A stretch of DNA of 64,000 bases, taken from the NCBI RefSeq assembly GCF_009827405.1, contig NZ_WTYY01000001.1:62001-126000 (forward strand). The letters run 5' to 3'. The DNA is from Alteraurantiacibacter aestuarii (lineage in GTDB: Bacteria; Pseudomonadota; Alphaproteobacteria; Sphingomonadales; Sphingomonadaceae). The notes under the pieces were generated by a model. It had not been told where the DNA came from, did no database searches, and saw nothing but the letters and a program-made list of their open reading frames with translations. The position numbers were made by a program, and so were the translations under genes. Positions 1-64,000 of this stretch are shown here, one piece after another. Positions within the stretch are counted from its first letter, which is position 1. Each line of letters starts with the position of its first letter.

Positions 1-1
1 C

Positions 2-121
2 CTGCCGATCAGCCTGATGCTGATCCTTTCGCCGCTATGGCTGTCAGTCTTCAGGCAAGGCCCGGCAGAATGGTTGTGGCGCAGCATCGCAGGCCTGCAC
101 CTGCTGCCGTTCAGGCGCTGA
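2..121 (+). CDS. DUF418-type membrane protein, C-terminal end only
   Basis: Only the last 39 residues are in the window. They read as a hydrophobic stretch (ISLMLILSPLWLSVF) followed by RQGPAEWLWRSIAG and a short basic tail, then TGA. The 'GPxEWLWR' signature after a last membrane helix is typical of the C-terminus of DUF418 proteins, multi-pass inner membrane proteins of unknown function. The gene begins upstream of the window. Its stop overlaps the end of the convergent MFS gene by 11 bases. Recognition rests on a short tail, so the family call is moderate. Confidence 0.55.
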   Translation: MPISLMLILSPLWLSVFRQGPAEWLWRSIAGLHLLPFRR

Positions 122-1391
122 TTTCCCCCTCGCCGCCACCCTTCGTGCTGGCCAGATCTGCGCGGTAGTTGCGCGCGGCCAGCAGGTAATGCAGCCCCGC
201 CCACACATACAGAGCGCCGGTGATGGCCATGGCGATGGTCAGGCCTCTGACCTCTCCATAGCCGAGCGCAAAATGATCGCTCAGACTGCCAAGCAGGAAC
301 GGGCCGAGTGCGCTGGCGATGCCATAGACCACGTTGAGCACGGCGGTGCAGGTCGCCCGCATGCGCGGATGCATCAGGTTCTGCAGCGCTGCAAAGGTGA
401 TGCCCAGATAGCCGAAGTTGAGGAAGGTCGCCACGCTCACCAGACCCAGCAACAGGCCCAGATCGTCCCGCGTGATGGCCAGCGCATAGATTGGCCCGCC
501 CAGGATCAGGCAGAAAGCCGGGACCAGCGCATAGGCGGCGGGGTTTTTCTCTCCCAGCCTGTCACCCAGCATGCCGCTGACGATGACGGAGACGGCGGCG
601 GGCAGGCTGGCGATCAGTCCGGAATACAGGCCCGCCTCGGCCAGCCCCACTTCGAACTGGCGGATCATCAGCGAGGTGAAGAAGTAATTGAGGCCAAAGC
701 CGAGCATGGCCGCCAGCGCCGATCCGATCACCAGATTGCGCGCACTGGGGAGGGCGAACAGGCGGGCCAGCACCTGAGTGATGGGCGGCACGTCGTCGCC
801 CGCACCCGGATCATGCGCGCCGCGTGTCGGCTCCTTCACCAGGAACCACGCAAAGGCAGCAAGGAACACGCCGGGTATGGCAGCGATCAGGAAGGTGAAG
901 CGCCAGCTGAATTCCTGCGCGATCCAGCCACCGCCGACAAAGCCGATGAATGCCCCGACCGGCGGCGCCAGCATCAGCACCGATATGGCAAGGCCGCGCT
1001 TGTTGGCGGGGAAATAGTCGGAGATCACCGATTGCAGGCTGGGCAGGCCGATCGCCTCACCCAGACCCACGCCCATGCGCGCGGCCAGCAGATGGACCCA
1101 GCCCCCGGCCCAGCCGCATATCGCCGTCGCGCCAGACCACAATAATGTGCCCACCGATATCAGCGAGAGGCGGCGTACACGCTCGGCATAACGGGCGATG
1201 ACCAGTCCCACGCCCACGTTGAGTATGGTGAAGGCCACGCCCATCAGCGACACCTGCTGGTCGGTCAGCGAAAACTCGGCCTTGATCGGTTCCACCAGTA
1301 CGTTGACCACAATCCGGTCAACAAAGCCCACCGTGCTGATCGCGGTGAGGATCACCAGTGCCAGCCACGGCGAATTGCGGCGCATGTCCAT
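111..1391 (-). CDS. MFS transporter
   Basis: A 426-residue polytopic membrane protein with about 12 hydrophobic segments, the usual size for the major facilitator superfamily. The N-terminal helix ending in VDRIVVNVLVEPIKAEFSLT is the pattern of the sphingomonad 'MFS transporter, spinster-like' group. An internal DRLGEK stands at the central loop. An in-frame extension to 1553 exists, but ATG at 1391 is preferred because GGAGG lies about 9 bases upstream and the extension reads as low-quality sequence. It lies 125 bases downstream of the sulfotransferase gene on the same strand. The substrate cannot be told from sequence. Confidence 0.85.
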   Translation of the reverse strand: MDMRRNSPWLALVILTAISTVGFVDRIVVNVLVEPIKAEFSLTDQQVSLMGVAFTILNVGVGLVIARYAERVRRLSLISVGTLLWSGATAICGWAGGWVHLLAARMGVGLGEAIGLPSLQSVISDYFPANKRGLAISVLMLAPPVGAFIGFVGGGWIAQEFSWRFTFLIAAIPGVFLAAFAWFLVKEPTRGAHDPGAGDDVPPITQVLARLFALPSARNLVIGSALAAMLGFGLNYFFTSLMIRQFEVGLAEAGLYSGLIASLPAAVSVIVSGMLGDRLGEKNPAAYALVPAFCLILGGPIYALAITRDDLGLLLGLVSVATFLNFGYLGITFAALQNLMHPRMRATCTAVLNVVYGIASALGPFLLGSLSDHFALGYGEVRGLTIAMAITGALYVWAGLHYLLAARNYRADLASTKGGGEGEISA

Positions 1392-1516
1392 GTCTATGCT
1401 TCCTCCACTCCCGGCCGGTGAGGATAGAGGGCAAACGGCAAAGGGGAAGCGGAATTCTGTCTGCCGGAAACGGCCGGCGTGGTCGGGCAGTTGGAGTATG
1501 GGCAGGCCTGAGCCGG

Positions 1517-2839
1517 TCAGCCGCGCAGCGCCGCCGCCATCGGCTCCAGCCATTCGCGGTAAGGCTCATGCACGCCAATGCCCTTGCGGTTGAGCGGGCG
1601 GCGGACCTGCTCGCTGCTGGCTGTCCCGGTTGGCCCCGAGGCCTTGCCCAGATCCAGCATCGATGGCTCGAACGAGATGCCGATCCAGTCGCAGATGGCG
1701 CGCAGGCAGAAGTCGGCATCCGCCACCAGGTCTTCATAGTCCAGCCGCAGCACGCGGCCCGGCGCGCGGGTATTCGCCTCATCCATGACGCGCGCATATC
1801 CGCGATAGAAGCTGGCAATATTCCTCTGGTCGCACGACGACGGGTGGCCGCCCTGAAAGGGGAAGCGATAGTTGGACCAGCAGCAATCCATCGCGCCGCG
1901 CCGCAGATCGATGATGCGGGCGGCAGGCATGGCCTTGAGGATGACCGGGACAAAGCGCCAGTTGAGGTGCATCTTGTCGATGAAGAAGGGTTCCGCACCG
2001 TGGCGGCGCGCTGCGCTGAGGCTGAGGTAATCGCTGCCAAGGGCCGACATGACCGCGCTCTCCGCACCGCCGCGCTGCATATGCAGCCCGGCCAGTCGCG
2101 CCATTGATCGCGATTCGCCCAGCGCCTCCACCTGCGAGTGCGCGCCCAGCATGCGTTCCAGCAAGGTCGAACCCGATCGCGGCATTCCCACCAGGAAGAT
2201 CGGCGCGGGCCTATCTGCGCTGGCCTCGCTTTCGTCCAGCTGCGGCATGTCGGATAGCAGCGCCGCGATCTCCTGCCCGAAGCCGCGCGGATCAAACGGT
2301 TCGATACGGGCGAGCATGTCATTGCCGGTGCCAAAATGGCCAAATGCCACCTCATGTTCGGCCTGCGCATGGGCAGCTTCGCCCAGCGCGAAGTGCAGCA
2401 GCGCCTGATCGAGCGGACTTGCACCCGGCCTGCCAAACGCCGCGCGGACCTCGGTCTCAACCTGCTCGCCGTGATAGAAGGCCAGGCTCCACCAGGCGCG
2501 GCCCTGACCGGGATGGATATCCAGCGCGCCGCGATAGGCGTGGCGGGCGGCATCCGAATTGCCGATTGCGCGCTCCAGATCGCCCAGGATCAGGTGCAGC
2601 ACCGGGTCCGCACCGTCCCTAGCGATCAGGGCGCGGCACAGCTGCGCCGCATCACCGTGCCGATTCATTTCCGTCAGCACCATCACCAGCATCCGCGGCC
2701 AGCGCCCTTCGCCCGGTTCCAGTCGGCGCAAATCCTCCAGCGCCGCCGCGGCATCCGCCAGCCGGTCTGCCTGCAGGGCCTGCATGGCCTTCATGCCAGC
2801 GGGTGAGGGGCGCGGGGGCTGCGGTCTGGCGGGCGGCAT
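1517..2839 (-). CDS. TPR-repeat sulfotransferase family protein
   Basis: A 440-residue protein in two parts. The first ~170 residues are alanine-rich helical repeats of TPR type (for example LILGDLERAIGNSDAARHAYRGALDIHPG). The second half is a PAPS-dependent sulfotransferase fold with the 5'-phosphosulfate loop PIFLVGMPRSGSTLLERML and a later FYRGYARVMDEA...RLDYEDLVAD block typical of the Sulfotransfer_3/TPR group. ATG at 2839 is 7 bases after the GST stop, so the two are probably one transcript. TPR-sulfotransferases of this kind are common in marine and sphingomonad genomes, but their acceptor is generally unknown. No acceptor can be inferred here. Confidence 0.85.
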   Translation of the reverse strand: MPPARPQPPRPSPAGMKAMQALQADRLADAAAALEDLRRLEPGEGRWPRMLVMVLTEMNRHGDAAQLCRALIARDGADPVLHLILGDLERAIGNSDAARHAYRGALDIHPGQGRAWWSLAFYHGEQVETEVRAAFGRPGASPLDQALLHFALGEAAHAQAEHEVAFGHFGTGNDMLARIEPFDPRGFGQEIAALLSDMPQLDESEASADRPAPIFLVGMPRSGSTLLERMLGAHSQVEALGESRSMARLAGLHMQRGGAESAVMSALGSDYLSLSAARRHGAEPFFIDKMHLNWRFVPVILKAMPAARIIDLRRGAMDCCWSNYRFPFQGGHPSSCDQRNIASFYRGYARVMDEANTRAPGRVLRLDYEDLVADADFCLRAICDWIGISFEPSMLDLGKASGPTGTASSEQVRRPLNRKGIGVHEPYREWLEPMAAALRG

Positions 2840-2846
2840 GGCGCGC

Positions 2847-3545
2847 CTATTGCTGCCGGTAGTCGGCGGTGATCTGGCCCGTTGCGACCAGCTCTTCCTC
2901 ATGGCTCTGCTCGCGCCAGTCTTCCGCCAGCGCGGCCTCTTCCCATTCACGCATGGCCGGGTGGGCGAGGATGTGATCGACCCATGCCTGCCCCTTGCCG
3001 ACATCCAGCCCGAAGGTGCGGATGCGGAAAGCGACCGGGGCAAAAAAGGCGTCAGCCACGCTGAACGCCGGCCCTGCCAGCCACGGGCCGCCGAACTGTT
3101 CCAGCCCCTGTTCAAACAGCTCGCGAATGCGTGCCACGTCCTTTGCCAGCGCCGCATCGAGCGGCCCCATGGCCACGCGCACGCCGACATTCATGGTGCA
3201 CTGGTTGCGCAGAGCGGAGAAGCCGCCGTGCATCTCCGCGACCGCGCATTGGGCAAAGGCGCAGGCGGCCTCATTCTTGGGCCAGACACCGAAATGGCGA
3301 TCCGCCAGATAGAGCGCGATGCCCAGCGAATCCCACACTGTGCGATTGCCGTGGATCAGCACCGGCACTTGCCCGGTGGGAGAGAAAGCGCGGAATTCAT
3401 CGTAATTCACCGGCTTTGTGAACGGCTCAATCCGGTCCTCGAACGCGATATCCAGCGCCTTCATCAGCAGCCACGGCCGCAGCGACCAGCTGGAGTAATT
3501 CCGGTTTGCGGTGATGAGCGTGTAGGCCACGCCGTCAGCTGACAT
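2847..3545 (-). CDS. Glutathione S-transferase
   Basis: A 232-residue protein with the two-domain GST layout: an N-terminal thioredoxin-like domain ([22 protein letters not shown], then [13 protein letters not shown], then [12 protein letters not shown]) and a C-terminal all-helical domain ([17 protein letters not shown]). The NxxSSWSLRP motif places a serine at the usual glutathione-activating position. The '[13 protein letters not shown]' start is typical of the GST N_3 group seen in alphaproteobacteria. ATG at 3545 lies inside the 3' end of scoB (11-base overlap), so translation is probably coupled. The physiological substrate is unknown. Confidence 0.9.
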
Positions 3546-4185
3546 ATTGGGCGGTGGTCTTGGCTGCCACCTCTTCGGCGCTGACGCCGGGGGCCAGCTC
3601 CACCAGTTTGAACGGGCTGTCATGGTCCGGGCGCTGGAACACGGCCAGATCGGTGATGATCATGTCCACCACATTGCGGCCGGTCAGTGGCAATGTGCAT
3701 TGGGGGATGAACTTGGGCTCGCCGTGCTTGGAGACATGTTCCATCACCACGATGATCTTCTTCACGCCCGCCACCAGGTCCATCGCGCCGCCCATGCCCT
3801 TCACCATCTTGCCCGGGATCATCCAGTTGGCGATGTCGCCGCCTTCGGATACTTCCATCGCGCCCAGCACGGTCAGGTCGATATGCCCGCCGCGGATCAT
3901 GGCAAAGCTGGCCGCACTGTCGAAATAGGCGGTGTGCGGCAGCTCGCTGATGGTCTGCTTGCCGGCGTTGATCAGGTCCGCGTCCACCTCATCGGGATAG
4001 GGGAAGGGGCCAATGCCCAGCATTCCGTTCTCGCTCTGCAAGGTCACCTGCATGCCTGCCGGAATATGGTTGGCGACCAGCGTGGGGATGCCAATGCCAA
4101 GGTTCACATAATACCCGTCCTGCAATTCGCGCGCCGCGCGGGCGGCCATTTCATCGCGGGTCCAGCCGGCTGAGTCCTGAGGCAT
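3535..4185 (-). CDS. scoB: 3-oxoacid CoA-transferase subunit B
   Basis: A 216-residue beta subunit of a succinyl-CoA:3-ketoacid (acetoacetate) CoA-transferase. The enzyme moves CoA from succinyl-CoA to acetoacetate. The catalytic glutamate sits in [12 protein letters not shown] near residue 52. [23 protein letters not shown] and the GMGGAMDLV loop are the strongly conserved blocks of the family. ATG at 4185 is chosen, with AAGGA 10 bases upstream; a TTG at 4203 is possible. Subunit A is at 5850-6569 on the same strand, but a lipoprotein gene lies between the two, which is unusual because scoA and scoB are normally adjacent. Confidence 0.95.
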
Positions 4186-4199
4186 GCGGTATGTGTCCT

Positions 4200-5849
4200 T
4201 CAATCGAGTGGGGGAGGGGCAAGGAACCAGCCTTCGCCGATCAGCCCTTCAAGCGGGGCTGCCATGATCGGATCGAGCACGAAATCATACAATTCATCAA
4301 AATCGGCGCGTTGATCGCCCATGATCGCCAGCAGGCAATTGCTGTCGCCCAGGCCATAGCGGCGCTCCTGCTTGCTCTCTCCGGCAAAGCGGGTGACGAT
4401 CAGCGGATCGACACCGTCCGGGTCCAGCCCGCTGTCCGCCAGCCGCCGGCGGATCGCGCTGGCCTGTCCGGGACCGTGCCCGCTGATCCAGTAGATGGTG
4501 ACACCGCGCTGGCGCAGGTTCGCAAGCTGCGCGGCCAGCGAATCGTTCGGCCTGTTCTGGCCCACCAGCGGCATCAGGCCATTGGCAGGGTCCAGATCGA
4601 TCAGGACGGCGGGCGGGCGATTGCCGCAGATCTGCAAGGCGGGATCGAGGCTGGGCGGATCGAGCAGCAGCATGCTCTCCCGTCCGCCGCCGTTGGGCTG
4701 GGCGGTGAGCTTGGCCATCACGTGGTCAAAGAACGGCTGGTAGGCTTCTGATCCAGTGCCCGGTGCCAGGTCGAATGGCGAACTGGCCGGGGAAGGCATG
4801 GATGTGACCACGCTCAGGCCCAGCGTTTCTGCGGCGCGCTCAAGCTGCGATGATGGCGGCGGGGTCGGTGTGGGTCTGGTGGCCGGTCTGGGCGCGGGAG
4901 CGATTGCGGGAGTGATGGCGGCTGGTGCTGGCGCTGGCGCTGCAACCGGAACAGCCACTGCCAGCGCGGCTGGCGCGGGCTCCTGCTCCACGCGTTCCGG
5001 AAGTAATGGTTCGGGAACTGGATCTGGATTTGGTGTCGCCGTGGCGGGTGGCGGCAGATTCACAATCGCCGCGCTGGCCAGCTGTGGGTCCTCCTGCACC
5101 GCCAGTGTTTGCTCCGCCTCTTCCTCCACCGGCGCTTCTGCCAGCATCACGCCTTCGCGTTCGGTCCGGCCCGGTTCAGCGCTGTCATCGGCAATGAAAT
5201 CGAAGGCGGAAGCGAACTCATCCTCGCGCGGGTTCTCTGGCGGCGGCGGCCCGATCAGTTCGGCATCAGGCTCCGCGCCAACCGGCTCGGGCACCACTGC
5301 GGCGATTGCGACTTCCGGTGTTGCAGCAGGAGCGGGCACTGGTTCCGGCTCTGGCTCTGGTTCCGGCAACAGCTCCGCCTGTGGCGCAATTTCAGGTGCA
5401 ATTTCAGGTGCTGCGGCGATTTGTGCCGCTTCTTCGCGCGCAAGCGAGCGGGCGAGCGCGGGGTCCGCGTCCTCCAGGGTGAGCACAATGACCGGTTCCG
5501 GACGCGCGCGTGCGGCGGGTTCGGGGGCCGCAGGTTCTGGAGTTGCAACCACAGCCGCCGCCGGGGCAGGTGCCGGGGTCGGGAGCGGGGTCGGCACTGG
5601 CGCAGCGATCACTGGCTCAGCTTCGCCAGCAGGGTCCGCCTCTATGGCGATCTGCTGAGCAGGCACCGTCTCTACCGCCAGATCTGCTGCTGTTTCTGCG
5701 CGCGAAGCCGGTTGCGCCGCCCTCTCACCGGGCGGAACATAGGGGCCATCGATGGCGGCAAGCACGTTCAGGGACTGGCAGCCCTGAAGCATGGTGGCCG
5801 CCAGCATCACGCCAAGCAGATGCCTTGTACGGGAACGACCAGGGCCCAT
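4200..5849 (-). CDS. Pro/Ala/Glu-rich lipoprotein with C-terminal HAD-like phosphatase domain
   Basis: A 549-residue predicted lipoprotein. After a basic start and a short hydrophobic stretch, LQGCQSL forms a lipobox near residue 24. About 300 residues of low-complexity Pro/Ala/Glu sequence follow ([14 protein letters not shown]), probably an extended linker. The C-terminal ~190 residues look like a HAD-superfamily acid phosphatase: [10 protein letters not shown] (DxD, motif I), YWISGHG (motif II), ESKQERR (motif III lysine) and [13 protein letters not shown] (motif IV). Motif I lacks the usual DETxLDN continuation. ATG abuts the scoA stop and the gene's own stop is just upstream of the scoB start, so it is embedded in the CoA-transferase operon. 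The function is unknown. Confidence 0.75.
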
Positions 5850-6569
5850 TCAGGCGGCCTCGCGTTCCCGCGTGGTGACAAATTCGATCTTCTTGTCATA
5901 GGGCGCGCCCACGATCATGCGCTGGACATAGACACCGGGCAGATGGATGCAGTCCGGCTCCAGCGCACCTGCGGGCACCACTTCCTCCACCTCCACCACG
6001 CAGAATTTTCCGCATGTGGCGGCGGGCAGGTTGAAGTTGCGCGCGGTCTTGCGGAACATCAGATTGCCGGTTTCATCCGCCTTCCATGCCTTGACGATGG
6101 CAAGATCGGCGAAAATGCCGTGTTCGAGGATGAAGTCTTCGGTGCCGTTCGGGCCATCGAAGCTTTTGACCTCCTTGCCCTCTGCCACCTGCGTGCCGAC
6201 ACCGGTCTTGGTATAGAAGCCGGGAATGCCCGCCCCGCCAGCGCGCATGCGCTCCGCCAGCGTGCCCTGCGGGCAGAATTCCACCTCCAGTTCGCCAGAC
6301 AGATATTGCCGTTCAAACTCCTTGTTCTCACCCACATAGGACGAGATCATCTTCTTCACCTGGCGGCTGCGCAGCAACATGCCGATGCCTTCATTGTCGA
6401 TCCCGGCATTGTTGGAGGCGAAGGTCAGTTCCTTCACGCCGCTGTCCTGAATTGCCTTCAGCAGACGTTCGGGAACGCCGCACAGGCCAAAGCCGCCAGA
6501 AGCGATCAGCATGCCATCATGCAGCAGGCCATCGAGAGCGGCGGCGGCATCGGGAAATAGTTTCTGCAT
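5850..6569 (-). CDS. scoA: 3-oxoacid CoA-transferase subunit A
   Basis: A 239-residue alpha subunit of succinyl-CoA:3-ketoacid CoA-transferase. The CoA-binding glycine cluster GGFGLCGVPERLL lies near residue 26, followed by the family blocks FASNNAGIDNEGIG, GGAGIPGFYTKTGVGT and KAWKADETGNLMFRKTARNFN. The length matches the family. It is the first gene of the minus-strand cluster (scoA, HAD lipoprotein, scoB, GST, sulfotransferase). This suggests coupling to ketone-body or polyhydroxyalkanoate-derived acetoacetate use. Confidence 0.96.
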   Translation of the reverse strand: MQKLFPDAAAALDGLLHDGMLIASGGFGLCGVPERLLKAIQDSGVKELTFASNNAGIDNEGIGMLLRSRQVKKMISSYVGENKEFERQYLSGELEVEFCPQGTLAERMRAGGAGIPGFYTKTGVGTQVAEGKEVKSFDGPNGTEDFILEHGIFADLAIVKAWKADETGNLMFRKTARNFNLPAATCGKFCVVEVEEVVPAGALEPDCIHLPGVYVQRMIVGAPYDKKIEFVTTREREAA

Positions 6570-6754
6570 CAGCGTAGCGTCTCCGGCGCATTGAAGTTCT
6601 GGCAGGAATAGAAGCTGCGCCGCCCCCTGTCACCCCGCTCAGATGGATATTGCATCGCAACATCCAGCCTCGGCAAGGGGAGAAAAGCATTGCCTTCTGC
6701 AACCGACAGCGCTGAAGACAAGAGCATTAAAGGCTATAAAACAGCATGATGGCT

Positions 6755-6893
6755 TGAGTTGCATATTTTGCAATACGAGTTGCGCTTTTCGCACTTGCGG
6801 AATCTGCCCCCCTAAACCATATCAATCTTGCCTTTCAGGCATCCTCTCCCAAAAACTTCCCAGGCCCGGTTGGCAACAACCGGGCCTTTTTTT
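6755..6893 (+). ncRNA. Candidate small RNA ending in a strong terminator
   Basis: The 615-base gap between divergent scoA and the CDC48 gene holds no convincing ORF, yet it contains a textbook terminator on the plus strand about 300 bases before the next gene. The region just before it is structured: TTGCA-TATTT-TGCAA and TTGCGC-TTTTCGCAC can form small hairpins, followed by a pyrimidine-rich single-stranded stretch (ATCCTCTCCC) like the anti-Shine-Dalgarno motifs of alphaproteobacterial trans-acting sRNAs. The 5' end is a guess, as no clear promoter is visible. It could instead be the attenuated leader of the CDC48 gene. Confidence 0.4.
6862..6893 (+). terminator. Rho-independent terminator
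   Basis: A perfect 11-bp stem AGGCCCGGTTG / CAACCGGGCCT closes a GCAA tetraloop and is followed by seven T residues. It is on the plus strand with no protein gene upstream of it, which is the main reason to suspect a small RNA or attenuated leader. Confidence 0.9.
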
Positions 6894-7185
6894 GTGCTGT
6901 TTTTGGACCGCTCTGGTCAGGTCCGCTTGCTGGCCGGTTGGAATGGAAGGCCCGGACGGACCTGTTGATCCAGCAATTCGCCCATGTCCTGCGCGCCGTG
7001 CAGCGCTCCACCGGATGGCAAATGCCCGATCAACGCAGCCTTGTCCTGCGCCAGACCCCACCTTCCAGACGCATGTTGACCATATTGACGCTGACACTGC
7101 CGCACATGATCGAAATGCCCGTTTGCAATCCGCAGTCGCGCTACCTAGCTTTCAATCGAGAGAAAAAGGCAGGACGGGAACCGAA

Positions 7186-9501
7186 ATGGCAGATGCTGAC
7201 ACAGTTGAGGTCGAGGTTGAGGAAGGTACGGTCAGGCTGCAAGTCGCCGCCGCACGGCAGGAGGAATCCGGCCGCGGCGTAGCGCGCATGCCGCGTAGCG
7301 CTTTTCAGGCGCTGGGCATTACCGAAGGCGACCCGGTAGAGATCGTCGGCAAGCGTGTCACCTCGGCGCTGGCCATGCAGGCCTATGAGGAGGATGAGGC
7401 GCTGGAAGTCATCAGGCTGGATGGCCTGCAACGCGCCAATGCCGAAACATCGTCGGGCGAGCATGTCACCATCCGCAAGGCGCAGCCCAAGGCGGCAACG
7501 CGTGTGGTATTCGCCCCGGCCCGGCGTGAAATGCGTCTGCAAGGCCCGACAGAGGCGTTGAAGCGCGTGTTCTTCGGCCATCCGCTGGCGGCTGGCGATC
7601 TGGTCGCCACCCACGGGCAGCAGCCGGTGCAGAACGTTCCGCCCGAAGTGCGCCGCATGTTCAACGCGCCGGCCTATGCGCTCACGCAGATACGCCTGCA
7701 GGTGATCTCCACCGTGCCCAAGGGCATCGTGCGCATTGACGAGAATACCGAAGTCGAACTGCGCGCCGAATTCGAAGAGCCGCGCGATGGCCGCGGCACG
7801 GTGAACTATGACGATGTCGGCGGGATGGAAGATACCATCAAGCAATTGCGCGAGATGGTGGAACTGCCGCTGCGCTACCCCGAATTGTTCACCCGCCTTG
7901 GCGTTGATCCGCCCAAGGGCGTGTTGCTGCACGGCCCGCCCGGAACCGGCAAGACCCGGCTGGCACAGGCCGTCGCCAATGAAAGCGATGCCGAATTCTT
8001 CACCATCAACGGGCCGGAGATCATGGGCAGTGCCTATGGCGAAAGCGAAAAGCGCCTGCGCGAAGTGTTCGAGGAGGCCGAGCGCGCCCAGCCGGCGATC
8101 ATCTTCATAGACGAGATCGATTCGATTGCGCCCAAGCGCCAGAATGTCAGCGGCGAGGCGGAAAAGCGTCTTGTCGCCCAATTGCTGACGCTGATGGACG
8201 GGTTGCAGGCACGCGCCAATCTGGTGGTGATTGCCGCCACCAACCGGCCCGATGCAATCGATGAGGCCCTGCGCCGCCCCGGCCGGTTCGACCGCGAAAT
8301 CGTGATCGGTGTGCCGGACGAAAATGGCCGCCGCGAAATCCTTGCCATTCACACCCGCGGCATGCCGCTGGGCGAGGGCGTGGACTTGCAGGAACTGGCA
8401 CGCTCCACCCACGGCTTTGTGGGGGCGGATATTGCCGCGCTGGCCCGCGAGGCCGCAATCGAGGCGGTGCGCCGGATGATGCCGCGCATCGATCTGGAAG
8501 CGCGTGAGATTCCCGCCGATGTACTGGAGGACCTGTGCGTCGAGAAGGAGGACTTCCGCGCAGCGCTGAAACGCGTCCAGCCTTCCGCCATGCGCGAAGT
8601 GATGGTCCAGACGCCCACAATCGGCTGGGACGATATCGGCGGCGTGGACGAGGCGGAAGAGAAGCTGCGCGAAGGCGTGGAACTGCCGCTGAAGAATCCC
8701 AAGGCGTTCGAACGGCTGGGCATCCGTCCGGCCAAGGGCTTCCTGCTCTATGGCCCTCCCGGCACCGGCAAGACTTTGCTGGCAAAGGCCGTGGCCAAGG
8801 AATCCGAAGCCAATTTCATCTCCATCAAAAGCTCCGACCTGTTGTCCAAATGGTATGGCGAGAGCGAGCAGCAGATATCCCGCATGTTCGCCCGCGCCCG
8901 ATCCGTGGCGCCTTGCGTGATCTTCATTGACGAGATCGACAGCCTGGTTCCCGCGCGCGGATCAAGCGGTAATGAGCCGCAGGTCACCGCCCGCGTGGTC
9001 AACACCATCCTGTCTGAAATGGACGGGATGGAGGAATTGAGCTCCATCGTGGTGATCGGTGCCACAAACCGCCCCGCGCTGATCGATCCGGCGCTGCTGC
9101 GTCCCGGTCGTTTCGACGAGTTGATCTATGTCGGCGCGCCCGATCAGGCAGGCCGCGAGCATATTCTCAAGATCCATACGCAGAAGATGCCGCTGGCCGA
9201 TGACGTCGATCTGGCGGCACTTGCCGCGCTCACGCCGCGTTATACCGGTGCCGATCTGGAAGACGTGGTGCGCCGTGCAGGCATGGTGGCGATCCGCAGC
9301 GCAGAAACCCCGCCTGAAAATGTGACGGCGGCCAATTTTGCCGAAGCGCTGGAGGACAGCCGCCCGACCGTGACCGAGCAGATGGAAGCCGAATATGGCC
9401 GCATGAAGGGCGAACTGAAGCGCAAGGCGATGGAAGTGAAACCGATCGGCTTCATCCACGAAGGCATGCTGGAATCAACGCGCGACAATAAGCACGATTA
9501 G
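7186..9501 (+). CDS. CDC48/VAT-family tandem AAA+ ATPase
   Basis: A 771-residue protein with the layout of archaeal VAT and eukaryotic p97/Cdc48. An N-terminal double-psi beta-barrel-like domain ([23 protein letters not shown]) precedes D1 with Walker A GPPGTGKT near residue 251 and Walker B IIFIDEID, then D2 with Walker A GPPGTGKT near residue 523 and Walker B VIFIDEID. Both domains keep arginine-finger/sensor sequences ([17 protein letters not shown] and [17 protein letters not shown]). ATG at 7186 is chosen because the barrel domain starts there. Such proteins are hexameric unfoldases that extract or remodel proteins. A Cdc48-like protein is rare across bacteria but recurrent in sphingomonads; its client is unknown. 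Confidence 0.93.
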
Positions 9502-9567
9502 AATGGGCGAAGGTGCGCGGGGCCTTGCCAGCCCCCGCTCTTGCCGCCGTCGCGCCTGCCTGCGGTG

Positions 9568-10647
9568 CTACTTGCCCGCCACCCGGGCGTTGGCGGCTTC
9601 CACTTCCAGCCGGTGACGGATCAGTGCGCCAGGCATTTCGCTGCGCAGCCATTCGATCATGTGTTCGCGCACGGCGCATCGCAGGTTGAACAGATCGCCA
9701 ATCGTGTCGGCGCTCATTGCCAGGCGCAATTCCACGCTTTCGGGGTGGGCTTCTGTCATCAGCAGCGTGCCGGTGCGCTGATCCCACAATTCCTGCGTGC
9801 CAAGGAAGCGCAGGAACTCTTCGCGGATAGGCTCGATCTCGGTCGCCGGATCGAGATGGAGGAATACCGGGCCGGTCAGCGCCTCGCTCTTGCGGGACCA
9901 GTTTTCAAAACTTGTGTCCAGGAAGTTGGCGGTGGGCACCACCACCGCGCGCTCATCCCACGTGCGCACGATCACAAAGCTCATGCGGATTTCCTCGACC
10001 CGTCCGGTATGGCCATCCACCACCACCAGATCGCCGATCCGCAAGGGTTCGGTAATCGCCATCTGCAGGCCTGCGATCAGCGATTTGAGCGCGGGCTGCG
10101 CTGCGGCGCCCACGGCCAGGGCGGCAAGACCGGCGGATGCCATCAGCGTCACGCCGATTTCGCGCACGCCGGGAATGCCCAGCATTACCCAGCCGATGGT
10201 CAGCAGGATGATCACGAAGGATACGACGCGCGATACCAGCGAAATGCGTGTGCGGCGGCTGCGGGCAGCGGCAATGTCGGTGGATTGGTCCACCTTCATC
10301 TGCATCGCCCCGGCCAGCGCGCGCGCTATGCTCAGCGTCAGCCAGCCGACGATGATCGGGAAGGCGAAGACATCCACCGCCTGCCACACCGCGCCGATAT
10401 TGGCATCGATCTGCGCCACCACGGCCACCGCGATGGCGACCATCGCCAGCCGCATGGGCCGGTAAAGCTTGCGCACAATCATCTCGTCGATGGAGGAGGC
10501 CGAAAGTCTGGTCAGGCGCAGCAGCAGGCCGAAGATCAGCTTGTGCAGGATCAGGCCGCCAACCACCGCCAGACCCAGCAGGGAAGCGGCCACGACCACT
10601 TCATTCCACGCAATCGGGGGAAGTCTCAGGGAATTGATATCAAACAT
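9568..10647 (-). CDS. MscS-family mechanosensitive ion channel
   Basis: A 359-residue inner membrane protein with four or five hydrophobic N-terminal segments. The pore-lining helix and beta domain are typical of MscS: GLAALAVGAAAQPALKSLIAGLQM, then ITEPLRIGDLVVVDGHTGRVEEIRM and VVVPTANFLDTSFENW. The C-terminal alpha/beta domain follows. The long N-terminal membrane region makes it a YbdG/YnaI-like variant. It would release osmolytes on hypo-osmotic shock. It is downstream of polA on the same strand with a 50-base gap. Confidence 0.92.
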   Translation of the reverse strand: MFDINSLRLPPIAWNEVVVAASLLGLAVVGGLILHKLIFGLLLRLTRLSASSIDEMIVRKLYRPMRLAMVAIAVAVVAQIDANIGAVWQAVDVFAFPIIVGWLTLSIARALAGAMQMKVDQSTDIAAARSRRTRISLVSRVVSFVIILLTIGWVMLGIPGVREIGVTLMASAGLAALAVGAAAQPALKSLIAGLQMAITEPLRIGDLVVVDGHTGRVEEIRMSFVIVRTWDERAVVVPTANFLDTSFENWSRKSEALTGPVFLHLDPATEIEPIREEFLRFLGTQELWDQRTGTLLMTEAHPESVELRLAMSADTIGDLFNLRCAVREHMIEWLRSEMPGALIRHRLEVEAANARVAGK

Positions 10648-10697
10648 GGATGCGGCAAGTATGGACTCGGCCCCATGGTTGCAAGGCTTGCGGTGCC

Positions 10698-13553
<2,856 letters not shown>

Positions 13554-13658
13554 GACACGGGTGCTAGCAGCCTAATTCGCGCCGGTCATTGCCCTTGTGG
13601 CGTGTGCGCTCAGCCGAAGGGCCGGAAATGTTTCCGCCCCATTTATGCCATATTCCGC

Positions 13659-13687
13659 TTGCGCTGGATCAATTGTGGCAGTAATTA
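13659..13687 (+). promoter_or_regulatory. Possible promoter of the small lipoprotein gene
   Basis: TTGCGC and TAATTA hexamers separated by 17 bases lie about 85 bases before the ATG at 13770 in the polA-lipoprotein divergent gap. The match is moderate and this is only a candidate. Confidence 0.35.
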
Positions 13688-13769
13688 GGCGGCGAGCTGG
13701 TCATCAGGCCTGCTCTGGGTTTGGGAATTTTGCCTGGCCCAGTAATTTTGATGTGTAAGGAATTTATAC

Positions 13770-14021
13770 ATGCGCAAGATCATTCTCGCTGCCGCCGCTG
13801 CCGGCGCTGCTTTGACCCTCGTTGCTTGCTCGGAAACTGCTGATGAATCTGCTGACGTTGCAGACGCTGCAATGGCCGATGCCGAAGCTAACGTAGAAGC
13901 CATGGGCGAAGCCGCTGACACCGCTATGGACGATGCTGCTGCTGCTGTTGATACGGCTGCTGAAGCTGTCGACACCGCCATGGAAGATGCTGGCGACGCT
14001 GTTGAAGCTGCTGCTGAATAA
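13770..14021 (+). CDS. Small Ala/Asp/Glu-rich lipoprotein
   Basis: An 83-residue predicted lipoprotein. The signal peptide MRKIILAAAAAGAALTLVAC ends at a clean lipobox (LVAC, Cys20). The mature part is made almost entirely of Ala, Asp, Glu, Met and Val in a quasi-repeat (DAAMADAEANVEAMGEA, DTAMDDAAAAVDTAAEAV), compatible with a long amphipathic helix or coiled coil, as in small Lpp-like or entericidin-like proteins. AAGGA lies 8 bases upstream of ATG and a terminator follows, so it is a single-gene unit. No function is recognised. Confidence 0.8.
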   Translation: MRKIILAAAAAGAALTLVACSETADESADVADAAMADAEANVEAMGEAADTAMDDAAAAVDTAAEAVDTAMEDAGDAVEAAAE

Positions 14022-14047
14022 GTCTTCGCGACTGTTCAACTGAATTG

Positions 14048-14076
14048 GGGCGTGGCCGAAAGGCTGCGCCCTTTTT
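14048..14076 (+). terminator. Rho-independent terminator of the small lipoprotein gene
   Basis: GGGCGTGGCC-GAAA-GGCTGCGCCC forms a 10-bp stem (two G-T wobbles) with a GAAA tetraloop, followed by TTTTTC. It starts 27 bases after the lipoprotein stop codon. Confidence 0.85.
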
Positions 14077-14168
14077 CTTTGCCCGCCGTGCGCGTGGCTG
14101 TGGCCTTTGTTGCGGCCCCGGTTATGGTCCAGCTTTCAGCCTCTGGAGCCTGAAACCCGTATCCCTGC

Positions 14169-15191
14169 TCAGGTGCCGGGAGCGCTCTCACCATATTCGG
14201 CGTTGGCATAATGCCTGCTCGGCTGGGTGTAGCCGTCATAGATCGCCCGCGCGATGGAAGCGATGCGCGCTTCCCGGTTGCTGCGGCTGCCTTGCCCCGT
14301 GACATAAATCGCCACGGCGATGGACCGGCCATCGGGCGCGGTCAGAATGCCGATATCGCTGGAGGTGTTGTTCAGCGATCCGGTCTTGTGCGCCACGGTT
14401 ACGTCCTGCGGCATCAGCGCGGGAATGCGGCGGGTGCCGGTGCGGCAGCGTTCCATCGCATCGATGATGACGGAACGGCTTGCGGGGGTGAGCCAGCGGC
14501 CCTGGTAAATTCCGCTGAGCAATTCCACCATCGCCGCCGGGGTTGAACTGTCGCGCAGGTCAATATGCACCGCCGGATCGAATTCCCCGTCATCGCGCAC
14601 CAGCGTGGCGATATCGCGGGTGAGGCGGAATTCCTCTATCTGCGCGCGGCGCGCCCAGGCGTTGACGGCATCCACGCCGCCCACGGCAGCCAGCAGGGCA
14701 TCGGTGGCGGGATTGGAGCTGCGCGTGATCATCAGGTCTATCAGCTCGATCGCGGGCATGTACTGGCCCTGGCGAACGGGCGCTGCGGCAGTGGAGAAGG
14801 GGGTGGATCGTACCGCCAGCATCAGCGGAAATTCGCTGCTGAGGCTCAACTTGCCCTGATCGACCATGTCCAGATATGTGGCCGCGATGGCGATCTTGCT
14901 GGTGCTGGCCATGGGGAAGGGCTGGTCCCCCAGCACTGAAATCCGCTGTCCGGTTGAAAGGTCCACCGCCGCCACGCCGATACGGCCATTGCTGCCATCG
15001 GCAAGCGAGGCGATCTGCTGTTCAAGCGGATTGGCATATTGCGGCGAATAATCGCGGGGCGCGCGCAGTTCGGTCCCGAAGTAGGAATCGAAATTCGATT
15101 CAAGGTCGACCCCGTCCGCCAGCGCAGGCGACAGCGGTGCCGCCACCATTGCGATCGCTGTCAGAAATTTGACTGCCAGTTTCAATCTCAT
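14169..15191 (-). CDS. Class A beta-lactamase-like serine hydrolase
   Basis: A 340-residue exported protein with a signal peptide ending near SPALADG. The serine-lysine pair is S96-T-S-K99 (MASTSKIA), the SDN-equivalent is S158-S-N160 and the KTG triad is K269-T-G271 (VAHKTGSLNN). RDSSTPAAM matches the 'RDTTTP' block after the omega loop. The omega loop itself has no recognisable ExxLN, so the deacylating glutamate (E166 in TEM numbering) cannot be placed, and SDN has become SSN. It is therefore a beta-lactamase-fold serine hydrolase whose lactamase activity is doubtful. The next 250 bases (15192-15441) hold no gene I can support. Confidence 0.8.
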   Translation of the reverse strand: MRLKLAVKFLTAIAMVAAPLSPALADGVDLESNFDSYFGTELRAPRDYSPQYANPLEQQIASLADGSNGRIGVAAVDLSTGQRISVLGDQPFPMASTSKIAIAATYLDMVDQGKLSLSSEFPLMLAVRSTPFSTAAAPVRQGQYMPAIELIDLMITRSSNPATDALLAAVGGVDAVNAWARRAQIEEFRLTRDIATLVRDDGEFDPAVHIDLRDSSTPAAMVELLSGIYQGRWLTPASRSVIIDAMERCRTGTRRIPALMPQDVTVAHKTGSLNNTSSDIGILTAPDGRSIAVAIYVTGQGSRSNREARIASIARAIYDGYTQPSRHYANAEYGESAPGT

Positions 15192-15441
15192 GATCCCGAA
15201 TGTATCAAAAACACACTTTGCAAAGGATTAACGGCGCAACCGCCTTCGGCAATCGATCTAGCGACGAAGCGACTCCTGCGTTCGGCCAGACGAACAGAAT
15301 TCCGTGGATTTCATGAATTAGGGGCTTGAATGCTCGCGAATCTGTTCCGTCCGGCCCTGCCAGGGAACCGAACGGAGCGGATAAGTGCGCCCGCGAACTG
15401 CGCTTTCACGATCGGGCCTTTCACGGTCAGGCCTTTGACGA

Positions 15442-16212
15442 TCACGCCGGCTTGCGCAGGCGCCACATCAATTGATCCGTCTGGCCGCGAATCGACTCGT
15501 CGAACACATTGGCATCACGCGGGTCTTCGGGGCGCGAATAGAGGTCGCTTTCCTCCTCCAGCACAAAGCCGGCGGCGGTCAGCGCGTTCAGCGCAAGGTC
15601 GGCATCCATCCGGTGCAGTGTGTCCGCTGCTTCCACTCCGCCGCCCTGCGCGGCCAGGTGGTCCACCACGATCAGCGATCCGCCGGGCTTGAGCGCGGCA
15701 TAAAGCGCCGCAATCGCCTTTTCAGCGGTGCCTTCGGGCATTTGCGAAATGAACAGGTCATGCAGGTTCATCACCGTGATGATGGTGTCGAGCGGTTCCG
15801 GGAAAGCCGGTTCCGCAATCGGGCCGCGCAATGCCACCACCTGATCGGGATAAGGCTCTACCGCCGCATCCTGCTCGGTCGCATATTCCGGGCGATAGGC
15901 GATGAACTCGGCAGGCTGGAAGGCATAGACCTTGCCTTCGCTGCCAACGGACATGGCCAGCAGCCGTGTCACATAGCCGCCGCCCATGATGTAATCGCCC
16001 ACCACGTCGCCGCGATCGATCTGCGCAAAGGCGAGCAGTTCACCCGGCTTGCGGGCGGCATCGCGTTCCTTGTCGGCATCGGGCCGGGCAATGTCGACGA
16101 TGGCGGAATTATACTGATGCGCCGAATATTCCGGTTCGGCCTCAACCGGGGCTTCCTGGGTGCAGCCGGCCATAAGGCTGGCGGCCAGTGCCAATGCTAT
16201 GATCTTGCGCAT
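15442..16212 (-). CDS. Exported methyltransferase-like lipoprotein (COG4798-like)
   Basis: A 256-residue protein. MRKIIALALAASLMAGC is a lipoprotein signal with lipobox LMAGC, Cys17. The rest has a class I methyltransferase-like Rossmann order: a degenerate SAM loop (VVGDYIMGGGYVTRLLA), GKVYAFQPAEF, then TVMNLHDLF and LKPGGSLIVVDHLA. ATG at 16212 has GGGGAGAG just upstream. Export of a SAM-fold protein is odd because SAM is cytosolic, but the 'predicted methyltransferase' COG4798 group does carry signal peptides. The true activity is unknown. Confidence 0.75.
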   Translation of the reverse strand: MRKIIALALAASLMAGCTQEAPVEAEPEYSAHQYNSAIVDIARPDADKERDAARKPGELLAFAQIDRGDVVGDYIMGGGYVTRLLAMSVGSEGKVYAFQPAEFIAYRPEYATEQDAAVEPYPDQVVALRGPIAEPAFPEPLDTIITVMNLHDLFISQMPEGTAEKAIAALYAALKPGGSLIVVDHLAAQGGGVEAADTLHRMDADLALNALTAAGFVLEEESDLYSRPEDPRDANVFDESIRGQTDQLMWRLRKPA

Positions 16213-16280
16213 GTCTGTCTCTCCCCACATTATTATTGGGGCGCAGACTAGCGCAAAGCACCCAATGCGCAATCGGCATG

Positions 16281-16312
16281 AAAAAAGGGCCGAAGGATCT
16301 CTCCCCCGGCCC
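16281..16312 (-). terminator. Terminator downstream of groEL
   Basis: Reading on the minus strand, GGGCCG and CGGCCC pair around a ~14-base loop and are followed by six T. It lies 28-60 bases after the groEL stop, which fits the end of the groESL transcript. Confidence 0.75.
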
Positions 16313-16340
16313 CGTTTCGGTGTTTGTATGGTGACAGGGC

Positions 16341-18014
<1,674 letters not shown>

Positions 18015-18042
18015 TTACAAGGTAAGCGGGGAATGGCGGCGA

Positions 18043-18330
18043 TCAGCCGAGCACGCCCATGATGTCGCTTTCCTTCATGATCAGCAGGTCTTCGCCATCC
18101 AGCTTGACCTCGGTGCCGGACCACTTGCCGAACAGCACGCGGTCGCCAGCCTTGACGTCGAGCGGGGTGACGGTGCCGTCTTCGGCCCTGGAGCCGGTGC
18201 CAACGGCGACGACTTCGCCTTCGCTGGGCTTTTCCTTGGCGCTGTCGGGGATGATAATGCCGCCAGCGGTCTTCTCTTCTGCTTCGATACGACGAACCAG
18301 AACGCGGTCGTGCAACGGACGGAATGCCAT
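18043..18330 (-). CDS. groS: Co-chaperonin GroES (10 kDa)
   Basis: A 95-residue Gro[35 protein letters not shown] contains the mobile loop that docks on GroEL, and the end [21 protein letters not shown] is canonical. ATG at 18330 is favoured over in-frame upstream codons because it gives the conserved MxFRPL start and family length. It lies 52 bases before groEL, with a CIRCE operator 39 bases upstream. Confidence 0.98.
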
Positions 18331-18368
18331 AGTGATGACCTCTTCCTTGGATTGAATGGTTGTTTCTC

Positions 18369-18395
18369 TTGGCACTCTCCTATCAAGAGTGCCAA
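18369..18395. promoter_or_regulatory. CIRCE operator (HrcA site)
   Basis: TTGGCACTC-N9-GAGTGCCAA is a perfect 9-bp inverted repeat that differs from the CIRCE consensus TTAGCACTC-N9-GAGTGCTAA at one position per arm, changed symmetrically. It lies directly upstream of groES, so the heat-shock repressor HrcA is expected to control groESL. hrcA itself is not in the window. Confidence 0.95.
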
Positions 18396-18490
18396 CGGGG
18401 TCGCATATGGTTGGGCCGGGCAGCACCGTCAACCACCGCCGGGGACATTTTTTTGAATCGAGCCAGCGTGTTGAGCCCGGCGCGTTGAGA

Positions 18491-19876
18491 TCAGCGCGAG
18501 ATCAGACCGAGCACTTCGCGCTGATGCCAGCGGCGCAGCAACAGGCCCGATGCGAAGACAAGTCCGGCGGCCAGGCCGATCCACACGCCCACGCCGCCAA
18601 GCGGGGTAAAGAAGCCCAGCCCGATCGCCAGCCCGTATCCGGGCACCCAGTAGGAGAACAGCGCGATCCACATCGGCACGCGCGTGTCCTTCAGGCCGCG
18701 CAGCGCACCCAGCGCCACAACCTGCAATCCATCGAACAGCTGGAAGCAGGCGCCCACCACCAGGAACGAGGTGGCAAAGCCGACCAGCGCCGCATTCTCG
18801 GCACTGAAAGGGTCGATATAGATGATCAGCAGATATTCGGGCACCAGCAGCATGGCCGATGCGGTCAGCACCATGAAGCACGTGCCCATGGCGATGCCAG
18901 CCCAGCCGGCGCGGCGCACGCCGGTATTCTCGCGCGCGCCGGCATAATAGCCGACCCTGATGGTCGTCGCCTGCCCCACGCCCTGCGGAACCTGGAACGC
19001 CATGGCGGCGATCTGCATGGCCAGCGCATGGGCGGCCAGTTGCTGCGCGCCGATCAGCCCCATCAGGAAGGCGGCGCCGCCAAACACACCGGCCTCGGCC
19101 ACGATAGTCAGGGCAATCGGCGTGCCGATGCGCACCAGCTCCATCAGCCGCTTCCAGTCCGGCCGCCAGAAGAAGCCGAACACGTGATAGCGGTGCAGGC
19201 GCGGATCGATCCTGATCGCAATCACATAGGCTGCAAGGATCGCCAGCGAGGTGATGACCGTGGCAATCGCCGCACCCTCCAGGCCCAGCGCAGGGGCGCC
19301 CAGATTGCCGAAGATCAGCGCGTAATTGCCCAGCGCATTCACGAAAATGCCCAGCGCGGTGATCAGGGTGGCAAAGATCGGCCGGCCCAGCGTGGAGACG
19401 AAATTGCGCATCACGCCGGACATGACCATCGGCACCACGGCCCAGATCAGCACGGCCATGTAATCGCCCGCAAGCGCGGCAATATGGGCGTCCTGCCCTG
19501 TCAGCAGCATGAAGCGTTCTGCCTGCGCACACATTATCATGACCGCCACGCCGCCCGCCACGGCCAGCCACATGGCCATGCGCACAGCGCGCCTGATCGG
19601 GCGCAGGGCGGGTGCGCGTGCGCCCAGCTCTGCCGCCGCTACCGGGGCGACCGATCCTGTCAGCCCCTGCAACGCCCACACCAGCAGGCCGAACATGGAA
19701 ACCGACAGCGATGCCGCGGCCAGCTCCGCCGCGCCCAGCCGGGCAATGAACACCACGTCGATCGCATAGGTCAGCATCTGCAGCAGATTGGCGAGCGCCA
19801 GCGGCCCCGCGATGCGCAGGGTCTCGATGCATTCGGCCTTCCAGCCGAGCGGTTCGGGGTGAGCAATGGGTCTCAT
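18491..19876 (-). CDS. MATE-family multidrug exporter (NorM-like)
   Basis: A 461-residue, 12-helix membrane protein. It has the MATE signatures: an N-terminal half starting [25 protein letters not shown], then [21 protein letters not shown], and a second half with [15 protein letters not shown] and [24 protein letters not shown]. It should export cationic compounds by Na+ or H+ antiport across the inner membrane. ATG at 19876 gives the usual start. It is a single gene downstream of the CIRCE/groES region on the same strand. Confidence 0.95.
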
Positions 19877-20083
19877 GGCGTGTCTTGCAAAAAGCCGGCC
19901 CGGATAGGCGGGCGGCCAGCAGGACGAAAGCGCCGAACCGGTTGCAGATGAAATTTACCACTTCACTGCGGCAGCTTGGACACAAATCCGGGCGTTGGCA
20001 CGTGTTCGTGCGTTGGTACTTGCGGATGGCCGTGCACTGGCGATAGGAGCGGGCTTCGTATTTCAAACAGGAATGGGAATTCC

Positions 20084-20644
20084 ATGCGCAACTATCGTAG
20101 TCTTGTCACCGCTTCGGCTCTCTGTCTGGCGCTTGCCGCCTGCTCCTCGCCCGATCAGGACGAAGCATCCGCCGGTGACGACGCCGCGGAAGTCGTGACC
20201 CAGGATGAACTCGCCGCCGTTGAAGGCGAAGGCGACATGGCCGGTGAAGTCGCGGACGGTGAAGCCGAAGACGGCGCAGAAGAACCTGCTGCCGAGCCGA
20301 GCGCCACGCCAACCCCCACGCCTTCTGCCGCCGTGGCACCTGCGCCGGCCGTGGCGATGGCTGCGCCCGCAGCATTCACGCAATGCGCCATTTGCCACTC
20401 GGTGGAGCCCGGCAAGAGCGGTATCGGTCCCTCGCTCGCGGGTGTTGTCGGCCGCCGTTCGGGCAGCGTTGCCGGCTTCTCCTACAGCCCGGCCATGCGC
20501 GAAGCAGGCCTGACGTGGAACGAAGCGACTCTGCAACGCTATCTGGGTGATCCGGCTGGCGTTGTTCCGGGCACCACCATGGCGCTGCCGGGTATTCCCG
20601 CCGCCGATCGCTCGGCGATTATCGCTTATCTGAAGACCAAGTAA
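20084..20644 (+). CDS. Lipoprotein c-type cytochrome
   Basis: A 186-residue predicted lipoprotein with lipobox LAAC (Cys20), an acidic and Pro/Thr-rich linker of about 75 residues, and a C-terminal class I cytochrome c domain. The heme motif is C101-A-I-C-H105, followed by GPSLAGVVGR. The axial methionine is in TTMALPG near residue 166, and the domain ends in a typical IIAYLKTK helix. It would be membrane-anchored on the periplasmic side and carry electrons. Partners are not visible. Confidence 0.9.
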   Translation: MRNYRSLVTASALCLALAACSSPDQDEASAGDDAAEVVTQDELAAVEGEGDMAGEVADGEAEDGAEEPAAEPSATPTPTPSAAVAPAPAVAMAAPAAFTQCAICHSVEPGKSGIGPSLAGVVGRRSGSVAGFSYSPAMREAGLTWNEATLQRYLGDPAGVVPGTTMALPGIPAADRSAIIAYLKTK

Positions 20645-20661
20645 GGCGCGGGCAGGCCGGG

Positions 20662-21225
20662 TCACACCGGCCCCAGCTTCATGTGAGGCTTTTCGGGCAG
20701 CCCGGTGACGATCGCGTCGCCGGGCTGTACCGTCCCGCCTGCAATGGCGACGCACATGATCCCGGCCAGGCGTTCGATCGCTCCGTCCGGCTGCTTGCGC
20801 GCAAGATGACTTAGCAGGCCGGGGCGGAAAGCTTCGATCTGGGCACAGGGATTGCGCAGGCCCGTCACCTCCAGCACAACATCATCGCCAATGTGCAGCA
20901 ATGTTCCCAGCGGCAGGTCCAGCAGGGCGATACCGCGCGTGGCTATATTCTCGCCCAGCATTCCCGGCCCGATGGCAAAGCCATGAGTCTCCAGCCAGTC
21001 GAACAATTCCGCGTGGATCAGGTGGAGCTGGCGCAGATTGGGCTGGTCCGGATTGGCCGCCACGCGAGAGCGGTGCTGAACCCGCTCTCCGGCATGGGCA
21101 TCGCCCTGCACGCCCAGACCGGCGATAATGGTGATGCCGGGCGCGGCCTGCTTGGAAAAACGATGGTCGATGCTGGCGGCCACTGCCACCACTTCTGCGC
21201 CGCTATTGCCACTTTCATCCGCCAT
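20662..21225 (-). CDS. MOSC domain-containing protein
   Basis: A 187-residue MOSC-domain protein. Typical blocks are GLGVQGDAHAGERVQHRSR, RQLHLIHAELFDWL, PGMLGENIATRGIALLDLPLGTLLHIGD and EVTGLRNPCAQIEAF with the conserved cysteine. MOSC domains act on or carry molybdenum cofactor/sulfur, as in YiiM and YuaD. It is convergent with the cytochrome c gene. The substrate is unknown. Confidence 0.9.
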   Translation of the reverse strand: MADESGNSGAEVVAVAASIDHRFSKQAAPGITIIAGLGVQGDAHAGERVQHRSRVAANPDQPNLRQLHLIHAELFDWLETHGFAIGPGMLGENIATRGIALLDLPLGTLLHIGDDVVLEVTGLRNPCAQIEAFRPGLLSHLARKQPDGAIERLAGIMCVAIAGGTVQPGDAIVTGLPEKPHMKLGPV

Positions 21226-21321
21226 CGCACCGCCTCAGGTGCCGCGCAATATCGGCGTGAGCAAGCGAAAGCTGTGCCTTGCACGCCGACCGGCGCAATC
21301 TGGCGCAAGCAAATGCGGCGC

Positions 21322-21360
21322 AAAAGAAAAGGGCGGCGCCTCCAGATGGAAGCACCGCCC
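21322..21360 (-). terminator. Terminator downstream of rplL
   Basis: On the minus strand a long hairpin (outer GGGCGG/CCGCCC, inner TCCA/TGGA) is followed by TTTTCTTTT. It begins about 40 bases after the rplL stop, which fits the end of the rplJL transcript. Confidence 0.85.
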
Positions 21361-21397
21361 TTGTCCTGTTCTTGTCTGCCGAAATGGCAGGACCAGA

Positions 21398-21775
21398 TTA
21401 CTTCAGTTCGACGGTGCCGCCGGCTGCTTCAATCTTGCCCTTGATTTCTTCGGCTTCAGCCTTGTTGACGCCTTCCTTCAGCGGCTTCGGCGCGCTTTCA
21501 ACAAGACCCTTGGCTTCGGTCAGACCCAGGCCGGTAATGGCGCGGACTTCCTTGATCACCTGGATCTTCTTGCCACCGTCGCCCGTCAGGATGACGTCGA
21601 ATTCGGTCTGCTCTTCAGCAGCAGCGGCATCGCCGCCACCAGCTGCAGGGCCAGCAACAGCAACAGCTGCAGCGGCGGAAACGCCCCACGCTTCTTCAAG
21701 CGCCTTGGCGAGTTCGGCAGCTTCCATAACGGTGAGCTGCGACAGGTCTTCTACAAGCTTGGCAATATCGGCCAT
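21398..21775 (-). CDS. rplL: Ribosomal protein L7/L12
   Basis: A 125-residue bL12. It has the N-terminal dimerisation helix ([26 protein letters not shown]), an Ala/Gly-rich hinge and a C-terminal factor-binding domain ([35 protein letters not shown]). It forms the ribosomal stalk on L10. It lies 75 bases after rplJ. Unusually, rplJ-rplL point away from rpoBC. Confidence 0.98.
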
Positions 21776-21850
21776 TGTGCTTCACTCCAATAAAATTGAC
21801 TGGTCCGGATGCGTTGTGCGTCCGGGTAATTCGCTGATGCGTTAAACCGC

Positions 21851-22366
21851 TTACGCTGCGTCCTTGGCCGCATAGGCCCCGAATACACGTGCAAGCTTGG
21901 CCGCGGGCGCATTGACAACCTGGGCAATTTTCGTTGCCGGGGCGTTGATGAGACCCACGATCTTGCCACGCAGCTCGTCGAGAGAAGGCATCGAGGCAAG
22001 CGCCCTGATCCCTGCTTCGTCGAGCACCACCGTCCCCATGGAACCACCGACGATTTCCAGCTTGTCGTTCGTTTTCGCGAAATCGACAGCGGCCTTGGCG
22101 GCCGCGACCGGGTCAACAGACCAGGCCAGTGCGGTCGGACCGGAGAGAAATTCTTCCAGGCCGACGTAATCGGTATCCTTGAGGGCGAGCTTGGCGAGGC
22201 GGTTCTTCGCAACCTTGTAGGACGCACCGGCGTCACGCATCTTCGTGCGCAAGGCGGTGGACTGGTCCACCGTCAGGCCGAGATTACGGGTGACAACCAC
22301 CACGCTAACCTCGTTGAAGACTGCATTCAGCTGAGCGACCGCATCGGTTTTTTGCGAACGATCCAT
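21851..22366 (-). CDS. rplJ: Ribosomal protein L10
   Basis: A 171-residue uL10: MDRSQKTDAVAQLNAVFNEV start, VVVVTRNLGLTVDQSTALR, VAKNRLAKLAL, then PTALAWSVDPVAAAKAAVDF and the C-terminal helix that binds L7/L12 dimers. ATG at 22366 has AAGGAGT 4 bases upstream. rplK and rplA do not precede it here, so this is a separate rplJL operon. L10 normally represses its own operon through the leader. Confidence 0.97.
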   Translation of the reverse strand: MDRSQKTDAVAQLNAVFNEVSVVVVTRNLGLTVDQSTALRTKMRDAGASYKVAKNRLAKLALKDTDYVGLEEFLSGPTALAWSVDPVAAAKAAVDFAKTNDKLEIVGGSMGTVVLDEAGIRALASMPSLDELRGKIVGLINAPATKIAQVVNAPAAKLARVFGAYAAKDAA

Positions 22367-22622
22367 GCCGTACTCCTTCACTATGGCCGCGATGGTTTTG
22401 AAAACCCGCGCGACCGGCTCATGTTTGTCCATGCCGCACATGCGACACGGGCGAGTCCGTTGAGGGGGAAGGAGGCGTGCGAACCAGCAAGTGGCAGCAC
22501 AAGGGCGATACGCAAATGGCATCGCCGGAAATCTCTGTCCCCGTCTAGGCTGGAAATTAAGAAGGCCCAATTGCCTCCACCAACTGTCTCGGACGGATGA
22601 CCGGCAAACTTCCTGCCAAAGC
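22367..22622 (-). promoter_or_regulatory. rplJL promoter and leader region
   Basis: These 256 bases lie between the terminator of the XRE operon and rplJ and hold no credible ORF. They must contain the rplJL promoter (TTGGGC-17-TAGACG on the minus strand near 22,550 is a weak candidate) and a leader of about 150-200 bases, where an L10 autoregulatory structure is expected by analogy. I could not fold it into the known L10-leader model by eye. Confidence 0.3.
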
Positions 22623-22650
22623 AAAAAGACCCGCCGGTCGAGGGCGGGCC
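22623..22650 (-). terminator. Terminator of the DUF2975/XRE operon
   Basis: On the minus strand GGCCCGCC-CTCGACC-GGCGGG is followed by TCTTTTTGC. The 6-bp GC stem with a T5 run lies 32 bases after the XRE gene stop and insulates rplJL from it. Confidence 0.8.
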
Positions 22651-22681
22651 TTTAGCTTTCGGGGTGGATGAGTCAAGCCAT

Positions 22682-22912
22682 TTAGGCGTCAACCACTCCG
22701 TCTGTGCGCTTCTCTTCATAGCCCAGCAGGTCACCCGGCTGGCATTCCAGCTCGCGGCAGATGGCCTCCAGCGTGGAAAAGCGCATCGCCTTGGCCTTGC
22801 CGGTTTTCAGGATCGAGAGATTGGCCAGTGTCAGACCCACACGTTCGGCCAGTTCGGTCAGCGTCATGCGGCGTTCGTGCAGCAGGTCGTCCAGTCTTAC
22901 GTTGATCGGCAT
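22682..22912 (-). CDS. XRE-family helix-turn-helix regulator (YozG-like)
   Basis: A 76-residue protein that is little more than one HTH domain: VRLDDLLHERRMTLTELAERVGLTLANLSILKTGKAKAMRF is the four-helix core, and STLEAICRELECQPGDLLGYE is the common end of the 'Cro/C1-type, HTH_26' group. Its start overlaps the DUF2975 stop by one base (TGATG-type), so the two are translated together. XRE-DUF2975 pairs recur in many genomes. It probably represses its own operon at the palindromes at 23613-23678. Confidence 0.92.
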   Translation of the reverse strand: MPINVRLDDLLHERRMTLTELAERVGLTLANLSILKTGKAKAMRFSTLEAICRELECQPGDLLGYEEKRTDGVVDA

Positions 22913-23445
22913 CAGACCACTCCTTCCAGCTCTTCGCGCATTTCTGCGCCTTTGCGGAACACCCGGGCGAGGATGAACAGGGTCAGCACCAGCAATATTC
23001 CTCCGCCGGAAATTCCCACGTTCAAATCGACGCTGCCATCCTCCGGGGTGAATTGGCTGAACCAGCCGCCAATTATCATGATCGGTACGCCCAATATCTG
23101 CGCCGCCAGAGCCAGCCAGCCCATCTTTGCCAGGCGATTGCCGTTCTCGGGCTGGAAGGGGTCGCCTTCATTGACGGTCGCCACGATCGCATAGAGCTCA
23201 CGAAAGAACCGGTAGGCCAGGAACAGCAGGCCAACCAGCATGACGACGGCCGCAACAAGCGCCCAGATTGCACTGGCGGGCGCACCGACCTCTGTCAGCG
23301 AGATAATGGCCTGCTCACGCAGCACGGTAGGCAAAGCGCCCGCGACGATGGCAAGCAAGGCCATTCCAAGAATGGTCAGGCCGATCAGGATCACCAGCAG
23401 GATGCGGGCCGATCCCATCAGCGGGTCTGTTGTAAGCTTGTTCAT
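22912..23445 (-). CDS. DUF2975 family membrane protein
   Basis: A 177-residue protein with four hydrophobic segments: ILLVILIGLTILGMALLAIV, ALVAAVVMLVGLLFLAYRF, LALAAQILGVPIMIIGGW and GGGILLVLTLFILARVF. NEGDPFQPENGNRLAKMGWLALA is the DUF2975 signature. AGGAGG is 6 bases before ATG. It sits between a 45-residue peptide gene and the XRE regulator in one operon. Its function is unknown. Confidence 0.88.
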   Translation of the reverse strand: MNKLTTDPLMGSARILLVILIGLTILGMALLAIVAGALPTVLREQAIISLTEVGAPASAIWALVAAVVMLVGLLFLAYRFFRELYAIVATVNEGDPFQPENGNRLAKMGWLALAAQILGVPIMIIGGWFSQFTPEDGSVDLNVGISGGGILLVLTLFILARVFRKGAEMREELEGVV

Positions 23446-23456
23446 GTCTGCCTCCT

Positions 23457-23594
23457 TCAGGCGATAGTGGGCGCGGATACCGAAACGCCCGAAAGGACCG
23501 GATCGGCGGGGATATTGATCACCGCACCAAAGCTTCCCGCGAACAGGGCGATGGCGGCAATCGCGGCGAGGCCGTTCTTAAAAATACGTGTCAT
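23457..23594 (-). CDS. 45-residue exported or membrane micropeptide
   Basis: A short ORF of 45 codons plus stop (MTRIFKNGLAAIAAIALFAG...PTIA) with GGAGAA 6 bases upstream of ATG. A basic N-terminus is followed by a hydrophobic stretch of about 16 residues (LAAIAAIALFAGSFGAVI), which looks like a signal peptide or single anchor, and then a Pro/Val/Ser-rich tail. It is first in the operon, 11 bases before the DUF2975 gene, with a promoter just upstream. Family unknown. Its position and ribosome-binding site make it likely to be translated. Confidence 0.75.
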   Translation of the reverse strand: MTRIFKNGLAAIAAIALFAGSFGAVINIPADPVLSGVSVSAPTIA

Positions 23595-23612
23595 TGATCG
23601 TTCTCCAATATG

Positions 23613-23678
23613 GTCGATATCGATATTCAATAAGGCGAGTCGGATTTATTGTCAATCGATAATATCGATAAACGATAT
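23613..23678 (-). promoter_or_regulatory. Promoter with flanking TATCGATA-type operators
   Basis: On the minus strand TTGACA (23650-23655), 17 bases, then TATTGA (23627-23632) makes a good sigma70-type promoter for the micropeptide-DUF2975-XRE operon. The -35 side carries ATATCGTTTATCGATATTATCGAT and the start side carries ATATCGATATCGA. These are near-identical palindromic words on both sides of the core promoter, as expected for cooperative autorepression by the XRE protein. Confidence 0.65.
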
Positions 23679-23699
23679 GTAGGGGATTGGGGTGGGGGG

Positions 23700-23989
23700 T
23701 TGTTTGTTTTCCGCACGCGCATTCGGATTTGTTTGTTTGGCCTCAAACGCCGGCGGCCCCATCCGGGGCCTCAGGCTTTCGGGCTAACGCCCGGCGCGCG
23801 TTCGCGCTTGCGGGCTGCTGGTCGCAGCCCGAACCATTCCCGGCCATTTCCGTATCGCTCTGGCTCGGTCGGCGACCAGCCGACCGCAAGGCCAAAGGCC
23901 GCCCGCAGCCGCCCCGCAGTGGAGCAAAGCGAAACGAAGGGAATAGCGGCGAGGACGCGCGCCCGGATGGGCGTGCGGAAAACAAACAA
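23700..23989. repeat. 290-bp non-coding element bounded by 27-bp inverted repeats
   Basis: Left end 23700-23726 (TTGTTTGTTTTCCGCACGCG...) and right end 23963-23989 are inverted copies with 25 of 27 bases identical. Inside are further palindromes, such as CGGTCGGC-GACCA-GCCGACCG at 23866-23886. The right end also forms a second, perfect 17-bp hairpin (23960-23976 with 23990-24006). No convincing ORF is present. It could be a MITE-like or palindromic intergenic repeat. It lies between the DUF2975 operon and rpoB. No target-site duplication was evident by eye. Confidence 0.6.
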
Positions 23990-24025
23990 GCACGCCCATC
24001 CGGGCGTGCGCAAAGAAGGCAATGT

Positions 24026-24054
24026 TTGACTCACGCACCCCCGTTACCTATGTA
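24026..24054 (+). promoter_or_regulatory. Likely rpoBC promoter
   Basis: TTGACT, 17 bases, TATGTA on the plus strand, about 220 bases before the rpoB start. The remaining leader (24055-24276) holds no gene and is long enough for regulation. It begins just after the inverted-repeat element. Confidence 0.5.
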
Positions 24055-24276
24055 GCAAGCCAACCGGACAGCTTCGAGCAAGGCGCGCCATACGCGGGGG
24101 CACGCCAGGGAAGGAAGCCCGGTTTCCGTGAGATGATTAGTCAAGGCTGTGGTCCGGCTCCCCAAGGGGCGCCCGGTGACTACGGCTTTTTGCGCGTCTC
24201 ACGGCTCCTCCCGTCTGCACAGAAATTCCGCCGGAACCATCTCGGTCCGGCCCAAGGCAAGAGGCATATTCCTCCT

Positions 24277-27200
24277 ATGGCGAGCAAGTCGAAGGCACCG
24301 GTTGCGACCGGCACCAAGAAGAAGCGCATCCGCAAGATTTTCGGCGACATCCACGAAGTGGTGCAGATGCCGAACCTGATCGAGGTGCAGCGTGAGAGCT
24401 ATGAGCAGTTCCTCCGCTCCGATCCCAAGATCGACTATGTCTCGGGCCTTGAGAAGACGCTGCGTTCGGTGTTCCCGATTCGCGACTTCGCCGGTTCTGC
24501 CGAGCTCGACTTCGTTCATTACGAACTGGAAGACCCCAAGTACGACACCACCGAGTGTCGCCAGCGCGGCATCACCTATGCCGCCCCGATGAAGGTCACG
24601 CTGCGCCTGATCGTGTTCGAAGTCGATCAGGAGACCGAAACCCGCTCCGTGCTCGATATCAAGGAGCAGGACGTGTACATGGGCGATATGCCGCTCATGA
24701 CCGAGAACGGCACCTTCTGCATCAATGGTACAGAACGCGTTATCGTCAGCCAGATGCACCGTTCGCCCGGTGTGCTGTTCGACCATGACCGCGGCAAGAC
24801 CCATTCCAGCGGCAAGTTCCTGTTTGCCGCCCGCGTGATCCCCTATCGCGGTTCGTGGCTCGATTTCGAATTCGACGCCAAGGACATCGTCAACGTGCGT
24901 ATCGACCGCAAGCGCAAGCTGCCGGTTACCTCGCTGCTGTACGCCCTGGGCCTGGATGAAGAAGCGATCCTCGATCACTTCTATGACAAGGTCACGTGGA
25001 AGCGCGTTTCGGGCAAGGTTGGCGAAGGCTGGGAAATTCCTTTCGTGCCCGAAGCATGGCGCGGCCAGAAGCCCGCCTTTGCACTGGTTGACGCCAAGAC
25101 CGGCGAGGAAATCTTCCCCGCTGGCCAGAAGGTCTCTCCGCGCGCCGCCAACAAGGCGGAAAAGGATGGCCTCAAGACCCTGCTGATCCCGACCGAGGAA
25201 ATTTTCGGCCGTTATGCCAGCGTGGACCTGATCGACGAGACCACCGGCCGCATCTACATCGAAGCGGGTGACGAGGTTTCTCCGGAGAACCTGGAAAAGA
25301 TCGACGCTGCCGGTATCGACCAGCTCGACCTGCTCGATATCGATCACGTTTCCACCGGCGCCTGGATGCGCAACACGCTGAAAGCCGACAAGTCGGAGAA
25401 CCGCGAAGAAGGCCTGGAAGCCATCTACAAGGTGATGCGTCCCGGCGAGCCGCCGACGAAGGAAACTGCAGAAGCCCTGTTCGAAGGCCTGTTCTTCGAC
25501 AGCGAGCGTTATGACCTTTCTGCCGTTGGCCGCGTGAAGCTGAACATGCGCCTTGGCCTCGATGCCGAGGACACCGTGACCACGCTGCGCAAGGAAGACA
25601 TCCTGGCCGTGGTCAAGGAACTGGTCGACCTGAAGGACGGCAAGGGCGAAGTCGACGATATCGATAACCTCGGCAACCGCCGTGTGCGTTCGGTGGGCGA
25701 GCTGCTGGAAAACCAGTACCGCGTCGGCCTGCTGCGCATGGAACGTGCGGTCAAGGAACGCATGTCCAGCGTAGACGTGTCGACCGTGATGCCGAACGAC
25801 CTGATCAACGCCAAGCCGGCTGTTGCCGCAGTGCGCGAATTCTTCGGCTCCAGCCAGCTGTCGCAGTTCATGGATCAGACCAATCCGCTGTCCGAAGTGA
25901 CCCACAAGCGCCGCGTTTCGGCACTCGGGCCGGGCGGCCTGACGCGTGAGCGCGCGGGCTTTGAAGTGCGCGACGTTCATCCCACCCACTATGGCCGTAT
26001 CTGCCCGATTGAAACGCCGGAAGGCCCGAACATCGGCCTGATCAACTCGCTGTCGACCTTCGCCCGCGTGAACAAGTATGGCTTCATCGAAACGCCCTAT
26101 CGCCTCGTCTCCGATGGCGTGGTGTCGGGCGAAGTGCGCTACCTTTCCGCAATGGAAGAGCAGAAGCACACAGTGGCGCAGGCTTCGGCTGACATCGACG
26201 AGAACGGCAAGTTCATCGAGGACCTGATCTCGGCGCGCCAGAACGGCGAGTTCGTGATGAGCCCGTCCGCGCAGGTTACCCTGATGGACGTTTCGCCCAA
26301 GCAGCTGGTGTCGGTTGCCGCATCGCTGATCCCGTTCCTGGAAAACGATGACGCCAACCGCGCGTTGATGGGGTCGAACATGCAGCGTCAGGCTGTGCCG
26401 CTGGTAAAGGCTGAAGCGCCTTTCGTCGGTACCGGCATGGAAGAGACCGTGGCCCGCGATTCGGGTGCGGCCATTTCCGCCATCCGCGCCGGCGTGATCG
26501 ATCAGGTCGACGCCACGCGCATCGTGATCCGTGCATCGGGTGATGTGGACGCCGGCAACCCCGGCGTGGACATCTACTCGCTGCAGAAGTTCCAGCGCTC
26601 CAACCAGAACACCTGCATCAACCAGCGTCCGCTGGTGAAGGTAGGCGAAGTGGTGGAGAAGGGCGACATCATCGCCGATGGCCCCTCCACCGATCTGGGT
26701 GAGCTGGCACTGGGCAAGAACAGCCTCGTCGCCTTCATGCCCTGGAACGGCTACAACTATGAGGACAGTATCCTCATTTCCGAACGCATCGTGAAGGATG
26801 ACGTCTTCACCTCGATCCATATCGAGGAATTCGAAGTCATGGCCCGCGATACCAAGCTTGGTCCGGAGGACATCACCCGCGACATTCCCAACGTCGGTGA
26901 GGAAGCCCTGCGCAGCCTCGACGAGGCGGGCATCGTCTACATCGGTGCCGAAGTGCATCCGGGCGATATCCTGTGCGGCAAGATCACGCCAAAGGGCGAA
27001 AGCCCGATGACCCCGGAAGAAAAGCTGCTGCGCGCCATCTTTGGCGAAAAGGCATCGGACGTACGCGATACCTCGCTGCGCCTGCCGCCGGGCGTGGCCG
27101 GCACCGTGGTCGAAGTGCGCGTGTTCAACCGTCACGGTATCGAGATCGACGATCGTACCCGCGCCATCCAGAACGAGGAAATCGAACGCCTCAAGAAGGA

Positions 27201-28455
27201 TAGCGAGGACGAGCGCAACATCCTCAACCGCGCAACCTACAACCGCCTTGCCGAAATGCTTGACGGGCAGACGGTCTCCGCTGCTCCCAAGGGCGTGAAG
27301 AAGGGTGTGAAGATCGACGCCGACCTGCTCGAATCCATCGAGCGCTACGAATGGTTCAAGTTCGCAGTTGCCGATGACAACATGCAGGCGCAGCTGGAGG
27401 CTGTGAAGTCCCAGTATGACGAGGCGGTCAAGGCCATCAAGGACAAGTTCGAGGACCGCAAGGAGAAGCTCGAACGCGGTGATGAGCTGGCTCCTGGCGT
27501 GCTCAAGATGGTCAAGGTGTTCGTGGCGGTGAAGCGCAAGCTGCAGCCGGGCGACAAGATGGCCGGCCGTCACGGCAACAAGGGTGTGATCTCTCGCATC
27601 CTGCCCGCCGAGGATATGCCTTTCATGGCCGACGGTACGCCGGTCGATATCGTGCTCAACCCGCTGGGCGTGCCTTCGCGCATGAACGTGGGGCAGATCT
27701 TCGAGACCCATCTGGGCCTCGCTGCGCGCGGTCTTGGCCAGCAGGTAACGCGGGCGCTGGAGGAATGGCGTGAAGCCAATCCCGATCCGCTGACCGCCAA
27801 GCCGCCAGAGGCCGTGGTCGAGAAGCTCAAGGACGTTTACGGCGAGCGCTATCATGACGATATCGAAGGCCGTTCGGTGGAGGAAGTTGTCGAACTGGCA
27901 ACCAATCTGAAGAACGGCGTGCCGATGGGCACTCCGGTGTTCGATGGTGCCAAGGAGCAGGATGTCACCGACATGCTGATCAAGGCCGGCTTCGACAGCT
28001 CCGGTCAGGTCGATCTGTATGATGGCCGTACCGGTGAAGTGTTCGACCGCAAGGTAACAGTGGGCTACATCTACATGCTCAAGCTGCACCACCTTGTTGA
28101 CGACAAGATCCACGCCCGTTCGATCGGCCCGTACTCGCTCGTTACCCAGCAGCCGCTGGGTGGTAAGGCGCAGTTCGGTGGCCAGCGTTTCGGCGAAATG
28201 GAAGTCTGGGCCCTGCAGGCATATGGCGCTGCCTATACCTTGCAGGAAATGCTGACGGTGAAATCGGACGACGTGGTCGGCCGCACCAAGGTCTACGAAG
28301 CGATCGTCAAGGGTGACGATACGTTCGAGGCCGGCATTCCGGAAAGCTTCAACGTGCTCGTCAAGGAAATGCGCTCGCTGGGCCTCAACGTCGAACTCTC
28401 ATCGCTGACAGATGGCGATGACGATGCGGACGGCCTCTCGATCGCGGCTGAATAA
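24277..28455 (+). CDS. rpoB: RNA polymerase beta subunit
   Basis: A 1392-residue beta subunit of the size usual in alphaproteobacteria. Familiar blocks include [20 protein letters not shown] at the start, the rifampicin region ([20 protein letters not shown], then [20 protein letters not shown]), [20 protein letters not shown], and at the end [20 protein letters not shown]. The Rif pocket shows no known resistance substitution by eye. ATG at 24277 gives the conserved lysine-rich start; an in-frame upstream extension is not supported. rpoC follows 85 bases later. Confidence 0.98.
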
Positions 28456-28540
28456 CAGGGGCACGGGCGGCCACCGGGAAACCGGCAAAGCCGCCCGCCT
28501 CCTCTCGCCCCTGGAACTTTTCCCTCAAGGGATTTGAAAA

Positions 28541-32857
<4,317 letters not shown>

Positions 32858-32886
32858 GCCTGATTGCTGACAGACATCACTACAGG

Positions 32887-32916
32887 CCCCGCCGGAAGCG
32901 ATTCCGGCGGGGTTTT
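32887..32916 (+). terminator. Terminator of the rpoBC operon
   Basis: CCCCGCCGGAA-GCGA-TTCCGGCGGGG is a perfect 11-bp stem with a 4-base loop, followed by TTTTG. It lies 29 bases after the rpoC stop. Confidence 0.95.
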
Positions 32917-33068
32917 GTTTGTCCGTCGTCCATCTGCTGCGTGCTCATCGCTGGTGCCACCGCCGCCAGCCAAAGCCTTTCTTTAGCCCCCCAAAGTCAC
33001 CTTGATCGGCTGGCGGCAAACCCCAGTTAGGTTGCATTGCACAACCCGATTCACCGGAGTTCCCGCTC

Positions 33069-34181
33069 ATGACCGACGCATCGATCCTGTTCCAGCCTTT
33101 CACATCCGCCAAGCTCTCCCTGCCCAACCGCATCGTGATGGCACCGATGACGCGCAATATGGCGCCGGGCGGCATTCCCGGTCCTGCCAACGCCGAATAT
33201 TACCGGCGGCGCGCGGAAAATGCGGTCGGCCTGATCCTTTCGGAAGGCACGGTGATCGACCGCCCCGCCTCGCGCAATCAGGCCGCCATTCCGCATTTCT
33301 ATGGCGACGAGGCACTGGCGGGCTGGCAGGGCGTGATTGACGCCGTGCACGATGCAGGCGGCAAGATGGGGCCGCAGCTGTGGCATGTTGGGGGCGCGCC
33401 TTCGCCCAGCAAGGACCCGGATGAAGGCCCGATAGACACGCCATCGGGCATCTTCGCACCGGACGTTCCGCGCGGTGAACCGATGAGCGATGCCGACATT
33501 GCCGATACCATCGATGCCTTTGCCCGTGCCGCCGCAGACAGCCAGCGCCTGGGCTTCGACACGTTCGAGATTCACGGCGCCCATGGCTATCTGATTGACG
33601 AATTCTTCTGGGGAGGCACCAATCTGCGCGCAGATCGCTATGGCGGTGCCACCATTGCCGAGCGTTCGCGCTTTGCCGTCGAAGTGGTTACCGCCATGCG
33701 CGCCGCGGTGGGGCCGGACTATCCGATCCTGTTGCGCCTGAGCCAGTGGAAGCAGCAGGATTACTCTGCCCGGCTGGCGGAAACGCCCGCCGAGATGGAA
33801 CAATGGTTGCGGCCGCTGGCCGATGCCGGGGTCGACATTTTCCATTGCTCACAGCGCCGCTTCTGGGACCCGGAATTTCCGGAAATTGATGGCGACAAGG
33901 GCCTCAACTTCGCCGGATGGGCCAAGAAGATTACCGGCCTGCCCACCATCAGTGTCGGCTCGGTCGGCCTGTCTTCGGACTTCTTCTCCGCCTTCTCGGG
34001 AGAGACGGCGGGAACGGCAGGGCTGGACCCGCTGATCGAGCGGATGGAACGCGGCGAGTTCGATCTGATCGCGGTTGGCCGCGCACTTCTGTCCGATCCC
34101 GCATGGGCGGCCAAGGTCCGCGACGGACGCACCGGCGAGCTGGAAGATTTCAATCCGGCGGCGATGGCTGAACTGGTCTGA
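33069..34181 (+). CDS. NADH:flavin oxidoreductase (Old Yellow Enzyme family)
   Basis: A 370-residue FMN-dependent TIM-barrel ene-reductase. The start LFQPFTSAKLSLPNRIVMAPMTRN, the catalytic region GPQLWHVGG, the barrel motif FEIHGAHGYLIDEFFWGGTNLRAD and the C-terminal phosphate-binding block LIAVGRALLSDPAWAAKV are all diagnostic. It reduces activated C=C bonds with NAD(P)H. The physiological substrate is unknown. gltX starts 36 bases after its stop and could be co-transcribed. Confidence 0.93.
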   Translation: MTDASILFQPFTSAKLSLPNRIVMAPMTRNMAPGGIPGPANAEYYRRRAENAVGLILSEGTVIDRPASRNQAAIPHFYGDEALAGWQGVIDAVHDAGGKMGPQLWHVGGAPSPSKDPDEGPIDTPSGIFAPDVPRGEPMSDADIADTIDAFARAAADSQRLGFDTFEIHGAHGYLIDEFFWGGTNLRADRYGGATIAERSRFAVEVVTAMRAAVGPDYPILLRLSQWKQQDYSARLAETPAEMEQWLRPLADAGVDIFHCSQRRFWDPEFPEIDGDKGLNFAGWAKKITGLPTISVGSVGLSSDFFSAFSGETAGTAGLDPLIERMERGEFDLIAVGRALLSDPAWAAKVRDGRTGELEDFNPAAMAELV

Positions 34182-34217
34182 CTTGTGGCGCGGGGGGCAG
34201 GGCGCTACCTGCTCCCC

Positions 34218-35582
34218 ATGACCACCACCACCCGCTTCGCTCCTTCGCCCACGGGCCGCCTGCATGTCGGCAATATCCGCACGGCGCTGCATAACTGGCT
34301 GCTCGCCCGCAAGCACGGTGGGCGGTTCCTGCTGCGTATCGATGATACCGATGCAGAGCGCAGCCGGGAGGAATATGTCGATGCCATCCGCGCCGATCTG
34401 GTCTGGCTTGGCCTGGATATCGATGGCGAGGAGCGGCAGTCGGCGCGGCTGGCGCTGTATGATGAGGCATTCGAAAAATTGAAGGCATCCGGGCGGGTCT
34501 ACCCCGCCTATGAAACCGCTCAGGAACTGGACCTGAAGCGCAAGATCCAGCTGGGGCGCGGCCTGCCGCCGATCTATGACCGCGGCGCCCTGATGCTGAG
34601 CGAGGCAGAGCGCAGCACAAAGGAGGCACAGGGCATTGCACCGCACTGGCGCTTCAAGCTTGACCATGATGAGCCGATCACCTGGGTGGACGGCATTCGC
34701 GGACAGCAGAAATTCGACCCCGCGCAATTGTCCGACCCGGTGATCCGGCGCGCCGATGGATCGTGGCTGTACATGCTGCCCAGCGCCGTCGACGACATCG
34801 ACATGGGGGTGACGGACGTGCTGCGCGGTGAGGACCATGTTTCCAATACTGCCGTGCAAATACAGATGTTTACCGCACTTCATGCTGCACAATTTTCAGC
34901 GAAGGCCACGAGCGGGGGCGATCCCTTTCCGCGCTTCGCGCATGAGGCACTGCTGGTGGGTAGCGAGGGCAAATTGTCCAAGCGGCTCGGCTCGCTGGGA
35001 TGCGATGCGTTTCGTGAGCGCGATATAGAGCCGCAGGCGCTGGTGGCGCTGCTGGCGCGGCTGGGCACGTCTTTGCCGGTGGAGCCGATTGCCGAGCGTT
35101 CGGCGCTGGTGGCCTCATTCGACCTTTCTGTATTTGGCCGCGCCCCGGCCCGTTTCGATGATGACGAGCTGGCGCGCGTGAACACCGCCATCGTGCACCA
35201 GCTGCCCTATGCCGCAGTCTCCGATCGCCTGCCGGATGGAATGGATGAGGTCGCATGGCTGGCGATCCGTCCCAATCTGCAAGTTGTGGGCGATGCCGGG
35301 GCTTGGTGGGCCATCGTCACCGGGCCGATCACCCGGCCCGCTTTCGATGATGAGGACAAGGCGTTCCTGGCACAGGCGGCGCAGGCGCTGACCTGGTCTG
35401 ACACTGTGTGGAAGGACCTGACCAATGCGCTGAAGGAAAGCACGGGCCGCAAGGGCAAGGCGCTGTTCCTGCCGCTGCGCCAGGCGCTGACCGGCATGGA
35501 GCACGGGCCGGACATGGCCAGCCTGCTGCCGCTGATCGGCGAGGAAGAGGCAAGAAAGCGCCTGCAACTGGCGGCCAGCTAG
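34218..35582 (+). CDS. gltX: Glutamyl-tRNA synthetase
   Basis: A 454-residue class I synthetase. The HIGH-type motif is FAPSPTGRLHVGNIRTALHN and the KMSKS-type motif is EGKLSKRLGS. RIDDTDAERSREEYVDAI and the RGEDHVSNTAVQIQMF block are typical of GluRS. ATG at 34218 begins MTTTTRFAPSPTG. The C-terminal anticodon-binding helices (ALKESTGRKGKALFLPLRQALTG) are complete, so it is a full GluRS and not the short GluQ. Alphaproteobacteria often carry two gltX copies. Confidence 0.95.
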   Translation: MTTTTRFAPSPTGRLHVGNIRTALHNWLLARKHGGRFLLRIDDTDAERSREEYVDAIRADLVWLGLDIDGEERQSARLALYDEAFEKLKASGRVYPAYETAQELDLKRKIQLGRGLPPIYDRGALMLSEAERSTKEAQGIAPHWRFKLDHDEPITWVDGIRGQQKFDPAQLSDPVIRRADGSWLYMLPSAVDDIDMGVTDVLRGEDHVSNTAVQIQMFTALHAAQFSAKATSGGDPFPRFAHEALLVGSEGKLSKRLGSLGCDAFRERDIEPQALVALLARLGTSLPVEPIAERSALVASFDLSVFGRAPARFDDDELARVNTAIVHQLPYAAVSDRLPDGMDEVAWLAIRPNLQVVGDAGAWWAIVTGPITRPAFDDEDKAFLAQAAQALTWSDTVWKDLTNALKESTGRKGKALFLPLRQALTGMEHGPDMASLLPLIGEEEARKRLQLAAS

Positions 35583-35688
35583 CGCGGGCGACCTCCGGAC
35601 CTGACCGGAATCGGACACAGAAATCGGCTCATCGCAGAACCGGGGTGTTTCATCTCACAAGCATAAATGCCGCTTGATTTTGCAGTGC

Positions 35689-35716
35689 AACATTATGATA
35701 TGTTATCCCATAACCA
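35689..35716 (+). promoter_or_regulatory. Possible Zur operator upstream of the TonB receptor gene
   Basis: TGTTAT-CCC-ATAAC at 35701-35714 is an inverted repeat (GTTAT/ATAAC) that fits the alphaproteobacterial Zur pattern TGTTATnnnATAACA. An overlapping AACAT-N6-ATGTT pair spans 35689-35704. It lies 45 bases before the start of a ZnuD-like receptor, next to AT-rich promoter-like sequence. Confidence 0.5.
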
Positions 35717-35758
35717 AAACTTCGGGCCTCACAACTCAGACTTCGGGATAGCAAATCA

Positions 35759-37906
35759 ATGAATCGTATGAAGACTTCGCTGCTTCTTTCGGCAGCCATG
35801 CTCGTCGCCCTTCCTGCGCATGCCCAATCGGCGCAGGATGATGGCGCGCAAGCGGGCACTGGTCGCGTGGAGCCCGGCGGCGATGACTTTCATGACACCA
35901 TCGTGGTGACCGCGGCCGGCCTGGACAGGCTGGATCTGCTGGCCGGCACGTCGGTCCTTGATGGCGTGGAACTCCAGCGCAATCTGGATTCGCAGGTGGG
36001 TGAAGTGCTGGCCAAGCTGCCGGGCGTCACCGCATCAAGCTTCTCGCCCGGCGCCTCGCGTCCGATCCTGCGCGGTTTTGGCGGAGAGCGGGTGCGCGTG
36101 CTGACCGATGGCGTCGGCTCGATCGATGCTTCCAGCACTTCTGCCGATCATGCCGTGACCACGGATCCGCTGATCGCCGAGCGGATAGAGGTTCTGCGCG
36201 GGCCAGCCGTGCTGCTATACGGCAGTCAGGCGATTGGCGGCGCGGTCAATGTGATCACCAAGCGCATTCCCCCGCGCGTGCCCGATGAGCCTGTGCATGT
36301 CGATGCGCTGATCGGCGTGGACAGCGCCTATAACCGGCGCGAGGGCGGCCTGTCGCTCGACGTGCCGCTGGGCCAGAACGTCGCCTTCCATGTCGACGCA
36401 TCGCATCACCGCACCGGCGATGTCGACATCGCCGACTATGTCCTTGCCCCCGCCCTGCGCAGCGAATTGCTGGCCAGCGCGGATGAAGAGGAGGAGGAAG
36501 GCCATCTGGATGAGGCGGCAGAGCTGCGCGATACCGCCAATGAAAGCGGCACCCTGCCCAACAGCGCCACCAAGACCACCAGCCTTGGCACCGGCATCGC
36601 GTTCTTTTCCGGCAACAGTGAGCTGGGCGTGTCCTTCGGCTATTATGACACCAGTTACGGCGTGCCAGAGCGCCCCGGCGGCGGCCACGCACATGGCGCG
36701 GACGAGATGGACGCTGAACCTGTGGTGGAGGAGGAGGGCCCCGTCACCATCGGCATGAAGCAATATCGCGGCGATCTGCGCGGCGTGCTCGATCTGGGCG
36801 ATGGCTTCTTTGATGAAGTGCGCACGCGCTGGGGATACAGCAATTATACTCACACCGAATTCGAAGGCGACGAGATTGGCACCGTGTTCGATGTCGAGGG
36901 CGTGGAGGGCCGGGTCGAACTGGTCCAGTCGCGCCGGGGCGCATGGCAGGGCTCTGTCGGCGGGCAATATTCGCACACCGATTTCGTGGCTACCGGAGCG
37001 GAGGCCTTCGTGCCGCCGAACCAGACCGACACATTCGCCCTGTTTGCGGTCCAGGAACTCGACTTCGATCCCATCGAAGTGGAACTGGGCGGTCGGTATG
37101 AGCGCACGACCATCGATGTGACGACCACCGGACAAAGCAGCGATTTCGATACGCTTTCGGGCGCTGTGGGCGCATCCTATGAAGTGGTCGACAGGCTGCG
37201 GGTTGGCATTAACCTGTCGCGGGCCGAGCGGGCGCCATCGTCGCAGGAACTGTTCGCCGACGGGCCGCATGTCGCCACCCAGCAATATGAAGTCGGCAAT
37301 CCCGCGCTCGGCACGGAAAGTTCGTGGGGGATGGAAGCCTATCTTCGCGGCGACATCGGCCCTGCCAGACTATCGGCCAGCATCTATCGCAATGATTTCA
37401 GCGGATTTATCTTCCTGGCCGAAACGGGCACGGAAATGGCCGGACTGCCGGTTTATCAGTTCCTGCAACAGGACGCCAAGCAGTTCGGGGTGGAGGGCGA
37501 GGTGACCATGCCCTTCTACGAATCAGATGACCTGACCCTGCTGGCTGATCTGCGCGGTGATTATGTGCGCGCAACGCTGGGCGATGGAACGCCGGTGCCG
37601 CGCATGCCGCCGGTCAGCTTGCTGGGCGCACTGGAAGCGCAGATGGGCCATTTTGACGGGCGCGCCGAAGTGCAGTGGTCAGCCAAGCAAAACCGTATAT
37701 CGCCGCTGGAAACGCCGACAGACGCCTTCACTTTCGTGAACCTGTCGCTGGCGTGGCACCCGCTGGAAGGCAGCAATAATGTGACGCTGCTGGCGCAGGT
37801 GGACAATGTGTTCGATGTCGAGGGACGCCGTGCGGCCAGCTTCACCAAGGATTTCGTGCCGCTGGCCGGACGCAATTTCAAGCTGAGCCTGCGGATGAGC
37901 CTGTGA
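35759..37906 (+). CDS. TonB-dependent receptor, ZnuD-like (probable zinc uptake)
   Basis: A 715-residue outer membrane receptor. The signal peptide ends in LPAHAQ. A short TonB-box-like stretch (DTIVVTAAG) precedes the plug (GEVLAKLPGVTASSF, RPILRGFGGERVRVLTDGVG, ERIEVLRGPAVLLYGSQAIGGAVNVIT), and the barrel ends in ...NFKLSLRMSL. Two external-loop regions are rich in acidic residues and His: EEEEEGHLDEAAE near residue 242, and GGHAHGADEMDAEPVVEEE near residue 308. Both features match ZnuD, the zinc receptor of Neisseria and Acinetobacter. Zinc as substrate is inferred from these loops and the possible Zur site. Confidence 0.8.
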   Translation: MNRMKTSLLLSAAMLVALPAHAQSAQDDGAQAGTGRVEPGGDDFHDTIVVTAAGLDRLDLLAGTSVLDGVELQRNLDSQVGEVLAKLPGVTASSFSPGASRPILRGFGGERVRVLTDGVGSIDASSTSADHAVTTDPLIAERIEVLRGPAVLLYGSQAIGGAVNVITKRIPPRVPDEPVHVDALIGVDSAYNRREGGLSLDVPLGQNVAFHVDASHHRTGDVDIADYVLAPALRSELLASADEEEEEGHLDEAAELRDTANESGTLPNSATKTTSLGTGIAFFSGNSELGVSFGYYDTSYGVPERPGGGHAHGADEMDAEPVVEEEGPVTIGMKQYRGDLRGVLDLGDGFFDEVRTRWGYSNYTHTEFEGDEIGTVFDVEGVEGRVELVQSRRGAWQGSVGGQYSHTDFVATGAEAFVPPNQTDTFALFAVQELDFDPIEVELGGRYERTTIDVTTTGQSSDFDTLSGAVGASYEVVDRLRVGINLSRAERAPSSQELFADGPHVATQQYEVGNPALGTESSWGMEAYLRGDIGPARLSASIYRNDFSGFIFLAETGTEMAGLPVYQFLQQDAKQFGVEGEVTMPFYESDDLTLLADLRGDYVRATLGDGTPVPRMPPVSLLGALEAQMGHFDGRAEVQWSAKQNRISPLETPTDAFTFVNLSLAWHPLEGSNNVTLLAQVDNVFDVEGRRAASFTKDFVPLAGRNFKLSLRMSL

Positions 37907-37932
37907 CGGTCATGCGCAGGTCCTGAGGCTTG

Positions 37933-37960
37933 CGGGGCGGTTTACAGGCCGCCCCGTTTG
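37933..37960 (+). terminator. Terminator after the TonB receptor gene
   Basis: CGGGGCGG-TTTACAGG-CCGCCCCG forms an 8-bp GC stem followed by a short TTTG. The T run is weak. It lies between convergent genes and may act in both directions. Confidence 0.55.
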
Positions 37961-37965
37961 CCGCT

Positions 37966-38253
37966 CTATTCGTCGCCGGTAACGTTGTCGGCCACGTCTT
38001 CCACGGCATTGCCAACCTGCTGGGCTGCCTCGCCCACCTGGCCGGCCGCTTCGCCGATGGCGTTATCCTTGGCTATTTCCGCGCCAGAACCCTGCGCAAT
38101 GAAATAGGCCGCTGCGACAACGGCCATCAGAACAATGAGAATGACGATCCACTTGCCCGCTCCGCCGCTGCTGCTTTGCGGCGTGTCGCGAACGATGGTG
38201 GTGTGGGTATTGCCAGCCTGATCGTGGGTTTCGGTAATGCGTTCTTCAGTCAT
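37966..38253 (-). CDS. Small single-pass membrane protein
   Basis: A 95-residue protein. A polar N-terminal region (TEERITETHDQAGNTHTTIVRD) precedes one membrane helix (WIVILIVLMAVVAAAYFIA). An amphipathic Ala/Val/Glu/Asn-rich tail follows (EAAGQVGEAAQQVGNAVEDV), like the 'YtxH/apolipoprotein-like' small membrane proteins. ATG at 38253 is preferred over 38265 because GGAGG lies 5 bases before it. No function is recognised. Confidence 0.75.
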   Translation of the reverse strand: MTEERITETHDQAGNTHTTIVRDTPQSSSGGAGKWIVILIVLMAVVAAAYFIAQGSGAEIAKDNAIGEAAGQVGEAAQQVGNAVEDVADNVTGDE

Positions 38254-38369
38254 GCGATCCTCCATTATTGGCCTTAAACTGCCGATGGAGGCGTGCGGTT
38301 CCCGAATGCGCTGGCAATCGCCTTGCGCCCAGGGGGTTTCTTCCCGAAATTCTGCGGTCTCAGGCCAGC

Positions 38370-38966
38370 CTATACTTCGTCATAATGGAAGGGCGCGATC
38401 ACGGCCTTGGGATGCGCTTCATACTCGAAGCTCTGCGGCAGATCGGGCGCGATTCCGGCAGTCGACCGCAGCAGGGGCACGCCGCCGCGATGCCAGCCTT
38501 CATCATACTCGCAGTAGAAATTGATGATGCCGTGCAGCGATGCGATGCGCCATTTCTCGCCTTCGCGAACATAGGCGTTTTCATAGGTCGCTTCGCCCCA
38601 GCGGCCTTCCTTGTTCAGGAACCCCACCATCATCAGCGTGCGCCAGCGGCCCTTGGCTGTGCCCGCCTCGCTGTCGATATGGATCACCGGCTGCAACTGC
38701 ATGTGGTTGAAGATGGTGCCGTCGCCATATTCGGGCAGCTGGTGCAGATATTGCCGCACCCGGTCCTGCCCGACATAAACACCGCGCCCGGCGATCTCCA
38801 GCGTGCCATCGCTGGCAAACAGGTCCGCCGCCTTGTCCCACAATCCCTTGTCCACGTAATAGCCATAGGCGGCCTGCAGATTGGCGATTGCGACATAGTC
38901 CTCGGCAATGCGCGCCTTCTTTTCGAGCGCATCGAGCCGCTCGCACAATTCCTTGGTGGTGGTCAT
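38370..38966 (-). CDS. SnoaL-like (NTF2-fold) nuclear transport factor 2 family protein
   Basis: A 198-residue protein with the SnoaL_4 layout: ALEKKARIAEDYVAIANLQAAYGYYVDKGLWDKAADLFASDGTLEIAGRGVY, then a central HMQLQPVIHIDSEAGTAKGRWR and ATYENAYVREGEKWRIASLH. These form the cone-shaped NTF2 fold, used by enzymes and by non-catalytic proteins. GGAGGGG lies 6-8 bases before ATG at 38966. It is monocistronic between a small membrane protein and dcd. The substrate is unknown. Confidence 0.85.
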   Translation of the reverse strand: MTTTKELCERLDALEKKARIAEDYVAIANLQAAYGYYVDKGLWDKAADLFASDGTLEIAGRGVYVGQDRVRQYLHQLPEYGDGTIFNHMQLQPVIHIDSEAGTAKGRWRTLMMVGFLNKEGRWGEATYENAYVREGEKWRIASLHGIINFYCEYDEGWHRGGVPLLRSTAGIAPDLPQSFEYEAHPKAVIAPFHYDEV

Positions 38967-39014
38967 CCGTTTCCCCTCCCGGCCCGTCATTACTAAAATG
39001 CCTGCATCAATTGC

Positions 39015-39569
39015 CTAGAGCTTGGGCAGGGTAACGCCGCGCTGGCCCATATATTTGCCTGCGCGGTCAGCATAGGTAACCTCAGGCCGCTCATTGCCCT
39101 GCAGGAACAGGAACTGGCAGGCCCCCTCGTTGGCATAGATCTTGGCGGGCAGCGGCGTGGTGTTGGAAAATTCCAGCGTCACATGGCCTTCCCAGCCCGG
39201 CTCCAGCGGGGTGACGTTCACGATGATGCCACAGCGAGCATAGGTGCTCTTGCCCAGGCAGATCACCAGCACATCTTCCGGGATACGGAAATATTCGACC
39301 GTGCGGGCGAGGGCGAAGGAGTTGGGCGGGATGATGCAGACGTCGGTCTCGCGGTCCACTAGGCTGTCGCCATCGAAATCCTTGGGATCGACCACGGCGG
39401 AGTTCACATTGGTGAAGATCTTGAACTCCGGCGCCACGCGCGCGTCATAGCCGAATGAACTCAGACCGTAGGAGATGCAGCCATCGCGCCGCTGCGCTTC
39501 CACGAACGGCTCGATCATACCTTCGCTGCGGGCCTTTTCGCGAATCCACTTGTCGGAAAGAATTGTCAT
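39015..39569 (-). CDS. dcd: dCTP deaminase
   Basis: A 184-residue dCTP deaminase, which makes dUTP for dTTP synthesis. Diagnostic blocks are [99 protein letters not shown] (catalytic Arg and Glu) and the C-terminal [16 protein letters not shown] at 39569 is the conserved start. Confidence 0.97.
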
Positions 39570-39731
39570 GGAAGAGGGATTCCCGAGTGGCACCGGAAGG
39601 GCAAGCGCGCTTGGGGCTTATCCACCGGTATGCCAAGCGACGTGAAATAATGACAATCAGGGCAGGGGTCTTCCCAATTGCGGGATCGCTGGTTACACCC
39701 TCTTTCTAAGTATATGGAATATGGGGGGTAT

Positions 39732-40697
39732 ATGAGGAACCGGAGTGCTTCTGCGACGGCGATTGCCGCGCTTTTGGTGTTGTCTTCCTGCGGTGGGGAG
39801 GATGGTCCATCGGGCCCGACAGGGGGAACGCCAACCCCCAGCCCGACCGCGACGAGCACGCCGACGCCTAGCCCGACACCGACTTTCAGCTACGACACCT
39901 ATGACCAACTAACCGGCGATCAGGATTTCTTCACCGCCTGTGTCGAGTTTGGTCCTTCCGGCGGGCGTCCGCCGATTGGCTTGCTGTCGAACCGTTTCGA
40001 CCTGCCCGGTACTATCAACTACAGCGCCGCCACCGATAGCTGGACAGTCAAGTCGATCGACAACGCATTCATGCAGACCTTCACACCAGCTGATATTGTC
40101 CAGCAATCAAGCGAAGAAACGCTATATGAAGTTGGAACAACAGGGCAGTTGAGGAGCTTCACTACACTTACGCCGATGATAAACGGTACGGCGGCAACAT
40201 ATGCGCGCGGTGCGCGCTATGTGGTCGGCGAAAACGGGCTTTGCAGTTTCGGCGTGCAGACGGATCCCGATGACGAGCCGGCGACCACGACGGTCGTGTA
40301 TGACCAAGTGGGTATTGGGGGAGTTTTCATTGAGAACAACCCGGCACAATCAGGCTTTGTCACCGGTGAGATTGTGGGTGGTTCAGGCACGATCACCGGC
40401 AATGTGCAGACCGGTGAAGTCAACATTTCGCTGTTCATCACTCGTCGTGATGCGACTGGTGCCGAGACCACGATCGGGCCGATCGAGTTCCCGGCCTTTC
40501 CGGCCGTGGGAGACGATGCCGCAGGCTATGCAGCCTCCAATGATCCCACAGGGGTCTACGGGATCACGCTTTCGGGCGGCTTCTATGGTCCGCAAGGTAT
40601 CGAGACCGGGTTCGTCATGGTCCTGAGCGAAATCGATCCGGTCAGTGGTGGTGCGGAACGCAGCTATATAATCGGCGGTCTCGGCATTCGCCGCTGA
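39732..40697 (+). CDS. Lipoprotein of unknown function with TPSPT-repeat linker
   Basis: A 321-residue predicted lipoprotein. The signal peptide ATAIAALLVLSSCGG has its lipobox at LSSC. A Thr/Pro/Ser linker (TPTPSPTATSTPTPSPTPT) precedes a beta-rich domain of about 260 residues (YDQLTGDQDFFTACVEFG, then repeated 'GTITGNVQTGEVNISLFITRRD' strands). This arrangement is common in cell-surface lipoproteins of Erythrobacter-like bacteria and resembles the transferrin-binding-protein-like beta-barrel style, but no family is certain. It is convergent with putA. Confidence 0.75.
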   Translation: MRNRSASATAIAALLVLSSCGGEDGPSGPTGGTPTPSPTATSTPTPSPTPTFSYDTYDQLTGDQDFFTACVEFGPSGGRPPIGLLSNRFDLPGTINYSAATDSWTVKSIDNAFMQTFTPADIVQQSSEETLYEVGTTGQLRSFTTLTPMINGTAATYARGARYVVGENGLCSFGVQTDPDDEPATTTVVYDQVGIGGVFIENNPAQSGFVTGEIVGGSGTITGNVQTGEVNISLFITRRDATGAETTIGPIEFPAFPAVGDDAAGYAASNDPTGVYGITLSGGFYGPQGIETGFVMVLSEIDPVSGGAERSYIIGGLGIRR

Positions 40698-40725
40698 CGG
40701 CAGGCTGAAGTTGCAGGCTGGCGGG

Positions 40726-43700
40726 CTAACCCCCCGCCAGCAGGCTGGCATTGCCTCCCGCTGCGGTCGTATCCACGCAGGTCACCCGTTCCGTGGCAAA
40801 GGCGGTGATGTAATGCGGGCCGCCTGCCTTGGGGCCGGTGCCTGACAGGCCTTCGCCGCCGAACGGCTGGCTGCCCACCACCGCGCCGATCTGGTTGCGA
40901 TTGACGTAGATATTGCCCACCCGCGCCTTGTTCTCCACCAGCTTTCGAGCGGCTTCGATGCGGCTGTGCAGGGCCAGCGTCAGGCCAAATCCGGTGGCGT
41001 TGATATCGGCGATCACCTGCTCCAGCCCGCCTGAAGGAAAGCGCGCGATGTGCAGGACGGGGCCGAAGTGCTCCTCGCCCACATCCGTGATGGAACCAAC
41101 TTCGATGATGGTGGGCGGGACGAAATGGCCCTGCGCGGTTTGCGGCGGCAAGTCGCGCTGCCACATGGCAAAACCAGCTGTGCGCATGGCTTCGACATGC
41201 ACGTCGAGCGCCTGCCTGGCCTCGGCATCGATCACCGGGCCGACATCGGTTGCCAGCTGTGCGGGATCGCCGATCACCAGCGCTTCGAACGCGCCCCGGA
41301 TCATCGCCAGCATGGTGTCTGCCACATCCTCCTGCAGGTAGAGCACGCGCAGGGCGGAGCAGCGCTGGCCCGCGCTCTGGAAGGCGGACGACATGACATC
41401 GCGCGTCACCTGTTCGGGCAGGGCGGAGCTGTCGACGATCATGGCGTTCTGACCGCCGGTTTCGGCAATCAGCCTGCCAATCGGACCTTCGCGCGCGGCC
41501 ATGGCGCGGTTGATCGCCTGCGCCGTGACGGTGGAGCCGGTGAAGGCGACACCTGAAATGCGCGGATCGGAGGTGAGCGCCGCGCCCACACGGCCATCGC
41601 CGATGGCCAGTTGCAGCACATCCGCCGGAATGCCCGCCTGATGGCACAGCTTCACCGCCAGCCTGGCGATCAGCGGGGTCTGCTCGGCTGGCTTGGCGAT
41701 CACCGTATTGCCTGCCGCCATCGCCGCGCTGGCCATGCCGATGAAGATCGCCAGCGGGAAATTCCACGGGGCGATGGTGGCAAACACCCCCCGGCCATGC
41801 AGGCGCAGCAAATTCTCCTCTCCGGTCGGGCCGGGCAAGGGCTGCGGGGCGGCAAACAGCATCCGCGCCTCGCACGCATAATAGCGCAGGAAATCCACCG
41901 CCTCGCGCAGTTCCAGCACGCTGTCTGCCAGCGTCTTGCCCGCCTCGCGCTGGCACAAGCTGATGAATTCGGCGGTGTGTGCTTCGAACAGGTCTGCCGC
42001 ACGGTCGAGCATGGCGGCGCGCTCAATGCCGCCCAGCGCATCCCACGCCGGCTGGGCAGCGCGCGCCTGAGTGAGGGCACTGTCGATCTCATCCGGGGAG
42101 GCGGTCTGCGCCCGGCCCACAAGGCTGCCATCCTGCGGTGATCGAACAGGCTCGCCGTCATCGCCCCATTGCGCGCCTGCCAATTGCTCCAGCCTGGCCT
42201 GCAAATCCTCGCACACCAGCGGATCGGCCAGATCGACGCCCGCGCTGTTGCGCCGGTTGGGATAGATATGCGCGGGCAGCGGGATGGCTGGATTGCGCAT
42301 GGGCTGCGTGGCTGCAAGCTGGCTCACCGGATCGCGCGTCAGCTCCGCCACCGGAACATCGGCATCGGCCATGCGGTTGACGAAGCTGGAGTTGGCCCCG
42401 TTTTCCAGCAGGCGCCGGACCAGATAGGCGAGCAGGTCCTTGTGACCGCCAACAGGGGCATAGATGCGCACCGGCGTCGGCTGGTCTTCCGCTGCGGCCA
42501 GCTCTGCATAGACATCCTCGCCCATGCCGTGGAGGCGCTGGAATTCGAAATCACGTCCGGCAGAGAGCGCCTTCACCGCGCCGATTGTGTAGGCATTATG
42601 CGTGGCGAAAGCGGGATAGATCGCATCGCTGGCCGCAAACAGCTGCTCCGCGCAGGCGAGGTAGGAGACATCGGTCGCCAGCTTGCGGGTGAACACCGGG
42701 TAATCGGCAAATCCGCCCACCTGCGAAGCCTTGATTTCACTGTCCCAATAGGCACCCTTGACCAGCCGCACCATGAGGCGGCGGCTGTGCTGGCGCCCCA
42801 GTTGTGCCACCCAGTCACACAGCGGGACGGCGCGTTTCTGATAGGCCTGCAGCGCCAGTCCAAAACCATCCCAGCCGCCGGAGAACAGCTCGTCATTGCC
42901 GACCACAGCCTCGATGATGTCGAGCGAGAGTTCTAGCCGGTCGGCCTCCTCCGCATCCACGGTGAGGTGGATATCGGCATCGCGCGCGGCACGGGCCAGA
43001 TCGGTCAGGATCGGCACCAGTGCGGCCTTGGCTGCATCGCCGTGAAGGAAATCATAGCGCGGATAGAGCGCGGAGAGCTTCACCGATATTCCCGGCCCGC
43101 CCCGCACGCCGCCCGGCTCCTTCGCCAGCCGCGCAATCGCCGTGGCATAGGCATCGCGGTAACGGCTGGCATCGGCGAAGGTCATGGCCGCCTCACCCAG
43201 CATGTCGAAGCTGTGGGACAGGCCCTGCGCGCGTTCGGGCGCGGCGCGTTTCAGCGCCTCGTCCATGGTCCGCCCGAACACGAATTGCCCGCCCAGTATC
43301 TTCATCGCCTGCAACACTGCCTGGCGGATGACCGGCTCACCCAGACGGCCCGCCGCGCGGCGCAGCGCATTGGCAAGGCCTGCCTCCTCCCGCGATCCGC
43401 CGCGCAGCACTTCGCCTGACAGCATGAGCGAGAATGTGGCGGCATTGACGAAGGTGGAACTGCTCTCCCCCAGATGCTCGGCCCAGTCGATCCCGGCCAG
43501 TTTGTCGCGGATCAGCGCATCGGCGGTTTCGGCATCGGGCACACGCAGCAGCGCCTCTGCCAGACACATCAGCGCGATCCCCTCCTGCGTGCCGAGGCCA
43601 TAGGAATGGAGGAATGCGTCCAGCCCGCCGCTGGTGCGTGCGCGGGCGCCTTCGATCAGCCGCGCGGCCATTGCGGCAGCCTCACCGTGCAGCGCCGATG

Positions 43701-43788
43701 CCTGCGCCGCCTGATCCATGCGCTGGAACAGGCAGGACGCCTCTTCCATGCGATAGGCGGCGCGCAGGGCTGAACGGTCGATCGTCAT
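40726..43788 (-). CDS. putA: Bifunctional proline dehydrogenase / P5C dehydrogenase
   Basis: A 1020-residue PutA that oxidises proline to glutamate in two steps with substrate channelling. The N-terminal ~480 residues are the FAD-dependent proline dehydrogenase barrel (KEPGGVRGGPGISVKLSALYPRYDF, VRLVKGAYWDSEIKASQVGG). The second half is the aldehyde dehydrogenase: NFPLAIFIGMASAAMAAGNT, the NAD site FTGSTVTAQAIN, catalytic glutamate in AETGGQNAM, and catalytic cysteine in SAGQRCSALRVLY. No N-terminal ribbon-helix-helix DNA-binding domain is visible, so it is a non-regulatory PutA of about 1000 residues. Confidence 0.97.
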   Translation of the reverse strand: MTIDRSALRAAYRMEEASCLFQRMDQAAQASALHGEAAAMAARLIEGARARTSGGLDAFLHSYGLGTQEGIALMCLAEALLRVPDAETADALIRDKLAGIDWAEHLGESSSTFVNAATFSLMLSGEVLRGGSREEAGLANALRRAAGRLGEPVIRQAVLQAMKILGGQFVFGRTMDEALKRAAPERAQGLSHSFDMLGEAAMTFADASRYRDAYATAIARLAKEPGGVRGGPGISVKLSALYPRYDFLHGDAAKAALVPILTDLARAARDADIHLTVDAEEADRLELSLDIIEAVVGNDELFSGGWDGFGLALQAYQKRAVPLCDWVAQLGRQHSRRLMVRLVKGAYWDSEIKASQVGGFADYPVFTRKLATDVSYLACAEQLFAASDAIYPAFATHNAYTIGAVKALSAGRDFEFQRLHGMGEDVYAELAAAEDQPTPVRIYAPVGGHKDLLAYLVRRLLENGANSSFVNRMADADVPVAELTRDPVSQLAATQPMRNPAIPLPAHIYPNRRNSAGVDLADPLVCEDLQARLEQLAGAQWGDDGEPVRSPQDGSLVGRAQTASPDEIDSALTQARAAQPAWDALGGIERAAMLDRAADLFEAHTAEFISLCQREAGKTLADSVLELREAVDFLRYYACEARMLFAAPQPLPGPTGEENLLRLHGRGVFATIAPWNFPLAIFIGMASAAMAAGNTVIAKPAEQTPLIARLAVKLCHQAGIPADVLQLAIGDGRVGAALTSDPRISGVAFTGSTVTAQAINRAMAAREGPIGRLIAETGGQNAMIVDSSALPEQVTRDVMSSAFQSAGQRCSALRVLYLQEDVADTMLAMIRGAFEALVIGDPAQLATDVGPVIDAEARQALDVHVEAMRTAGFAMWQRDLPPQTAQGHFVPPTIIEVGSITDVGEEHFGPVLHIARFPSGGLEQVIADINATGFGLTLALHSRIEAARKLVENKARVGNIYVNRNQIGAVVGSQPFGGEGLSGTGPKAGGPHYITAFATERVTCVDTTAAGGNASLLAGG

Positions 43789-43839
43789 TCGCGCATCATA
43801 CCGTCATTCGCGCCGGATCGGGAATGACGAATGCGGGGC

Positions 43840-44733
43840 TTATTCCGCCACCCATTCATAGCGATAGGCATCGCCGTCTACCTTCACCCGGCCTGCGGAA
43901 TTGAGGCGGAAATGGGCGGGGAAGCACAACAGGTCCCCTTCGGCGGCGCGCTTCATCACCCGCTGGCGCGTGGCGCTGGCCTGCGGCGGATCGGCATCGA
44001 AGGCGAAGGGCAGGTCATAGCGGATCATCTGCAACGGGTGGTGGATCACATCGCCCCAGAAGATCGCAGGCGGGCCGCCAGCCTCGGCATTGATGGTGCA
44101 GCAGCCCGGCGAATGGCCAAAAGCAGGCTCCAGCCACACGCCGTCGCCAATCTCGCGGTGGGCGATGAAATCCTCGTCCACCAGCTCGCCCTTGCCGGCA
44201 TCCATGATCGGCACGATCGAATCGAGGAAGGCTTCCTGGTGGATTTCCTCCCCTTCAGGATTGGTGACGAAGTAATCGTAATCCTTCTTGCCGAACAGAT
44301 AGCGGGCATTGGGGAAGGTCGGCACCCATTTGCCGTTCTCCAGCTTCGTGTTCCAGCCGACATGATCGAAGTGCAGGTGCGTGCACATGACCATGTCGAT
44401 ATCTTCGGGCGCGAAACCCGCCGTGCGCAGGTTTTCCAGATATCGTGTGTCCAGCTGGTGCACTTCGGGCAGCGAGCGATTCTTGTGATTGCCGCAGCAG
44501 CTGTCCACCAATATGCGCTTGCCATCCACCTCGATCACGAAGCTGTGCAGGCCAAAGGTCATGCAGCTGGTTTCCGGATCGTCGGTCAGCTCGTCATCGC
44601 TGGGCGTGTACCAGGTTTTCAACCGTGCCAGATCCGCCGCCGTTGCGCCGGGCAACTGCGCCAGCATCGGGGTTGGCGAATCCATCTCATGGATCTTGTG
44701 GACCGTCATCCGGCCAAGCTGGATCGGCTTCAT
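43840..44733 (-). CDS. MBL-fold metallo-hydrolase
   Basis: A 297-residue metallo-beta-lactamase-fold enzyme. The metal site is THLHFDHVGWN (HxHxDH), with a later histidine in FGHSPGCC, an aspartate in WGDVIHHPLQ and a final histidine in CFPAHF. The layout, with a long insertion between the metal motifs, resembles the AttM/AhlD/quorum-quenching and related lactonase group but also many general MBL hydrolases, so the substrate is left open. Confidence 0.88.
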   Translation of the reverse strand: MKPIQLGRMTVHKIHEMDSPTPMLAQLPGATAADLARLKTWYTPSDDELTDDPETSCMTFGLHSFVIEVDGKRILVDSCCGNHKNRSLPEVHQLDTRYLENLRTAGFAPEDIDMVMCTHLHFDHVGWNTKLENGKWVPTFPNARYLFGKKDYDYFVTNPEGEEIHQEAFLDSIVPIMDAGKGELVDEDFIAHREIGDGVWLEPAFGHSPGCCTINAEAGGPPAIFWGDVIHHPLQMIRYDLPFAFDADPPQASATRQRVMKRAAEGDLLCFPAHFRLNSAGRVKVDGDAYRYEWVAE

Positions 44734-44797
44734 TTGTCTCTCCCTCGGGAAGTGATCCTAGTGCGCAAGCCGCAGCCGCGCTAGGCGTGTTTGCGAC

Positions 44798-45529
44798 ATG
44801 AAGATCATCCTCTCTCGCAAGGGCTTCGATTCCGCTTCCGGTGGTGGACCGTCCCCGATTGTGGAGGGCATTCCGGTCAGCCTGCCGATTCCCGCTGGTG
44901 AGGGCAGGCCGGGCGTTCCCTATGGCGATCTGGGGCTGGCGGATCACGCCGCGCTGGCGAGCCGCGGAAGACTGGGCGCGGCGGACCTGGCCCATCACGA
45001 TCCGATGTTCCTGCCCGATGGCACCTGCCTGTTCGGCCAATGCGGCGCGGCCCAAAGCCACCTTGAAAACTGCGGCGTGGGGGCGGGCGACCTGTTCATC
45101 TTCTTCGGGCTCTTCAGGCAGGGCAGGGAAAGGGCGCACCACCGCATCTTCGGCTGGCTGTGGGTGGACGACGTGGTCCGCAGCGGGGAGCCTGCGATGG
45201 AGGATCTGCGCGCGCTGGGTCATCCCCATGCACTGGCCGCCCATGGCGCCAACGATGCGATCTATTGCGGGCCGGGAGGAACGGCCCGCAGCAGCCACGC
45301 CGAACTGCGCCTGAGCGTGGAGGATGGACCGCCGAGCCTGTGGCGTGTTCCCGCATGGATGGAGCGCAGCGGCCTCAGCTATCATGGCCGGGCAGATCGC
45401 TGGCACGGCGACGGCATTTTGCAGAGCGTGTCGCGCGGGCAGGAATTCGTGGCCGATATCGGGGTCGGCGATGCAGGCGATGCGGACGCGCATGAATGGG
45501 CGCACCGGATGCTTGCGCTGATGAGCTAG
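44798..45529 (+). CDS. Nmad3-like protein (nucleotide modification associated domain 3)
   Basis: A 243-residue soluble protein. The start MKIILSRKGFDSASGGGPSP and the following VSLPIPAGEG, GDLGLADHAALASRGRLG and GDLFIFFGLF are, as I recall them, the signature of Nmad3, a domain noted near predicted DNA-base hypermodification genes. The later WRVPAWM and HGRADRW blocks agree. Here it lies among housekeeping genes, divergent from the MBL hydrolase, with no other base-modification gene nearby. The molecular function is unknown. Confidence 0.7.
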   Translation: MKIILSRKGFDSASGGGPSPIVEGIPVSLPIPAGEGRPGVPYGDLGLADHAALASRGRLGAADLAHHDPMFLPDGTCLFGQCGAAQSHLENCGVGAGDLFIFFGLFRQGRERAHHRIFGWLWVDDVVRSGEPAMEDLRALGHPHALAAHGANDAIYCGPGGTARSSHAELRLSVEDGPPSLWRVPAWMERSGLSYHGRADRWHGDGILQSVSRGQEFVADIGVGDAGDADAHEWAHRMLALMS

Positions 45530-45537
45530 CGAGAGAG

Positions 45538-46239
45538 CTAGGCGTCGGGGGTTTCCTGCGGCCCGTTGAAGATATTGATCGCCGCGCGGGTGCGGTCCTC
45601 AATCTCCTCGCGCGAGAGGCCGGTCTCGATCGGTTCGCCAAAATGGACGCGGATCACGCCGGGCCTCTTCCACATCGTTTCATATACTCGCCCGCTCTCC
45701 ACCGCCACCGGGATCACCGGCAGTTTCAGCATCTTGTACAAGGCGGCAAATCCCGCCTGCAATTCAGGGCGCTGCCCCGGCGGCACGCGCGTGCCTTCGG
45801 GAAAGATGATCATCGGGCGGCCCGCCGCAATATGCATGCGCGCATCCTTCAACATGGTGCGCAGGGCCTTGGCGCCTTCGTCCCGGGCGACAGGGATCGC
45901 GCCATAGGCCGCCGCCACCTTGCCCCATCCCGGAATGTCGAACAGCTCCTGCTTGGCGAAGCCTGCGGGATGGTTGAACAGATGCGGCACTTCGATCGCT
46001 TCGAAGAAGGATTCGTGCTTGATCGCGAACAGCGCCACGCCCTTTGGGTTGATGCCGGTGATCTCTATCCGGATGCCCAGCAGGTTCTCCACGCACCAGT
46101 GATGCCACCCGGACCATGCGTCGCAGATCGGCCGCAGCCAACGCGGCGCCACACGCAGCGCTATCATTGCGCCCAGCACGTGGAACACCGATCCGCCGTA
46201 AAAGGCGACGTAGAAGATCAGGCTGCGGAGAACATGCAT
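45538..46239 (-). CDS. 1-acyl-sn-glycerol-3-phosphate acyltransferase (PlsC family)
   Basis: A 233-residue membrane-associated acyltransferase with an N-terminal hydrophobic segment (LRSLIFYVAFYGGSVFHVLGAMIAL). Motif 1 reads KHESFFEAI (H-x4-E where most PlsC proteins have H-x4-D), motif 2 PVARDEGAKALRTM, motif 3 FPEGTRVPPGQ and motif 4 PVIPVAVESG. It adds the second acyl chain in phospholipid synthesis. It is 14 bases after the ydcF-like gene, last in the ftsEX-led operon. Confidence 0.9.
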   Translation of the reverse strand: MHVLRSLIFYVAFYGGSVFHVLGAMIALRVAPRWLRPICDAWSGWHHWCVENLLGIRIEITGINPKGVALFAIKHESFFEAIEVPHLFNHPAGFAKQELFDIPGWGKVAAAYGAIPVARDEGAKALRTMLKDARMHIAAGRPMIIFPEGTRVPPGQRPELQAGFAALYKMLKLPVIPVAVESGRVYETMWKRPGVIRVHFGEPIETGLSREEIEDRTRAAINIFNGPQETPDA

Positions 46240-46253
46240 TGCGCGCCAATACC

Positions 46254-46778
46254 TCAGGTAAGTGACAGCAGCCAGGCGGCTGCCAGCTTGTGATATTCCA
46301 GAAACAGCGTTTTCAGCGACGGTTCGGTATGCACCGCATCGCGCAATACGCTGACATTGTCCGGCAGACGATCTTTCAGCTCCACCGCCGTGCGCTGCAT
46401 ATGCCAGTCGCTGGTGACCAGCCGCAGCGAGACATATCCCTGATCGGCCATCCACTTCGCCGTCTCGCGCGCATTGCCGCGTGTGTCGAGCGCGCTGAAC
46501 CCCAGCGTGATGCAGCAATCCATCAGCCGGTCCTCGACATTGAACTGGGCGGCAAATTCAGCCGGGCGCACATCGATATCCACGCCGGTCACCAGCATCC
46601 GCTCTGCCGCACCAAGCCGCAGCAGCTCCAGCCCGCGCTGGATGCGCCCACCACTGCCGGTGGGCACCACGATAGCATCTGTCCGCTCATTCCCCGCCGG
46701 CTGGGGCAGCGCCATGGCAAACCACACAAAGCCCAGAGCCCAGCCGAGCAGCACCACAGACAGGACCCGGCGGATCAC
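46254..46778 (-). CDS. YdcF family protein (DUF218)
   Basis: A 174-residue protein with one N-terminal membrane segment (VLSVVLLGWALGFVWFAMAL) and a DUF218/YdcF domain: DAIVVPTGSGGRIQRGLELLRLGAAERMLVTG, then STDTRGNA-type DTRGNARETAKWMADQG and LRLVTSDWHMQRT. A GTG start at 46778 overlaps the ftsX TGA (GTGA), so translation is coupled. Members such as SanA/ElyC influence envelope synthesis; the biochemical role is unsettled. Confidence 0.85.
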   Translation of the reverse strand: MIRRVLSVVLLGWALGFVWFAMALPQPAGNERTDAIVVPTGSGGRIQRGLELLRLGAAERMLVTGVDIDVRPAEFAAQFNVEDRLMDCCITLGFSALDTRGNARETAKWMADQGYVSLRLVTSDWHMQRTAVELKDRLPDNVSVLRDAVHTEPSLKTLFLEYHKLAAAWLLSLT

Positions 46779-47701
46779 AACATGCCCTTGAGCGCGGAGG
46801 TCACGGTAAGGCGCGCGGTGACGATGGCCAGCACCGTGCCGATCAGCGGAATGGCGGCGATCATGGCCCAGTCGGTCACTTCCAGTCCGCCCCCTGCAAC
46901 AAGGCCCGAACCAAGACCGGAGAATTGCTGGCCCAGCAGCAATACCGCGGCCAGGCCCATTGCCAGTCCGGCAAGTCCGCCTGTCAGCGCGTCCATACCG
47001 ATGGAGCGCTGGAAGATCCCGGCGATCTGTCCGTCCGAACCGCCCAGATGGTGGATGACCTCGATCACCTCCCGGTTGGAGCCCAATGCGCTGCGCGCCG
47101 CCAGCCACACGGCTGCGGCGCTGGTCGCAGCCAGCAACACCACCAGCCCGATGGCGAGATATTGCAGCGAGCTGATCGCTTCGAATACCGGGCCAAGCCA
47201 GCTGGCCTGGGCATCGACCCGCGCCGATGGCACGCCGGCCTCCAGCGCGCGGGCAATGCCTGCCAGCCGCTCTGGCGTGACTGCGCCTTTCAGCCGCACG
47301 TCGATCAGCGCGGGCGTGGGAATGGCATTGTCTTCATCAGCACCCGCCGCCTCACCCAGCCAGGGTTCCAGCAGGGCGGCCAGCTCCGCATCGGGCACGC
47401 GGCGGACCTCGTCCACATCGTCCCTGTTGGACAGCATGGCCACGGCGGTTTCAGCCTGACGGTCGCGGTCTGCCGGGGCGCCTTCGACAATCTGCACGGT
47501 CAGCCCGCCGGAAATCTCCGAACGCGCATTGTCTGCCAGATTGCTCAGCGCCAGCCCTGCCGCCGCCGCGATCACCGTCAGCGCGATCATGATGGCGATG
47601 ACCCACGGCATCGGCCCCGCCAGCCGCGCTTGCGGCAGGATTCGCGCGCTGCCACCCAGCTTGCCGCCGCTGCGGCGGTGGAGGAAGGAAGGTGAACTCA
47701 T
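46775..47701 (-). CDS. ftsX: Cell division ABC permease FtsX
   Basis: A 308-residue FtsX: a cytoplasmic N-terminus, a first membrane helix (MPWVIAIMIALTVIAAAAGLAL), a periplasmic domain of about 115 residues, and three more helices with the NREVIEVIHHLGGSDGQIAGIFQ coupling helix. With FtsE it controls peptidoglycan hydrolysis at the septum. Its ATG overlaps the ftsE stop (ATGA). Confidence 0.92.
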   Translation of the reverse strand: MSSPSFLHRRSGGKLGGSARILPQARLAGPMPWVIAIMIALTVIAAAAGLALSNLADNARSEISGGLTVQIVEGAPADRDRQAETAVAMLSNRDDVDEVRRVPDAELAALLEPWLGEAAGADEDNAIPTPALIDVRLKGAVTPERLAGIARALEAGVPSARVDAQASWLGPVFEAISSLQYLAIGLVVLLAATSAAAVWLAARSALGSNREVIEVIHHLGGSDGQIAGIFQRSIGMDALTGGLAGLAMGLAAVLLLGQQFSGLGSGLVAGGGLEVTDWAMIAAIPLIGTVLAIVTARLTVTSALKGML

Positions 47702-48423
47702 GGCGCGGCCGCCTCCCGCCGGGGCGGATAGCGCAGCGCGCCGGTGGGATCGGACAGCCGCCCCTTGTCCAGCCGCATGATCAGCGAATCGGGGACCTTG
47801 CGCAGCAGATGCACATCGTGGGTCGCCACCACCACGGTGGTGCCCAGCCGGTTGAGCGCTTCGAACAGGCGCAGCAGCTTGAGCGCCATTTCCGGATCGA
47901 CGTTGCCCGTCGGCTCATCCGCCACCAGTATTTCAGGCCGGGCGATCACCGCGCGGGCAATGGCCACGCGCTGCTGCTCCCCGCCGGAAAGCGTTTCTGG
48001 CCGCGCATGGGACCGGTGCTCCAGGCCCACCCAATTGAGCATGTCGGTCACCGGCTTGCGAATCTCGCCCTCGCTCATGCCCGAAATGCGCAGCGGCAGC
48101 GCCACATTGTCAAAGGCGGAAAGATGCGGGACGAGGCGGAAATCCTGGAACACCGTGCCGATCCTGCGGCGGAAGGCGGGCAGGCGGCTGCGCGGCAGGG
48201 TGATCACATCATGCCCGAACATGCGGATCATTCCGCGCGATGGGCGCTGCGCCAGATACAGCAGCTTGAGCATGGAGGTCTTGCCCGCGCCGCTGGCGCC
48301 GGTCAGGAAATAGAAGCTGCCGGGATAGAGCGTGAAACTGATGTCGCTCAGCACTTCCCGGTCGGTGCCGTAACGCAGCCCGACATTGTCAAACTGGACG
48401 ATGCTGTCTGTTTCCGCGCTCAT
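47698..48423 (-). CDS. ftsE: Cell division ATP-binding protein FtsE
   Basis: A 241-residue ABC ATPase. Walker A is GASGAGKTS, the Q-loop region VFQDFRLVPHLSAFDNVALPL, the signature LSGGEQQRVAIARA and Walker B ILVADEPTGN, followed by the H-loop ATHD. The sequence style and coupling to ftsX identify it as FtsE. It heads a minus-strand operon ftsE-ftsX-ydcF-plsC with overlaps or very short gaps. Confidence 0.95.
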   Translation of the reverse strand: MSAETDSIVQFDNVGLRYGTDREVLSDISFTLYPGSFYFLTGASGAGKTSMLKLLYLAQRPSRGMIRMFGHDVITLPRSRLPAFRRRIGTVFQDFRLVPHLSAFDNVALPLRISGMSEGEIRKPVTDMLNWVGLEHRSHARPETLSGGEQQRVAIARAVIARPEILVADEPTGNVDPEMALKLLRLFEALNRLGTTVVVATHDVHLLRKVPDSLIMRLDKGRLSDPTGALRYPPRREAAAP

Positions 48424-48608
48424 GCCGGCCTTCCAGCCCTTTCGAAATTGACGTCATGAACCCGGATTTGGAGGCAAACTAGGCGCGAAGCGATCATCGG
48501 CACAGCCTATAGCTGGTGTTCGATGTGGAAAAAAGCCACGGACCGCCGCAACAAACTTGCTCCACAGCTTGTTGGTTGTCTCGCGCTTCCCTAGGAATCA
48601 ACGCGACG

Positions 48609-49445
48609 ATGATTATCGAGTGTCCCGCCTGCGCAACGCGCTACGTTGTTCCCGACAGTGCCATAGGTGTTGACGGGCGGACGGTACGCTGCGCCAAATG
48701 CCGGCACAGCTGGTTCCAGGATGGGCCGGCGCTGGAACTGGCAGAAGGCGCATCGACGGCAGCTGCCCCGCCAGAGCAGGAGCCGGAACCAAGGCCGGAA
48801 CCTAAGCCCGAACCTGCTCCCCCGCCGCCCGCACAGCGAGCAGCACCGCCGCCTCCCGCCGCACGTGCTCCTTTTGCCGACGAGACGGCCCGCGACGAGG
48901 GTGAGCCTCCGTTGGGCCGTGACGATGTGCCGCCGCCGCCGATAGAGCAGGTGCACATCCCCGCGCACGATGATCTGCCGGGTTCCGCCTTCGATGCCCA
49001 GCCGCCGTTCCGCCGCCGCCGCAACTGGCTGAAAGTGTGGACCTGGGCCGCGGCCATCTTTGCCATCTTCGCAGCCGCGCTGATCTTTGCCGTGAGTTAC
49101 TGGGGCCTGCCGGACTGGGTGCCGGTGACACGGCCCGATTTCGCGGTGGGAGAGCCGGACCTGCAGCTCGATTTCCCGATCGACCAGCAGGAAAAGCGCG
49201 AAATGCCCAGCGGCATCGAATATTTCGCCATCAACGGCACGATCACCAATATCGGCAATGTCGCGCGCAGCGTGCCGCCGGTGCTGGTGGTGCTGCGCGA
49301 TGCGCGCGACCGCAAGGTTTTCGAGCTGGAAGTGCGCTCTCCGCAAAGCAGCCTGGGGCCGGGGGAAAGCGTCAGCGTGACGCAGGCGGTCACCGATGTT
49401 CCGCGCTCCGCCCGCATGGCCGAAATCGGCTGGAAGGCCGAGTAG
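48609..49445 (+). CDS. MJ0042-type zinc-ribbon protein with DUF3426 domain
   Basis: A 278-residue protein. The N-terminal zinc ribbon is MIIECPACATRYVVPDSAIG...RCAKCRHSW (two CxxC pairs, MJ0042 type). A Pro/Glu/Ala-rich linker of about 100 residues follows, then one membrane helix (AAAIFAIFAAALIFAVSYWG) and a C-terminal periplasmic DUF3426 beta domain (INGTITNIGNVARSVPPVLVVLRDA). It is divergent from ftsE, an arrangement common in sphingomonads. The role is unknown; a link to envelope or division is only suggested by position. Confidence 0.85.
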   Translation: MIIECPACATRYVVPDSAIGVDGRTVRCAKCRHSWFQDGPALELAEGASTAAAPPEQEPEPRPEPKPEPAPPPPAQRAAPPPPAARAPFADETARDEGEPPLGRDDVPPPPIEQVHIPAHDDLPGSAFDAQPPFRRRRNWLKVWTWAAAIFAIFAAALIFAVSYWGLPDWVPVTRPDFAVGEPDLQLDFPIDQQEKREMPSGIEYFAINGTITNIGNVARSVPPVLVVLRDARDRKVFELEVRSPQSSLGPGESVSVTQAVTDVPRSARMAEIGWKAE

Positions 49446-49567
49446 GCCACCCTGCACGAAAACTAGTTTTCACCGGGCTTGCAGGGCGCTTGCAGGTTCG
49501 GGGGGCCTTTGCTAAGGGCGCGCTCCTACCAGACGAGCGCGCGATTTGGCCGCTTGTTTATCGATGT

Positions 49568-49654
49568 GCGGTCGTGGCGGAACTGGTAGACGCGCAACGT
49601 TGAGGTCGTTGTGGGCGAAAGCCCGTGGAAGTTCGAGTCTTCTCGACCGCACCA
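49568..49654 (+). tRNA. tRNA-Leu (anticodon GAG)
   Basis: An 87-base tRNA with encoded CCA. Acceptor arms GCGGTCG and CGACCGC pair perfectly. The anticodon stem CAACG/CGTTG closes loop TTGAGGT with anticodon GAG. A long variable arm (GTGGGCGAAAGCCCGT) is typical of tRNA-Leu, and the T-arm GTTCGAGT is standard. It reads codons CUC/CUU. It is the last core gene before the accessory region and a likely integration landmark. Confidence 0.96.
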
Positions 49655-49859
49655 AACAGTCAGACAAGCAGACATGATTTTGCCTTCGGGCATCCTGCAG
49701 CGCGGAAGTGGCGCAGTTCTGCGCGGTTTGGTGCCATGAAATTCTGAGCCGTGGGCGAGAGACGTCGCTGCCTTGGCCTTAGGGCGGTCAACATCAGCCC
49801 AATTCTCTGTCTGGAAATTCCCCGCCCACCCGGATTCAGGAAGATGCGGTGGATCGCGC

Positions 49860-51497
49860 TCAGGCTTGAAAGCCGAGCAAAGCTTCCTGATCGGCCCAAT
49901 CGGCAGGCAGCGCTGTCTCGAGCAGCACGGTACGGTTGATCGCTTTGGGCTGGGTGCCTGCAGCAATGGACTCAACAATACGTGGGCTAAGCCAACTCAC
50001 GCTCACCAGCTTGGCCAGCTGCTTGCGGCAGCGACCCTCTTGGTTTGCAACCTGATTGATGCTGAGTTTCGGGTTGTTAATGACGAGCTGCCGAGCCTCA
50101 AGCGCGTCGGCGATTAGCTGGACCAGTTTGTCATTCGGCATACTTCCCCGGTGTTCGGCATCAATCCTGAGCTTGGCCTCGCGGAATGGTTTTCGATTTG
50201 GTAGCGGGATGCTCCAGGCGAGCTTACCACCTGTCTCGGCCCCAAGTGCATCCGAGTTCAACTCGATCTCGATCCGCTCGGCGCGAACCTGCAACGCGGT
50301 GATCAGATCTTGCAAAATTGCTTCGCGCGAACTTTGGAACGCGAGCCGACAGGCAAGCAACCGACCAGTCTCGAAAATGGTCCGCAGGTGACCCGCTTCT
50401 TCGATACCTGACAGTCGGCGCAGTGCATGCTCATCTTCGAGCAGCTCGGTGAGATGCACGATCAAATGTCGCTCGAGTTGGCCCTGCACGAACCGGGTAG
50501 CTGGCGGATCGGCAGGCCGGGCCAAATCCTTGCGGGTCTCGTAGTAGGCATAACGACGGCTGCGCTTGGTGGCATAAGTCGGAACCATCGGGCGTCCATG
50601 TGGATCGGTCAGGAGGCCGCGCAGCATGGCCTTTTGCGGATCATTGGTAGGGCGCTTCCTCGGCGGTGCTTTCTCACTGAGCTGCGCCTGCACCGCATCC
50701 CAGAGGTGCTCGTCCACGATGGCTTCCTGCTCGCCTTCGTGGATATGGCCCTTGTGCACGATCTTGCCGCGGTAGATCGGGTTCTTGAGCAGGTGGAACA
50801 GGCTGCCACGCCCAAAGGGAACGCCGCCACGATGGGGGCCGCTTGTACGCTGCTGGATCTTTGTGACGATACCCTCACGGTGCAGAACCCCGATCAGGGC
50901 CGGGACCGATCTGACCTCGAGATAGCGGCGCATGATCCTGCGCACCCGCTCGGCCTCTTCGGGCACTGGAACCAGCTTACGATCGATCACTTCGTATCCC
51001 AGCGGCACGGGCCCGCCCATCCAGATACCCTTCTTTTTGGAAGCGGCGATCTTGTCGCGGATCCGCTCGCCGGTGACCTCGCGCTCGAACTGGGCAAATG
51101 ACAGCAGCACATTGAGCGTTAGTCTCCCCATGCTGGTGGTGGTATTGAACGCCTGCGTAACCGATACGAAGCTCGCCTGCCTGGAATCCAGCTGCTCGAC
51201 GATCTTGGCAAAGTCGGCGAGGCTGCGAGTAAGGCGGTCGACCTTATACACGACGATGACATCGACCAGGCCAGCCTCGATATCGGCCAGCAGCGCCTTG
51301 AGTCCCGGGCGAAGCATGCTTCCGCCCGAGAACCCGCCATCGTCGTAACGGTTCGGGACCAGCGACCAGCCCTCATGCCGCTGACTCAGGATGTAGGCTT
51401 CGCAGGCCTCGCGCTGGGCATCGAGGCTGTTGAACTCCTGCTTCAACCCGTCCTCGGTCGACTTGCGGGTGTAGACCGCGCAGCGCAGCAGCTTCAT
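49860..51497 (-). CDS. Large serine recombinase (site-specific)
   Basis: A 545-residue recombinase. The N-terminal resolvase domain has RCAVYTRKSTEDG (catalytic serine, about residue 13), DAQREACEAYI, YDDGGFSGGSMLRPGL, VDVIVVYKVDRLTRSLADF and SFAQFEREVTGERIRDKI. A 'Recombinase' domain (GYEVIDRKLVPVPEEAERVRRIMRRYLE) and a long C-terminal region follow. I see no CxxC zinc-ribbon. ATG at 51497 overlaps the DUF2924 stop (ATGA). It should integrate or excise the element. Confidence 0.93.
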   Translation of the reverse strand: MKLLRCAVYTRKSTEDGLKQEFNSLDAQREACEAYILSQRHEGWSLVPNRYDDGGFSGGSMLRPGLKALLADIEAGLVDVIVVYKVDRLTRSLADFAKIVEQLDSRQASFVSVTQAFNTTTSMGRLTLNVLLSFAQFEREVTGERIRDKIAASKKKGIWMGGPVPLGYEVIDRKLVPVPEEAERVRRIMRRYLEVRSVPALIGVLHREGIVTKIQQRTSGPHRGGVPFGRGSLFHLLKNPIYRGKIVHKGHIHEGEQEAIVDEHLWDAVQAQLSEKAPPRKRPTNDPQKAMLRGLLTDPHGRPMVPTYATKRSRRYAYYETRKDLARPADPPATRFVQGQLERHLIVHLTELLEDEHALRRLSGIEEAGHLRTIFETGRLLACRLAFQSSREAILQDLITALQVRAERIEIELNSDALGAETGGKLAWSIPLPNRKPFREAKLRIDAEHRGSMPNDKLVQLIADALEARQLVINNPKLSINQVANQEGRCRKQLAKLVSVSWLSPRIVESIAAGTQPKAINRTVLLETALPADWADQEALLGFQA

Positions 51498-51925
51498 CGT
51501 TTCGGATCCGTCAGGCCGAAGAACCCCGGGCCGCTGCAATGCGAACCGCTGATGGCCTTGGCGATCGCGGTGAGTGATCGCCATTTCTTGCCATCGTACT
51601 CAAAGCCATTTTCCAGGACGGTCACGGTGTGGCGGGCGCCGTGCCAGTCGCGCACCAGCCGGGTTCCGATGGTAAGCTTGCGTGGGGGCAGGCCGTTGCG
51701 TCCCCTATCCTTGGGTTGCGCAGCCAGCTCACGCAGTAATGATCTGGTCGAGCGGCTCACGCCGCCGAGCTTTTGCTCCTGCAGCCGATAGGCGATCCCC
51801 AGTCGCAGCAGGTCTGGCGACAGACTGGGAGCATGCGCGGCATATCGCCGCGCCCACTCCGCTTTCAGTTCTTCGGTTGGCATCTCTGCGAGCCGGTCGA
51901 GGGTAATGTAGGCGCGGCGTCCCAT
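51494..51925 (-). CDS. DUF2924 family protein
   Basis: A 143-residue protein typical of DUF2924: ITLDRLAEMPTEELKAEWARRYAAHAP, LLRLGIAYRLQEQKLGG, RKLTIGTRLVRDWHGARHTVTVLENGFEYDGKKWRSLTAIAKAISG and a GPGFFGL end. Families of this kind nearly always precede a serine recombinase in alphaproteobacterial mobile elements and may help it bind DNA. It is coupled by 4-base overlaps on both sides. Confidence 0.9.
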   Translation of the reverse strand: MGRRAYITLDRLAEMPTEELKAEWARRYAAHAPSLSPDLLRLGIAYRLQEQKLGGVSRSTRSLLRELAAQPKDRGRNGLPPRKLTIGTRLVRDWHGARHTVTVLENGFEYDGKKWRSLTAIAKAISGSHCSGPGFFGLTDPKR

Positions 51926-52254
51926 CAGCCTGCCACCACGCGATATACGCGCTCCTCGCCTTCTGCCTTCTCGCTAGTGATCTCATGGCCCTTCTTCTTC
52001 AGGCCGGTCAGTGCGGCTCGGGTAGTGTGCGGCAACCAACCGGTAGCAGCCACGATCTGCGCGATCGTGGCGCCCTGAGGGCGTTGGAGCATTCCAAGCA
52101 CCAAGCTGGACTTGCTGGACGGCTTGGCAGGCTTCGGTTCAACCTGAGCAGTTCGGATGGGCGCAGAATCTGCGACTTCGCCCGCTGGTTTTGGCTCGCG
52201 GGCCATGCGGCGAGCGCGCTTCGTAGCGGGCTTGTTCTCAACGGTATCGATCAT
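51925..52254 (-). CDS. DUF3489 family protein
   Basis: A 109-residue protein. A basic, Lys/Pro-rich N-terminal part (TKRARRMAREPKPAG) precedes a winged-helix-like domain, SSLVLGMLQRPQGATIAQIVAATGWLPHTTRAALTGLKKKGHEI, the DUF3489 signature. Its stop overlaps the DUF2924 start by 4 bases, so DUF3489-DUF2924-recombinase form one translationally coupled unit. ATG at 52254 is chosen; the upstream extension has no support. It probably binds DNA. Confidence 0.85.
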   Translation of the reverse strand: MIDTVENKPATKRARRMAREPKPAGEVADSAPIRTAQVEPKPAKPSSKSSLVLGMLQRPQGATIAQIVAATGWLPHTTRAALTGLKKKGHEITSEKAEGEERVYRVVAG

Positions 52255-52706
52255 CGGGTGGTACTCCGTGACGAAGCAGCACCTCGCTGCTCCCAGCACC
52301 CAAGGCCCTGCCGATCGCATCGGTCAGGGCAGCAGCCTTGGTTCAGGGCCGCGTTTCACTGACGGCACCAATGCTTGCGGTGACAGGGAAGTCCAATGGA
52401 TTGTCGGGGTACGGGAGATCTTGGCACGACGTTCGACCAATGACAGCTTTGCGCCCTAATTTCGGCCGTTCGCGCAAGCAAAACGCGATTCCGAAAGCAG
52501 CCGCTATCTGACTTCACCGAGTGCCTTTTTGATGGCGCTGGCATAGGGCTTCTTCCGCTGCATTCGCTGATAGCCGTTCCGCTCGGGGCACCGCTCAGGA
52601 CATGGCGCAACAGGTGTGGTTGGGGCCCCTATGCGGGGGGAACGCGGCGACAGGATTTGGTTTATTCAAGCATCGGAGAGGCGGAGCGTTTGCGCAGACA
52701 ATGGCG
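52255..52706. other. Gene-free stretch, 452 bases
   Basis: No ORF with a credible start and composition is present on either strand. The part next to 52254 should hold the promoter of the DUF3489-DUF2924-recombinase operon. I see no terminator or repeat that I can support. Confidence 0.4.
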
Positions 52707-53615
52707 TTAGACCGTCCAATTGAACGTCGACTTGGGAATTCCGAACTGCAGAAGCACATGGTCATAGAGCGTTTGGCCGACCCATTCTGAGGTACTCCAT
52801 GAGTGTGTATGGGGATGGCCATTGATGAGGATAGTCACAGTCGCCTCTTGGCCGCTGACCGACGCGGAAACCGTTGGATTGAGATGTTCATAATGCGCCG
52901 GCCTTGCTGCCATCCAATCGTCTTTCGGCACAACAAGGTGTTCAGCGAACTCGATCTCAGGAAAATCATATACTCTTGTGCCAAGGCCTGGTCGCGGCAC
53001 TTCAAACCCGAATGAGAAGCGCCAGGTGGTGACTGCTGGATATCCTTCGCCGTGAGCTAGCGAGACAGATCTTGGTATCGCTCGATCGTCTGTGAGCTCG
53101 ACCGTCTCGCCATCTGAATAAATGAAAAATATGCGATCAAAATTGTGTTTCTGTCCCTTGAGGCCGAACCGCATTAGCAGATCTTCAGCCTCACGAGACT
53201 GGCGTCTTGTAGGCCCTGACATTGGCCATGCATCAATCGTCGAGTGATTGTGCAAAAGGAGCCAAATCTCATCGGCGTGGATCGCAGCGCGGTAGCCTGA
53301 CGCCTTCGCGCTCTTGCTTTTCACCACCTCATGAACCCGCCTGTGCGGTTCGAGTGGGTAGATTGCGAGATCGCCCCTCAAGCCTCCGGGTGATACCCGT
53401 GCGGGTGGGAGCTGCCGGTTAATCACACGCATGATGTTACTGCTGGGGAGTTGCGACAGCTCGACGCCTATGACGCGGCCCGCGGACGAGATGCCCAAAT
53501 CCGGCTTGTCCGTGATGCCATCGATCTCGTGAGCATTGGCATCGAACTTAGACCTAACAAACTCCAGAAATTTCGTGACGAAGTGAGCTTCGGCCTTAGT
53601 ACGTTCGGGGCGCAT
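52707..53615 (-). CDS. Hypothetical protein with possible PD-(D/E)XK-like N-terminus
   Basis: A 302-residue protein with no certain family. The first ~60 residues (HFVTKFLEFVRSKFDANAHEID, then DKPDLGISSAGRVIGVELSQLP) follow a helix, P-D, about a dozen residues, E-x-S order similar to degenerate PD-(D/E)XK nucleases. A middle part contains LLHNHSTIDAW and FDRIFFIYSDGETVEL. The last ~130 residues look beta-rich (TVSASVSGQEATVTILINGHPH). ATG at 53615 is preferred; an in-frame extension to 53828 reads poorly. It is a lone gene in the island. Confidence 0.65.
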   Translation of the reverse strand: MRPERTKAEAHFVTKFLEFVRSKFDANAHEIDGITDKPDLGISSAGRVIGVELSQLPSSNIMRVINRQLPPARVSPGGLRGDLAIYPLEPHRRVHEVVKSKSAKASGYRAAIHADEIWLLLHNHSTIDAWPMSGPTRRQSREAEDLLMRFGLKGQKHNFDRIFFIYSDGETVELTDDRAIPRSVSLAHGEGYPAVTTWRFSFGFEVPRPGLGTRVYDFPEIEFAEHLVVPKDDWMAARPAHYEHLNPTVSASVSGQEATVTILINGHPHTHSWSTSEWVGQTLYDHVLLQFGIPKSTFNWTV

Positions 53616-53945
53616 GACTGATGCTCTCCATTCTGCGTTGCAATCCCTGCCCGCTGATTGGTCCGAATTAATCTGCCCGATTCTGCCCACGCAGCTAGAA
53701 ACTTTAGGGATATACACGGTCGACGATCCGCAGGCTTCTCCAACTGAATGTTGACCAACGAGCGCTATGGCCTGGGCGTGGCCTCTTTCAGCTATTTCCG
53801 TCGCGGCAGGTTCATTTCGTCCCGACAATTACCACATCATGCGAACGGCCGCGACGGCCGCTTCACTACCAATTCCAGCCGCCTACGACGATGTGTCTGC
53901 TTTCGAGGCTAGAGTCCACATAGCGGTCAAGCCGCTTTCGGCCCA
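53616..53945. other. Gene-free stretch, 330 bases
   Basis: Nothing supportable is seen. Short overlapping reading frames on both strands have poor starts and composition. Confidence 0.35.
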
Positions 53946-54131
53946 TCAGTCGCAGTCGCATATATCGCAGAGCGAAATATCGTCAGATATGTAGCCCTCA
54001 CCATAGCCGACGGGCTGACCGCAATGAATGCACTCCGTCACGGGGGTGGGGCGTGAAGTTGTCTGGGATTTGATTTCACGTCGGCGCTTTTCCTCATGCC
54101 AAGCGCGCTTCTCTTCGTCGGTGAAAGGCAT
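53946..54131 (-). CDS. Small zinc-ribbon protein (61 aa)
   Basis: A 61-residue protein. A charged helix (DEEKRAWHEEKRRREIKSQ) is followed by CIHCGQPVGYGEGYISDDISLCDICDCD, where two CxxC pairs can bind zinc. AGGAGGT lies 5-6 bases before ATG, one of the best ribosome-binding sites in the island. Such 'charged helix plus rubredoxin-like knuckle' proteins are frequent in mobile regions. The function is unknown. Confidence 0.75.
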   Translation of the reverse strand: MPFTDEEKRAWHEEKRRREIKSQTTSRPTPVTECIHCGQPVGYGEGYISDDISLCDICDCD

Positions 54132-54326
54132 GCTGGACCTCCTGCCGTGAGTTTCTCCCCATACGCCTTAATGTCCGGTTTCTAGCTGTCAGCCAAAATT
54201 GCAGACGGTCCGCGATCGGCCCAAGCCCAGCCCGTCCCTGCTCTAGTCGAGTGTCGAGAATCTAATATCTTCTGGCTGACTGTCAGATTTCAAATCCCAG
54301 AAGGAAAACTCAAATCTGTGCGCTTG

Positions 54327-56108
54327 CTACAGCCCTTTCAGATACTCTTGCACGGCTAAAGGATACTCATCGCCATCCAGCCCTTTGCCTTGTAAGTACT
54401 CAGCAAGAAAGTACTCTTGGAATGCTCGATGCGAGAAGCGCATCGGTACGCTCATTCGGTAACGTACTGCGACTGGAACTATAAGACTAGTCGACGCAAT
54501 TGAATGCAATGAAACTCTTGCGGTATTGAATATACGCTGGGCTATTGAAACCACTTCGCCCGAATCGATGGTTTCGGCGAGTTGGATGCGGCCACTGTCG
54601 TCAGTGTCGACCATCAGTCCAGCCGCCTCCGCCATTAGATTTCTGATCGAGTGCAGAAACTCGTCCCTATCGGTAATAGGGACGGGCGTTTCCCGGGCTG
54701 CTTTCAAATCTCTGATAAGCTTCTGGTCGGTCCAGAGGGAGATCAATTCTGAGCTGTTCTTGGCAGGGTGCATCCCCTCACCGATTAGGTCTAGGGTCAT
54801 GCGAAGAAAAAGAGGGTGCCTCAAAAACTCAGCGTCCCATCCTCCCGATTGCCTCTGTCGGACCGCTTCGAGGAAAACCGAGAAATTCTGGTTTTCAGGA
54901 TCTTGAATTGATACCTGCTCGACCAGCGCAATAATTTGCTGCCAGCCCCAGGGGGCAAGATGTAGAACCGGGATTCTCTTCGGGACTCCTTTCATTGATA
55001 GTTCATTGAAGAGATGATCATAATTCCCGAAAGACGCATTGAAATGCTCAGACCGGGTACTCAAAAGAATCCTGCATCTTAGTTCAGCTAAGGCACTAGC
55101 GAATCTTGTTATTTCAGACGGGCCGGCGAGGGATCGGTTCTCATCCAAACCATCAATTATGAGCGTCGCAGAGCTATCATTTGCTGAAAGTTCCTTGCGA
55201 AGCATCGCAGAGGCAAGTCGCTCAAAAATGCCTTTCTCATCTTCGTCAAAATCTGCGAAAATTGAGAGAGCCTTCAAAATATCTTGCATCAAGACGTGTG
55301 TGCCGACTCCACCCTTTTCGGGCTCAATGTCTGCAGCAGGAACGTAGATTACTCGGCTTGGAGCATGCCTGGCGATATTGAGGCACGAAGTGGATTTCCC
55401 GCTTCCAAAAAGCCCGGTCAACACGGCCCACCGGTCACCTCCTCTATCTAGCATGCCAGCGAGATCGGATTCTGTTGATGTTTCATCCACATCGACAATT
55501 CTGGCTCGTGACCCTCGGATCAGGTGCAATGAAGACAGCTGTATTGGAACTTTCGAAACTATGTCAGCAGGCTGGCTAAAATTCATGCCCGCTTGCCTGA
55601 TCATAAAGTCAGCTTGCTGACTAATTCGCTCTTCAATCATCTTCCAAAGAGCGTCCTGCAGAGCAGAGAATAACTTATGCCTATCCCACTGAAGCGCTCG
55701 GTCGGCACGGCCGCTTGCCACTAGGTCGGCTAGAAGCTGATCAATCTTTTCTGCTACGTCACGGTTACGCCCATCCTGATTATGGACCAAAACATATGTT
55801 TTGGTCTCAAGGCCAGAATCTCGAAACTTCTTGATCGACTTAGCGATTGGATCAAACTGATCATCAGCCAATCCCTCGACCTTGAAAAACCCTTTGCACT
55901 GGACTGCGCATTCGATCTCATCGTCGCTAGTCAAGCTGAGAAGATCAACGCCGCTGCGATCATACGCCTTCATCGCTGGCACCTGGACCAGACTAGGCCA
56001 TATCGCTCTCATTAGGGGCAGTACTGCCCTTTCAAAGTCTCGATCTGTGGCGGCATGGATCCTACCGTTTAGATCCTTCCAAGGTTTCGTACTCATCATC
56101 CCAGCCAT
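54327..56108 (-). CDS. PD-(D/E)XK nuclease-NACHT NTPase fusion (bNACHT/Avs-like)
   Basis: About 593 residues. The first ~150 form a restriction-endonuclease (Mrr-like) domain with D55 in SGVDLLSL and E66-x-A-V-Q70-C-K72 (ECAVQCKGF). A NACHT-type STAND NTPase follows: Walker A GLFGSGKST (about 232-240) and Walker B TLIIDGLDEN (about 315-324) with the NACHT DGLDE form. LLSTRSEHF and the winged-helix end FSHRAFQEYFLAEYL follow. The chain stops shortly afterwards without a repeat sensor, like short bacterial NACHT proteins. In Avs and bNACHT systems, phage sensing activates an N-terminal effector; here DNA cleavage is the inferred outcome. Start ATG 56108 is uncertain (56099 and 56096 possible). 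Low GC suggests transfer. Confidence 0.82.
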   Translation of the reverse strand: MAGMMSTKPWKDLNGRIHAATDRDFERAVLPLMRAIWPSLVQVPAMKAYDRSGVDLLSLTSDDEIECAVQCKGFFKVEGLADDQFDPIAKSIKKFRDSGLETKTYVLVHNQDGRNRDVAEKIDQLLADLVASGRADRALQWDRHKLFSALQDALWKMIEERISQQADFMIRQAGMNFSQPADIVSKVPIQLSSLHLIRGSRARIVDVDETSTESDLAGMLDRGGDRWAVLTGLFGSGKSTSCLNIARHAPSRVIYVPAADIEPEKGGVGTHVLMQDILKALSIFADFDEDEKGIFERLASAMLRKELSANDSSATLIIDGLDENRSLAGPSEITRFASALAELRCRILLSTRSEHFNASFGNYDHLFNELSMKGVPKRIPVLHLAPWGWQQIIALVEQVSIQDPENQNFSVFLEAVRQRQSGGWDAEFLRHPLFLRMTLDLIGEGMHPAKNSSELISLWTDQKLIRDLKAARETPVPITDRDEFLHSIRNLMAEAAGLMVDTDDSGRIQLAETIDSGEVVSIAQRIFNTARVSLHSIASTSLIVPVAVRYRMSVPMRFSHRAFQEYFLAEYLQGKGLDGDEYPLAVQEYLKGL

Positions 56109-56314
56109 GCTGTCGATGATAGAGGCCAGCCGATACAAAGCTAGTCGAAAGAGCCTCTAACGAGCGCTATTGCATCGTTGGCTGAATGTCGGCTTGGAAC
56201 TCAAGGAGCCTAAAAGCAGTCAGTCCGCAAACGGCCCAATTCCTGTCGTTTAGCGCAAGATCCCTTGCGGCAGCGAATGACTTTGGCGAACCTAATCGGC
56301 GCTAATCGGGATTC

Positions 56315-57109
56315 TTAAGCTCCTGGCATGTCACCCTGCCAGCAATGGATGCGATGCCACGCAAGGCGCGATCTGTGGTCGTCCGTCAGTACCAGCGGTG
56401 GAACGCTGCCGACGCTCATTTCTCTCGCCGCTTTGTCGTCGAGCAACGGCGAGGGTACTGCACGCCCATGATCATCGAAGGTCACGAGTCCACTGTCGAA
56501 CGCCGCATCCCAAAGCGATGAGAGCAAGAAGCCGTTATAGACATTCAATCGTTCCTGGTCGCTGTCGCACTTGGCCCAGCCGATGATATGCGATGCGCGC
56601 AGCAATTCCGGATTGGATATCCCTGTCAGCGGACACGTGCCATTCCAATAGTTCATCAAGGCATCACGAAAACGGGCCTGCCCGATGCGAACTTTCTGCA
56701 TCTGCTCGGCTTCGGTGTTTCCGAGATGCGCGGTCTCACGAACGAAATCTTCGAAGGGCAGCGTCGGAAGACTGATAGACAAGCGGTAGACTTCACCCAC
56801 CGCGGCGAAAAGTGCTTCCCGCCTCTCAAATGCAAAGGCTGCCACGTGGCCCTTGGCACAAGGGCTGGCCACTTCTGCCATCAATTCCCGCGCAGCGCCT
56901 GGATGAGAGATTGAGAGGAAGAATGGACCGGACATACCCGCAGGAGTGGCCGCAAGTGCTATTTCGCCAGGAGCCGAAGCAGAACGAAAGAACAGCCAGC
57001 CGGCCGACTGTTCCGGGCCGACCCGATAACCGTGTTCGTTAGCTGCATCGCGTAGCTCTGATTGGAGTAGGAATGGATATTCCGAGAGGCGGTTCTTCGC
57101 GTCGATCAT
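56315..57109 (-). CDS. HNH endonuclease (HNH_2 type)
   Basis: A 264-residue protein. The C-terminal half carries an HNH_2-type nuclease: YWNGTCPLTGISNPELLRASHIIGWA (C159, H174), N192-G, and DAAFDSGLVTFDD. The N-terminal ~120 residues (WLFFRSASAPGEIALAATPAG...FFLSISHPG) may bind a partner or DNA. Its ATG overlaps the stop of the 94-residue gene by 4 bases, making it the last gene of the coupled helicase-methylase operon. It is probably the cleavage component of a restriction-like system. Confidence 0.85.
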   Translation of the reverse strand: MIDAKNRLSEYPFLLQSELRDAANEHGYRVGPEQSAGWLFFRSASAPGEIALAATPAGMSGPFFLSISHPGAARELMAEVASPCAKGHVAAFAFERREALFAAVGEVYRLSISLPTLPFEDFVRETAHLGNTEAEQMQKVRIGQARFRDALMNYWNGTCPLTGISNPELLRASHIIGWAKCDSDQERLNVYNGFLLSSLWDAAFDSGLVTFDDHGRAVPSPLLDDKAAREMSVGSVPPLVLTDDHRSRLAWHRIHCWQGDMPGA

Positions 57110-57390
57110 TCTGCTTCAACCGGCTGATCGGCCCACATCGCAAAACAGCGCATAGCAGCCGCAACTTCATCAGCGGAACTCGCATCGCTAACATCAATAC
57201 CAAAATCTTCCAGCGCATCACGGGCGCCGTTGAACCAAGCGCGGAGGTAGGGGCGCAAGGCTGTCATGCTGGTATCCAGATCGGCCGCAATGATTCTTAC
57301 GAGCTCCATGAAATTGCGTTGCCCCGCCTCCATATGGAAACCGGCAAGCTGCACGTTATCCGAGAAGGTTTCCGGATCGAACTTGGTCAC
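57106..57390 (-). CDS. Unknown 94-aa helical acidic protein in the helicase-methylase operon
   Basis: A 94-residue protein predicted to be almost all helix (FMELVRIIAADLDTSMTALRPYLRAWFNGARDALEDFG, then EVAAAMRCFAMWADQ). It starts at GTG 57390, overlapping the previous stop (GTGA), and its own stop overlaps the HNH start. No family is recognised. Acidic composition and its place beside a nuclease make an accessory or inhibitor role possible; this is speculation. Confidence 0.7.
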   Translation of the reverse strand: MTKFDPETFSDNVQLAGFHMEAGQRNFMELVRIIAADLDTSMTALRPYLRAWFNGARDALEDFGIDVSDASSADEVAAAMRCFAMWADQPVEAE

Positions 57391-57668
57391 CGATATCCCT
57401 CCGTCCGTGGCCGCATGCCGCCGGCCACCAGCGTATCATCATAGGTGGCGAGGACGATGCGTTGGGTGCGGTATTCGCCGTGTCTGGCGATTTCGTTCCT
57501 CTGGAAGTCGCGGAAAGTTTCGCTTGGGCAGTCTTCGCCCATCACGTCCTTGAGATCGAGCTCAGCGCAACGGGGGGCGCGGGAGTCCTCGGCGCAGCCA
57601 AACGTAGTCCCCTCATGCCCATGGTCGCGCGCGAAGAGAGGTATCGAACGCGACGCCGTCGTACTCAT
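57387..57668 (-). CDS. Unknown 93-aa protein in the helicase-methylase operon
   Basis: A 93-residue protein with several Cys and His residues (FARDHGHEGTTFGCAEDS, CAELDLKDVMGEDCP) and a basic C-terminal part (FQRNEIARHGEYRTQRIVL). The ATG overlaps the methylase stop (ATGA) and its stop overlaps the next start (GTGA), so coupling supports it as real. No family is recognised. It could be a metal-binding or DNA-binding accessory protein. Confidence 0.6.
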   Translation of the reverse strand: MSTTASRSIPLFARDHGHEGTTFGCAEDSRAPRCAELDLKDVMGEDCPSETFRDFQRNEIARHGEYRTQRIVLATYDDTLVAGGMRPRTEGYR

Positions 57669-60600
57669 TCCATATTCTCAAAAAAGCGTAACGCCTCGTC
57701 TCTTTCTCGAAAGCGGCCCCAAACATTTTCGGATTTCTCTTTCCAAATCGGAAACGTGCCGAAGACATATTCGACTTCAGATCGAGCAAAACCAAACGCA
57801 GTGAAATACACTGCGTCAATCCACGCCCTCAGCATTAACCTCTCCTCGGGGTTAGTCGTGCTTAGATGAGTGCGGTCAAGATCTTTGGCGAAGAAAATCA
57901 CGCTATCCGATGTGTTCGTCAATGCCACCACCGCATCTATAAGACTATCATGGTGTTGAGCGACCGCCTCTGGAGGGACCACAAACGATTGCAAAAGCAG
58001 CGATTTAGTGAAGTTTGCGCCATAAAATTTTTGTCTGATTAGGTAATCAAATGGCGTTGAATTGAACATGGACAAAAATAGTGCAGACTGTCGTGGGTCG
58101 CCCTTACTTATCACGATATTTGGGGCCTTGTAGTTAAAAGCCGCTGGGCCAACAACACATCCAACCGCTGTGCGGAAATTGCTGATAACGTTTGTCGTAT
58201 CGCGGAAAGCGATATTCCAGTTATCACGCAAACCCCTAGCGGCCAGGTTGGCTTCTTGGAAAGCTCCACGCACCCAATAACGCGGCAAAATCTCGAAGTC
58301 CCGCTGCCCTTTTACCTCGAGGGTTGGTGTGATCGTTGCCGCCTTAATTCCAAACCGCTTTTCAGGAGGGATGCCGTCAAAGGTTGCAAATCGGTGGTCA
58401 AATTGATGAATTAGTTTGCCCTCGTAAACTGGAGCAAAAACTTCTTCCCCCAAAGCAAACCAAGAGCCTACGAGCTTATAACCCGCGCCTTGCAACTCCT
58501 CTAAGTCGCGCAGCTCGGCAGCATCGGAAGTCATATGCAGTCCGCTTGTGTAATGAGCATGCCACGGTGATACTCCGAGCGTGGGAAATGCAGTTGCGAC
58601 ACGGGTCAGAATGCGCAAATCTTCAGAACTCTCGCATTGCGGCAAAGTCCCCGTATCTGGATTAAGTTGCCGAGGTATCTCCCTGTTGATTTTGATTATC
58701 ACGCCTTCTTGAACTAGGTTTCGGGAGTGAGTCAGTCCAACTGCAAGCTTTAACACCGTTTCAGTGACAGCTCCCGTGAATGTCGCCAGAGAATAGCGCT
58801 CATGATAACCTACTGTAGGAAATAGCATCTCCCAGTTCTTGAAGTCGAATACCGATTCCAATCGTCCACTAGTAATGAGATAATCGGTGAAACCCTTCCA
58901 AGTGGAGCCAGTGAACATCATAGACTTCACTATAAGCCCGCTTTTCCCGGTCGCACTTAATAAACTTAGCGATAGTTCGGCGAAAAGGGGATAGAGGTTC
59001 AATTCGCCCACAGCGGATAATTTGAACCGGTTCGAGCTACGCAAGAACTTGCCGAAAGCTGAAACAAGCCGCTGCTCTTTGCCCCAAATCTTTGCAAGTT
59101 CTGGAGATTTTTCGAAGGCGGCAGAAATCAGTCGTTTACGCTTCGATGCATTGGCTTCTTCGGCGATTTCTGAGTACGCGGCAAAAAATTCGCGCTCAAG
59201 GATCGTAAATTTTTCCCACGGTGGGTTACCCAGAACAACGTCGAAGCCACCCTTTCCGATCAGCACATCGGGAAAGGCGAGCGGCCAATGGAAAGCGCGG
59301 GCGAATTCGGCGGCATCCACGCTGGCGGCTTCCAACGGGCCATAAATCTGCCCGCCGCCCAGCTTCTTCCAAACGTCTGCGGTGGTTGGCACTTGGCCGC
59401 GCTGATAGTTTTCCGGCACCTCCAGCTTGGGGAGTAGGTAGGCGGCAGTATAGAGATCGCAGGCGACCTTGGTAGCATAGCGATCGGGATCGCGCCGCCA
59501 CGCCTCGAACGCCTCGCGCTTCTTTTCCACTTGGCTCACCGTGTCTTCGCTCATCCGGCGGATCGTGGAAAGGTTCGCGGCCAATTTGCGCGGCGGCATG
59601 GCCCCGCCACCGCTATCGAAATCGAAAGCACCCTGGCCTTTCTTTTCGTTCTTGTTCTTTATGTTCCAGTATTTGGCCGCATCTTCGCTGTCGCCCGTCA
59701 GCGGTTTGTAGGCATCGTCGGGAATACCCTGCTCCAGTGCCTCAAGGTCGAACACGCCGAGCAGCGCGTCGCCGCAGCGGATATTGGCATCAAGAAAGCC
59801 CAGCGGTTGTCCTGGAGAAACACTCTCGATCCACAGCGCCACCTTGGCCAACTCCACCGCCATCGGGTTGCGATCCACCCCGTAGATGCAGCTTGAAACG
59901 ACATCGCGCAGTGCACGGTGATAATCGGGCGCATCGCTATCGCGAAGCTGGGCCACTCTGGTTGCCATGCGCCGCGCCGCGCCAAGCAGGAAATGCCCCG
60001 AGCCACTGGCAGGATCTATCACCCTGAGGGCCAGAATTGCCTCGACGCCGCCTTCCGCCTCAGCCCGATCCAGAACCGGATCCAGCGCGCTATCGAGCAG
60101 CGTCTGCACCAGACTGTCAGGGGTATAATAGCTTCCGCTGGTCTTGCGCGTGTTGCCCTTGAGCCCCGAATCCAAGGTAAAGGTGCGCCCCTCATCTTCG
60201 CGCATGGGAACGAGTTCCAGCAGGCCTTCATAGACGCTGCCCAGTTCCTCGGTCGCCATATCGCGCCAGTTGATCCGGACCCGGCGCTTGTCATCAATCA
60301 GCCAGCCAAGTTTGTAGATTGCAGCCAGCAATGCGCGGTTGGGCAGGCTTGCTTGCCCCAGATCCGGCGTAAGGCCGCGCGAAAACAGACTTCCCAAGGC
60401 CGGAAGTCCTAGCAGGCCCTCACCGCGTTCCAGTGCATTGAAGACGATCTTTACGCCTTCCCATGCATCCTGGTGGTGGTCGTGAGCGCCGCGCTGTGCG
60501 GACCGATCCCGAAGGTAGGCAAAGCCGTAATTTTCGCCGTAGAGCGCGCGGACAGCACGCGATGCGCCCGGCGCATGCAGCAGGTTTCGGTCTTCTGCGA

Positions 60601-61528
60601 CTGCGAGAAAGATCAACCGATAGACGGTCCGCAGCAGCTGTTCGAAGTAGCCGGACATCGACAATGCGCCTTCGTCGAGTTTCTGACGCAGGGCAGGGTT
60701 GGCATCGAGAAAACCCTGACCAAGGGAGAGCAGGGCGTCTTCAACATTGCCGCGCAGCCGGTCACGCGCAGCGGTTCCGGCACGCATTCCCGCCTCACGC
60801 CAACGCTCCAAAGCACAGTCACTGGCGGGCGCACCTTCAGCCCCGAATCGGCTGTTGTGAATAAGCAACCAGAGCGCGGTGAAGTCGGCGAACATTTCGT
60901 CGCGGAAGATCGCTCCCAGATCTGCCTCGATGTAGGCAGGCCGTGTGAAACTGGCATTGTCGCGCATGAGGCGGACGCGGTCTCCGGCAAAGACGAGGCC
61001 CCAGTAGAAATCCGGGTTGGCGTTCAGCCAGTCCTGCAGAAGGACCGCCGGAGAACGGCGCGCTATGCGGCCATCGGGCCCATCGCCGAATTCCGGCTGA
61101 GCCCGTGTGAAGCCATCGGCAAGCTTGCCGTCTTCGCCTGTCGCTGGTGCTGCGACAACGATCGGGACCTTCCCAGCTTTGGCTTCCCACGCGATACGGA
61201 AACGTCGGCCTTCCCGATCATGCGTGACTGGGCCGGCGAGCGAGAATCCGAAGGCTTCTTCGAGCAGCACTCGCACGAAGCCAGCCGTCTGGGTGACCGT
61301 AGGCTCGTCGATTGTACTGAAAGATTGCCAGTGCGCCTGGCCGATCCGAAAATAGCGCGTGATCTCGTCCCGCAGCGATGTCCCCTTGGGACACCCATAC
61401 TCGGCGGCAGTTTTCTGATCAGGTGTGGCAGAAGCGATGGCTGTGATCTGCTCCGGCGAGATAAGCCCGCCTTCGATCGTGATCGCGGCAAAGCCAAGAT
61501 CGGCTGCCCGTTTGCCCGGCCTGCTCAT
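57665..61528 (-). CDS. N6-adenine DNA methylase, DrmMI/PglX/Eco57I-like
   Basis: A 1287-residue protein. After an N-terminal helical region with RQKLDEGALSMSGYFEQLLRTVYRLIFLAVAEDR, the catalytic core has SYYTPDSLVQTLL (about 467), SAM motif I VIDPASGSGHFLLGAARRMA (about 503), IYGVDRNPMAVELAKVALWIES, and motif IV LGNPPWEKF (about 764). The last ~500 residues should be the target-recognition region. It is the size of DISARM DrmMI or BREX PglX, far longer than a simple modification enzyme. ATG shares its A with the helicase TGA (TGATG). The part after NPPW is clearly more AT-rich than the part before. Confidence 0.9.
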   Translation of the reverse strand: MSRPGKRAADLGFAAITIEGGLISPEQITAIASATPDQKTAAEYGCPKGTSLRDEITRYFRIGQAHWQSFSTIDEPTVTQTAGFVRVLLEEAFGFSLAGPVTHDREGRRFRIAWEAKAGKVPIVVAAPATGEDGKLADGFTRAQPEFGDGPDGRIARRSPAVLLQDWLNANPDFYWGLVFAGDRVRLMRDNASFTRPAYIEADLGAIFRDEMFADFTALWLLIHNSRFGAEGAPASDCALERWREAGMRAGTAARDRLRGNVEDALLSLGQGFLDANPALRQKLDEGALSMSGYFEQLLRTVYRLIFLAVAEDRNLLHAPGASRAVRALYGENYGFAYLRDRSAQRGAHDHHQDAWEGVKIVFNALERGEGLLGLPALGSLFSRGLTPDLGQASLPNRALLAAIYKLGWLIDDKRRVRINWRDMATEELGSVYEGLLELVPMREDEGRTFTLDSGLKGNTRKTSGSYYTPDSLVQTLLDSALDPVLDRAEAEGGVEAILALRVIDPASGSGHFLLGAARRMATRVAQLRDSDAPDYHRALRDVVSSCIYGVDRNPMAVELAKVALWIESVSPGQPLGFLDANIRCGDALLGVFDLEALEQGIPDDAYKPLTGDSEDAAKYWNIKNKNEKKGQGAFDFDSGGGAMPPRKLAANLSTIRRMSEDTVSQVEKKREAFEAWRRDPDRYATKVACDLYTAAYLLPKLEVPENYQRGQVPTTADVWKKLGGGQIYGPLEAASVDAAEFARAFHWPLAFPDVLIGKGGFDVVLGNPPWEKFTILEREFFAAYSEIAEEANASKRKRLISAAFEKSPELAKIWGKEQRLVSAFGKFLRSSNRFKLSAVGELNLYPLFAELSLSLLSATGKSGLIVKSMMFTGSTWKGFTDYLITSGRLESVFDFKNWEMLFPTVGYHERYSLATFTGAVTETVLKLAVGLTHSRNLVQEGVIIKINREIPRQLNPDTGTLPQCESSEDLRILTRVATAFPTLGVSPWHAHYTSGLHMTSDAAELRDLEELQGAGYKLVGSWFALGEEVFAPVYEGKLIHQFDHRFATFDGIPPEKRFGIKAATITPTLEVKGQRDFEILPRYWVRGAFQEANLAARGLRDNWNIAFRDTTNVISNFRTAVGCVVGPAAFNYKAPNIVISKGDPRQSALFLSMFNSTPFDYLIRQKFYGANFTKSLLLQSFVVPPEAVAQHHDSLIDAVVALTNTSDSVIFFAKDLDRTHLSTTNPEERLMLRAWIDAVYFTAFGFARSEVEYVFGTFPIWKEKSENVWGRFRERDEALRFFENME

Positions 61529-64000
61529 CAATTCGCCTCCGGCAGAAGGACATAGAGACCAATTATGTCGGCAGGCAGAACCGGCGTGACCTTTACGGTT
61601 GCGCCGCCACCCGCCGCCTCGGTCAATCGAAGGTGATCGTCGGACAGCGTCGCAGCTCTTTCCACTGCAAGCTTGCGGATTGCCTGCTGATAGGTTTCCA
61701 ACCTCCCCAGAGCGTTTTCGATCTGCCGCGTTCTGGCTGCCGGGTCGATATCGCTGCTGGCCTGCGCCTCGAGCAGCTCAAGCGCTTCAACGCCCTCAGC
61801 TGTGGCCTCATTGCTAATGCCAGTGAACGCGATTCCCACCGCTTCCTCTGCCAAAAGCAGGCGGTTCGTGCGGCCACTTGTTACCAGCTGAAAACGCAGC
61901 CGCAGTAGCAAGAGCGTGGTCATTTGGCTGACATCAGGTGTGCGCCAGACGCCCGCACGTCCTAGCGGATTGCCTTCTGCGCCGATCGGATCGAGCGCGC
62001 CTTCGGCCAATGTTTCGGCAAGAACGGCCACTATCGGATGAACTCTGCCGACATGTGTGACATTCGGTCTGAGGTCATCAGCAAAACTTATCTTCCTGGT
62101 GCCCTTCAGCCCGCGAACGGACAGCTGATCCCGCATTGTTTCGGGCAGCGAATCCAGATGCGCCAGCGTGAAATCTCCTTTGCGTTCCAGCGGAGCCTGC
62201 ACTCTTCTCAGCGCCCGATCAGTGAATCGCGCGACCTCTTCCGGCCCGCCGTTCAGTGCCCGCATCCTGCGCCATTCGGGGATCACTTCGTCGGGCTTGA
62301 GCGCACCCTGAGCATAACGAGCTCGGCTGGCCTTGGCGCCCTCCGCCGTGTCGCGCCACGCCATCTCGAAGCGCTCAGCCGATGTATCGAAGTCAAAGAC
62401 GTACTGGGTTCGCGAGCCATCATTGCGCAGCAGCACAGCCTGCATGAGCGCAGAAGTCACACTATCCTGGTCCTCAGGCATCGGCACATTGACGCCGGTT
62501 GCCTTCTCGATCTCCTTGGCCTTGCGGATGATTACATTGAGGACCGCGCCATCGATTGCGCTGTTCTCTCCATACATCATGACTGAGCGGACAATTTCCG
62601 CTTGTTGACCGAACCGGTCAACCCGACCTTCGCGCTGTTGGTGACGCGTCGGGTTCCAGCTCAGATCATAATGGACCACAGTATCGAATGCGCTCTGCAG
62701 ATTGATCCCTTCTGAAAGGCAATCGGTCGCAACCAGGATGCGCTTGTCATGGGCCTCCAGTGCGGCCACCCGTTCACGCCGCTCGTCGGGGGTCAGAGTC
62801 CCGGTCACCACAGCCACTTCGAACTTGGGATATGTCTCGCGCAGAACCTCGCCGAGAGCTTCGGCCGTGGCAATGAATCTGCAAAAGATGACCGGATTTG
62901 CGCCCTGCTTCAGCAAGGGCGTAAGTTCTGCCAAAAGAGCGCGGACCTTCGGATCTTCATCGCGCCTTCCATCAAGCCGATGAGCTGTATCGATGAGTCG
63001 GCTGAGAACCGTCTGCTCCTCACTCGCCTCGATCGCCGTAGCCGGCTCAATGTCGCCTTCGTCCATCACACCGTCTTCCGCATCGAACACAACCGGTTCA
63101 ATCGCTGTGGCATCTGAGGTTCCGCTCAACCGATTGGTCAGTGCACTGGCCGCAGCAGCCGGAGATGAGCCCACGCAGCGCATCAGAGCAAGAGTGCCCC
63201 AGAAAGCTAGCCGCCGCGTCTTTTTGTCCGCGCCAGCACGTTCGGTCACTTCAAGACAGTAGTCGAGCACGTCCTCCTGAAAGGTTGCGAAGTCCCCTGA
63301 AAGGGCATATGGAGCCTCCTTGGTTTCGTGACGAGCGAAGGCACGCTTCTCTTCCCAGCTGTCCTGAATGTCCGGCCTGCGGCGTTGGACGAAGTGCTGC
63401 GCCAAGCGCCTGGCATAACGCTCGCGGGCATTGGCATCCCCTGCCTCTGGTCCGCCAGTCAGATCCGCATGGATCAGCCCGAGAAGGCGGTCGTAAGCTG
63501 CAACATCACCGCTATGCGGGGTTGCTGTCAGCAAAAGCAGATGGCGGTCCGGATCAGAGGCGAGAGACTGGAGAAGTTCGAAGCGCTGGTGTTTGCCGCG
63601 CTCTCCCCCAACGCATGTATGTGCTTCATCGACGATAACGAGCGGAGGGCACGCGCGAGCGAAATCATCGCGGCGGCTATCAGCCTTGATATAGTCTAGG
63701 CTGACTACCGTGAATGGATAGGCCTCGAACAGGCTCTGGGAAGTGGGAAGTCCGCGCTCGAGACTGCGCGCTCGCGCTGATGTCACCGCGACCGCATCCA
63801 CATCAAACTTCTCAGCCAGCTCTGTCACCCATTGGTCGACCAGATGCGGCGGACACAGGACCGCAAAACTATCGACTGTCCCGCGGTCGAGCCATTCTCT
63901 CAGGATCAATCCCGCTTCGATCGTCTTTCCGATCCCCACATCATCGGCAATAAGTAGGCGCGCAACCGATTGCTTGAGCGCCACCATCAGGGGGACCAGC
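61528..64000 (-). CDS. SNF2-type DEAH helicase, 5' end beyond the window (DrmD/BrxHII-like)
   Basis: At least 823 residues; the reading frame runs through the window edge (VPLMVALKQSVARLL before the ATP site), so the true start lies outside. Walker A is ADDVGIGKTIEAGLIL, the DEAH box VIVDEAHTC, motif III LLLLTATPHSGD, and the C-terminal RecA lobe has FCRFIATAEALGEVL, ATDCLSEGINLQ and QREGRVDRFGQ. About 350 further C-terminal residues follow. This is the pattern of DISARM DrmD or BREX BrxHII helicases. It is directly coupled to the methylase. Confidence 0.9.
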   Translation of the reverse strand, partial: LVPLMVALKQSVARLLIADDVGIGKTIEAGLILREWLDRGTVDSFAVLCPPHLVDQWVTELAEKFDVDAVAVTSARARSLERGLPTSQSLFEAYPFTVVSLDYIKADSRRDDFARACPPLVIVDEAHTCVGGERGKHQRFELLQSLASDPDRHLLLLTATPHSGDVAAYDRLLGLIHADLTGGPEAGDANARERYARRLAQHFVQRRRPDIQDSWEEKRAFARHETKEAPYALSGDFATFQEDVLDYCLEVTERAGADKKTRRLAFWGTLALMRCVGSSPAAAASALTNRLSGTSDATAIEPVVFDAEDGVMDEGDIEPATAIEASEEQTVLSRLIDTAHRLDGRRDEDPKVRALLAELTPLLKQGANPVIFCRFIATAEALGEVLRETYPKFEVAVVTGTLTPDERRERVAALEAHDKRILVATDCLSEGINLQSAFDTVVHYDLSWNPTRHQQREGRVDRFGQQAEIVRSVMMYGENSAIDGAVLNVIIRKAKEIEKATGVNVPMPEDQDSVTSALMQAVLLRNDGSRTQYVFDFDTSAERFEMAWRDTAEGAKASRARYAQGALKPDEVIPEWRRMRALNGGPEEVARFTDRALRRVQAPLERKGDFTLAHLDSLPETMRDQLSVRGLKGTRKISFADDLRPNVTHVGRVHPIVAVLAETLAEGALDPIGAEGNPLGRAGVWRTPDVSQMTTLLLLRLRFQLVTSGRTNRLLLAEEAVGIAFTGISNEATAEGVEALELLEAQASSDIDPAARTRQIENALGRLETYQQAIRKLAVERAATLSDDHLRLTEAAGGGATVKVTPVLPADIIGLYVLLPEAN

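What the first reader, a model, noticed from the sequence alone, without database searches (positions are those of the whole stretch)
56315..64000. Overlap-coupled operon: SNF2 helicase, giant N6-methylase, two unknown small proteins, HNH nuclease
Seen: five minus-strand genes joined by start/stop overlaps of 1-4 bases (TGATG, ATGA, GTGA, ATGA), so they must be made together. Known: the first two resemble the DrmD-DrmMI pair of class 1 DISARM and the BrxHII-PglX pair of BREX. Inference: the genes that define those systems (drmA, drmB, drmC; pglZ, brxC) are absent downstream, and the operon ends in two unrecognised proteins and an HNH_2 nuclease. This could be a distinct or reduced restriction-like defence system. 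The main limit is that the sequence upstream of 64,000 is not visible and may hold drmA/B/C or pglZ.
Basis: partly seen in the sequence, partly recalled or inferred. Interest (0 to 1): 0.78.

Follow-up and report, generated by a model that had tools for sequence, protein, structure and literature searches.

The report
Anti-phage system with relocated DNA cutter
This bacterial gene set is an ARMADA anti-phage defence system in which the DNA-cutting part of a large helicase has decayed and a separate cutting enzyme, inherited together with the system, appears to have taken its place.

Summary
The overlap-coupled genes are real, but the window cuts the operon. Beyond base 64,000 it continues with a 1,716-aa YprA-family helicase, so it is neither DISARM nor BREX nor reduced: by gene content and order it is ARMADA Type I (Bell et al. 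2025 preprint). Three things go beyond the parts of that paper I read. (1) Of 108 judged loci, those whose YprA lost the catalytic residues of its C-terminal Vsr nuclease carry an HNH nuclease downstream of the methylase (61 of 65); those with intact Vsr mostly do not (10 of 43 do). On the tree HNH came first and Vsr loss second, essentially once: consistent with the cutter moving from cis to trans, but one event. (2) HNH is co-inherited with YprA (rank correlation 0.89 and 0.76 for its two domains); the methylase's target-recognition end is not (0.09) and is exchanged freely. (3) The two 'unknown small proteins' look like relics: the first is the detached tail of the previous methylase, the second resembles the start of an ImmA-like accessory protein. 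The window methylase is a mosaic with a foreign recognition end. Function is inferred; nothing was tested at the bench.

The parts
61528..64000 (-). SNF2/RapA-like (BrxHII-like) helicase; full gene 929 aa, window scale 61528-64317 (runs off the window). Next to it, wholly beyond the window at window scale 64314-69464 (L002:10314-15464, minus strand), lies the YprA-family helicase of the same operon: 1716 aa, DEAD + Helicase_C + MZB/DUF1998 in one protein, with a C-terminal Vsr-like domain that lacks its catalytic residues
   Evidence: SNF2: full ORF; full-length match to PADLOC PDLC02853, labelled DpdE (638.6 bits), then DrmD and BrxHI/BrxHII; DEAH box. YprA; Walker A and DELH present; C-terminal alignment; profile match of dead to intact domain; fold
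57665..61531 (-). PglX/DrmMI-like N6-adenine DNA methylase, 1288 aa; a mosaic: aa 1 to about 800 (catalytic, NPPW at 769) of Novosphingobium type, aa about 805-1288 (target recognition and C-terminal part) of a different lineage, nearest Sneathiella among the loci held
57387..57668 (-). s1, 93 aa: stub of the previous methylase's C-terminal tail, with a 19-residue internal gap
   Evidence: 50-56% identity to methylase tails of the nearest loci, best E 9e-29; alignment to L046; similar stubs in L107, L165, L187
57106..57390 (-). s2, 94 aa: probable N-terminal fragment of an ImmA/IrrE-like accessory protein
   Evidence: 37% over 92 aa to aa 39-130 of a 408-aa M78-peptidase-like protein that sits between methylase and HNH in L058; a single match, and a profile of that protein family barely finds it (E 0.0013)
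56315..57109 (-). HNH endonuclease, 264 aa, two domains: N-terminal alpha/beta domain (about 1-115) and VcaM4I-like HNH catalytic domain (about 120-260); H174 and N192 conserved
   Evidence: co-inheritance; position

Best explanation
The operon is an ARMADA Type I anti-phage system of a subtype in which the effector nuclease has moved from cis to trans. Proposed mechanism: (a) the PglX-like methylase marks host DNA at a motif set by its C-terminal recognition region; (b) the RapA-like and YprA-like helicases load on and move along incoming unmarked or replicating phage DNA; (c) in ancestral ARMADA the Vsr domain fused to YprA cuts; here that domain seems to keep its fold but not its active site, and the HNH enzyme, brought in by its own N-terminal domain, makes the cut. 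The stretch between methylase and HNH is an exchange slot: the methylase's recognition end and accessory genes are replaced there by recombination, and s1 and s2 are leftovers of the previous occupant. Shown: operon, homologies, loss of Vsr catalytic residues, HNH conservation and co-inheritance, methylase mosaic. Inferred: anti-phage activity here, that HNH cuts for the system, that it replaced Vsr, and the helicase steps.
For: Operon composition and order match ARMADA Type I as described in PMC12458937. The Vsr motif (E, PDF, DGPxH) is absent in the window's YprA and in every row of the 54-row clade around it. Of 108 judged loci: dead Vsr 61 with HNH, 4 without; intact Vsr 10 with, 33 without. 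HNH is on the same strand and downstream of the methylase in 71 of 71. Mantel rank correlations with YprA over 67 loci: SNF2 0.95, methylase N-part 0.94, HNH N-domain 0.89, HNH catalytic 0.76, recognition region 0.09. HNH residues H174, N192, D201, D205 are invariant in 47 of 47 rows. Nested order on the tree: HNH at the base of a 65-row clade (support 99), Vsr loss in the 54-row clade inside it (support 100). In 201 genomes of the order, all 5 matches that span both HNH domains are at ARMADA methylase loci. Three of the four dead-Vsr loci without HNH (L037, L047, L090) carry an IS21, what reads as a serine recombinase, or a cut-short methylase right after or in the methylase.
Against: Gain of HNH and loss of Vsr are each essentially one event, so the association is not statistically independent; the paired test had 2 pairs and no power. 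Ten loci, all of one branch, have both nucleases, so HNH can coexist with Vsr. The fourth dead-Vsr locus without HNH, L158, has a partly decayed Vsr and no HNH in its genome. Two full-length plasmid homologues of HNH have no ARMADA genes within 9 kb (L188, L189), so HNH can exist alone. The system tested in the preprint is Type II, which I did not compare here. No activity or methylation motif is known for this system.
Confidence: 0.62

Rival explanations
1. The HNH is an autonomous modification-dependent (Type IV) endonuclease that travels with ARMADA and cuts phage DNA carrying modified bases, complementing rather than executing the methylase-helicase system.
Confidence: 0.22
2. No nuclease is needed: ARMADA blocks phage replication by its helicases as BREX is thought to do (recalled), Vsr decayed for that reason, and HNH is one more accessory gene.
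For: Vsr was lost in a large and successful clade; HNH is missing in 4 of 65 dead-Vsr loci.
Against: HNH catalytic residues are invariant, unlike the freely replaced accessory genes before it; three of the four HNH-less dead-Vsr loci look damaged.
Confidence: 0.12
3. s1 and s2 are functional small proteins (for example an inhibitor or toxin-antitoxin pair) rather than relics.
For: Both keep open frames with tight stop/start overlaps.
Against: s1 is a methylase tail with an internal gap; s2 aligns only to part of one longer protein; the pair was found nowhere else in 106 loci.
Confidence: 0.12
4. One reading: a distinct or reduced DISARM/BREX-like system.
For: SNF2 and methylase resemble DrmD and DrmMI.
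Against: A full YprA helicase follows; the MZB canopy is in the same protein whereas DISARM splits it (PMC12458937); no PglZ in the held genome.
Confidence: 0.03

Closest known systems
ARMADA Type I (Bell et al. 2025, PMC12458937)
   Same: YprA-like helicase first, then BrxHII/RapA-like helicase, then PglX-like methylase.
   Different: Vsr domain of YprA lacks its catalytic residues (the paper's text calls it predicted active in Types I and II); an HNH gene is co-inherited downstream; the methylase's recognition end was replaced, leaving a tail stub.
ARMADA Type II (E. coli NCTC 12900, same paper)
   Same: Same three core families, by the paper's description.
   Different: Gene order (YprA third in Type II) and the GajB-like ArmD, absent from the window operon; a UvrD-like protein of about 900 aa occurs in the slot of L035, L056 and L108.
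DISARM class 1
   Same: DrmD-like and DrmMI-like proteins.
   Different: Helicase and MZB are in one protein; no DrmC above cut-off (23.5 of 133 bits).
BREX
   Same: PglX-like methylase and BrxHII-like helicase.
   Different: No PglZ in the held genome.
VcaM4I / TagI modification-dependent HNH endonucleases
   Same: Catalytic domain; a second domain in front of it.
   Different: In the VIA-align comparison only the catalytic part aligned (model residues 120-260 and 141-264); this one is encoded in an ARMADA operon.
Druantia III with ZorE (PMC13192584, passages seen)
   Same: A YprA-family helicase working with a partner that carries an HNH nuclease.
   Different: DruE keeps a nuclease domain predicted active, and ZorE belongs to another system.

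Membership tests
ARMADA Type I | YprA-family helicase with MZB/DUF1998 | tested here: met
   L002:10314-15464, PF00270, PF00271, PF09369 above cut-off; DruE-like PADLOC match 294.6 bits
ARMADA Type I | BrxHII/RapA-like helicase | tested here: met
   PADLOC BrxHI/BrxHII 207.6 bits; NCBIfam RapA 133 bits, below its equivalog cut-off of 576
ARMADA Type I | PglX/DrmMI-like DNA methylase | tested here: met
   DrmMI 208.8 bits; PglX 56 bits, below cut-off 400; NPPW and SAM motif
ARMADA Type I | Gene order YprA, BrxHII-like, PglX-like | tested here: met
ARMADA Type I | YprA placed in the published ARMADA Type I clade of the YprA tree (the paper's class definition) | not tested
   The paper's reference sequences were not fetched; my tree holds only loci found from the window and relatives
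ARMADA Type I | C-terminal Vsr nuclease of YprA predicted active (a described trait, not the class definition) | tested here: not met
   no PDF/DGPxH residues in the window's YprA; fold apparently kept. Hence filed as a variant
DISARM class 1 | separate drmA, drmB and drmC with drmD and drmMI | tested here: not met
   helicase and MZB in one protein; DrmD 296 bits vs cut-off 610 and DrmC 23.5 vs 133
BREX | PglZ | tested here: not met
   no PF08665 match in the held genome, which is 69.7% complete
VcaM4I-like modification-dependent endonuclease | HNH catalytic domain of the VcaM4I kind | tested here: met
VcaM4I-like modification-dependent endonuclease | N-terminal modification reader (EVE or other PUA fold) | tested here: inconclusive

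The most novel reading that the evidence does not exclude
A large branch of ARMADA has exchanged its built-in Vsr nuclease for a separate HNH nuclease, and the stretch between methylase and HNH is a general cassette slot: target-recognition end, methylase tail and accessory effector are swapped by recombination between a fixed helicase-methylase part and a fixed HNH gene, leaving tail stubs as a record of former specificities.
Probability: 0.5. Interest if true: 0.72.

Novelty: new variant of a known kind. Interest (0 to 1): 0.6.

Why it matters
ARMADA is newly described and how it stops phage is open. If this branch really relies on a separate HNH, the cutting step can be isolated genetically: the same core exists in nature with Vsr only, Vsr plus HNH, and HNH only. 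The decoupled recognition end of the methylase suggests that ARMADA specificity evolves by swapping, so methylation motifs should differ between near-identical operons, which is directly testable by sequencing methylomes. It also gives annotators a reason to extend the ARMADA Type I operon to the HNH gene and to treat small ORFs between methylase and HNH as possible relics.

Tried and rejected

Rows dropped before counts: one search excludes 14 of 122 rows (YprA end not held, under 5 kb downstream without HNH, or the duplicate L173). Near-duplicates over 90% YprA identity remain in the 108 (one search lists them). The tree left out 20 rows (duplicates, truncated or odd rows) and contains rows without SNF2 and methylase genes in the held stretch, which were labelled 'no HNH' by default; it is a FastTree tree with 22 of 112 inner branches drawn open and several long end branches.
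Full report
What was checked. The window is positions 62001-126000 of a 514,539-base contig in a 69.7%-complete genome, so I extended it. The SNF2 gene is 929 aa and overlaps, by 1 or 4 bases according to its start codon, a 1,716-aa gene with DEAD, Helicase_C and MrfA-Zn-binding (MZB) domains: a YprA-family helicase whose best PADLOC matches are DruE. Upstream of that, after 230 bases, are a 511-aa gene without any family match and a 783-aa PLD-like gene, then an ORF that looks like an IS6-type transposase (my reading).

What it is. YprA helicase, RapA/BrxHII-like helicase, PglX-like methylase, in that order, is the arrangement given for ARMADA Type I in Bell et al. 2025 (PMC12458937; I read the outline, parts 1-3 of 8 of the text, the figure legends and passages). 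That paper reports that a Type II ARMADA protects E. coli. Its text calls the C-terminal Vsr domain of Type I and II YprA proteins predicted active. A term search of its main text finds HNH only in a reference title; its supplements could not be read. Searches for ARMADA, YprA, Vsr, DISARM and HNH together listed no other paper on such a link, one of the listed papers (PMC12904381) being unopened; so 'not described' holds only for that library and those searches.

Comparative set. I gathered loci from plasmids (8 of 383 records with a methylase match were opened), from 396 genomes of the same order (32 with some match at E 1e-20, 11 besides the window taken as ARMADA-like and fetched), genome contigs (the best 80 of at least 575), viral contigs, and samples of the phylum (398 genomes), of the Actinomycetota-, Cyanobacteriota- and Acidobacteriota-type phyla reached through relatives (346, 194, 199) and of the class (240) (stretches). 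The set leans towards relatives of the window. In the first 106 loci (4 of them repeats of others) a BLAST hit to SNF2 was found in 102 and to YprA in 96.

Vsr and HNH. Aligning YprA C-termini showed the Vsr motif (E, PDF, DGPxH) intact in some loci and gone in the window and many relatives. Of 122 loci with all three core genes, 108 had enough sequence to judge: intact Vsr, 10 with HNH and 33 without; dead Vsr, 61 with and 4 without (Fisher p 1e-14, not corrected for kinship or near-duplicates). Where present, HNH is on the methylase's strand and downstream in 71 of 71, with gaps from overlap to 8.7 kb. Absence was checked beyond the held stretch for 14 of the 33 intact-Vsr loci: 12 whole genomes gave no two-domain HNH (one catalytic-domain match only), and of L123 and L124 the second has none and the first only a partial catalytic-domain match on another contig. 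Of the four dead-Vsr loci without HNH, L047 and L090 lack the family in their whole genome and L037 in its plasmid record; they show, right after or in the methylase, what reads as a serine recombinase (L047), a cut-short methylase (L090) and an annotated IS21 (L037). The fourth, L158, has a partly decayed Vsr and no HNH in its genome.

History. On a 115-row YprA tree that leaves the Vsr part out (FastTree), HNH carriers fall in a 65-row clade (support 99) made of an 11-row beta/gammaproteobacterial branch with Vsr intact (9 of 11 with HNH) and a 54-row branch with Vsr dead (support 100). So HNH came first and Vsr decayed afterwards, once; L158 is a separate partial case. This order is what replacement predicts, but it is a single event and cannot be given a p value.

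The methylase and the small ORFs. In blocks of 100 residues the window methylase is 74-83% identical to Novosphingobium meiothermophilum (L043) up to residue 600, 64-66% to 800 and 25-38% beyond, while Sneathiella (L054) shows 35-71% up to 800 and 51-71% beyond. Across 5,355 pairs of 104 methylases, the median identity of the recognition region is 39-50% whatever the N-part identity; L075 and L093 are 95% and 35% identical in the two parts, L123 and L132 51% and 74%. s1 aligns with the last 107 residues of the L046 methylase, with 19 residues missing (best E 9e-29). A scan of 153 loci found a second tail-bearing ORF in 4: the window, L107 (just before its HNH), L165 (two stubs, in an intact-Vsr system) and, weakly (E 6e-4), L160; in L187 the only tail is detached from a methylase that matches the profile to position 805. 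s2 matches only aa 39-130 of a 408-aa M78-peptidase-like protein of L058 (37%, E 5e-13), where the order methylase tail, that protein, HNH is the same as s1, s2, HNH. I read s1-s2 as what remains of an L058-like arrangement after a new recognition end was recombined in; the s2 part rests on one match.

The slot. In 62 HNH loci (10 near-duplicates left out) one search lists none to five ORFs between methylase and HNH (small ones under-counted). Clusters, named from the one or two members scanned, are LmuB-like DUF2326 ATPases (21 loci), ImmA/IrrE-like, GmrSD_N, HD/dGTPase-like with a DarG-like partner, and UvrD-like proteins. LmuB-like genes go with a 170-200-aa extension of the methylase in 13 of 21 by a pattern test and in 7 more by length and inspection; 1 has a broken methylase frame. 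Of the 41 other loci, 32 could be judged by the pattern and none has it.

Verdict. An ARMADA Type I system of a branch that looks HNH-dependent and that I did not find described in the searches named above, with a fossil of a specificity swap. Membership is by operon content and order; the published YprA clades were not used. Anti-phage function, cutting by HNH and replacement of Vsr are inferences.

Noticed in passing
Upstream of YprA, L002:15695-17230 and 17232-19583 (beyond the window): A two-gene module (511-aa protein without family, 783-aa PLD-like protein). On plasmids, 7 of the 8 records with the first show the second directly beside it among the 8 of 22 rows listed; in Rhizobium gallicum (L190) the pair also sits beside ARMADA, divergently.
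   Followed up: partly
window 54327-56138: 603-aa NACHT/AAA-like protein after the HNH gene on the same strand, weakly like antiphage EruA (30.6 bits, cut-off 1000); no hit at any other of the first 106 loci.
   Followed up: no
window 49860-52320: ORFs that look like a large serine recombinase (574 aa) followed by two small genes typical of integrated elements (my reading, not searched), suggesting the defence genes lie on or beside a mobile element.
   Followed up: no
L054, L064, L067, L071, L080 and others, methylase 3' end: LmuB-like (Lamassu-type) ATPase genes in the slot coincide with a 170-200-aa C-terminal extension of the methylase, as if the two dock.
   Followed up: partly
L035:18528-21251, L056:15325-18033, L108:20209-22884: About 900-aa UvrD-like helicases in the slot (one, L035, scanned: ATPase match near residue 250), reminiscent of ArmD of ARMADA Type II.
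   Followed up: no
L165:5649-5807 and 6822-7097: Two separate methylase-tail stubs downstream of one ARMADA methylase, as if two successive swaps left their mark.
   Followed up: no
L189:8959-9738: A solitary full-length HNH homologue in Rhizobium sp. SU303 next to a TIR-domain gene, without ARMADA genes within 9 kb.
   Followed up: no
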